A stretch of 32,359 nt of DNA from a virus. The notes under the pieces were generated by a model. The model was not told the origin of the DNA. It searched no databases and worked only from the letters and a program-made list of their open reading frames with translations. This document shows, one piece after another, positions 1 to 32,359 of the stretch. The stretch spans positions 1 through 32,359 of the IMG/VR virus record IMGVR_UViG_3300042691_004972; one strand, 5' to 3'. Every line of letters begins with the position of its first letter. Position 1 is the first letter of the stretch. The position numbers and the translations under genes are program-made.

Positions 1-69
1 GAGCGTCAACTGATCCTGCTCCGAAGTCCTGGTGGAAGTCTAGGGATACAGATGCATCCTTTAGGCCAC
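1..69. repeat. Terminal direct repeat, left copy
   Basis: These 69 bases are identical to bases 32291-32359. The repeat lies inside the major tail protein gene, whose frame continues across the join, so it looks like the overlap left when a circular or circularly permuted genome is assembled. It is not placed near the terminase genes, so it is unlikely to be a physical packaging repeat. Confidence 0.95.
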
Positions 70-211
70 CGATTCTGGTGCGGTAAGTCGAGCCAAATGC
101 TGTGGTTTCTACTTCGTCAGAAGTAATGTCAAGAGTCACAGAAGCGATGTCCTCGCTTAGTACGGCTGTGCCGATTGTAATCTTGTAGTCTTGTGCGTAA
201 AACTTTGCCAA
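1..211 (-). CDS. Major tail protein, N-terminal part (gene crosses the circle join)
   Basis: Probable tail tube subunit. The gene starts with TTG at 211 (protein begins MAKFYAQDYKITIG), preceded by a strong AGGAG six bases upstream, and runs off the left end of the window. On the closed circle it continues from 32290 to a TAG at 32091: 411 nt, 136 residues. The role is inferred from position, directly after the tail terminator and before the tail assembly chaperone, from the size, and from a beta-rich, Thr/Val-rich sequence. I recognise no strict family motif. Its TTG start is unusual for what should be a very highly expressed protein. Confidence 0.75.
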   Translation of the reverse strand, partial: MAKFYAQDYKITIGTAVLSEDIASVTLDITSDEVETTAFGSTYRTRIGGLKDASVSLDFHQDFGAGSVDA

Positions 212-220
212 TTTATTCTC

Positions 221-622
221 CTAGTTTGCTATGACTGTGACTGTGAAGTCAGCAGCCAGGTATGTGTTGTCGCTGATTGTCAAAGACCCAACTGAGTCCA
301 TTGACACTACTCGGCAATCGTAGGCATTACCACCGAGAGTCTTATCTGATTCTACTGCATACTTGACACTACTTGACCCAGTAGAAATGTAGGCATCAAG
401 CCGTCTTTGTGCTTCTCTTTCGGCAACCCTGCCGACTATGACAGTGACTGTAAACATGTAGCTGGTCATGCCTTGGGCATAGGCCCTGTCGTAGGTGACA
501 GAGTTTAGAGCGACAATAGCAATAGGGGGGTTAGGTAGATCAGGAACCTCAGCCGCTGTTCTAAGCCCTGGAATGGTTGCAAGATTGTTGGCTAGGCCCT
601 GCCTAATTAGGCTGATGCTCAT
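221..622 (-). CDS. Probable tail terminator / tail completion protein
   Basis: 133 residues. It lies between the head-tail connector and the major tail protein, the usual place of the protein that caps the tail tube and joins it to the head. It starts MSISLIRQGLANNL, has a proline-rich loop (PDLPNPP) at about residues 27-33, then alternating beta strands (MFTVTVIVG; residues about 56-64) and ends with FTVTVIAN. This layout of a short N-terminal helix followed by beta strands matches many siphovirus tail terminators. The start ATG overlaps the upstream TAA (TAATG), so translation is coupled to the connector gene. Function is inferred from synteny and general look. Confidence 0.65.
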   Translation of the reverse strand: MSISLIRQGLANNLATIPGLRTAAEVPDLPNPPIAIVALNSVTYDRAYAQGMTSYMFTVTVIVGRVAEREAQRRLDAYISTGSSSVKYAVESDKTLGGNAYDCRVVSMDSVGSLTISDNTYLAADFTVTVIAN

Positions 623-1221
623 TAGCCGAAGTTCCTCATAATTCTGTAAGGCATAAGCAGTTGCTCAACATCTGAGTCTAGGAATCGGCTAACTCTGATT
701 GCTCCCATGTCGCCAAACCCAGCAACACCCAGCGGTGAGTCTAAACGCTTGAAAAGTCTTGATGCCTGAATGATGGTGGCTTGCTTGACGGCAGTAGGTA
801 CAGTAGGCCAGCCCCAAGTGCCGGTAATCCTTACAAGTGCCTGATAGTCAACAACAGGCCAAGAGTAATCGTTGATTGCCCTGATGCCTGTAAATGGTGA
901 GTAGAGTCCATCTGCTCTGCCGTTGACTGGCTCAAGCTGATAGTCGGTGACCTTCCACTCTGTGTAAGTGTCGCCAATCTCATCTGTTGACTCAACCTTG
1001 GTGACTGTAATTGCATCATCAATAATTAGGTTGATAGCATCGGTGGCTGCGTAGTTTCTTACAGCGGTGCCAGCGTTGGAAAAGGTGCGAGCTGTGAAGC
1101 CGTCAATCATTCTTGAGGCTGACTCGATAGCGGTTTCAAGTAGGGTGTCATCCATACTGTCTGTGATGCGTAGGGCACTTTTGACATCTAGGAGAGTTGC
1201 GTAGCCGTTTGTGATTGCCAT
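622..1221 (-). CDS. Head-tail connector protein (gp6-like)
   Basis: 199 residues, likely the adaptor that docks under the portal. The N-terminal helical part (DVKSALRITDSMDDTLLE, then a Met-Ile-Asp-Gly-Phe-Thr segment near residue 40) is typical of gp6-like connectors, which begin with a short helical bundle. The C-terminal half contains WGWPTVPTAVKQA and a final helix with DSDVEQLLMPYR, both common in actinophage connectors. It follows the glycosyltransferase cassette rather than the capsid gene directly, so the usual capsid-connector adjacency has been interrupted. Start ATG at 1221. Confidence 0.8.
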   Translation of the reverse strand: MAITNGYATLLDVKSALRITDSMDDTLLETAIESASRMIDGFTARTFSNAGTAVRNYAATDAINLIIDDAITVTKVESTDEIGDTYTEWKVTDYQLEPVNGRADGLYSPFTGIRAINDYSWPVVDYQALVRITGTWGWPTVPTAVKQATIIQASRLFKRLDSPLGVAGFGDMGAIRVSRFLDSDVEQLLMPYRIMRNFG

Positions 1222-1240
1222 AATGCCTCTAGTCTATCTG

Positions 1241-2260
1241 CTAATTAGTATCCCAAGCTGTGCCTCGGTTTGCCCTAAACCACTCTACTGTTTCGGCAAT
1301 ACCCTCAGACAACGGCTTGAAGCTTGCAGGATCAACTCCAATAGCCTCTAGGGTTGTCATGTCTGCGCTGACAACTGTGCCTAGCTCTCTAACGACTCGC
1401 CTAACATCTTGAGGTCTTAGCTTAGGGTTTGCTGTCTTGATAGCCTCGACAACCTTTAGCAAGTCTGCTTGGGTACTCATAGGACCACCAAAAGGCTCAC
1501 CAGCCCTCATAGGCACAGTTTCGATTGTGCCCTTTATTACATTCTTTAGAACCTCGTTAGCAACCTCTAGGACAGTAGTTGGATGCTCGTTGCCAACATC
1601 TATCGGGTGTGTCGGCACAATCCCCTCAGCTGCCTTTTCTAGGGCAGTCACAAACACCCTGGCAACATCGCCAACCCAGACTGAATCGCTGACCTGACTG
1701 CCATCTCCATAAACCTTTAGTGGGTCGCCAGCAAGAGCTGAGCATACAAAGCTTGGAACAATCTTGCGAACCTTGGCAGCACCATAAGGCTCAGGTGCAG
1801 ACTGTCTTGGACCATAAGCATTCATGGGTCTTACGCTTGTGACCCTTAGTCCACGATCCTCTCGGTACATCTCTACAAATCGCTCTGAGGCAGATTTTGT
1901 GATGCAGTATGTACCTCTGGCAATGTTGGCATTACCGACTGCTGCAAAGACAACCGGCAGGTCATAGCGAGATGCGGCCTCAAACACATTGAGCGTACCC
2001 ATGATGTTTGTTTCTGCTGCTGGCAATGGTCGGTCAATAGTTTCGACTGTGCCCAAAACTGCCGCTAGGTGAATGATGCCGTCAACATGAGCTGCAAACT
2101 CCATGACTGCTGTTTCATCTCGAACATCGCCGAGCATAACATTGTCAGTCTTTGTGCGTACTCGATGATCTAGGCTCAGAACAGAGTGGCCTCGCCTCTC
2201 TAGTTCATCTGCAACCCATGAGCCAATAAAGCCCTGACCGCCTGTGATTCCTACCTTCAT
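1241..2260 (-). CDS. NAD-dependent sugar epimerase/dehydratase (extended SDR)
   Basis: 339 residues, an extended short-chain dehydrogenase acting on nucleotide sugars. The Rossmann motif GITGGQGFIG is at residues 4-13, the cofactor-binding acidic region GDVRDE at 44-49, and the active-site YxxxK is Y118-CIT-K122. The segment RPMNAYGPRQ at about 144-153 is typical of this family. Likely substrates are NDP-hexoses such as UDP-glucose or dTDP-glucose derivatives, but epimerase and dehydratase cannot be told apart here. AGGAG lies just upstream of the ATG. It ends the four-gene sugar cassette and would supply a modified sugar donor to the transferases before it. Confidence 0.88.
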   Translation of the reverse strand: MKVGITGGQGFIGSWVADELERRGHSVLSLDHRVRTKTDNVMLGDVRDETAVMEFAAHVDGIIHLAAVLGTVETIDRPLPAAETNIMGTLNVFEAASRYDLPVVFAAVGNANIARGTYCITKSASERFVEMYREDRGLRVTSVRPMNAYGPRQSAPEPYGAAKVRKIVPSFVCSALAGDPLKVYGDGSQVSDSVWVGDVARVFVTALEKAAEGIVPTHPIDVGNEHPTTVLEVANEVLKNVIKGTIETVPMRAGEPFGGPMSTQADLLKVVEAIKTANPKLRPQDVRRVVRELGTVVSADMTTLEAIGVDPASFKPLSEGIAETVEWFRANRGTAWDTN

Positions 2261-2269
2261 TGCTCTCTC

Positions 2270-2956
2270 CTAAAAACCCAGCTCTTGTCTGACTCTGGCT
2301 ATAGCATCTTGTCCGATGCTGTCGTTTATGCTCGGTCTGTTAACTCCGCTTAGCGTGACCCTATCGTGTCCAAGGTCGTGAATAAGCCTAACAGTAGTGG
2401 CGTGGAAAGGCTTGGCACCGGCTGCAACGCACCTGATGTAAAGTTCCCAGTCATCATAAAAGCTGCCACCCTTGGCACCACCAGTCTTTTCGTATAGCTC
2501 TCGCTTTATAGGGGCATTGCCAGGGCAGGTCATTTTGTAAGGGATGTTCTGGGGTTGCCAAGTACCCTGAAAGATTGAGCCGTCATGCTTGAATTGCACC
2601 TTGTCAATGTAGATGTCGCAACCCTCAGCGTGTGCTTGGTCAAGCTCATCAAAAGCACCTGGAAGATACTGGTCATCAACATCGCCGACAGAAATCCAGT
2701 CAGTTGTCAAAGACCTTTGCATGGCAAGCCTAAAGTCTGAGTAGGTGCCGGTCATCTCTATTGTCTTTGTTATTGCCTTGTAGTTTTCTGGGATGTTAGC
2801 AAGTACCTCATCTTTATTTTGAGGGTCATGCACAATAACTATCTCGGCTGGTTGCTTATTGAGCGACTTGATGCCGGCCCACCATCTTGGGTAAAAGCCA
2901 GAGTAGCCAGTACCAAACAAACTTGAGCAGATGCCTATTGTAGGACTGTGTTCCAA
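2270..2956 (-). CDS. Glycosyltransferase, GT-A fold (family 2-like)
   Basis: 228 residues. The N-terminus (IGICSSLFGTGY) and the strand PAEIVIVHDP near residue 40 look like the start of a GT-A nucleotide-sugar-binding domain. The acidic metal-binding motif is GDVDDQYLPGAFDEL near residue 95. A later YDDWELYIRC near residue 170 corresponds to the ED/DW catalytic-base region of family 2 enzymes. No membrane segment is visible, so it should act in the cytoplasm. The start appears to be TTG at 2956, overlapping the upstream gene by 22 nt. The acceptor is unknown; the neighbours make a virion protein the leading guess. Confidence 0.8.
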   Translation of the reverse strand: MEHSPTIGICSSLFGTGYSGFYPRWWAGIKSLNKQPAEIVIVHDPQNKDEVLANIPENYKAITKTIEMTGTYSDFRLAMQRSLTTDWISVGDVDDQYLPGAFDELDQAHAEGCDIYIDKVQFKHDGSIFQGTWQPQNIPYKMTCPGNAPIKRELYEKTGGAKGGSFYDDWELYIRCVAAGAKPFHATTVRLIHDLGHDRVTLSGVNRPSINDSIGQDAIARVRQELGF

Positions 2957-3675
2957 AATAGTTCCTTTGCATTGCTGACTAAGTTAGCTAGGGTTTCAGG
3001 GTCTTGCCAGTTAGGTATTGAGGTTATGCCGGCTAGGTCGTTTGTGTGTACCTGACAGCCAGACAGGACTGCTTCGACTATTGTGCGTGGCTCGGCATCA
3101 AAGCCATTAGGCAAAAAGACAAAATCCTTAGCTCGGCTCATAGCCTCTAATACCTCAGCTCTTGTCTTGTCATACATCATCAGCAAGGGGATAGATCTCT
3201 GACTTGCCCACTGTATTGCTTGGAGTGGCCCCTTTTGCTCATGCCACCTTGCTGCCCACAAGGCAAAATCCTCTTTGGGTTTAGCTGTGAACTGGCTTGG
3301 GTCATGTGGGCTAATTATCCAAGTGCTTTGTTTTGGCTTAGTCCAAGACAGCTCAAGCTCAAGGTGTCTAGGGCTGTGGCAGATAAGGGTTGAGGCTGAG
3401 CTAAGCAACTCACCTCTTTCCTCAGTTCTTGTTTGCAAGTGATGAATAGCAACGACAGGTTTGCGCCTAGCGAGCTGTGTCATGGCAAAGGGGCTAAGTA
3501 GGTCTGTGCCTGTTATGACAATCTTGTCGAACTCTAAGGCTTGCTTCCAGTTATCTGGGGTGATGATTGTGTAGTCAGTTGGGGCATCGGTTAGCAATGC
3601 CACATCTGTCATCTCTGCACCACCAACTAGCTTGCCATCTTGGTCTGGTAGGTGATGGGACACCCAGGCAATCAC
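2935..3675 (-). CDS. Glycosyltransferase-like protein, GT-B type
   Basis: 246 residues. The C-terminal part has the organisation of a GT-B family nucleotide-sugar-binding domain: ALWAARWHEQKGP (residues about 138-150), then AKDFVFLPNGFDAEPRTIVE near 190-210, where the last Glu fits the E-x7-E position, followed by AVLSGCQVHTND. The N-terminal part begins IAWVSHHLPDQDGKLVGGAE, also typical of family 4 openings. It is short for a family 4 enzyme (usually 350-400 residues), so the N-terminal domain is reduced. GTG start; the upstream TGA overlaps it (GTGA), indicating tight coupling to the preceding transferase. Confidence 0.72.
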   Translation of the reverse strand: MIAWVSHHLPDQDGKLVGGAEMTDVALLTDAPTDYTIITPDNWKQALEFDKIVITGTDLLSPFAMTQLARRKPVVAIHHLQTRTEERGELLSSASTLICHSPRHLELELSWTKPKQSTWIISPHDPSQFTAKPKEDFALWAARWHEQKGPLQAIQWASQRSIPLLMMYDKTRAEVLEAMSRAKDFVFLPNGFDAEPRTIVEAVLSGCQVHTNDLAGITSIPNWQDPETLANLVSNAKELFWNTVLQ

Positions 3676-4859
3676 TTTAGTAGCTTGTCCAATACAGGTA
3701 GCCAGTTCTCTTGCCAGACCTTTTCGTGGTCAAAGTTTTGAGCAAACTCAACTGCCTTGGCTGACTTATTCTTGCCACGCTCGTAGGCTTCCTCTAATGC
3801 CATTACTATCTCTGGCACCGATGGGATGTTCCAGAACGAGTGCTGAGCTGGGTCATAAAGTGGCTGACCTGATACTGCCCAACCATCCCCAACAAGTTCC
3901 GGTGAAGCAGCAAAGTTGCTTACAATCACCGGCACACCAACTGCCTGTGCCTCGACTGTCGGTATCCCAAAGCCTTCTCCGTAGCTAGTAGCAAGCATTA
4001 CATCCCAGCTTGAATAGATCCCTGCAAGGGTTTCCTGACTCATGCCGTAGCGGTAGGCAAGTGGGTCTGGGAAAGTCATGTTGTCTGGCGGTATGCCTAG
4101 TAGCTGTCCTAGTGCCATAAGGTTCCAGCCGTGAGGTGAGCTGGCATCTGCGTGTATGTATAGCATTGCCTCTGGGTGCTTGCGAGCAAACATTGCAAAA
4201 GCCATCATGTTCTCTGAGTAAGCCTTGCGGTGCAAGATGCCTGATGACTTGTTAGCAGCATTCATACCAACGACAAAGCGGTCATTTTCAAAGCCCATAA
4301 ATTCCTCTTTGGACATACCCTCAATCTTGTCTGTGTATCTGAATACTTTGGTGTCAATGCTGTGGGGGATGTAGTGCCCCTCAACTCCAACCTTGTTGAT
4401 CTGGTCAAGTCCAAACTTGCTCATTGCTAGAGGCGTGACATTTTCTTTTTGTAGCCACTTCAATACCCCTGGTGGAACTGGGTTGTGGTCAATCGGTGTC
4501 CAGCTTGCAATGGGGATAGAGTCAAAGTGTTTTGAGGTCAAGACCCAGACATCGTAAAGGGTAATCATCAAGTCTGGTTGCTCATCGTTTAGAGCTTTCC
4601 AATGCTTGTGGTGTGCAGGGGCTACATCGTTTGAGTAGGACTCATTGCCTCGTGCATAGATGGGAACCTCGCCCCACTTGGTCTTGTAGATTGTGTTGAT
4701 GCCTTCATGGCCGTAGTTAGATAAAGCGGCGACATTGGCACCATCACGCTTGAGAAGTTTGACAAGGGCATCGGCTGCTTGGCCGTATCCTGTCGGCTGT
4801 CCTGGTGAATTGCTAAAGACAGAAACTGTGCCTTTTAGTCTTTTGTTTGTTTTGCCCAT
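3672..4859 (-). CDS. Glycosyltransferase family 4 (GT-B)
   Basis: 395 residues from the ATG at 4859. A longer frame opens at 4901, but that start would fall inside the terminator hairpin at 4897-4934, so the inner Met (MGKTNKRLKG) is chosen; GAGAGG precedes it. Family 4 features: glycine-rich N-terminal loop SPGQPTGYGQAA, the central PHSIDTKVF, and the donor-binding motif EGFGIPTVEAQAVGVPVI with the E-x7-E pair. It begins the sugar cassette directly after the capsid gene. A candidate -10 (TAGGAT, 4885-4890) lies just upstream, so the cassette may have its own promoter. Confidence 0.88.
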   Translation of the reverse strand: MGKTNKRLKGTVSVFSNSPGQPTGYGQAADALVKLLKRDGANVAALSNYGHEGINTIYKTKWGEVPIYARGNESYSNDVAPAHHKHWKALNDEQPDLMITLYDVWVLTSKHFDSIPIASWTPIDHNPVPPGVLKWLQKENVTPLAMSKFGLDQINKVGVEGHYIPHSIDTKVFRYTDKIEGMSKEEFMGFENDRFVVGMNAANKSSGILHRKAYSENMMAFAMFARKHPEAMLYIHADASSPHGWNLMALGQLLGIPPDNMTFPDPLAYRYGMSQETLAGIYSSWDVMLATSYGEGFGIPTVEAQAVGVPVIVSNFAASPELVGDGWAVSGQPLYDPAQHSFWNIPSVPEIVMALEEAYERGKNKSAKAVEFAQNFDHEKVWQENWLPVLDKLLK

Positions 4860-4884
4860 TTGTAGGTTGTCCTCTCTTGCGTTT

Positions 4885-4898
4885 ATCCTAGCAAAAGA
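4885..4898 (-). promoter_or_regulatory. Candidate promoter element after capsid terminator (TCTTTTG-C-TAGGAT)
   Basis: Reading the minus strand, the terminator tract runs into TCTTTTG (4898-4892), one base, then TAGGAT (4890-4885), a good actinobacterial -10 match. The ATG of the first glycosyltransferase is about 25 bases further on. The -35 region would fall in the terminator's 3' arm and matches consensus poorly. The same arrangement follows the two other late terminators. Confidence 0.4.
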
Positions 4899-4934
4899 CA
4901 AGCCCCAAGCGAACCTACACGCTTGGGGCTTGTC
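4893..4934 (-). terminator. Intrinsic terminator downstream of major capsid gene
   Basis: On the minus strand a perfect 14-bp stem (GACAAGCCCCAAGC with GCTTGGGGCTTGTC, arms 4921-4934 and 4897-4910) encloses a 10-nt loop and is followed by TTTT at 4896-4893. It begins about 15 bases after the capsid stop codon. The stem is strong and the U-run short. It should reduce transcription from capsid into the glycosyltransferase cassette. Confidence 0.85.
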
Positions 4935-4948
4935 AGCTTATTTAGCTA

Positions 4949-6091
4949 TTAGCTAGCTACACCCTGGAAGTATCCAATGTGGGTTGCGTGGGTCAGTCCA
5001 CCATCTAGGCGAATGATGCCTCGGTAGGTGACTGTGTCGGTGTTGAAAGCAAAGTCGGCTGACTGGTCAACACGAACTCCACCGGCAACTCTTACCTTGA
5101 ATGATGGCAAGTGTCCGAACAATACGCTCTTTGTAGCTGAGCCTACTGCTGCCACATTTGGGTTCTCGAATACTGGGTAGCCAAGTAGTGTTGCTGGCTG
5201 TCCTGGGACTGCGGAGTCGGTCCAGATGTAAGCACCTGAGCCATCCTTCATCTTGCGAGCTGCTGCAATACCGGTCTTGCTCATCTGGAAACCTAGACCA
5301 GGTAGAACACGAGCGCCGTCTGCGATGCCGTATACCAAGTCAACTAGGTTCTCGTAGGTAGCTGCACGAGCAGTACCCTGCACTACTGAGCCAGCTGCTG
5401 ATGCAAGCTTTGCAGTTAGAACAGAGTTAGCCTGTAGACCTAGTGAGGTTCCAAGCTGCTGTGCGATGTAGCTGGTGATGTTAAATCCGGCATCGCTCAC
5501 TAGTTCGCTGGCGATTTGGCATAGCGCTGCGTATTTCTCAGCTCCTAGTGTAATGCTGGAGAAGGTTGGGTTGCTTTCAGCGATGGTTCCTGCTGCTGCA
5601 ACTGATCCTGCGGATGAGGTTGCGGTGACAGTTGGGATAACTAGGTTCTCACCAGAGGAAGTGTTGAACACCTCAGAGGTGGTTAGCATTGGGCCAACTA
5701 GCTGTGCAATCTCAAACACCTGGTCGAAGAAGCTCTGACCAACAGTGTTGCTTGATGGAACTAGGGTACGAGCTTCGCGAGCGAACTCGTGTCCACGAGT
5801 TTCACCCATTGCAATAGCGCGAAGGATGTCAGCGTCAGTGTTAGCTGGTGCTGATGCCTGTGGTGCGAATGATGCTGCTGCTTCTGCTGCACGAGCTTCA
5901 CGCTCTGCGATGCTACGAGCAGTTGAGATAGCTGTGTCGGCCTGGTCAATGTCAGCCTCGATACGAGCAATCTTCTGGTTTTCTTCTGCGGATAGGCCAC
6001 GCTTTTCAGCCTCAGCAATGTCTAGGACTTCCCTAGCCTGTGCGATGAGGTTGTTGCGAGCATCCATTTGTGACTTAATAAAGTCAGACAT
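4949..6091 (-). CDS. Major capsid protein (HK97 fold)
   Basis: 380 residues from the ATG at 6091, which has AGGAG seven bases upstream; an upstream in-frame ATG at 6163 lies in the leader repeat and has no good ribosome site. Residues 1 to about 75 are charged and helical (AREVLDIAEAEKRGL, IARIEADIDQAD), the scaffold-like delta domain usually removed by the prohead protease. The rest has HK97 phage-family capsid features: an EVFNTSSGENLVIP segment, GAEKYAALCQIASELVSDA, and a C-terminal FGHLPSFKVRVAGGVRVD. It is flanked by terminators on both sides (6191-6230 and 4893-4934), which would give a discrete, abundant capsid mRNA. Confidence 0.92.
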   Translation of the reverse strand: MSDFIKSQMDARNNLIAQAREVLDIAEAEKRGLSAEENQKIARIEADIDQADTAISTARSIAEREARAAEAAASFAPQASAPANTDADILRAIAMGETRGHEFAREARTLVPSSNTVGQSFFDQVFEIAQLVGPMLTTSEVFNTSSGENLVIPTVTATSSAGSVAAAGTIAESNPTFSSITLGAEKYAALCQIASELVSDAGFNITSYIAQQLGTSLGLQANSVLTAKLASAAGSVVQGTARAATYENLVDLVYGIADGARVLPGLGFQMSKTGIAAARKMKDGSGAYIWTDSAVPGQPATLLGYPVFENPNVAAVGSATKSVLFGHLPSFKVRVAGGVRVDQSADFAFNTDTVTYRGIIRLDGGLTHATHIGYFQGVAS

Positions 6092-6125
6092 GATTCTCCT
6101 AATAATTTGATTTGAGGGGGTTCCT

Positions 6126-6168
6126 GCGGTGCTGACACTCAACAGACACAGCGGTGCTAACACTCAAC
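6126..6168 (-). repeat. Imperfect direct repeat in capsid gene leader
   Basis: Two 18-bp copies, GTTGAGTGTTAGCACCGC and GTTGAGTGTCAGCACCGC on the minus strand (6168-6151 and 6143-6126), differ at one base and have a 25-bp period. They lie between the upstream terminator and the capsid ribosome site. A protein-binding site or RNA leader element is possible; the function is unknown. Confidence 0.7.
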
Positions 6169-6181
6169 TGATAGCTACAAG

Positions 6182-6196
6182 TTTATAGGCAAAAGA
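6182..6196 (-). promoter_or_regulatory. Candidate capsid promoter element (TCTTTTG-CC-TATAAA)
   Basis: Minus-strand TCTTTTG (6196-6190), two bases, then TATAAA (6187-6182), a near-consensus -10. This gives a predicted 5' leader of roughly 85 nt for the capsid gene, including the direct repeat at 6126-6168. There is no good -35. The layout repeats that after the terminators at 4893 and 31637. Confidence 0.45.
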
Positions 6197-6230
6197 AAAC
6201 CCCAGCTCAGGAAGGGGAACCGAGCTGGGG
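6191..6230 (-). terminator. Intrinsic terminator upstream of major capsid gene
   Basis: On the minus strand a 9-bp perfect stem (CCCCAGCTC with GAGCTGGGG, arms 6222-6230 and 6200-6208) encloses a 13-nt loop and is followed by TTTTCTTTT at 6199-6191. It closes the transcript from terminase, portal, protease and the small protein at 6243-6419, and separates it from the capsid gene. Confidence 0.88.
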
Positions 6231-6242
6231 CTAAAGAAACAG

Positions 6243-6419
6243 TTAGCGAGTTTCTTTACTGTCAACAATCCTAACCTCTTTGGCAGGATTGACAGAGTTT
6301 TTATTATCTAGCTCCCAGACTGCCTGAGCAAAGTCATCGGCTAGATCTCTAATAATACCTGTTGATGGGTTGCCGGCTGCCTTTAGTAGGGCTGCTTTGA
6401 TTTCATCTTTAGTTGCCAT
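6243..6419 (-). CDS. Small protein between protease and capsid genes
   Basis: 58 residues, starting MATKDEIKAALLKAAGNP and ending with KETR before a TAA. It is mostly helical and charged, with VWELDN in the middle and no membrane segment. It starts three bases after the protease stop and ends just before the terminator at 6191-6230, so it closes that transcript. I do not recognise a family. Small proteins are common at this place in siphoviruses and some assist head assembly, but there is no direct evidence for that here. Confidence 0.72.
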   Translation of the reverse strand: MATKDEIKAALLKAAGNPSTGIIRDLADDFAQAVWELDNKNSVNPAKEVRIVDSKETR

Positions 6420-6421
6420 TT

Positions 6422-8136
6422 TTAAATCCTTTTCAGTAGTAGGTCAAACTGCTTTTTCTTGAGGTCTAGCAACTCAAACCCATTGTCAATTACTTCCTCG
6501 ACCTCTGGGCTCGCCTTTAGCTTGTTGACAACCTCGGTAATAAGGTTGGCATTTTCCTCATCCAATTCCTCACCGGACTCTAGCTTCAATAGAGCATCGG
6601 CAAGCTGGTCAGGGTTGATGCTTGGCTGTGAGCGTACCTGAGCTGTTGTTGCTTCATAGGCTGGGAAGCTCACGATTGACACCTCAAACAGTCTGACTGA
6701 ATCTAGGGTGCGAGTCTGGCCATCTCTTGACCAAGTGTCTTTGATGACATTGAAGCCAAAGCTCATCGAGTCAATAACCTTAGTGCGTAGCAACTCGGCA
6801 ATGTCCCGACCTCTTGTGGTGTTTGGTAGCTTGGCAGAAACCTTTAGTCCATACTCATCCTCAGTCAAAGACATAGTGCCACCTCTTAGTGAGGCAAGTG
6901 GCTCGCCCGAGTCGTGGTTCCAAAGCAGCTTTACTTCATTGCGAGATTGCAAGGAACGCTTGAAAGCACCAGGGGCGACATACTCAATAAAGCCACCAAG
7001 GTCCTGTGATGGGCTGTTGAACACAGATGCGTAGCCAGTAAAGCTCATTCCATCACCCTCAGCCCTGACCTCAAAGTCAACGCTGTTAGTTCTGACCTCT
7101 GGCTCGTTAGCCTTTGGGCCGTCAATCTTTAGGGCAATGGCTCTCGCCACATCTAGCCACTTATTCTTACTGTCCATGCTGTTAGTTTCCTCTGCTCTGA
7201 TTCTAGCAACTACTGAATCAGCGTAGTCTTTGGTCCTTTGTGCAGCTCTCTTTGATGGCCCTGATCCCCAAAGCAAGTGGGCAACTACACCGGCTGATGG
7301 GTAGTTGTCAGATTGTGGGTCTGCATCTGGGCTGTCTAGGTCAACAAGATGTCTGGCAATCCAAGCTGCAATGCGTATCCACTTGTCATCGCTGACTGTG
7401 CCCTCTGCCATTGCCCTAGCTTCTCTAATAGTTCTAGGTGTGACACCATCGCCAGCTAGTCCCTGCTCGTAATACTCAAGTCCCCTGCGAGCTGCTGCCC
7501 TCATGTAGGCAGGTGGCTCTTGGTTGATTGCCCTCATCTCATCCATGTTGTCGTCTGGGCTGTCGTCTGGCTGGTTGTCCTCATCGTTGTCATCATCCTC
7601 AGATGGGACTGTTGGAACATCTTCTGCCGAGATGGCAGTAATGCCTAAATCTGCATAGATAGTCCTTATGTCGGAATTGGCCTCGACTGCAACCATGACA
7701 TTGTAAACATCCAGTAATCGTTGGGCTGTGCGTTCCTTGAAGTCGGCTGAGCTAATGTCATTGTTTGGTCGCATAAACAACTGGTCATACTCGACATCTA
7801 GATCCTCAAGCTGGGCTACTGTGTTAGTCCTGTCGCTTGCAAGTCTGTCGGTGACAATGATGATTTCTGTTTCATCAAAGCTGTCTAGGTAGGCATAGAC
7901 CTTTTCATTTCTAAGTCCATCTGCGGTAATCATCACATCATCTATTTCAGCAATGACGGCTGGCGGTCCAGATTCAATCCTTAGCTCTCCACCTGGTTCA
8001 AGTTCCTCAGCTAGGGATAGTGCGACCATCTGGTCAATGGCCGATTGTTTTGAGTCTTGGCAAGATACGACTGAGCCATCCTCTTTGACTACTGCCCAGT
8101 CAGGGCAATCAGTGTTATCTGAAATAAAGTACGGCA

Positions 8137-8137
<1 letters not shown>
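6422..8137 (-). CDS. Prohead protease (HK97 type) with two N-terminal domains
   Basis: 571 residues, far longer than the usual 180-250 for this protease. Residues 1 to about 50 are a small domain with paired Cys (NTDCPDWAVVKEDGSVVSCQ). A middle domain has an acidic linker (DDDNDEDNQPDD near 180) followed by AAARRGLEYYEQGLAGDG and KWIRIAAWIARHL. The protease domain starts near residue 350: FTGYASVFN, GAFKRSL, catalytic His in LLWNHDSGEPLA, and catalytic Ser in IDSMSFGFNV. An acidic C-terminal tail (ESGEELDEEN) could act in scaffolding. The enzyme matures the capsid by cleaving its N-terminal delta domain. The upstream extensions occur in some actinophage proteases; their job is unknown. Confidence 0.88.
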
Positions 8138-9644
<1,507 letters not shown>

Positions 9645-9648
<4 letters not shown>

Positions 9649-10004
9649 CGAGTGACCTCTGGATCAACAATGATTGTGCCCTCGACAAGTCTTGTGACTA
9701 CTGAGGCAGGGCTTACCATCTCAAGGTCATAGACATAAGGGCCAGCAGTTATAGCAGCGGTCTGCACTGCTGTTGCCTCAATCAAAATTGAACCAGCGGT
9801 TCCACCCAAAGTAATGCCTGTGCCAGAAGTCAAAGATAGAACTGGCGTTGTTGCATCGTAGCTATCTCTCATCTGCATCCGAGCTGTCCAGTTAGTCAAG
9901 TTGACAGGCGTGGTGACAGTCCCAGCGGTTGTGTTCCAAACAAGGTTGTAGTCAAACGATGCACCTTGGTACATAGTCAGGTTTAGGGTTGCTGGTGCTT
10001 GCAT
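9645..10004 (-). CDS. Ig-like / BppU-type beta-sandwich protein
   Basis: 119 residues. It opens [20 protein letters not shown], with a later [13 protein letters not shown] and a terminal [10 protein letters not shown]...[15 protein letters not shown]. This resembles the N-terminal beta-sandwich of BppU-type baseplate proteins and their phage relatives, which attach fibres to the virion. Its stop overlaps the start of the collagen-like gene by 4 bp, so the two are probably made together and may form one appendage: this protein as anchor, the collagen-like trimer as shaft. Its start is adjacent to the portal stop. Confidence 0.6.
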
Positions 10005-11347
10005 TACTCGGCTCCGTAAACTGCTTCAGGGTTGTTAGGGTCAATCTGTGCAATCGGTTGCAGTTGTGTGCTTGGTAGTCCGGTGTGGCTAATCGCTCCT
10101 AGACCGACAGCAGCAAGAGCCTCAGATGGCGTAAAGCCAGAGATGACCAACTGCTGTACCATCTTGACACGCTTCTCAAGTGTGATGACTTCGGTGTCTG
10201 CGAGCGCAATGTTGGCTAGTGGCACTCGGTACTGGTCGCCCTGCTCGACTGGCTCCATGTCCTCAAGTCTGCGGATGTCGTTTGTCGAGTAGAAACCTGC
10301 CTGAGTACCTACTGAGTAAGACTGGATGCGAGCTGCTAGGTCAGCCCTTAGTAGGTCATTGAACTGGAACTTGATGAAAGCATCGCCAGGTAGTAGCCGA
10401 GAGAAAGCTGCCTCAACCTTTTCTGCCAGCGGTCTTAGGGTCATAGACACAAACTGCAAGTTGTTCTGTTCAACAGATGCGTAGCTTGCTGTGCCTGGTA
10501 CACCTAGTAGGTGAAGTGGCACATTGAAAGCTCTAGCGATTTCTTCAACAGCAAACTTGCGTGACTCTAGGGCTTGGCTCTTTTCAGGATCAGTCTGAGT
10601 TGCAACAAACTTAGCTCCACCAGATAGGACACCTGTGCGGTGCGCTCTGCGTGTGCCGTTGCGGTGTCTTGCATCAAAGCCATCGGCAAGTTGTTTTGCT
10701 TGCTCTGCGGTTAGGTTGCCAGGGAACTCGATGACACCAGCGGCTGATGCACCTGTGCCAAAGAATCTAGCTGCGTAATCGCTTAGGGCAATGTTTAGTC
10801 CTAGCGACTGCTTTAGAGTTTCGACTCTGCTTAGGCCCTTTAGCTCGCCTGGCAAGATTAGGTCAACGATGTGAATGACCTCATCGCTAGTAAGCATTCG
10901 GCCTTCGCCTTGCACCTTGTAAACTTTGCGACCAATTTTGGAACGCTCAACATCTACCTTCTCAGGGTCAAGGTTGACTAGGTTTACAACCTGACCTTGT
11001 GAATCTCTAAAGACACGAGTGTAAGAATTGCCATGCACCAACAACGCTGAAAAGACCTGCTGAAAGAAAGCAGCCCTTGTGCTTAGGTCTACATCTGGTT
11101 GGTCTAACCAAACTGGTCGGGGGTTCAGAGGTCGGCGAGTAGCACCAATCCTTAGATAAGCCCCACATGGCAAAGTTGAGATGGTGTCAGAGATAAGGCT
11201 GACAGCCGAAAAGAATGCAACAATCTCAAACGATTTCTTTGTGGTGACATTGACACCTGACTCGGACTGTAAGCCCCAAGGCTCACCTGCACCCCAGACA
11301 GTCTGAAAGCTAACAGCTCTCTGCTCACCAAACAAATTACCCAGCAT
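10004..11347 (-). CDS. Portal protein (HK97 family)
   Basis: 447 residues, the dodecameric ring at the capsid vertex through which DNA is packaged. Family features in order: the N-terminal clip and wing region with FFSAVSLISDTISTLP, then LDQPDVDLSTRAAFFQQV, LLVHGNSYTRVFRD, LDPEKVDVER, DEVIHIVD, and a C-terminal part with EIARAFNVPLHLLGVPG (residues about 270-287) and NDIRRLEDMEPVEQGDQY. Length fits the family. ATG at 11347 overlaps the TAA of the tiny membrane protein upstream (TAATG). Confidence 0.92.
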   Translation of the reverse strand: MLGNLFGEQRAVSFQTVWGAGEPWGLQSESGVNVTTKKSFEIVAFFSAVSLISDTISTLPCGAYLRIGATRRPLNPRPVWLDQPDVDLSTRAAFFQQVFSALLVHGNSYTRVFRDSQGQVVNLVNLDPEKVDVERSKIGRKVYKVQGEGRMLTSDEVIHIVDLILPGELKGLSRVETLKQSLGLNIALSDYAARFFGTGASAAGVIEFPGNLTAEQAKQLADGFDARHRNGTRRAHRTGVLSGGAKFVATQTDPEKSQALESRKFAVEEIARAFNVPLHLLGVPGTASYASVEQNNLQFVSMTLRPLAEKVEAAFSRLLPGDAFIKFQFNDLLRADLAARIQSYSVGTQAGFYSTNDIRRLEDMEPVEQGDQYRVPLANIALADTEVITLEKRVKMVQQLVISGFTPSEALAAVGLGAISHTGLPSTQLQPIAQIDPNNPEAVYGAE

Positions 11348-11484
11348 TACTTACCTCGCTCAATAGCTATACCAAAAGTGAGGATGCCAGCACCGAGCAG
11401 AATCAACCCTGCCGGTGGATAAATAAGACCTGCACCTACTGAGATTGTCAGGATGCCAACTGCTTGGAGAATTGTCGCTGTCAT
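11347..11484 (-). CDS. Very small hydrophobic protein between terminase and portal
   Basis: 45 residues from ATG at 11484 to a TAA that overlaps the portal start. Nearly the whole chain is hydrophobic: ILQAVGILTISVGAGLIY (about 5-22), Pro-Pro-Ala turn, then GLILLGAGILTFGIAI (about 26-41), ending ERGK. Two membrane segments forming a hairpin are likely. Tiny membrane proteins at this place are seen in other actinophages; the function is not known. Coding is supported by the tight overlap and the otherwise unexplained gap. Confidence 0.7.
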   Translation of the reverse strand: MTATILQAVGILTISVGAGLIYPPAGLILLGAGILTFGIAIERGK

Positions 11485-11491
11485 TACCAAC

Positions 11492-13030
11492 CTAAATAAA
11501 GAATTGCGGAGTTAGTTCCTCAGCCTCTACTCTACCAACAGTCGCCCTATCAAAGGCTATGACGGCTGCAACAGCAGCGTCAATCTTGCGTGGTGATCCA
11601 CGATGCTCTTTGACAATGCGTGGGCCAATGCGGTCAGTCTTGATAACAGCGTTGCTTAGGTGTCGGGCTAGGGTTGGGTTATTGTCATGGGTTAGGTTGC
11701 CCTCTGTGACGGCTGTATAAAGCTTAGAACAGGCTGGAACCATGCGAGATGGTGAGCTTGAGTTGTATTCGACTACTGGCAAGCCAAGGTCTTGCATGGC
11801 TTCCATTGTGCGTTGCCATCTAAAGGGGTCACAGGCAATTTCTCTTACATTGTAGCTCTGGCAAAATTGGATGATTTCATCTTCAACCTCTTGGGTGCTG
11901 ACACGCCAATCATCGGTGTCCTCTGGTTTCTTCTCCCAGACTCTGATTAGCCCGATGTGTGGCAAGGTGTCATCGGTTGGGATTGTGCAATAAGTCAGGG
12001 CTGTGCAGTCGCCATTGAACGAGCCGTCAAACCCGACAATGACAGGTCGCTCAGGGTCAAGGTTTATGTCTGCGCCTAGCTGTTCCCACTTGCCAGTCGG
12101 TAGCCAAGCATTCATCGAGCTAACCCATTGGTTCAATCTCTTAGTTCTAAACTCTGGCTCTGGTGTTCTAAGTACGGCTGAGGCAAAGTCATCCTTGGCA
12201 ACTAGATCATCAAAGCCAGGATTAGCTGCTTGCCAAGTTGTTTCTAATCTGTGATCTGCCTCAGGGTCAGCTTCCCACCAAGCCATGAAGTAAGTTGGGT
12301 CATCTATCTCGCCTGTTGCTACTCTCTTGCCATACTGATACAGGTTGTAGGCGATAGAGTCTTGCCCTGTCATGTCCGTCTTTTGACCGGCAGTTGTAAT
12401 GGCAATTAGTTGGCCAAGCTTGCCTCGGTTTCCCATAGCGAGCGAGAACACATCAAATAGAGTTCGGTCTTTGTGGGCATGGGCTTCGTCAAAAATAATT
12501 CGTGTCGGGTTCAAACCCTCTTTGCTGTAACTCTCGGCCGACACTACTCGGTAAACAGACTTGCTGGAATTGACATAGATAGCATCTCGATACAAGGTGC
12601 AAAGTTCGGATAGCTCAGAGGTTTCGACCATTCGCTTTGCCTCACCAAATACGATGCGAGCCTGTTCCTTTTCGGCTGCAACTGAGTAAACCTCACCGCC
12701 CTCGATGCCCTCAGCAATAAGGGAATAAAGACCAAAGGCAGCTGAGCTTAGGGCTGACTTTCCATTCTTTCGGGGCATACCAATTAGAGCAGTTCTAAAC
12801 TGCAAACCGCCGTCTGCATCTCTAGCGTAAACAGCTCGAATCAACTCTCGTTGCCAAGATCTAAGGGCTAGGGGTTGCCCAGCTTTACCAGCAATGCCAT
12901 CTTTACCAATAGATCCAAAGGCCTCGGCAAACTCAATAGCGTATTCGCCATCACCTCTAGCAATGGCCTCATCAGATACAGGGGTTAGCCAGCGTGGGGG
13001 CCAACTACTGTCTGGCTTCTCGCTTGGCAA
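11492..13030 (-). CDS. Terminase large subunit
   Basis: 512 residues, the ATP-driven packaging motor and nuclease. Walker A is GMPRKNGKS at residues 84-92, following the adenine-binding SWQRELIRAV. Walker B is RIIFDEAHAH at about 177-186, with the coupling motif AITTAG near 214. The C-terminal nuclease domain has VIVGFDGSFNGDCTAL near 330, IACDPFRWQRTME, and a final Asp-rich region (RKIDAAVAAVIAFDRA). It starts with TTG at 13030, overlapping the small terminase stop by 26 nt. The length and motif spacing fit HK97-type cos phages. Confidence 0.92.
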   Translation of the reverse strand: MPSEKPDSSWPPRWLTPVSDEAIARGDGEYAIEFAEAFGSIGKDGIAGKAGQPLALRSWQRELIRAVYARDADGGLQFRTALIGMPRKNGKSALSSAAFGLYSLIAEGIEGGEVYSVAAEKEQARIVFGEAKRMVETSELSELCTLYRDAIYVNSSKSVYRVVSAESYSKEGLNPTRIIFDEAHAHKDRTLFDVFSLAMGNRGKLGQLIAITTAGQKTDMTGQDSIAYNLYQYGKRVATGEIDDPTYFMAWWEADPEADHRLETTWQAANPGFDDLVAKDDFASAVLRTPEPEFRTKRLNQWVSSMNAWLPTGKWEQLGADINLDPERPVIVGFDGSFNGDCTALTYCTIPTDDTLPHIGLIRVWEKKPEDTDDWRVSTQEVEDEIIQFCQSYNVREIACDPFRWQRTMEAMQDLGLPVVEYNSSSPSRMVPACSKLYTAVTEGNLTHDNNPTLARHLSNAVIKTDRIGPRIVKEHRGSPRKIDAAVAAVIAFDRATVGRVEAEELTPQFFI

Positions 13031-13445
13031 TGATTTCCTCTAGCTTGGTTTTGGTCTTGGCAGATACTAGGCCAAGGCGTGTCCTGTCGGCAGGGCTGAA
13101 ACCTAGCAAGCTGAGTCCAGCAACAATCGCCTTTTCTACCTCGTTGGCTTGTCTGTACCAGGTCGGGTCTGTTGGGTCTTGCTCAATCTGTTTCTTGATT
13201 AGCTCTCGCCGGTCAAGTTGCTCACAGACCAACTGCACAAGTTGCGTGTCAGTCTTGATGCTGATCCACAACTCACCGGCTCCAAAGATTGAGTCCCAAA
13301 ACTTTTTGCCTACTTCGCCAAGCTCAACTGGTGGCTCGATGTAGCCGTATTCGAGTGGGGCAATAGCGTCATTTGTGCGTATTGCTCGCTTGCCAGGATT
13401 GCCTTGAATCATCTTTAGCTCGGCTGGCTTTGGTGGGTTTGGCAT
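13005..13445 (-). CDS. Terminase small subunit (P27 family)
   Basis: 146 residues, the DNA-recognition subunit of the packaging machine. The N-terminus MPNPPKPAELKMIQGNPGKR is the hallmark of the P27 family; the GNPGKR motif is at residues 15-20. Helical segments follow (KKFWDSIFGAGELWI; LVQLVCEQLDRREL), and the C-terminal LLGFSPADRTRLGL is also family-typical. It overlaps the large subunit gene. The non-coding 136 nt upstream is the best place for its binding site. Confidence 0.9.
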   Translation of the reverse strand: MPNPPKPAELKMIQGNPGKRAIRTNDAIAPLEYGYIEPPVELGEVGKKFWDSIFGAGELWISIKTDTQLVQLVCEQLDRRELIKKQIEQDPTDPTWYRQANEVEKAIVAGLSLLGFSPADRTRLGLVSAKTKTKLEEIIAKREARQ

Positions 13446-13581
13446 AGGTCTAGCTTACCCCCAAGCTTTTGAACTGCGGAGATGCACAAAAGCATTTGGT
13501 CGGGGTGATACATCCCTGTCATCACTGGCTTTGCGACCCACCCCCATACAAGGCCACGAGGGGGTCGCACAGGGCATAACT
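13446..13581. other. Non-coding region between HNH and terminase: possible cos site
   Basis: No supported gene occupies these 136 nt. It holds a 7-bp inverted repeat, GCGACCC at 13533-13539 and GGGTCGC at 13562-13568, with C-runs and G-runs inside it that allow alternative pairing, and a weaker GTGAT/ATCAC dyad near 13515-13535. HK97-type phages often have cos next to the small terminase gene and an HNH endonuclease gene nearby, as here. The exact cut site cannot be read from sequence. Confidence 0.4.
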
Positions 13582-13920
13582 CTAGGCAAGTGGCTTGTTT
13601 CCTCTCCGAGAGTTGCAGGACCTGTGTGCGGCTGCTAAAGGCGAATCAGGATCACCAGCGATTATGTGGTCAGCGGTAAAGGGGTCATTAGGTCTTGCTG
13701 GTTCTTTACATAAATGACAAAACAGAGCTGTTTCTCTTATTATCTTTGCTTTCTTGCGGTATTGGGCATCGTATAGGTTAGGTCGTCTTGACTTCATCTC
13801 TTGCAACCTAAGGTTCTCTAAGGTTTGCCATTCAGCTTGATGTTTGTCACATCTGCTCAAGCCCTTGGTGAGCTGGCCACATACTAGGCAAGGCTTAGGG
13901 AACCTCAATCCTTGCCCCAA
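13582..13920 (-). CDS. HNH endonuclease, terminase-associated
   Basis: 112 residues from TTG at 13920; a second TTG at 13908, overlapping the FmdB-like gene's TGA, is equally possible. An N-terminal zinc knuckle PCLVCGQ pairs with later Cys-Asp-Lys-His. The HNH core is near residues 75-105: FCHLCKEPA, then the catalytic DHII in FTADHIIAG, and AHRSCNSRRGNK. In HK97-like phages such small HNH proteins work with terminase to cut cos. The position two genes upstream of terminase supports this role here. Confidence 0.85.
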   Translation of the reverse strand: MGQGLRFPKPCLVCGQLTKGLSRCDKHQAEWQTLENLRLQEMKSRRPNLYDAQYRKKAKIIRETALFCHLCKEPARPNDPFTADHIIAGDPDSPLAAAHRSCNSRRGNKPLA

Positions 13921-14078
13921 CCTTTTCCCTTAAATGTAATTGCTGGAGCTGAGTCGTAGCTCCTGGTCATCTCCCTGGCACAGTGGGCACAGATAGGTGT
14001 CTGCTCATCATCGGAGATAGACCTGATGATTGTTATTGTGCTCTGGCAGTCTTGGCATTTGTAGTCGTAGGCTGGCAT
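13905..14078 (-). CDS. FmdB-type zinc-ribbon protein
   Basis: 57 residues. It starts MPAYDYKCQDC and has two Cys pairs, C8/C11 and C30/C33, that form a zinc ribbon. The end, FKGKGWGKD, matches the conserved C-terminus of FmdB-family small proteins (general form MPxYxYxCxxC ... FxGxGW). In bacteria the family is described as putative regulators. In phages the role is unknown. The last 16 nt overlap the HNH gene. Confidence 0.82.
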   Translation of the reverse strand: MPAYDYKCQDCQSTITIIRSISDDEQTPICAHCAREMTRSYDSAPAITFKGKGWGKD

Positions 14079-14099
14079 CTTTATCTTTCGTCTGGCAAC

Positions 14100-14828
14100 T
14101 TAGAGATTACTAAAGTCAAAGGCTGACTGACTGGCTCGCTTGGCAATAAGCTCACAATACTTTTCCTCTAGCTCAACACCAATGACTCGTCTGCCTAGAT
14201 TGCGAGCAGCAATAAGTGTTGCACCTGATCCTGCGAATGGGTCAGCTACTGTGCCAAGGGTCTTATCTAGCAATCTCTCCATAAGCCCGACAGGCTTTGG
14301 TGTTGGATGATTGGGTCTGTCTGCATCATTGCTCATAAGCATTTGAGCTTTGATAATGCTGGCCTCTCTAATTCCGGTCCAGCCATCCTTGCCTAAGCAA
14401 TAGATTTCTTCGTGAGCTGTGCCAAAGGGAATTGCTAAGTCACCCATGAACCCGCAAGGTGTCTTGTCCCAAACAAGTGTCTGTCTTGTCTTTTGTGGCT
14501 TTGCAACTTTCCAAGTACCAAACACTAGAGCAACCTTGGTATCGCCCCAAAGTTCTAAGGCGGAATCTCTAAGGTTTGTGTTGTCATCACCCTTGATTGA
14601 GTCATGCCATTCAGTTCTGGTTCCTCGGTCCATGTTCGACTTATAAGCCTGACCATAAGGAGGGTCAGTCACTAACACATCAGCATCAAGCCAGTCTGTT
14701 ATCTCTAGGCAATCGCCATGATAAAGAGTTATTAGGTCATCTTGGTAATAGGGTTTCATCTCTCTCTTTTCCCTTCTGGCATCTATGCGTTGCAGTGCAT
14801 CTAAGAAACCCTGCGTGTGCTGGTCCAT
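14100..14828 (-). CDS. DNA adenine/cytosine-N4 methyltransferase (beta class)
   Basis: 242 residues; the inner Met24 (MKPYYQDDLITLYHGDC) is an alternative start with a GAGAG ribosome site and is where similar phage enzymes often begin. The catalytic motif IV is TDPPYGQ at 54-60, followed by the SAM-binding motif I DPFAGSGATLIAA near 200; this order marks the beta class. The target-recognition region lies between them. It probably modifies the phage DNA against host restriction. No cognate restriction enzyme is visible, so it is an orphan. DPPY enzymes modify adenine N6 or cytosine N4; the base cannot be fixed from this. Confidence 0.88.
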   Translation of the reverse strand: MDQHTQGFLDALQRIDARREKREMKPYYQDDLITLYHGDCLEITDWLDADVLVTDPPYGQAYKSNMDRGTRTEWHDSIKGDDNTNLRDSALELWGDTKVALVFGTWKVAKPQKTRQTLVWDKTPCGFMGDLAIPFGTAHEEIYCLGKDGWTGIREASIIKAQMLMSNDADRPNHPTPKPVGLMERLLDKTLGTVADPFAGSGATLIAARNLGRRVIGVELEEKYCELIAKRASQSAFDFSNL

Positions 14829-15988
14829 TAGAGTTTGTAAACAGTGCCGGTGAAGTGGACATCACGCTCTAGCTCAAAGCAGACGATGCCTGTTGTGCTT
14901 TCGCTTCCTGCCTTCAAGCGGAACCAATCAGAGCCGTTGTCGCTGGTCGAAGCTTGTATCCAATACCTTGACCCACCATTGCTTGCTGGTGCTAGTTCCT
15001 CAACCCTGACATGGTGGAAGTGACCCGACACAAATGTGGTAAAGCCTGAGATTGGACCTTGGGAGTAGGTCTGCTTGATAAGCCAGTCAGGCACCATGTT
15101 AGGTCGAGCAGCTTGGTGTCCATGAGCCAAGGCAACAATGTGGAACTGGTCATCAAAGACATCGAAGGCTAGTGATTCATCAAAGGGGTCTGGTATCAAG
15201 TAATTGACATCCATGCCCAGCTCGGTGCTTAGTCTGCGTAGCTGTTGCAAGATAACCACGCCCCAATCGTCGACACCTGGCTTACCGACAACTTGACCAT
15301 TGACTCTGAGCTGGCAGTGATTCGAGCCAACTGAGGCATAGGTGACAGGTGCGTACTTGTGAGCCAGCTTGATTAGATCCCAAAGCAACGCTGCTGCCAT
15401 GTCAACCTGTTGCATCGGGCTTAGGTCGTTTGACTCTAGCTGAGCCATGTTTGCCTTGTTTGATACCGACTCAATCATGTCCCCTGCATCAAGGATGATG
15501 ACCTTTTCGTATTTGCCTTGCTTTAGCTTCTGCTCAATTCGCTGATAGCTAGCAAAGACTCGGGCAATCAAGTCCTGAGTGTTGCCTCTGCTACCTACTT
15601 TGCCTACCTGGTAATCGGCTGGGACAATGACAAATGCCTTGCCCTCTTTTGTATCTCTGGCAACTTTGCTAACTGACTTTTTAGCCTGTGCGTAAAGTGT
15701 CGGCAGGTCAACATCTAGTTGTGCCTTGGTGCGAAAGTTAAACCGCCAGCTAACCAGCCAGTCCCCACCCTCTCGCTGTTGCCAGCGTGAAGTTCTAACA
15801 GGACCATAGATCTCTACTCTCTCAGGGTCAAAGCCTTGGTCTATTAGAAACTGAGTGAAGTCTGGCTGGTTGCCGGTGGTTGGTGGTGTTGTGGCTTGAC
15901 CGATAGTGCCATCAAACTCCACCGCTGGTCGCCAATCCTTTGGGGCCGTAATCCTTGGGGTTGGCTCTAAGTTTTCTAGCATGAGCAT
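14828..15988 (-). CDS. Metallophosphoesterase (calcineurin-like)
   Basis: 386 residues. A two-metal phosphoesterase core is spread over the second two-thirds: VIVPADYQVGK (about 135-145, Asp ligand), LDAGDMIESVS (GD motif, about 180), ASVGSNHCQLR (GNH-like, about 235), ALAHGHQAARP (GH, about 300) and VSGHFHHVRV (GHxH, about 330). The first 115 residues, with a PEGWR-like basic region, are a separate leader. Members of this type are widespread in actinophages beside replication genes and may act on DNA ends or nucleotides; SbcD-like nuclease activity is possible but not shown. It overlaps the HTH gene upstream by 13 nt. Confidence 0.82.
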   Translation of the reverse strand: MLMLENLEPTPRITAPKDWRPAVEFDGTIGQATTPPTTGNQPDFTQFLIDQGFDPERVEIYGPVRTSRWQQREGGDWLVSWRFNFRTKAQLDVDLPTLYAQAKKSVSKVARDTKEGKAFVIVPADYQVGKVGSRGNTQDLIARVFASYQRIEQKLKQGKYEKVIILDAGDMIESVSNKANMAQLESNDLSPMQQVDMAAALLWDLIKLAHKYAPVTYASVGSNHCQLRVNGQVVGKPGVDDWGVVILQQLRRLSTELGMDVNYLIPDPFDESLAFDVFDDQFHIVALAHGHQAARPNMVPDWLIKQTYSQGPISGFTTFVSGHFHHVRVEELAPASNGGSRYWIQASTSDNGSDWFRLKAGSESTTGIVCFELERDVHFTGTVYKL

Positions 15989-16191
15989 CTTCCTAGTCTG
16001 TGCTTCCTCATTGGGCTTTCGCTAATGACAATGCCACGCTCGTTTAGTGTGTTGGTGAGTGTAAGTGTTGCCCACGCTGGGTCAGCTAAAGCCTTGAGCA
16101 GAATCTCACGATCCTTAGCATCAAGACTCTCAAGCAAAGCTCTCACCTTGCATGAGCGTTTGTTGACTGGTGGTGTTAGCCCTTCTAGCAT
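15976..16191 (-). CDS. Helix-turn-helix protein
   Basis: 71 residues with a good AGAAGGGA ribosome site before the ATG at 16191. It has the layout of a small HTH domain: LLESLDAKDREILLKALAD, then WATLTLTNTLNERGIVISES as the turn and recognition helix region, and a basic end, MRKHRLGRCSC. The terminal HR-x-G-x-C-x-C signature recurs in short actinophage proteins next to metallophosphoesterase genes. It probably binds DNA; whether it is a regulator is unknown. Confidence 0.7.
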   Translation of the reverse strand: MLEGLTPPVNKRSCKVRALLESLDAKDREILLKALADPAWATLTLTNTLNERGIVISESPMRKHRLGRCSC

Positions 16192-16203
16192 CTTGTTCCC
16201 TTC

Positions 16204-16329
16204 TTACTTTTGCCCTCTTGAGATGTAAGCCCTGACAAGTCTGCCAGAGTAATACTCGATAAGGTACTTGTACCAGCGTAGCTGGAGTTTCCAGTTTGTC
16301 TTGTGTCTAACCTTTCGGTGTTTCGCCAC
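16204..16329 (-). CDS. Very small basic protein
   Basis: 41 residues from GTG at 16329 to TAA at 16204, overlapping the end of the upstream gene by 23 nt. The chain is strongly basic and aromatic: MAKHRKVRHKTNWKLQLRWY, then KYLIEYYSGRLVRAYISRGQK. The amphipathic pattern and the tight packing suggest a real gene filling a gap of more than 100 nt. I know no family. The ribosome site is weak (GGTGG). Confidence 0.48.
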   Translation of the reverse strand: MAKHRKVRHKTNWKLQLRWYKYLIEYYSGRLVRAYISRGQK

Positions 16330-16546
16330 TGTATTCCACCGCCTCAAGTATCTCCACAAATCTCTCAATGGTGTCAATGTCAGCGTTGGTGCTTAGGACT
16401 GCATCGTTCTTTATCTCGTAGATAACTCGGTCAGCAAAGTGCTCAATGCCATCCCTGTGACCTTCTTGGTATCCGGCAGCAAAGCCTCGGTACCAGGTGT
16501 CAACAGCCTTACGCTGTAGCCACTCACGCCATGCGAGCCTAAACAT
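16307..16546 (-). CDS. Small helical protein, member of a repeated motif family
   Basis: 79 residues. The start MFRLAWREWLQRK is followed by WYRGFAAGYQEGHRDGIEHF, in which a glycine-spaced helix (G-x3-G-x3-G) leads into ADRVIYEIKNDA, and a second helix DTIERFVEILEAVE closes it. It resembles four ORFs just upstream in the repeated pattern G-x3-[E/G]-x-x-x-[I/V/F]. No catalytic residues are visible. Function unknown. Confidence 0.7.
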   Translation of the reverse strand: MFRLAWREWLQRKAVDTWYRGFAAGYQEGHRDGIEHFADRVIYEIKNDAVLSTNADIDTIERFVEILEAVEYSGETPKG

Positions 16547-16643
16547 CTTTTAGCGTTTCGTTTAGCTGGTTAGCCTGAATCTCAATGCCCTTGATTAGAT
16601 CTGCAAGCACTTCTAGCTCAATGCTCAAAAGCTCAAGCCTCAT
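16539..16643 (-). CDS. Possible 34-residue coiled-coil protein
   Basis: MRLELLSIELEVLADLIKGI, continuing EIQANQLNETLKDV, with leucine or isoleucine at heptad-like spacing. The ATG at 16643 is three bases from the preceding stop, and the TAG overlaps the next ATG by 8 nt. It fills a gap of about 100 nt that otherwise has no gene. Very short, so support comes only from context and a plausible helical composition. Confidence 0.42.
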   Translation of the reverse strand: MRLELLSIELEVLADLIKGIEIQANQLNETLKDV

Positions 16644-16645
16644 TT

Positions 16646-16831
16646 CTACTTCCTCCAATGAGCTGCCCATTGTATTCCTCCTAATTTCATTCTTTGGTCG
16701 AACTTGTAGCGGCCTTCTATTTCGTCAATAATGTCTTGCAAGGTTGCCTGTGGGTGATACTCGATGTATTCCAAGATGGCCTCACGCTCAATACGCTTGC
16801 CGTTTTCTGTGCCGTATTCGTACTCAGTCAT
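16646..16831 (-). CDS. Small helical protein with GxxxERxxI motif
   Basis: 61 residues from ATG at 16831; a TTG at 16855 would add eight residues but overlaps the upstream gene further. The motif is in GTENGKRIEREAILEYIEYH (G-x3-E-R-x2-I). It continues QATLQDIIDEIEGRYKFDQR and ends GIQWAAHWRK. The second half, with an alternation typical of a winged or helix-turn-helix fold, could bind DNA. No known family recognised. Confidence 0.62.
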   Translation of the reverse strand: MTEYEYGTENGKRIEREAILEYIEYHPQATLQDIIDEIEGRYKFDQRMKLGGIQWAAHWRK

Positions 16832-17021
16832 GAATCTTGTTTTCAATTCTGGCAATGATGTAGTCGAGTGCGTTTAGCCATTCCTCGCAACCATGACAGG
16901 TACATAGTGTCTGGTCTTTAGTTTCGGCTAGTAGCTGGATGATGTGGTTGCGCTCGTGTTGCATTCCATTCTTGAAAGCTTTGATGCTGTTGCTGGCAAT
17001 AATTTCCTGTAGGTCGTTCAT
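16824..17021 (-). CDS. Small helical protein with GxxxERxxI motif and Cys cluster
   Basis: 65 residues. The motif is in FKNGMQHERNHIIQLLAE. It is followed by TLCTCHGCEEW, three Cys and a His close enough for a metal site, and a last helix LNALDYIIARIENKI. The 4-nt overlap with the gene before it (ends 17018) shows coupled translation. Function unknown. Confidence 0.65.
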   Translation of the reverse strand: MNDLQEIIASNSIKAFKNGMQHERNHIIQLLAETKDQTLCTCHGCEEWLNALDYIIARIENKIHD

Positions 17022-17212
17022 GCCTCTACCTCTGGTCTTCTGTCTAGTGTTGCGATGTATCCCATAATCATGTGTCCGGTGGAGATGTCTAAGGTGCCGT
17101 CAAGTTGCATCGCTTCGATAAGCGACTCGACTGCCTTCTGCTCATCCCTGCGCCCCTTGATGTAAGCGGCGAGTTTATCTTGAGGAAGCTGTGATACTGC
17201 TATCTGGATCAA
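17018..17212 (-). CDS. Small helical protein with GxxxEQxxV motif
   Basis: 64 residues, apparently from TTG at 17212, overlapping the previous gene by 38 nt; a later start is possible. The motif is in AYIKGRRDEQKAVESLIEAM. The remainder, GTLDISTGHMIMGYIATLDR, is helical and Met-rich. Same small-protein array as its neighbours. Function unknown. Confidence 0.58.
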   Translation of the reverse strand: MIQIAVSQLPQDKLAAYIKGRRDEQKAVESLIEAMQLDGTLDISTGHMIMGYIATLDRRPEVEA

Positions 17213-17417
17213 CTTGCACCCCCTCGATTAGGTCAATGATGATTGAGATTGCTTTTGTTGGTTGTGGGTAAGCAGCGTTGATGAGTCTTAGGACTTCATC
17301 CTTCATCATCTTGCGCCCCATGTTGATTCCGTCAGCCTTGGCAATCCCAAAGTTGTATTGGTTCGGGTTGTAGTCCATGACTGCAAACTCGATTGGTTCG
17401 GGGTTATAGTTGCCCAT
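17175..17417 (-). CDS. Small protein with related GxxxxKxxV motif
   Basis: 80 residues from the ATG at 17417; an in-frame ATG five codons earlier (17432) is also available. A Pro/Asn/Tyr-rich N-terminus (GNYNPEPIEFAVMDYNPNQY) has two NP-containing stretches. It leads into GINMGRKMMKDEVLRLINAA, then a helix KAISIIIDLIEGVQ. It begins the run of small proteins with a shared helical motif. Function unknown. Confidence 0.62.
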   Translation of the reverse strand: MGNYNPEPIEFAVMDYNPNQYNFGIAKADGINMGRKMMKDEVLRLINAAYPQPTKAISIIIDLIEGVQVDPDSSITASSR

Positions 17418-17592
17418 CTTCTCTCTTTTCATCTAGGTAAGTATCTGCAATGTGATGTATTAGTTGCAGTCTGGCGATTTGCCTTTGTATGTGGTACCTG
17501 TCTGTTTCCGGCATACCACCCTTCTCTTCGTACTCGGCATTAGTCCAGAGTCTTGCTTCCTCTAGGACTTTTGCTAGTTGTTTCTTGTTCAT
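17404..17592 (-). CDS. Small charged helical protein
   Basis: 62 residues from the ATG at 17592, whose first base overlaps the upstream TGA (ATGA). A longer open frame to 17742 exists, but its extra N-terminus lies over the membrane protein gene and is Cys/Pro-rich noise. MNKKQLAKVLEEARLWTNAE is followed by TDRYHIQRQIARLQLIHHIA, long amphipathic helices that could form a coiled coil. No family recognised. Confidence 0.62.
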   Translation of the reverse strand: MNKKQLAKVLEEARLWTNAEYEEKGGMPETDRYHIQRQIARLQLIHHIADTYLDEKREDGQL

Positions 17593-17750
17593 CTGGCACC
17601 CTTGCGAGTGAACCAAAGTGAGATCACTAGGAAATGGATTGCGATTAGAACTGCACCGACCAGGTAGCCAAACCTGACATCGGTCTGCTGGATTGCAAGC
17701 ACCATCCCAAAGGATAGGAAGATGCTGATTGTGAGTAGCCAAGCTCTCAT
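17589..17750 (-). CDS. Small two-segment membrane protein
   Basis: 53 residues preceded by a strong TTAGGAG site eight bases before the ATG at 17750. MRAWLLTISIFLSFGMVLAI forms the first membrane segment, FGYLVGAVLIAIHFLVISLW the second, and the end is basic (FTRKGAR). The stop overlaps the next start. It heads the small-gene run that reads down to 16.2 kb. Function unknown; superinfection exclusion and membrane-associated roles are possible for such proteins but nothing here shows it. Confidence 0.72.
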   Translation of the reverse strand: MRAWLLTISIFLSFGMVLAIQQTDVRFGYLVGAVLIAIHFLVISLWFTRKGAR

Positions 17751-17870
17751 TTGTATCTCCTAAGTTGGCTCCCCTTGAGCCATAACTAAACCCTATACCT
17801 GTTTTTTAGTTTTTTTGGGAGATTTTTCTGTTTTTTTGCCTTTTTCGGCGTGTCGTTATAGAACTGTTAT
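17751..17870 (-). promoter_or_regulatory. A-rich leader upstream of the small-gene run
   Basis: 120 nt without a gene between the RusA remnant and the membrane protein. On the minus strand it is A-rich with several runs of seven A and has -10-like words (TATAAC near 17857, TATAGG near 17798) and a GGCTC/GAGCC 5-bp hairpin near 17765-17780. A promoter for the small genes is plausible. There is no convincing -35, so this is only a candidate. Confidence 0.3.
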
Positions 17871-18284
17871 TTAGCCCTGATCAAGGCTTTTGACGGTGAT
17901 GGTGGCACCTGGCTCGATGCCTTGGGCATACAGCTTTCGGGCTGAGATTCTGACGATTCGACTGTCGTCGGTATAAATCCCTGCAATGGCTAGGGCATCT
18001 CCAACGGACCTTACTAGTTTGTCTAGCGGTCAGAGGTCGGGGGCAACAGTTGGAAGCCCCCGACTCACAGTTTTACCTCTTGGCATGTAGAAATTGACTA
18101 TTAGCTCACAGGGGCCGTCTATTGGCTCCCAGTCTGCTGGCAGGGTTGCTATTGCCTGGTTGACAATGGCGGTTCGCCAGGCTTTGTGTTTCTTGCTGTT
18201 GACCTGGACTATTCTGCCGTTGATGATGGCGTGTGAGCCTTGGCTGGCTGGATCACCAGAAACGCTAAGGCTTATCTCTGCCAT
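17871..18284 (-). pseudogene. rusA: RusA-type Holliday junction resolvase, interrupted by in-frame TGA
   Basis: The frame holds a full-length RusA-like protein (138 codons) split after residue 84 by TGA at 18030-18032. The first part has the family opening (SLSVSGDPASQGSH) and FYMPRGKTVSRGLPTVAPDL. After the stop the same frame continues PLDKLVRSVGDALAIAGIY, then TDDSRIVRISARK, both RusA-typical. The family's catalytic D-L-D should read PDLDKL. Here three codons (Leu, stop, Pro) are inserted between its two Asp residues. No ATG, GTG or TTG lies in frame after the stop before the conserved part. RusA resolves Holliday junctions; this copy is probably dead, unless TGA is read through or the base calls are wrong. 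Confidence 0.82.
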
Positions 18285-18432
18285 ACAAGTCCCATGCTCC
18301 CATTATTGCAGCACAGGTGTAGAGCAGACCGAAGGCCAGTCCCAAACCCCCTAGAACGCTAGTTGTGTTCAGGGATAGGTTTATTAGTATGCCGGCGGTG
18401 AGGGCAGGGACTAGCCAACGGAGATTTCTCAA
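18265..18432 (-). CDS. Small two-segment membrane protein in replication region
   Basis: 55 residues from a TTG at 18432 that overlaps the SSB gene's TGA (TTGA). RNLRWLVPALTAGILINLSL and VLGGLGLAFGLLYTCAAIMG are both long hydrophobic runs, giving two membrane segments with a short Asn/Thr/Ser turn. It ends WDLYGRDKP and overlaps the RusA start by 20 nt. No ribosome site is visible, so expression would depend on coupling to the SSB gene. Function unknown. Confidence 0.55.
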   Translation of the reverse strand: MRNLRWLVPALTAGILINLSLNTTSVLGGLGLAFGLLYTCAAIMGAWDLYGRDKP

Positions 18433-18758
18433 AAGGGGCTTGGCTCGTGGGTTGGCTCAAACAACGACTTGACTACCTGAGCTGGGTCGCTAGGCGTGAT
18501 GTAAGGGTTGTTGATGCTCACCTTGATGCTTGACTTGGGCTCGCCCTCTTTGTTGGTCCAGTTGTCAATCTCGGCTGAGTAAAGACCCTCAACCTGCAAC
18601 TCGTCACCGATGTCAAATGTGGTCGGTGTCTTTAGCCATACTGTGTATCGCTTGTTGATTGTTTCGCCAGCCTTGGTTGTGTATGCCTCGGTTAGCTCGA
18701 TGCCCTTGCCTTCGTAGAATACTCGGCTAATGGTGCCCTTGACTTTGATACTTGCCAT
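18429..18758 (-). CDS. Single-strand DNA-binding protein-like (OB fold)
   Basis: 109 residues, shorter than bacterial SSB (about 160-180). The OB-fold order is visible: IKVKGTISRVFYEGKGIELT, then INKRYTVWLKTP, then GDELQVEGLYSAEIDNWTNK and EPKSSIKVSINNPYI. These match SSB strands, including the aromatic YTVW and W residues that stack on DNA. It ends with a short Pro-rich, acidic tail (EPTHEPSPF) that may replace the protein-interaction tail. It lies between the helicase and the resolvase remnant, fitting a replication role. AAGGAAAAAAGAG precedes the ATG. Confidence 0.72.
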   Translation of the reverse strand: MASIKVKGTISRVFYEGKGIELTEAYTTKAGETINKRYTVWLKTPTTFDIGDELQVEGLYSAEIDNWTNKEGEPKSSIKVSINNPYITPSDPAQVVKSLFEPTHEPSPF

Positions 18759-18789
18759 CTCTTTTTTCCTTATCTCTTGTTGTTTTACT

Positions 18790-19065
18790 CTAGTGGTCGC
18801 CTATGACATGGTTGGGGTTGGTGCAGTCAGAGTGGCCACAAGACCTGATGCCTGGCAAGACTGGCTTGCCGTCAAATAGTGGGATGGTGAGGGTTTCCTT
18901 GTCGAACTCCCCTTGCCAAGGTATGCACTTCTCCGAGCCGTACTTGATAACCAAGGCTCGGTGCATACGGCAGGACTGGCACTTGAGGTCTTTCCTCTTG
19001 CGCTTATGGGTGTTGACCTTCCAGGTAGCACCGCATCGGCAACACAGTGCCACATTGTCATCCAC
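18790..19065 (-). CDS. Zinc-ribbon protein with HNH-like C-terminus
   Basis: 91 residues. A zinc site is formed by C8/C11 and C29/C32, with a basic stretch NTHKRKRKDLKCQSC between. The second part has CIPWQGEFD (C47) and then CGHSDCTNPNHVIGD (C76, H78, C81, H86), the pattern of HNH-type phage nucleases in which Cys-x-Asn-Pro-x-His closes the metal site. The usual catalytic DH pair of an HNH core is not clear, so it may be a non-catalytic relative. It follows DnaB by 9 nt. DNA binding is likely, cleavage uncertain. Confidence 0.62.
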   Translation of the reverse strand: MDDNVALCCRCGATWKVNTHKRKRKDLKCQSCRMHRALVIKYGSEKCIPWQGEFDKETLTIPLFDGKPVLPGIRSCGHSDCTNPNHVIGDH

Positions 19066-19074
19066 GCCATAATC

Positions 19075-20301
19075 TTATCCCTCGACAACTCTGGCATGGT
19101 GACCCTCAAACTTTAGCCACGCCTTGTTTGTGGTGCCGTGTCGGTTCTTTGCGACATTCAAGATCATCTGGGAGCGTTCCCACTCCATGTCGCCCTCTAC
19201 CTGTTCTCGGTGCAGCAAGATAACCACATCGGCATCCTGCTCAATGCCACCTGAATCTCTGAGGTCTGCCATGTCTGGCTCTGAGTTCTTGCGTTGCTCT
19301 GGACCTCGGTTAAGCTGGGCTAGGGCAATGACCGGCACTTCCAAATCTCTGGCAAGGTTCTTTAGCCCGATGGAGATGTCGGTAATCATCTCGTATCTCT
19401 TGCGACCCTTTTCCGTGTCCTGAATCAAGCCAAGGTAGTCAACGACAATCGCCTTTAGGTTGCCGTCTGACTTAACGCTGTTAGCTAGTGCCCTAATCTG
19501 CTGAATCGTCTGCCCTGACTTGTCGTGAATAGCCAGCTCGTGTTTTGTCTGCCTAATTGTTTCGGCTATCTTTTGCCACTCGTGATCTCTAATGGTTCCC
19601 TTCTCAAGGTTGCCGAGATAAACAGAAGCTTCCATTGCAATGATGCGGTTATAGAGTTCGGTCTTGCCCATCTCAAGGCTGTGGAACGACACAGGCCCAG
19701 ACTTAGACAAGTGCCAAGCTAGCTGCAACCCAACAATGGTCTTACCAACACCAGGTCTAGCTCCAACGATGTAAAGCGCACCAGGTCGCAATCCGCCGAT
19801 TATGTTGTTGAGCTGGTCCCAAGGTGTCAGCGGATAATTGCGTGGCTTGTCTAGCTCATCAAGGTAAGGGATAAGTTCGTCATCAACATAGCTTGGCTTG
19901 ACTGCAATGTTGCGCTCAATGATTCCGTCAATGCTTTTCTTTGCCTGTTCCATTACCTCGGCAAGGTCAGAGTGTTTAGCTGACTCGCTGATAACGGCAG
20001 CGGTAGCACTTAGTCGCCGTCTGGTGCTTTCCTCGACAACCTTGCTGGCGTAGAAGTCAACAGATGTTGCGGTTGGGGTAGCCGTAATGCAGTCATGCAA
20101 GTAGCTGGCAAGCTTAGGCAACCTAGCCCCGACTGTAATGACATCTATCGGGTTGCGGTGGTGCTTCATCTCAAGCATCGTTTTGTAGATGATGTGGTGG
20201 CTTGAATCTAGGAAGTCATCCGGTACTAGGGTCAGGTCATCGAGTGCCTTGCCGTTAGTCAGCAGGATGGAGCCGATTACCGACTGCTCAAAGTCATTCA
20301 T
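19075..20301 (-). CDS. dnaB: Replicative DNA helicase, DnaB family
   Basis: 408 residues, slightly shorter than cellular DnaB (about 450-470). A short N-terminal helical domain (FEQSVIGSILLTNGKAL; HRNPIDVITVG) leads to the RecA-like motor with Walker A GARPGVGKT at 180-188, the H/D-box Walker B region AIVVDYLGLIQDTEK near 280, and IALAQLNRGPEQR near 325, then DLRDSGGIEQDADVVILLHR. It unwinds DNA at the replication fork. The start overlaps the initiator-like gene by 8 nt, as expected for an initiator-helicase pair. No primase or polymerase is visible in the genome, so these should come from the host. Confidence 0.92.
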   Translation of the reverse strand: MNDFEQSVIGSILLTNGKALDDLTLVPDDFLDSSHHIIYKTMLEMKHHRNPIDVITVGARLPKLASYLHDCITATPTATSVDFYASKVVEESTRRRLSATAAVISESAKHSDLAEVMEQAKKSIDGIIERNIAVKPSYVDDELIPYLDELDKPRNYPLTPWDQLNNIIGGLRPGALYIVGARPGVGKTIVGLQLAWHLSKSGPVSFHSLEMGKTELYNRIIAMEASVYLGNLEKGTIRDHEWQKIAETIRQTKHELAIHDKSGQTIQQIRALANSVKSDGNLKAIVVDYLGLIQDTEKGRKRYEMITDISIGLKNLARDLEVPVIALAQLNRGPEQRKNSEPDMADLRDSGGIEQDADVVILLHREQVEGDMEWERSQMILNVAKNRHGTTNKAWLKFEGHHARVVEG

Positions 20302-20950
20302 GCCATTTGCCTATCTTTAGCTTTGGAAGTGTTTTGTTTTGTTCTTCTGGTTTGATGCCTTGGTAGTCCATTGCGTTAATTAGCCAGTTGCGATAGCTGG
20401 CGTTCCAGTCTTTTCTGCTCTCGGCTTTTGAGGTGTAGTAGTTGATGAACTTAGCAAGCTCTTTGGCATAATTCAAGCCAGGGTACTTAGTTGGATACTC
20501 ATCAATAATCTTTTGAGCTGGTTGCCAATCATCTGTAATCTTGCTTGCTTTATTCTCTTGTTTATTCTTAGTTCTTTGGTGTTCTTTAGTAATAGTGTTC
20601 TTTGTGTCCTGTTTTCCGTCAGCGGTTTTTACCGTTGCGGGGTTTTGGAAGGGGTCAGCAGTAGTCCAAATGAAGTCGGCAAAGGTTCCGTCATCATTGT
20701 GTTCTTGCTTTTCTGATCTAGTTAGGTAGCCATAGAGTTCAAGCTCTTTGACTGCCGATTTGATTGTGTCCACTCCGGTCTTGTTGAACCTTGCCAGACT
20801 GCTAACGCTCATGTTCCAGCCAGGTCTGTGGGACATCAGTTGCGTTAGTAGCCCGATGGCTTTTAGGCTCAATCGAGAATCCCTTACCCAGTCGTTTGGT
20901 ATCTGGGTAAAGTGGTCATCAAAATTGTGGTGGCCTCGAATCAGTGGCAT
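20294..20950 (-). CDS. Replication initiator-like helix-turn-helix protein
   Basis: 218 residues. Residues 10-90 form a winged-helix domain as in phage replication organisers: FTQIPNDWVRDSRLSLKAIG, LLTQLMSHRPGWNMSVSSLA and TIKSAVKELELYGYLTRSE. A Lys/Asn-rich, low-complexity linker (about 115-145) separates it from a C-terminal domain with LAKFINYYTSKAESRKDWNA, similar to DnaD-like helicase-loading regions. It probably binds the origin and delivers the helicase encoded next. The start overlaps the preceding TAA. Confidence 0.75.
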   Translation of the reverse strand: MPLIRGHHNFDDHFTQIPNDWVRDSRLSLKAIGLLTQLMSHRPGWNMSVSSLARFNKTGVDTIKSAVKELELYGYLTRSEKQEHNDDGTFADFIWTTADPFQNPATVKTADGKQDTKNTITKEHQRTKNKQENKASKITDDWQPAQKIIDEYPTKYPGLNYAKELAKFINYYTSKAESRKDWNASYRNWLINAMDYQGIKPEEQNKTLPKLKIGKWHE

Positions 20951-21144
20951 TAGGCTGCTGCCCTCTCAGCCATCAGCATCATCACAGTTGGGCTGATGAC
21001 TCTATTGTCGTAGCCCTCTTTGACCAGCATTACCCACTGACCGGCATCAAGGCCCATCGCCTTGTAGTCCATCTCAGCCATGAAGATGTTTCCGCCGTAC
21101 ATTTCCAGTACCTCGGCGAGATTTTTATTGTCCCAGTTAAACAC
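20950..21144 (-). CDS. Small protein at head of replication operon
   Basis: 64 residues with GTG start at 21144 and AAAAGGA nine bases upstream. Sequence begins MFNWDNKNLAEVLEMYGGNI, then MAEMDYKAMGLDAGQWVMLV and a Met/Ala-rich helix at the end. The appearance suggests a compact helical DNA-binding or adaptor protein. Not recognised. It follows the structured non-coding region 21145-21371, whose transcript would be its leader. Confidence 0.6.
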   Translation of the reverse strand: MFNWDNKNLAEVLEMYGGNIFMAEMDYKAMGLDAGQWVMLVKEGYDNRVISPTVMMLMAERAAA

Positions 21145-21371
21145 AAAGTGCCATCCTTTTCATTGAGGTTGGCACTAGAATTAGTTAGATGCCAACAGTC
21201 GGTTTGTTGGTGTCATGCCCTCTAGCGGTTTAGGCCTCTAGGGGGCACTTTTATTTAGTTATGGTTTTACCTTAGCACCTGTTTGGTACAAGGGGCCAAA
21301 CCCCAGCGGTTTGATCTAATCCTTTTGGGATTTACAGGGACCGCTCTGGGGTGTCCGATTTGACCTTAGCA
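21145..21371 (-). other. Structured intergenic region: candidate leader RNA, ncRNA or origin
   Basis: The longest gene-free stretch (227 nt). It contains, in plus coordinates: a 7-bp repeat GTTGGCA 21168-21174 with TGCCAAC 21190-21196; CCAACA 21192-21197 with TGTTGG 21205-21210, which competes with it; GCCCTCTAG 21217-21225 with CTAGGGGGC 21238-21246; GTTTGG 21281-21286 with CCAAAC 21296-21301; an 11-bp stem with a 2-nt bulge (21300-21310 with 21340-21352) enclosing AATCC/GGATT (21318-21322 with 21328-21332). ACCTTAGCA occurs twice (21269-21277, 21363-21371). It sits upstream of the replication genes, so it may be a folded leader, a small RNA or an origin. Confidence 0.6.
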
Positions 21372-21713
21372 TCAAAAGTATTCAATGTCGTCATTAGACA
21401 CAGGTGTCCTGTTGTAGTCGTTGTCTAGTAGGAACCAGCCGTCACCCATGTAAACAGGGGTCAGCTCAGGGACTTGATGCCTCTCTAGCTTCCAGCCAAA
21501 CTTGCGCCCTAGCTCAGCAAACTTAGCATTTGACTCGAGAAAGCCGTTAGCCTCTGAGCAAAGCACAATGATGTTGCTGGGCTTATCAAGTAGCTTTGAG
21601 CCACCCATCTGTCTTGATTGACGATGCTGCGGGACAAGCGTGTCATCTGTCGTACCGCAATGGCTACAACAGCGATCTCTTTGCAAGAACTTGTCGAAGG
21701 CTTTTTTATTCAT
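21372..21713 (-). CDS. HNH endonuclease-like protein
   Basis: 113 residues from the ATG at 21713. The open frame extends to 21797, but the inner start (MNKKAFDKFLQRDR) fits better because the upstream segment lies over the preceding gene. Motifs: RCCSHCGTTDDTLVPQHRQSR, with a CxxC zinc pair and the QH replacing the usual DH, then LDKPSNIIVLCSEANGFLES near the Asn position. The C-terminal part (GRKFGWKLERHQ; WFLLDNDYNR) is typical of phage HNH proteins that contact DNA. The Q-for-D change next to the His may affect activity. Unlike the HNH at 13582 it lies in the early region. Confidence 0.72.
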   Translation of the reverse strand: MNKKAFDKFLQRDRCCSHCGTTDDTLVPQHRQSRQMGGSKLLDKPSNIIVLCSEANGFLESNAKFAELGRKFGWKLERHQVPELTPVYMGDGWFLLDNDYNRTPVSNDDIEYF

Positions 21714-21921
21714 CCCAAGGGTCGTATTCTTTTGCAGGTATGTCGAGTCCGGTGCCTCTGTAATCGGCTGCAAATCCGATGGTTGAGCTTGTTTCATAAT
21801 CCCTCAGCTCTGTTGCTGCTTCCTGGCAAGTATGCTTTTTGCGCCACTCTCGGACTAGGACAATCGGGTTAGGTTCGTCAGTCTTGAACTTGGCACCACA
21901 TGAGCAGGTTTCGGCAATCAC
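21706..21921 (-). CDS. Small Cys-containing protein
   Basis: 71 residues with GTG start at 21921. It begins MIAETCSCGAKFKTDE, with a CxCG pair, and has KKHTCQEAATELRDYET, giving a possible Cys/Cys/His/Cys metal site, and an acidic end (AKEYDPWDE). It overlaps the HNH gene by 8 nt. Small zinc-finger-like proteins of this look are frequent in the early regions of actinophages. Function unknown. Confidence 0.62.
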   Translation of the reverse strand: MIAETCSCGAKFKTDEPNPIVLVREWRKKHTCQEAATELRDYETSSTIGFAADYRGTGLDIPAKEYDPWDE

Positions 21922-21938
21922 CCGATAAGGCTACCAGC

Positions 21939-22277
21939 CTAGGCGTTTCGCCACTGTAATTCGACATTCTTGCTGATTACAGCCATCATTGTGGCTTGGT
22001 CTGACAGGGTTTTTAGCTTGGTTTTGACCCTGTTGTATTCGGCTCTGGCTAGGTCTGCCTTTAGCTTTTCATCTACTGCTTGCAACTTAGCCACAGCTTG
22101 TCGGTCTGCAACAGTGCCAGAGTTGTTGATAAAGGCTAAAGAAACTGCCCTGTCATAAGCAGCCTCGGCATCTGCCATCTTGCACTCAGCGTCATAAAGC
22201 GCATTGCTACCCTTGTCCATCTCGCTGGTCAGGCGTTGTAGCTCCTGGACTATGTGGCCTGGTGTAATAATTTCCAT
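21939..22277 (-). CDS. Coiled-coil protein
   Basis: 112 residues, almost entirely helical: VQELQRLTSEMDKGSNALYD, then AECKMADAEAAYDRAVSLAF and ADRQAVAKLQAVDEKLKADL. Heptad-like spacing of Leu/Ala suggests a coiled coil. The start at 22277 overlaps the previous gene by about 70 nt in another frame; Met20 at 22220 would avoid most of the overlap. It lies just after the recombination pair, so a helper role there is possible. Not recognised. Confidence 0.62.
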   Translation of the reverse strand: MEIITPGHIVQELQRLTSEMDKGSNALYDAECKMADAEAAYDRAVSLAFINNSGTVADRQAVAKLQAVDEKLKADLARAEYNRVKTKLKTLSDQATMMAVISKNVELQWRNA

Positions 22278-22419
22278 CTCTTAGCCTTCTAGCTTTCTCT
22301 CTTTGTAATCGCCATAGGTCGGTGAGGATGTCAAGCTCACCCTTGTCATACTGCTCATGTAGGCACTCTTGGACTTCAAGGATTGAGCTAAGCAGAATCC
22401 TTTGTGCCTGATAGTCCAT
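22207..22419 (-). CDS. Small helical protein
   Basis: 70 residues. MDYQAQRILLSSILEVQECL is followed by DKGELDILTDLWRLQREKAR, both amphipathic helices, and then an unstructured Pro/Gly/Asp-rich tail (RPHSPGATTPDQRDGQG). The last 70 nt overlap the next gene in a different frame, so the tail could simply be read-through coding with little constraint. Start ATG overlaps the annealing protein gene by 32 nt. Function unknown. Confidence 0.55.
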   Translation of the reverse strand: MDYQAQRILLSSILEVQECLHEQYDKGELDILTDLWRLQREKARRLRDGNYYTRPHSPGATTPDQRDGQG

Positions 22420-22912
22420 TAGCTATTTCCTTGATCTTGTCGAGCGTTGCTGTGTCAGCTCCACCAGTCTTAGCTTCGCTGTATAGCAAGCGTAAACCAT
22501 CAAGGTCATTGCCTAATTCTGTTGCCATTGCAAGCCAATCTTTTGTAGTGGCTTTGCTTTTTACTTGTCTGTTGCGAACTTCCTCAGATGAGGCAATTCC
22601 CTTTTTAGTGTCAACAGCAAGTGCAGCAACCATCGCTCTACCCCAAGCAGCTGTTTCAGCGTTCTGGACTTCGCTATCTCTCGTGAAGTTTGTCGGTCCT
22701 GGGATTGGTTCCCAAGCTGTGCCGATACCAGGTCGCTGGTCATCTGGTGAGCGATAAGCAGCAGCTGTATAAACAACCCAATCTTTGTTGTTGACTCGGA
22801 CAAACTCGTACTTGACCTGTTGCAGTGAGCCTTCTGGGAACTTCTCCCTAAACTCAACTATGCGTGTTGCTACATCTATGTAGTCCAGTGGACCCTTGTA
22901 GTTTTGTGCCAT
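22388..22912 (-). CDS. Single-strand annealing recombination protein, Erf-like
   Basis: 174 residues. The segment YIDVATRIVEFREKFPEGSL is followed by WVVYTAAAYRSPDD, a Pro/Gly loop, and the signature NAETAAWGRAMVAAL, DTKKGIASSEEVRNRQ. The last part matches the conserved E-T-x-x-x-G-R-A and G-I-A-S-x-E-E-V of Erf-type and related annealing proteins. Directly downstream of the YqaJ exonuclease gene, it would complete an exonuclease-plus-annealing pair like lambda Red or RecE/RecT. A more cautious reading is a conserved actinophage DNA-binding protein of unproved activity. Confidence 0.7.
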   Translation of the reverse strand: MAQNYKGPLDYIDVATRIVEFREKFPEGSLQQVKYEFVRVNNKDWVVYTAAAYRSPDDQRPGIGTAWEPIPGPTNFTRDSEVQNAETAAWGRAMVAALAVDTKKGIASSEEVRNRQVKSKATTKDWLAMATELGNDLDGLRLLYSEAKTGGADTATLDKIKEIANGLSGTKDSA

Positions 22913-23803
22913 TTATTTACCCTTCTCGTGATGCAAATAAGGCGCACCGCCAGCTCTAGATCTAAGACTAAGCAGATGCTCGCCAAAGACTAGGCCTCGC
23001 TTTTTGCCTTCCATTGCTTTAATAACTCTAGCTTTTAGGTCTGTCATTTTCTTGTTAGCAACCTCGTAATCTTGCACCGAGTTTAGGTAGTGCATACCTA
23101 GCTCGTCAAGGTCAACCTCGCCGTCTTCGATGTTGGGGCTAAGTGCCCTGACAGTTTCTAGTGTCGAGTTAGACCCATCCCAGTCAGGCATCTTGAAATC
23201 AAGGCAAGCTTGCCGAAATCTAAGAGCAGACTCATAAAGCGTTTGCGCCTCGAACTCATCCCACTCAATGTCAAACTCCATGTAGCTTGACCCTGCAAGG
23301 GCAACGAGCTTAGCTTGCCGAATACCAAAGACACTCATGTACCAAAGCACCTGTGCCCGATAAGACTGTGGCACTTGTGTCCAGTAATCCCTAGAGAACT
23401 TGACCTCAACAATTCCCCAGTTGCCATCCTCATCTAGGTAAAGACCATCAGGGTTAGCTCTTGCCCAGTCATCAGCTTGATTGGCCCAAGTGCCTGTTTC
23501 GTAGATTGTCAGCTCAGGATGCTCGTCTGCAAACAAGTCAAGGATAGGTGCCTCAAGTTTTGTGCCAAGCTTCATTGACATTGACGGCGTAATCTCATCT
23601 GGGATTTGTCCTGTCTTTTTAGCCCACTTGGTAATTGCCGATTCCCATTGGCTTAGTCCGGCGATTGCAGCGATGTCTGATCCACCGATTGCACCTGGCT
23701 CGTTGCGTAGCTCATGCCACTCCGGTGAGCCGTTAGCAAAGTCCCCTAGCAGGACTGCCTCGTGAATTGTGTTTATCTCGGTTGGTAGTTTTGATACTGG
23801 CAA
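22913..23803 (-). CDS. YqaJ-type viral exonuclease
   Basis: 296 residues from a TTG at 23803, with GAGAGGG six bases upstream. The lambda-exonuclease/YqaJ nuclease core is clear: SPEWHELRNEPGAIGGSDIA (about 25-45), MKLGTKLEAPILDLF (E ligand, about 82-96), ANPDGLYLDEDGNWGIVEVK (Asp and the E-x-K pair, about 114-133), and YRAQVLWYMSVFG. It degrades one strand from a double-strand end, feeding the annealing protein. It is the first gene of the long minus-strand transcription unit and lies 91 nt from the divergent whiB gene. Confidence 0.88.
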   Translation of the reverse strand: MPVSKLPTEINTIHEAVLLGDFANGSPEWHELRNEPGAIGGSDIAAIAGLSQWESAITKWAKKTGQIPDEITPSMSMKLGTKLEAPILDLFADEHPELTIYETGTWANQADDWARANPDGLYLDEDGNWGIVEVKFSRDYWTQVPQSYRAQVLWYMSVFGIRQAKLVALAGSSYMEFDIEWDEFEAQTLYESALRFRQACLDFKMPDWDGSNSTLETVRALSPNIEDGEVDLDELGMHYLNSVQDYEVANKKMTDLKARVIKAMEGKKRGLVFGEHLLSLRSRAGGAPYLHHEKGK

Positions 23804-23827
23804 GGTTTCCCTCTCTTTTCCTTGTCG

Positions 23828-23862
23828 GCAAATCCACGCTATCTCTCTCGGCGTGGATTTGC
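23828..23862. promoter_or_regulatory. Perfect 12-bp palindrome in the divergent region
   Basis: GCAAATCCACGC (23828-23839) and GCGTGGATTTGC (23851-23862) are exact inverted repeats around 11 nt. On the plus side the right arm overlaps the candidate whiB -35 box (23859-23864). On the minus side it lies in the leader of the exonuclease gene, 25 nt before its start. It is not followed by a T-run in either direction close enough for a terminator, so an operator or leader hairpin is more likely. Confidence 0.7.
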
Positions 23863-23888
23863 TATTTATCCTGAGGCTACTCTAATCT
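23859..23888 (+). promoter_or_regulatory. Candidate leaderless promoter of whiB
   Basis: TTGCTA (23859-23864), an 18-bp spacer, and TAATCT (23883-23888) fit a -35/-10 pair. The ATG of whiB starts at 23895, exactly where transcription should start, and there is no ribosome site before it. A leaderless mRNA is therefore likely, a common mode in actinobacteria. Confidence 0.55.
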
Positions 23889-23894
23889 GACCCT

Positions 23895-24161
23895 ATGACA
23901 AGACAACTAGAGAGAAAATACATTGAACTCCAACACGCCATTTCTGAGAATGGGGGTGTCGAGTGCAGTCAGCTACCTCATGTGTTCTTCCCTGAGGATG
24001 AGCCAGATGTCTACCTGCGTAAGAAACTGATAAAGGTAGCAAAGGAAGTCTGCAACGACTGCCCTGTCAGGCTGAGGTGCTTTGACTATGCCTTGTCGGC
24101 AGGGATGGTTGGTATCTGGGGTGGCACTACCGCTGAGGAAAGAGCCAAGCTGAAAAACTAA
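23895..24161 (+). CDS. whiB: WhiB-family iron-sulfur regulator
   Basis: 88 residues, the only gene on the plus strand. Four Cys that bind a [4Fe-4S] cluster are C24, C53, C56 and C62 in the family pattern C-x(n)-C-x2-C-x5-C (VCNDCPVRLRCFDYAL). The turn motif GIWGG is at 73-77, followed by a short basic end (EERAKLKN) that corresponds to the DNA-contact tail. WhiB proteins occur only in actinobacteria and their phages and act with the primary sigma factor. Phage members can block host whiB2 and cell division. Expression before or apart from the rest of the genome is suggested by its own orientation and leaderless start. Confidence 0.93.
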   Translation: MTRQLERKYIELQHAISENGGVECSQLPHVFFPEDEPDVYLRKKLIKVAKEVCNDCPVRLRCFDYALSAGMVGIWGGTTAEERAKLKN

Positions 24162-24180
24162 GGGGCTGTGTGCCTTGTAG

Positions 24181-24226
24181 AGGGCTTATCTTGCCAGAGG
24201 TAGAGTGATGCCCCTAAATAAGCCCT
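24181..24226. other. Inverted repeat in the convergent gap after whiB
   Basis: AGGGCTTA (24181-24188) and TAAGCCCT (24219-24226) pair perfectly, with a 30-nt loop. AGGGGC (24161-24166) and GCCCCT (24210-24215) offer a competing pair. The gap between whiB and the holin-like gene, which are convergent, could be a terminator area, but no T-run follows on either strand, so the role stays open. Confidence 0.4.
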
Positions 24227-24262
24227 AAAGCCCTGTACGAGCCTTATACGGCGTTTTAGAGC

Positions 24263-24454
24263 CTAGTGGTCGTCTGTTGGCACATTCTTGATAGCCAAAG
24301 CCGAGCCACCTACTGTAAGTATGGCAGCAGCCACAGACAGAATCTGTGAGGCTAGGGGTTCGGTCAAGGTGCCGATAGTCACTAGCAAAGGTACAAGGGC
24401 AGCAATGATGCCGTAGATCCACTTGCGAGTCTGAGGGGGTAGGTCAAAAATCAT
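24263..24454 (-). CDS. Holin-like membrane protein
   Basis: 63 residues with two membrane segments: WIYGIIAALVPLLVTIGTLT (about 12-31) and ILSVAAAILTVGGSALAIKN (about 38-57), with a short polar turn and a charged end. This is the usual shape of actinophage holins (class II, both ends on the same side). Last gene of the lysis module and of the whole minus-strand run. Start overlaps the upstream gene by 11 nt. Confidence 0.72.
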   Translation of the reverse strand: MIFDLPPQTRKWIYGIIAALVPLLVTIGTLTEPLASQILSVAAAILTVGGSALAIKNVPTDDH

Positions 24455-24725
24455 TTGTGTCTTCTCCTGGTTTCCATAGCTTTACATCCTCAAGCGTAGC
24501 ACTGGCGGTATAGGCCGTGAGGATAATCGAGATCAGCGCAACCCCACCGATGACCATTTGAACGCTAACTTGCCGGTCCCAGATGAAGGTAAACATCCCA
24601 AAGAAAATCATTACAACACCGACTCGATAAGAGCCAAAGATTAGCTTGCGCCTAAAGTTCCAACTAGGACCAGTGCCCTTACCCTTTTCATCCTTTAGCA
24701 GGAATACAGAGTCAAGCCACTTCAC
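24444..24725 (-). CDS. Membrane protein of the lysis module
   Basis: 93 residues. A basic, polar N-terminus (DEKGKGTGPSWNFRRKLIFG) is followed by two hydrophobic segments, VGVVMIFFGMFTFIW and MVIGGVALISIILTAYTASA, and a short charged C-terminus (DVKLWKPGEDTNDF). GTG start at 24725 overlaps the endopeptidase TGA (GTGA). It may be a second holin, an antiholin or a spanin-like helper; sequence alone does not decide. Confidence 0.65.
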   Translation of the reverse strand: MKWLDSVFLLKDEKGKGTGPSWNFRRKLIFGSYRVGVVMIFFGMFTFIWDRQVSVQMVIGGVALISIILTAYTASATLEDVKLWKPGEDTNDF

Positions 24726-25213
24726 TTTAGTTTCTCTAATGCAATCTGTGTCTTGATGTATGAGGTCGGCTCGGTGTATCTGGTGCCGTTGTTTGTCCAG
24801 ATGTATCGCTTGCCACGCTGAATCTCAAAGTGTAAGTGAGGGCCAGTTGATTCGCCTGTGTTGCCAGACTCTCCAATTTTTGTACCCTCGGCAATCTTGT
24901 CGCCAACCTTGATGCCCGCTTCCTTGATGGAACCCTTTTTGAGGTGCATGTAAGCAGAGGTAATCCACTCGCCATTGACCTTGTGGCGTAGCTTGATAAT
25001 GTAGCCACCACCAGCAGGTTCGCCGTTAGGGAACTTTAGGGTGCTAGGACCAGCAAAGATTACCTCGCCAGCTGCAATCGCATAGATAGGTGAGCCAACA
25101 GCCATAGCAAAGTCGCAGCCATTGTGATGCCGTCTAGTTTTTAAAATTGGATGTATGCGCCATCCATAGGGGCTTGTAATCTTCGGGTAAGGTCTATCAA
25201 ACGGCCAGCGCAT
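24722..25213 (-). CDS. Endolysin, M23 (LytM) family endopeptidase
   Basis: 163 residues, a single domain. Zinc ligands and catalytic residues are all present: H30 and D34 in HHNGCDFAM, H90 in AYMHLKKG, and H126/H128 in GPHLHFEIQ. The family opening ITSPYGWRIHPI is at 12-23. It cuts peptide cross-links in peptidoglycan. No signal peptide and no cell-wall-binding domain are seen, so it needs the membrane proteins beside it for access. A single catalytic domain is minimal for an actinophage, most of which have longer, multi-domain lysins. Confidence 0.9.
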   Translation of the reverse strand: MRWPFDRPYPKITSPYGWRIHPILKTRRHHNGCDFAMAVGSPIYAIAAGEVIFAGPSTLKFPNGEPAGGGYIIKLRHKVNGEWITSAYMHLKKGSIKEAGIKVGDKIAEGTKIGESGNTGESTGPHLHFEIQRGKRYIWTNNGTRYTEPTSYIKTQIALEKLK

Positions 25214-25458
25214 TACTTCACCACAAACGCTATAAGGGCAGAGATAAGTCCTGAGATACCAGCGGCGAGTCCTGTGTAAGCAATCTTCTCAATCCAGGCA
25301 AGTCTGGCTAAGGTCAGCTCGACCTCACGAATGCGGTCAGGCACATCGGCCAGGTTGTCCAGTTTCTCTAGCATCTTGATTTGAGTATCGTTCATCTCAA
25401 GTTGCTTCTGGTAAATCATGTGCTGGGTAATGCGTACCCCAGTTGTTTCTTCAGCCAT
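25213..25458 (-). CDS. XhlA-like coiled-coil membrane protein
   Basis: 81 residues. The first 50 form an amphipathic, charged helix (MIYQKQLEMNDTQIKMLEKL, then VPDRIREVELTLARL), and the last segment IAYTGLAAGISGLISALIAF is one membrane span. This matches XhlA-type holin-associated proteins, in which a cytoplasmic coiled coil leads into a C-terminal membrane segment. The TAA overlaps the start of the endopeptidase gene (TAATG), tying it to lysis. Confidence 0.7.
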   Translation of the reverse strand: MAEETTGVRITQHMIYQKQLEMNDTQIKMLEKLDNLADVPDRIREVELTLARLAWIEKIAYTGLAAGISGLISALIAFVVK

Positions 25459-25778
25459 TAGCCGACCAATAACAGAGCTTCTTCTTCCGTTAGTGGAAGA
25501 TTCATCATTACTTTGCGCCTTACACCAGCTATTTTTTGAGCCTGTAGTTCTTCAGTCGTCAGCTCTCTCGTCGCCCAAGTCTGATAGAAGACTCCGTTAG
25601 TTTCAACTGGAGCTACCTCATAGACCACTGCACCCTCTTGTCTTACTGGAGCTTCGGTAGGGACAACTTGAGTCCATCCATCAGGCAACTGATCTCCCTC
25701 TTGCCATTCTGGGTTCTCGATTTTTATGTCCCCGATGTGGCGTGGATACTCATTGTTTGGTGAGATGTAAATTGACAT
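25458..25778 (-). CDS. Small tail-fibre-associated protein
   Basis: 106 residues. MSIYISPNNEYPRHIGDIKI is followed by WQEGDQLPDGWTQVVPTEAP, then FYQTWATRELTTEELQAQ and a helical end (RRKVMMNLPLTEEEALLLVG). Proteins with this layout, a small beta-rich domain, a W-x-Q/T motif and a short helix, often follow fibre genes in phages and act as fibre chaperones or caps. That is inferred from place and look; no family is certain. It sits eight bases after the fibre gene stop. Confidence 0.55.
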   Translation of the reverse strand: MSIYISPNNEYPRHIGDIKIENPEWQEGDQLPDGWTQVVPTEAPVRQEGAVVYEVAPVETNGVFYQTWATRELTTEELQAQKIAGVRRKVMMNLPLTEEEALLLVG

Positions 25779-25785
25779 AGTTCTC

Positions 25786-27093
25786 CTAAATAAATGTGAC
25801 TGTTGAAGTAAGGGATGTTGAGGAATCGGTCAAACTAAGAGCATACTCTTGGAATCCTGGGTCACGAGTTGCAAATGTTGGTGTTCCAGAAGTAAAAGAG
25901 GTGCTTGCATCTGTAAGACTGCTTGCTTCATAAATAAATGAGGCTCCGCCAAGGCTGTATGTTCCAGTCAATGAACCGTCTGAAGGTAATTTAGCAATAA
26001 AGATTTTGTCATTTGTGCTTGCGTTTGTATAGCCAAAAACAATAATGTTTTCTGAGCTGTCAATCTCAATACCTGTTGCAAGATCTGCTGATGTGGTTCT
26101 AATTCTTCTTTGCCATTGAATAGTGCCAGAGGAATTGTATTTAGCAATGTAAATGTCGTTTGTGCCGCTGGCATCTGATGTTCCCACAATGTAAACATTG
26201 TTAGTAGTGCTAACAGCTATGTCTACGCCTGTATCTGAACTGGCACTGCTGAGCCTTCTTTGCCATTGGATAGTTCCGCTGGCGTTGTATTTGCTAATGT
26301 GTATGTCTGGGTTTCCTGGCGAGTATAAAGTCGAAACGATGTAAATGTCGCCGCTCGAATCGAAGGCAACGCCCTCACCAACACTGTAGTCTTGTATTCG
26401 TCTTTGCCACTGTAAGGTTCCAGAGCTATTCCACTTACTAATAAAAATTTGAATAGAGCTAAATCCAGCGTCAGGAGAATAACCAACAGCATAAACATTG
26501 TCAGAAGGGTCTACGGTGACACTGTAAAAGATGTCATTAGTTGTTCCCTGGTTTACTTCTCTTTGCCATTGAATAGTGCCGCTGCTATTCCATTTGACAA
26601 TAGTTGAGTCCCTTGTATTGCTGTCCGATGTATAGCCAACAACATAGGAATTTCCACTTGAATCTACTGCTAAATCTTCAGCCTGATCTCGGAAATTACC
26701 TGAGTCGTTGCTAAACCCTCGTTGCCATTGAATTGAGCCAGATGAATTGTATTTAGCGAATAACCATTCGGCATTGCCACCCAAAGTACCAGATGCACTT
26801 GTTAGACCAGCAGCATAGATGTTGTCTGAACTATCTGTGTCTGCCGCTATAAAGTATTCGCTAGTTGCGCTTGCTAATTTTCTCTGCCAAAGTATGTTGC
26901 CATTTGTGTCATACTTAGCAATCTCAGCATCTGTTCCACCAAGGGTTGAACCAGAAACAATAATGTTTCCTGCGCTATCTATTGCGCCATCACCAGAGTA
27001 TTCACCAGTATTTCCCAGTAATGCCATCCAGTACCTTACAGCAGCAGCACCAGCACCAGCAGCACTCAAAATACCTAAGTATGTAAGTGCCAT
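25786..27093 (-). CDS. Tail fibre with repeated beta-propeller-like modules
   Basis: 435 residues from the ATG at 27093; the open frame reaches 27147 but its first 18 residues overlap the preceding gene. After a hydrophobic opening (MALTYLGILSAAGAGAAAVR) there are six repeats of roughly 48-54 residues, from about residue 60 to 340. Each has the form [GN]-N-x-Y-x-x-G ... I-x-K-[YW]-N-S-S-G-T-[IL]-Q-W-Q-R. This resembles SBBP/NHL-type beta-propeller repeats. The C-terminal 100 residues are a different, Ser/Thr-rich domain (FIYEASSLTDASTSFTSGTP). Likely receptor-binding protein at the tail tip. Confidence 0.78.
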   Translation of the reverse strand: MALTYLGILSAAGAGAAAVRYWMALLGNTGEYSGDGAIDSAGNIIVSGSTLGGTDAEIAKYDTNGNILWQRKLASATSEYFIAADTDSSDNIYAAGLTSASGTLGGNAEWLFAKYNSSGSIQWQRGFSNDSGNFRDQAEDLAVDSSGNSYVVGYTSDSNTRDSTIVKWNSSGTIQWQREVNQGTTNDIFYSVTVDPSDNVYAVGYSPDAGFSSIQIFISKWNSSGTLQWQRRIQDYSVGEGVAFDSSGDIYIVSTLYSPGNPDIHISKYNASGTIQWQRRLSSASSDTGVDIAVSTTNNVYIVGTSDASGTNDIYIAKYNSSGTIQWQRRIRTTSADLATGIEIDSSENIIVFGYTNASTNDKIFIAKLPSDGSLTGTYSLGGASFIYEASSLTDASTSFTSGTPTFATRDPGFQEYALSLTDSSTSLTSTVTFI

Positions 27094-27095
27094 TA

Positions 27096-27485
27096 CTAAA
27101 CCGCCGTTGCGTTTCCAATTATGCGGTAAGAGTTGGAAGACACACAAAGAACAGTCACAGCGTCATAACGAGTACCGATTGCGTATGCGGTTCCTGCTGT
27201 TCCTCGACCCAAGATAGATACGGCTGTTGAGGCTCTGTTGATAGTGACTGTTCCGGCACCATCTCTAAGGATGTCTACACGCTCGCCAGGCTCAAAGGCT
27301 GTGGCAGTTGAGATGGTGACTGTCTGCGCTGAGGCAGAGTCAAACTCAAGGATCTTGTAGCGGTCAGATGTGGTGACAGTGTAAGCGGTCACAGTAGAGG
27401 CAGTGAGCGTGGTTTCGTTGCTCAAAAATTGGTTGACATCTGCTGCCGCCAAAACCTCACCGGCGGTAAATACTTTTCTTGGCAT
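27096..27485 (-). CDS. Minor tail protein, fibre-anchor type
   Basis: 129 residues. The start RKVFTAGEVLAAADVNQFL is a frequently seen opening in actinophage minor tail and fibre-base proteins. It is followed by a beta-rich body (KILEFDSASAQTVTISTATA; VDILRDGAGTVTINRA) and ends YRIIGNATAV. It probably joins the fibre encoded next to the tail tip. ATG at 27485, 29 nt after the distal tail gene. Confidence 0.7.
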   Translation of the reverse strand: MPRKVFTAGEVLAAADVNQFLSNETTLTASTVTAYTVTTSDRYKILEFDSASAQTVTISTATAFEPGERVDILRDGAGTVTINRASTAVSILGRGTAGTAYAIGTRYDAVTVLCVSSNSYRIIGNATAV

Positions 27486-27514
27486 AGGGTTCCTTTGTTG
27501 TTGGGTTTAGTTTA

Positions 27515-28762
27515 TCACTCGTAGGCTAGGCGGTCATCGTCTAGCACACCGAGTACGGCGTCATTGAGGATAAAGATGGCAAAGTCAAGGCGTTCTAGGG
27601 CAAAGCTAATGTTCTTGCTTCCTGGGTTCCAGTCATGGTTGATACCGATAATCCGGCAATACTGCTCGATAGCTGGTGGAATGTCAGACGGCTCAAACCT
27701 GACCAGCACAATGTCGCCAATCTCAAGGTCTAGGACTGCATCTTGGTTAGCCTCGCTGATTGTGTCCATAACTACTGTCACAGTTTCGAATCGGTACTGA
27801 GGCTCTTTGTATCTGGCAAGCAAGTAGTCAGCTAGGAACTGTAGCTGAGCTGGGTCTTGGATAAGCAACCCAGACTGGTCTAGCACTCTTGGGCCGTATA
27901 GGGCTTGTGAGTCAGCATCCTCGGCAAAGGCTTCCTCGGGGATAAGGTCAGCGTTGGCAAGGCTAATGCGGTTGTAAAGGTTCTCTGATCCGTAGACAAT
28001 GTTGACATCGGCAAACTGGATGCCTGTGTAAGCCCCTGCAACTATCTCATCGCTGAATACTATGTTTGGGGTGTTAGGTACAGCGTTGCGCTCTCGGTAG
28101 GTAATCTTTCCGTCTTTTGCCAGAAACAAAGTACCAAACTCAGAGTTGGCTACAAGCTGCAAATACTCAAGGGTACCTGTGCCCTCAGCCACAACATTGT
28201 CAAGCATTACAGAGTTGCCAGGGTCAATGTCCCTTTGGTCAGCTGGCCAGTCAACTTCTGGTCTGTCTAATACTGTGTTGATTCTGGCACCCGACAGCTC
28301 TGAGTTAGGGGTAAATTCCTCAAGACCCGAGTTAGCCAAAACGGACAAAGCATCTGACACTTGTATCTGGACAACAGACTGCTTGCCAGGTTCGTACTGA
28401 ATGTCAAAGTCGTCAATAAATCCTCTAAACACAGGCACATCGTTAGCAGAAACTCTGACTGATCGTCTAGGAATTAGTTGGCCAAAATAAGGACCATTTG
28501 CATAAAGGGGGTCAAACTCTCTATCAGAGTTGTCAACTGTGATTGTGACGATACCAGCGTCAATGCGGTCAAGGGCATTGTTCTTGCCTCGCCTGACAGT
28601 TGTAGTGACAAGGCGTGGGGTGATGTCAAAGAATCTTTCGCCACCAAGCGTAAAATCGGTGTTGTCTAAGATGCCTCTAGTTGCGCTATCTAGCTGAAAA
28701 GAGTATGGGTCACTCTGGCCAAGGTTTAGACCAAGCTCAACTTTGACTGAGGGGGCTGCCAC
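27515..28762 (-). CDS. Distal minor tail protein (tail hub)
   Basis: 415 residues with GTG start directly after the tape measure stop (TAGTG). N-terminal part: SVKVELGLNLGQSDPYSFQL and the conserved DNSDREFDPLYANGPYFGQL near 85-105. RRSVRVSANDVPVFRGFIDD is typical of actinophage distal tail proteins, and the second half (GKITYRERNAVPN) resembles the tail-associated hub domain. Such proteins close the tail tube and carry fibres. Position after the tape measure is the standard one. Confidence 0.8.
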   Translation of the reverse strand: MAAPSVKVELGLNLGQSDPYSFQLDSATRGILDNTDFTLGGERFFDITPRLVTTTVRRGKNNALDRIDAGIVTITVDNSDREFDPLYANGPYFGQLIPRRSVRVSANDVPVFRGFIDDFDIQYEPGKQSVVQIQVSDALSVLANSGLEEFTPNSELSGARINTVLDRPEVDWPADQRDIDPGNSVMLDNVVAEGTGTLEYLQLVANSEFGTLFLAKDGKITYRERNAVPNTPNIVFSDEIVAGAYTGIQFADVNIVYGSENLYNRISLANADLIPEEAFAEDADSQALYGPRVLDQSGLLIQDPAQLQFLADYLLARYKEPQYRFETVTVVMDTISEANQDAVLDLEIGDIVLVRFEPSDIPPAIEQYCRIIGINHDWNPGSKNISFALERLDFAIFILNDAVLGVLDDDRLAYE

Positions 28763-30981
28763 TATGCACCCTGCCAGACGGCACCAGAGGTACGCTCGTA
28801 GGCCTTGATGGCGTCAACAATAGCCTTACCGATAGTTGCACCAGAGCCAACACCGCCGTCAACATTTATGTTGTAGACAGTCTGCTGTGCGCTTGTACCA
28901 AATAGGCTTTCTGTTCCTGTTTGTGCAATCTGGCCAGATAGGTTGCCAAACTCTGCGTATCCAGCGTTGATTGCTGATAGCCCACCGGCACCACCCATAA
29001 CTAGACCTTCAGCTAAGCGAGCACCTGCCATTGGACCAGCAGAAATAATCTGTTGTAGCAATGCTGGGTTTAGACCCATAGTTGCCAAGCTCTTTACATT
29101 GGTTGCAAATGAGCGTAGGCGAGTTAGTAGCTTCTCCATGTTGCGAGTAATAGCGTTTGTAGATCCACCAAGCTGAGTTAGGTCAAAGGCACCAAGGATT
29201 GAGTTTTTGATTCCTGCAAATGTATTCTTTACTGAGTCAGCGAATGACTGATAAACACGCTCACGCTCGGCAAGGGCGGCAGCCTCAGCGGCAGCAGCAG
29301 CGGCTTGAGCAGCAGCTAGTTCGGCAGCAGCCTGAGCAGCGGCCTGAGCTGCTGCAGCGGCGTTTTGTGCCATCTCAGCCTGACCAGCGGCAGTCCTATT
29401 GAAAGCTGCTTGTCGTCTTTCAAGACCCTTTGGCGTAGAGATTTTGGCAAGCTCTTTTTGGAAAGTCTTTTTAGTAGTTGCAGTGTTTAGAATCAGGTCT
29501 GCAAATCCAGCACTTACACCTGCGTTTAGTAGCTTTGTCTGTCTGGTAGCAAGCACTCCCTCACGCTTTAGAACTGAGCTGACAGTTTGTGAAGCAGAGC
29601 CACCGCCGGCAGTAGAAGCCGATGGCATTGAAACTGATGGGCTACCAACAGTCGGTACTGGTATTGGCTGACCAGTTCTCTGATTGTAGGCATAGTCGTC
29701 TAATACTGAGGTACGACCAGGCTTAGGCAAAGCCCCAGCAGCTGCATTGAGCTTCTTGATTGCATCAGTTGCAACCCCATACTTACCTGCTGCCCACTCG
29801 GCATCATGTCCGGTCTTGAGAACTGAGTCGCCAAAGCTCGTGACAACTGGCGTAGTAGTTCGGTAAGAACTGTCCACCTCGGTCATGCCAGCGACAATCA
29901 GCCCGATACCAGCTACAACTGCAACAAAAGGAATAAGCTTCAATGCTGAACTAAAGATGTTTGTCGCAACAGTTGCCAGTGTCATGCCAGTAGTAGTTTG
30001 CGCCAGCCACCACTTGTTGACTGATAAGGCGACATTGGTGATTCCGATAGCCACCTGCATTAGCTTGTATGCAGTGTTTAGGGCAAAGATAGCTGTCACA
30101 ACCTGAATGATTGTGGCTGCGTTTTGTGCAAAAAACCTTGTCAAGTCAACAATAGTTTTAGTTAGTGCAGGCCAGTCAACAGATGCGATTGCTGTCTTTA
30201 GCTCTTGACCTAGCTCTCTGGCAAGTTCCTTGATTTGAGGCAATGCATCGGTGATTGCCGGAATGAGCATGAGTCCGATGTCTTTGGTTAGGTTGTCAAA
30301 CTCTGTGCTAATGGTCTTTAGCTGGTTGCCAAGAGTGTCCTGATACTTTACAAAGTCGCCCTGCTGAACTGTTGTCTGAGCCAAGATTGCACTGTAAGAG
30401 GCCATCATCTTTTGCTGGGTACTTAGAGGGCCAGTGCCATCGTAGATACCCATGTTGAGGGCTTCTTGCTTTAGTCGAGCGTCATCAAGGAAAACACCGA
30501 ACCTTCTAAGGGGCTCGGACTGACCCATAAGACCAGACTGAATAGCGGCAAGTGCCTCGGCAGTTGGCACATCGTTGAATGAACCCAGGTCACCAGCAAG
30601 CTGAACCATCGTGGTTGAAAACTTTGCAGCTTCCTCTGCACCAAGCCCTGCACCAGTAGCAAACAAGCCAAAGGTTTTAGATGCTTGTAAAGCCTCAGTA
30701 GCACTTAGACCTGCTGACTGTGCGGCTTGCTCTGCAAACGCTTGTACGCTCTTAGCTGCTTCTCCAAAGACTTGGTTGACACCCTCAAACTCTGCCTCAA
30801 AGTTAGATGCAGACTTTACAGCCCTACCGAGTAATGCTGTGCCAGCAACAATGGCTGTTCCAGCAATAGCGAAGTTTCTACCTAGTGATCCAATAGAGGT
30901 CTGGAGCTTGGCAAACTGTGCGTTGGCTTGCTTTAGGCCTTTAGGGTCAAAGCTAGTAAGGATGGGTATTCTAATTGCCAT
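28762..30981 (-). CDS. Tape measure protein
   Basis: 739 residues. It has the known core signature of many siphovirus tape measures: SGLMGQSEPLRRFGVFLDDA near 145-165, within a mostly helical N-terminal third. Hydrophobic segments occur near residues 285-360 (AATIIQVVTAIFALNTAYKL; IPFVAVVAGIGLIVAG), probably for passage of the host membrane. An alanine-rich helix, several AQAAAEL-like repeats, spans about 540-575. By the usual rule of about 0.15 nm per residue the tail would be near 110 nm. It overlaps the upstream stop (TAATG). Confidence 0.9.
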   Translation of the reverse strand: MAIRIPILTSFDPKGLKQANAQFAKLQTSIGSLGRNFAIAGTAIVAGTALLGRAVKSASNFEAEFEGVNQVFGEAAKSVQAFAEQAAQSAGLSATEALQASKTFGLFATGAGLGAEEAAKFSTTMVQLAGDLGSFNDVPTAEALAAIQSGLMGQSEPLRRFGVFLDDARLKQEALNMGIYDGTGPLSTQQKMMASYSAILAQTTVQQGDFVKYQDTLGNQLKTISTEFDNLTKDIGLMLIPAITDALPQIKELARELGQELKTAIASVDWPALTKTIVDLTRFFAQNAATIIQVVTAIFALNTAYKLMQVAIGITNVALSVNKWWLAQTTTGMTLATVATNIFSSALKLIPFVAVVAGIGLIVAGMTEVDSSYRTTTPVVTSFGDSVLKTGHDAEWAAGKYGVATDAIKKLNAAAGALPKPGRTSVLDDYAYNQRTGQPIPVPTVGSPSVSMPSASTAGGGSASQTVSSVLKREGVLATRQTKLLNAGVSAGFADLILNTATTKKTFQKELAKISTPKGLERRQAAFNRTAAGQAEMAQNAAAAAQAAAQAAAELAAAQAAAAAAEAAALAERERVYQSFADSVKNTFAGIKNSILGAFDLTQLGGSTNAITRNMEKLLTRLRSFATNVKSLATMGLNPALLQQIISAGPMAGARLAEGLVMGGAGGLSAINAGYAEFGNLSGQIAQTGTESLFGTSAQQTVYNINVDGGVGSGATIGKAIVDAIKAYERTSGAVWQGA

Positions 30982-31601
30982 TAGCGAACCTTAAGTTTTT
31001 GGTTGATTTTTGCGGTGTAAGTTTCAAGTGTCTTTAGCATGTCCTGAGCAATGCCCTCTACCTTGCCAGCTACTGCTGGGTAGATGTAGCGTGATGGCAC
31101 TTTGCCTAGATTATCGGTCATGCCCTTACCCTGTCCGTTGATGCGGTATGAGAACTGACGGCTGTTGCCACGCCTTACAACTGGTCTTGACCTAGTTGGA
31201 TTCTGACGACCTGAGCCACCTCTGCGACCAATACCCTTGTATTCATACGGCAAGCGTGGGCCGTGTTGCATTGTGCGCCTACCAGCCATGTCGGCGATTT
31301 CAAGACCAGCTGCATCGCCTGGTGAGATAACCTCAAGCCTTACTAGAGAATGTGTGTTGTTGAGTCTGTGCTGTCTAAGGTCTAGGTTTGCCTTTACAAC
31401 TGCCCCTGCAAAGCGTGTGCGACCATAGTGATTCATGCCAGATAGAGGTGCAGTCTTTGGCAGGTTAGCTCTAATAGCCGTGACTGCTGGCTCGGCAATA
31501 CGCTTGATGTCTTTGCGAAGCTCTCTAATGCTTCCTGGCTGGACAGCATCGAGAAGTTGCAAGGTTTCCTTTACACCTTCAATGCGGATTTGCGTAGTCA
31601 C
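30981..31601 (-). CDS. Protein between tail chaperone and tape measure
   Basis: 206 residues with GTG start and an AGGAG site. MTTQIRIEGVKETLQLLDAV and RELRKDIKRIAEPAVTAIRA form an N-terminal helical region, followed by a basic, Gly/Arg-rich middle (GRRGGSGRQNPTRSRPVVRR) and a C-terminal helix (AGKVEGIAQDMLKTLETYTA). The N-terminal part loosely resembles HK97 gp10-type tail completion proteins, which normally sit before the major tail protein, so this is uncertain. It begins after the third terminator and a -10-like element, so it may start a separate transcript with the tape measure. Confidence 0.5.
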   Translation of the reverse strand: MTTQIRIEGVKETLQLLDAVQPGSIRELRKDIKRIAEPAVTAIRANLPKTAPLSGMNHYGRTRFAGAVVKANLDLRQHRLNNTHSLVRLEVISPGDAAGLEIADMAGRRTMQHGPRLPYEYKGIGRRGGSGRQNPTRSRPVVRRGNSRQFSYRINGQGKGMTDNLGKVPSRYIYPAVAGKVEGIAQDMLKTLETYTAKINQKLKVR

Positions 31602-31628
31602 AGGACTCCTAGATAGATAACTTCTCTA

Positions 31629-31643
31629 ATTCTACCCAAAAGA
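31629..31643 (-). promoter_or_regulatory. Candidate promoter element after chaperone terminator (TCTTTTG-GG-TAGAAT)
   Basis: Minus-strand TCTTTTG (31643-31637), two bases, then TAGAAT (31634-31629). It lies about 28 nt before the next gene's GTG. The order matches that after the terminators at 6191 and 4893. No good -35 is visible. Confidence 0.42.
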
Positions 31644-31664
31644 AAAACCCCCTTTCGGGGGCTT
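31638..31664 (-). terminator. Intrinsic terminator after tail assembly chaperone
   Basis: On the minus strand, AAGCCCCC (from 31664) pairs with GGGGGTTT around a GAAA tetraloop (five G-C, one G-T and two A-T pairs), followed by a TTTTTCTTTT tract to 31638. It overlaps the last bases of the frameshift product's stop codon (31663-31665). It would limit transcription from tail tube and chaperone genes into the tape measure. Confidence 0.88.
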
Positions 31665-32078
31665 ATCTTTTAGAGCTTCGGCTTTGATTCTTGAAAATCA
31701 AATACCGGCTGATTGTCCAGAGCATTCGTTCATCGAGTTCTAACAACTCTCTGGGGCTAATGCCAGTTTCGACTGCCAGAGATGCTATGAACCAATGAGC
31801 TGATTGATCCCCTAGACCCTTTATGCTTTTGGGTCGTCAGAGGCCGAAACGGAGAGAACTCCGTCAATCCACTCATCGAATGTCTTAGCAGTTGCCTTGG
31901 TGCGTGTTTCACTTGCCCAAGCTAGGAAAAGCAGGTGAGTGATTTTGAGGTCTTTGTCTAGGTTTGCAATGGAGATGTTGAAGTGTGACTCAAACTTCAC
32001 CATGTCAGACGCTAGGCAGGTGACCTCTTTAGTTTCACCAGGCTTGTCGCTGAACTCTACTTGTAGGTTTATTTTCAT
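31663..32078 (-). CDS. Tail assembly chaperone, long product made by -1 frameshift
   Basis: If ribosomes slip back one base at CCCAAAA (31833-31827), the chaperone continues for 54 more residues (SIKGLGDQSAHWFIASLAVE, then TGISPRELLELDERMLWTIS, ending RSSKR) to a TAA at 31663-31665: 138 residues in all. This extension is protein-like and helical, like the T domain of lambda gpGT. The G/GT pair made at a fixed ratio is conserved across siphovirus tails, and this frame otherwise has no start codon. A pseudoknot or hairpin stimulator was not identified. Confidence 0.85.
31821..32078 (-). CDS. Tail assembly chaperone, short (unshifted) product
   Basis: 85 residues, the G-type chaperone that coats the tape measure during tail assembly. 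MKINLQVEFSDKPGETKEVT is a beta-rich start; FESHFNISIANLDKDLKI and THLLFLAWASE follow, typical of small actinophage chaperones with a buried Trp. It lies between the major tail protein and the tape measure, the canonical place. The last codons, GAC CCA AAA GCA TAA, contain the slippery heptamer for the longer product. Confidence 0.85.
   Translation of the reverse strand: MKINLQVEFSDKPGETKEVTCLASDMVKFESHFNISIANLDKDLKITHLLFLAWASETRTKATAKTFDEWIDGVLSVSASDDPKA
31827..31833 (-). other. -1 programmed frameshift slippery site CCCAAAA
   Basis: The heptamer reads C CCA AAA in the zero frame, the X XXY YYZ form, located two codons before the stop of the short chaperone. Both P-site and A-site tRNAs can re-pair fully or nearly fully on CCC and AAA. 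The downstream frame stays open for 54 codons. Confidence 0.85.
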
Positions 32079-32090
32079 GCTCTTAGCTTA

Positions 32091-32359
32091 CTACGCTGCT
32101 GTGGCTCTGGTGACTTCGCCAGATACAGGCCAAGTGACAGAGAGGGTAGCTAGGTCGCCAACTGCACCGGCAAATGGCTGGTACTGGGTGACTAGGGCAG
32201 TGAAGCGGTACTCAGGGTTTGTTGCGGTGATTGTGCCTGAAGTAGGTGCAATCTTTACTGCAACTGTTGAACCCATAAGTGGGAATAGTAGAGCGTCAAC
32301 TGATCCTGCTCCGAAGTCCTGGTGGAAGTCTAGGGATACAGATGCATCCTTTAGGCCAC
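32091..32359 (-). CDS. Major tail protein, C-terminal part (gene crosses the circle join)
   Basis: Right-hand piece of the tail tube gene whose start is at 211. It enters at the right window end and stops with TAG at 32091-32093, 12 bases before the ATG of the tail assembly chaperone. An internal ATG at 32276 would give a separate 61-residue ORF, but the frame is open from the window edge and continuous with the left end over the 69-bp overlap. The C-terminal part includes the stretch TATNPEYRFTALVT, which fits a beta-sandwich tail protein. Confidence 0.75.
   Translation of the reverse strand, partial: GLKDASVSLDFHQDFGAGSVDALLFPLMGSTVAVKIAPTSGTITATNPEYRFTALVTQYQPFAGAVGDLATLSVTWPVSGEVTRATAA
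32291..32359. repeat. Terminal direct repeat, right copy
   Basis: Exact copy of bases 1-69. Removing one copy gives a 32,290-bp circle in which the minus-strand gene that starts at 211 continues in frame to its stop at 32091. Confidence 0.95.

Follow-up and report, generated by a model that had tools for sequence, protein, structure and literature searches.

A predicted antisense-RNA-controlled leader upstream of a phage replication operon

Introduction

Antisense control of the leaders of initiator genes is a textbook feature of plasmids. In the pT181 RNAI/repC and pIP501 RNAIII systems, a pre-emptor pairs with the 5′ arm of a hairpin in front of the start, which is released by antisense binding (PMC5703833; PMC4981023), and in pSK41 the binding of RNAI, a counter-transcribed RNA of ~83 nt, induces a hairpin that hides the rep ribosome-binding site (PMC5703833). 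Antisense RNAs are also known in phages, namely OOP, c4, sar and aQ (PMC12197685). Lambda OOP targets cII and has no effect on the stability of the O-P mRNA; for replication, it is the activity of pO and not the oop RNA that matters (PMC3985674). The c4 RNA of P1/P7 blocks a ribosome-binding site and relies on loop recognition (PMC12197685), and the prophages of cluster A mycobacteriophages have RNA-based origins (PMC7157519).

Here we analyzed a 32.4-kb virus record (IMG/VR record IMGVR_UViG_3300042691_004972, 32,359 nucleotides, taken whole and referred to below as the window) that carries siphovirus-like genes, nearly all of them on the minus strand. In the part of the literature that was covered, we found no description of a phage replication operon under a pre-emptor leader combined with an antisense RNA; plasmids provide the known examples of the principle, and a phage replication operon would be a new setting for it.

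Results

An HNH gene and an operon flank the region at 21145-21371; the operon comprises a 64-aa ORF and the genes for an initiator-like protein and a DnaB-like helicase (Table 1). The original prediction had described it as a single, strongly folded non-coding region of 227 nt, and the folding was confirmed: the plus strand reached -93.9 kcal/mol (shuffles -66.3, sd 4.6, z -6.0, 0/200) and the minus strand -76.0 kcal/mol (z -4.7, 0/200 shuffles), every named hairpin was present, and the competing pair at 21168-21196 and 21192-21210 proved to be real and conserved. However, the list had missed a hairpin at 21148-21176 that covers the ribosome-binding site in front of GTG 21144, and this hairpin is the one that matters for the switch. 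The region is also two things rather than one, a conserved core (21145-21277) and an optional insert of ~94 nt (21278-21371), and the last of the predicted hairpins (21300-21352), although present, belongs to the insert and lies outside the conserved device.

A helicase search in IMG/VR kept 80 relatives, and nearly all of those having the region conserved the core but not 21278-21371. Scanning for the element by pattern returned 116 and 14 contig stretches, from which 100 distinct elements were taken; since the patterns constrain the stem, only the helicase-selected set served to judge how far the stem and the -10 are conserved. The core recurs in more than 100 IMG/VR contigs, with the HNH gene upstream in 106/106 and the helicase downstream in all 90 contexts that were long enough, while the 64-aa ORF was found in 92 of 105 contexts and is shortened to a short leader ORF in some relatives (L062 and L075, for example). 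Two apparent carriers, L092 (a record with an integrase) and L095, were rejected as chance matches to a short palindrome, their flanks having neither the -10 nor the terminator. The element pattern had no match in 84,980 bacterial and archaeal genomes, the helicase search of the same genomes returned one 31% match only, and a DNA search of cultured phages returned none; the closest helicase relatives in culture come from Arthrobacter and Microbacterium phages (~39% identity), whose helicase genes have no comparable long leader beside them.

Several further features of the record were noted. The gene for a WhiB-like regulator, the only other plus-strand gene noticed, points to an actinobacterial host. 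The initiator gene (20294-20950) is exchanged between relatives (24-95% identity) and the adjacent helicase is steady at 93-95% identity; judged by these values, the initiator gene is a recombination hotspot beside the control element. On the minus strand, a non-coding, A-tract-rich stretch at 17790-17860 (GCCGAAAAAGGCAAAAAAACAGAAAAATCTCCCAAAAAAACTAAAAAAC) is a candidate for an origin or a regulatory site away from this region.

Table 1. Coordinates of the genes and predicted RNA features at the locus
Feature	Position	Strand	Remarks
DnaB-like replicative helicase	19075..20301	-	phage DnaB-like
Replication initiator-like HTH_36/DnaT-like protein	20294..20950	-	matches phage HTH_36/DnaT-like families
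First operon ORF	20950..21144	-	64 aa, GTG start; stop overlaps next start (TAATG)
Replication mRNA leader	21145..21262	-	~118 nt; predicted start ~7 nt after the extended -10; followed by GTG at 21144
Leader segment 4 with Shine-Dalgarno (AAAAGGATGGCAC)	21148..21160	-	pairs with 3; SD versions GGAAGG, AGGAGG, GAAAGG
Leader segment 3 (AGTGCCAAC)	21168..21176	-	pairs with 2 or 4
Predicted -10 of antisense RNA promoter	21176..21181	+	TAGAAT; TAnnnT in relatives
Leader segment 2, pre-emptor (TGTTGGCATC)	21188..21197	-	pairs with 1 or 3; complementary to antisense RNA 5′ arm
Hairpin B	21188..21214	+	stem GATGCCAACA/TGTTGGTGTC, core invariant; loop 21198-21204 hypervariable
Predicted antisense RNA	21188..21255	+	~65 nt; hairpin B, then intrinsic terminator
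Leader segment 1 (CCAACA)	21205..21210	-	pairs with segment 2
Intrinsic terminator of plus-strand RNA	21216..21256	+	hairpin C plus T tract
Predicted extended -10 (TGCTAAGGT) of replication mRNA promoter	21269..21277	-	TGCTAnnGT in 99/100 elements, seven versions
Optional structured insert	21278..21371	-	second TGCTAAGGT copy at 21363-21371, its far (upstream) end
WhiB-like transcription factor gene	23895-24161	+	single; divergent from recombination/replication genes

The suggestion of a small regulatory RNA was supported, on the plus strand, and the check on covariation and conservation in relatives gave strong results for both. Folded together with several adjacent bases, as 21182-21256, the predicted RNA reached -35.7 kcal/mol (z -5.8). 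In a consensus structure of 24 distinct aligned RNAs, 95.8% of cells were paired and 8 pairs had compensatory, two-sided changes; these changes numbered 40 against 10.4 expected, the covariation score exceeded all shuffles (0/500), and a control in which the partner was slid by 1-3 columns dropped the pairing to 41-48%. In the predicted -10, T1, A2 and T6 were invariant in 57/57 helicase-selected relatives, with positions 3-5 variable, and the motif lies 4-7 nt before GATGCC in the 100 distinct elements. Neither the predicted antisense RNA promoter nor the predicted mRNA promoter had a recognisable -35, and a simple sigma-70 scan found neither. The stem words of hairpin B, GATGCCAACA and TGTTGG, were kept in 52/52 distinct helicase-selected elements, among which there were 25 loops, whereas the terminator stem was rewritten by paired changes among 27 distinct hairpins (281 Watson-Crick, 60 G-U and 11 A-C pairs on the plus strand), each of which is followed by a T-rich stretch on that strand. 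Hairpin B had 98.8% of cells paired on the plus strand versus 84.6% on the gene strand, with 34 versus 0 G-U pairs in the plus reading, and the terminator 93.4% versus 83.7%. As gene-strand RNA, these helices lose 10-14 points of pairing because G-U becomes A-C, and the functional strand of the hairpins is therefore the plus strand. The element has a conserved -10 and terminator with strand-specific covariation, and may in this respect resemble the plasmid rep leaders, in which a counter-transcribed RNA has its own promoter and terminator.

Two contigs were without a complete terminator: L001 skips straight from the TGCTAAGGT copy to inside the hairpin but otherwise hardly differs from the window, and in L139 the terminator hairpin is entirely gone. 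These losses are either natural deletions or assembly collapse.

The loop of hairpin B (6-7 nt) occurred in 34 versions in the 100 elements, mostly of the form GYYTRNT, and its inner positions had a heterozygosity of 0.50-0.65, compared to 0.33 for third codon positions in the adjacent ORF of these phages. In the pairs L022/L023 and L004/L196, 4-5 of the 7 loop bases differ, while 40 nt upstream and 60 nt downstream are identical. Such a pattern would be expected either if recognition depends on the loop and selection favours differences there, or if recombination at the invariant arms exchanges the loop. U-turn motifs (YUNR) were weakly enriched in the plus-strand loops (25 loops, p 0.04; 34 loops, p 0.14) and were not used, and a pseudoknot between this loop and the spacer, read by eye, fitted few relatives only and was dropped.

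On the gene strand, the repeated word pointed out in the original prediction, ACCTTAGCA, is a genuine repeat; it reads TGCTAAGGT there and is the predicted extended -10 of the mRNA, its second copy lying at the upstream end of the insert. The leader that follows offers the alternative helices 1:2, 2:3 and 3:4, the last of which hides the ribosome-binding site. In the nascent leader up to segment 3, P(2:3) averaged 0.96 versus 0.01 for P(1:2), with 2:3 ahead in 99/100, and the median local energies were -6.2 (1:2), -14.6 (2:3) and -12.4 kcal/mol (3:4). Helix 2:3 was kept through A-to-G changes, which give G-U on the gene strand, in 15/100 elements, and the spacer inside it covaried: the native mean was -12.9 versus -11.6 (sd 0.27) with halves swapped between relatives (0/500), the swap costing 1.4 kcal/mol on average, again with 0/500 within equal lengths. 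Six pairs of the 3:4 outer stem were each paired in at least 93/100 elements, with a compensatory GC to AT change in 3 elements, and when segments 1-2 were blocked, which is what binding of the antisense RNA would do, P(3:4) rose above 0.9 in 99/99 leaders (~1.0).

The barrier from 2:3 to 3:4 was about 9 kcal/mol, and the ON state (2:3) is therefore metastable. Full-length leaders at equilibrium without antisense RNA had P(3:4) of 0.85 and P(2:3) of 0.13 (1.0 and 0.0 in this window) and mostly favoured 1:2 plus 3:4, the OFF state, although 17/99 kept a sizeable share of 2:3. With OFF prevailing at equilibrium although no antisense RNA is present, the leader can be ON only transiently or with help. 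A view without a switch, taken from early equilibrium folding, was overturned by the nascent-chain, covariation and barrier tests, although equilibrium still favours OFF. By computation, segment 2 pairs with the 5′ arm of the start-site hairpin in a mutually exclusive manner, as a pre-emptor does, and that hairpin hides the Shine-Dalgarno sequence in segment 4. The cis-regulatory switch that had been suggested is thereby supported, for the minus-strand leader, and is compatible with the small RNA. By the evidence of sequence comparison, the plus-strand hairpins and terminator, the -10 elements, the alternative pairings and the hypervariability of the loop are features of the element.

The insert was found in about 7 distinct relatives (L229, L037, L021, L155/L012, L085/L010 and, at 81%, L013/L014/L123/L192), and the L013/L014 copies of its inner hairpin differ by apparently paired changes. 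It occupies the same place as tmRNA-like sequences of other relatives, in which an RNA-like sequence of ~80 nt lies directly upstream of the leader promoter (L158:10663-10744, L184:3148-3229 and L022:1-94; also seen by eye in L051, L101, L121 and L230). This sequence matches both tmRNA ends with almost no mRNA-like domain, and its Rfam tmRNA score was 52 bits in L158, above gathering, and 33 bits in L184; a lone tRNA-like domain of the tmRNA type is odd in a phage. In L071, a different tRNA-like sequence (GTCGGTAGCTCAGC...CTAGGTGCAACTCCTAGCCGACTT) without an ARAGORN call lies at the same place, ~70 nt upstream of TGCTATGGT. In the window itself, nothing was returned by a tRNA/tmRNA search.

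Discussion

We consider the best explanation of these data, with a probability of roughly two in three, to be an antisense-RNA-controlled leader of the phage replication operon. An RNA of ~65 nt (21188-21255, plus strand) would be transcribed towards the upstream gene, stop at its own terminator and be fully complementary to the replication mRNA leader (minus strand, about 21262 to 21145). In the growing leader, the pre-emptor segment 2 would pair first with segment 3, and segment 4 with the ribosome-binding site would stay open; the antisense RNA on leader hairpin B (segments 1 and 2), or relaxation of the leader, would then let 3:4 form and hide the ribosome-binding site, leaving the first ORF untranslated and, by coupling, the initiator and the helicase too. 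More genome copies would give more antisense RNA, and the synthesis of replication proteins would be throttled. The antisense RNA may be needed for turning the leader off or may only speed this step, and the hypervariable 7-nt loop would set which leader it recognises first. From the features described above we infer the transcription of both RNAs, their binding, repression, copy-number dependence, the biological role and the meaning of the loop variation.

By analogy, the logic of the predicted leader matches that of the pT181/pSK41 pre-emptor leaders (PMC5703833). With the pSK41 RNAI/rep leader of Staphylococcus RepA_N plasmids it would share an RNA against the leader upstream of the start and a hairpin that hides the ribosome-binding site, but pSK41 is a plasmid with an unrelated Rep protein, no sequence similarity is claimed, and the predicted phage RNA is shorter, has its -10 inside the 2:3 helix and stands in a phage setting. 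The pre-emptor and the hairpin in front of the start are also shared with pT181 and pIP501, where the hairpin mainly terminates transcription, whereas the phage hairpin has only 3-4 T after it and contains the ribosome-binding site. The operon does not encode a plasmid Rep initiator of the pT181/pSK41 families but a phage HTH_36/DnaT-like initiator and a phage DnaB-like helicase.

Among phage systems, P1/P7 c4 acts on an antirepressor message for immunity, in contrast to the replication operon considered here, in a phage with no recognised lysogeny genes. Cluster A mycobacteriophages likewise have, in actinobacteriophages, a non-coding RNA tied to replication, but their prophages are extrachromosomal, with parABS and without Rep, whereas this phage has a helicase alongside its initiator, and ParA was looked for without success. 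Lambda OOP is also a short antisense RNA with a promoter facing the replication-gene transcript, but no pre-emptor leader is known for it, and the target here is not cII next to O but the leader between the HNH gene and the 64-aa ORF, with no cII-like annotation beside it.

Lambda nevertheless supplies the alternative that survives best, which we regard as improbable: the plus-strand RNA may be made but act like oop/pO, with its transcription, directed at the replication mRNA, disturbing replication or being coupled to it and RNA pairing playing a secondary part. Convergent promoters at replication genes, as in lambda, would agree with this, but the invariant stem of hairpin B, the hypervariable loop and the conserved 2:3/3:4 alternative over the ribosome-binding site would be left unexplained. 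It is slightly less probable again that the leader alone is the device, as an attenuator or a ligand- or temperature-sensing element on the minus strand, with the plus-strand terminator only blocking stray antisense transcription. The covarying 2:3 versus 3:4 alternative on the gene strand would suit such a device; the conserved plus-strand -10 directly before hairpin B and the better pairing of hairpin B and the terminator as plus-strand RNA would not, nor would a hypervariable loop and the lack of a ligand-pocket-like conserved core. No Rfam aptamer family matched at gathering score (best permissive E 0.53, unrelated), and this, with the better plus-strand pairing of the best-conserved hairpins, also counts against the riboswitch-like reading in the original prediction.

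That the palindromes are protein-binding DNA sites, whether an operator, initiator sites or a replication origin, is very unlikely. Half-sites TTGGCA/TGCCAA do recur and the region adjoins the HTH initiator gene, but the distance between the half-sites differs by several bases between relatives, a conserved G-U in hairpin B (99/100) breaks DNA symmetry, and the terminator stem changes freely in sequence. The origin that had been proposed at this site finds no support in the GC skew, which does not change at 21 kb, and no iterons were seen at the locus; as a whole, the earlier interpretation is partly supported. We give just as little credence to the idea that the plus-strand RNA acts in trans on mRNAs of the host or of other phages, with the variable loop as its seed. 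The small size, terminator and exposed loop would suit such a role, and phage small RNAs with host targets exist (PMC12197685), but a perfect target lies on the opposite strand at a structured leader, and loops that change between identical flanks sit uneasily with fixed host targets.

Searches of this record and of nine element-bearing relatives turned up no tyrosine integrase, and this record and eleven such relatives likewise gave no hit for a serine recombinase, ParA or an HTH_3 repressor; some of the records are fragments. Because none of these genes was found, a plasmid-like copy-number or immunity role is not obvious for this phage, and the control may have its use in the timing of lytic growth or in co-infection, and not in maintaining a prophage. 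A tentative extension of the antisense-controlled leader, which we hold to be possible but doubtful, is phage incompatibility, in which co-entering related phages would throttle each other's replication only if their antisense loops match, and selection for escape would drive loop exchange in an otherwise frozen device. If the antisense reading is true, some phages would use RNA to meter their replication and perhaps also that of relatives in the same cell, through a plasmid-style pre-emptor switch that has a hypervariable recognition loop and is conserved, with no signs of lysogeny, in more than 100 phage contigs. The loop-swap pairs are natural near-isogenic variants, which makes RNA metering of replication directly testable.
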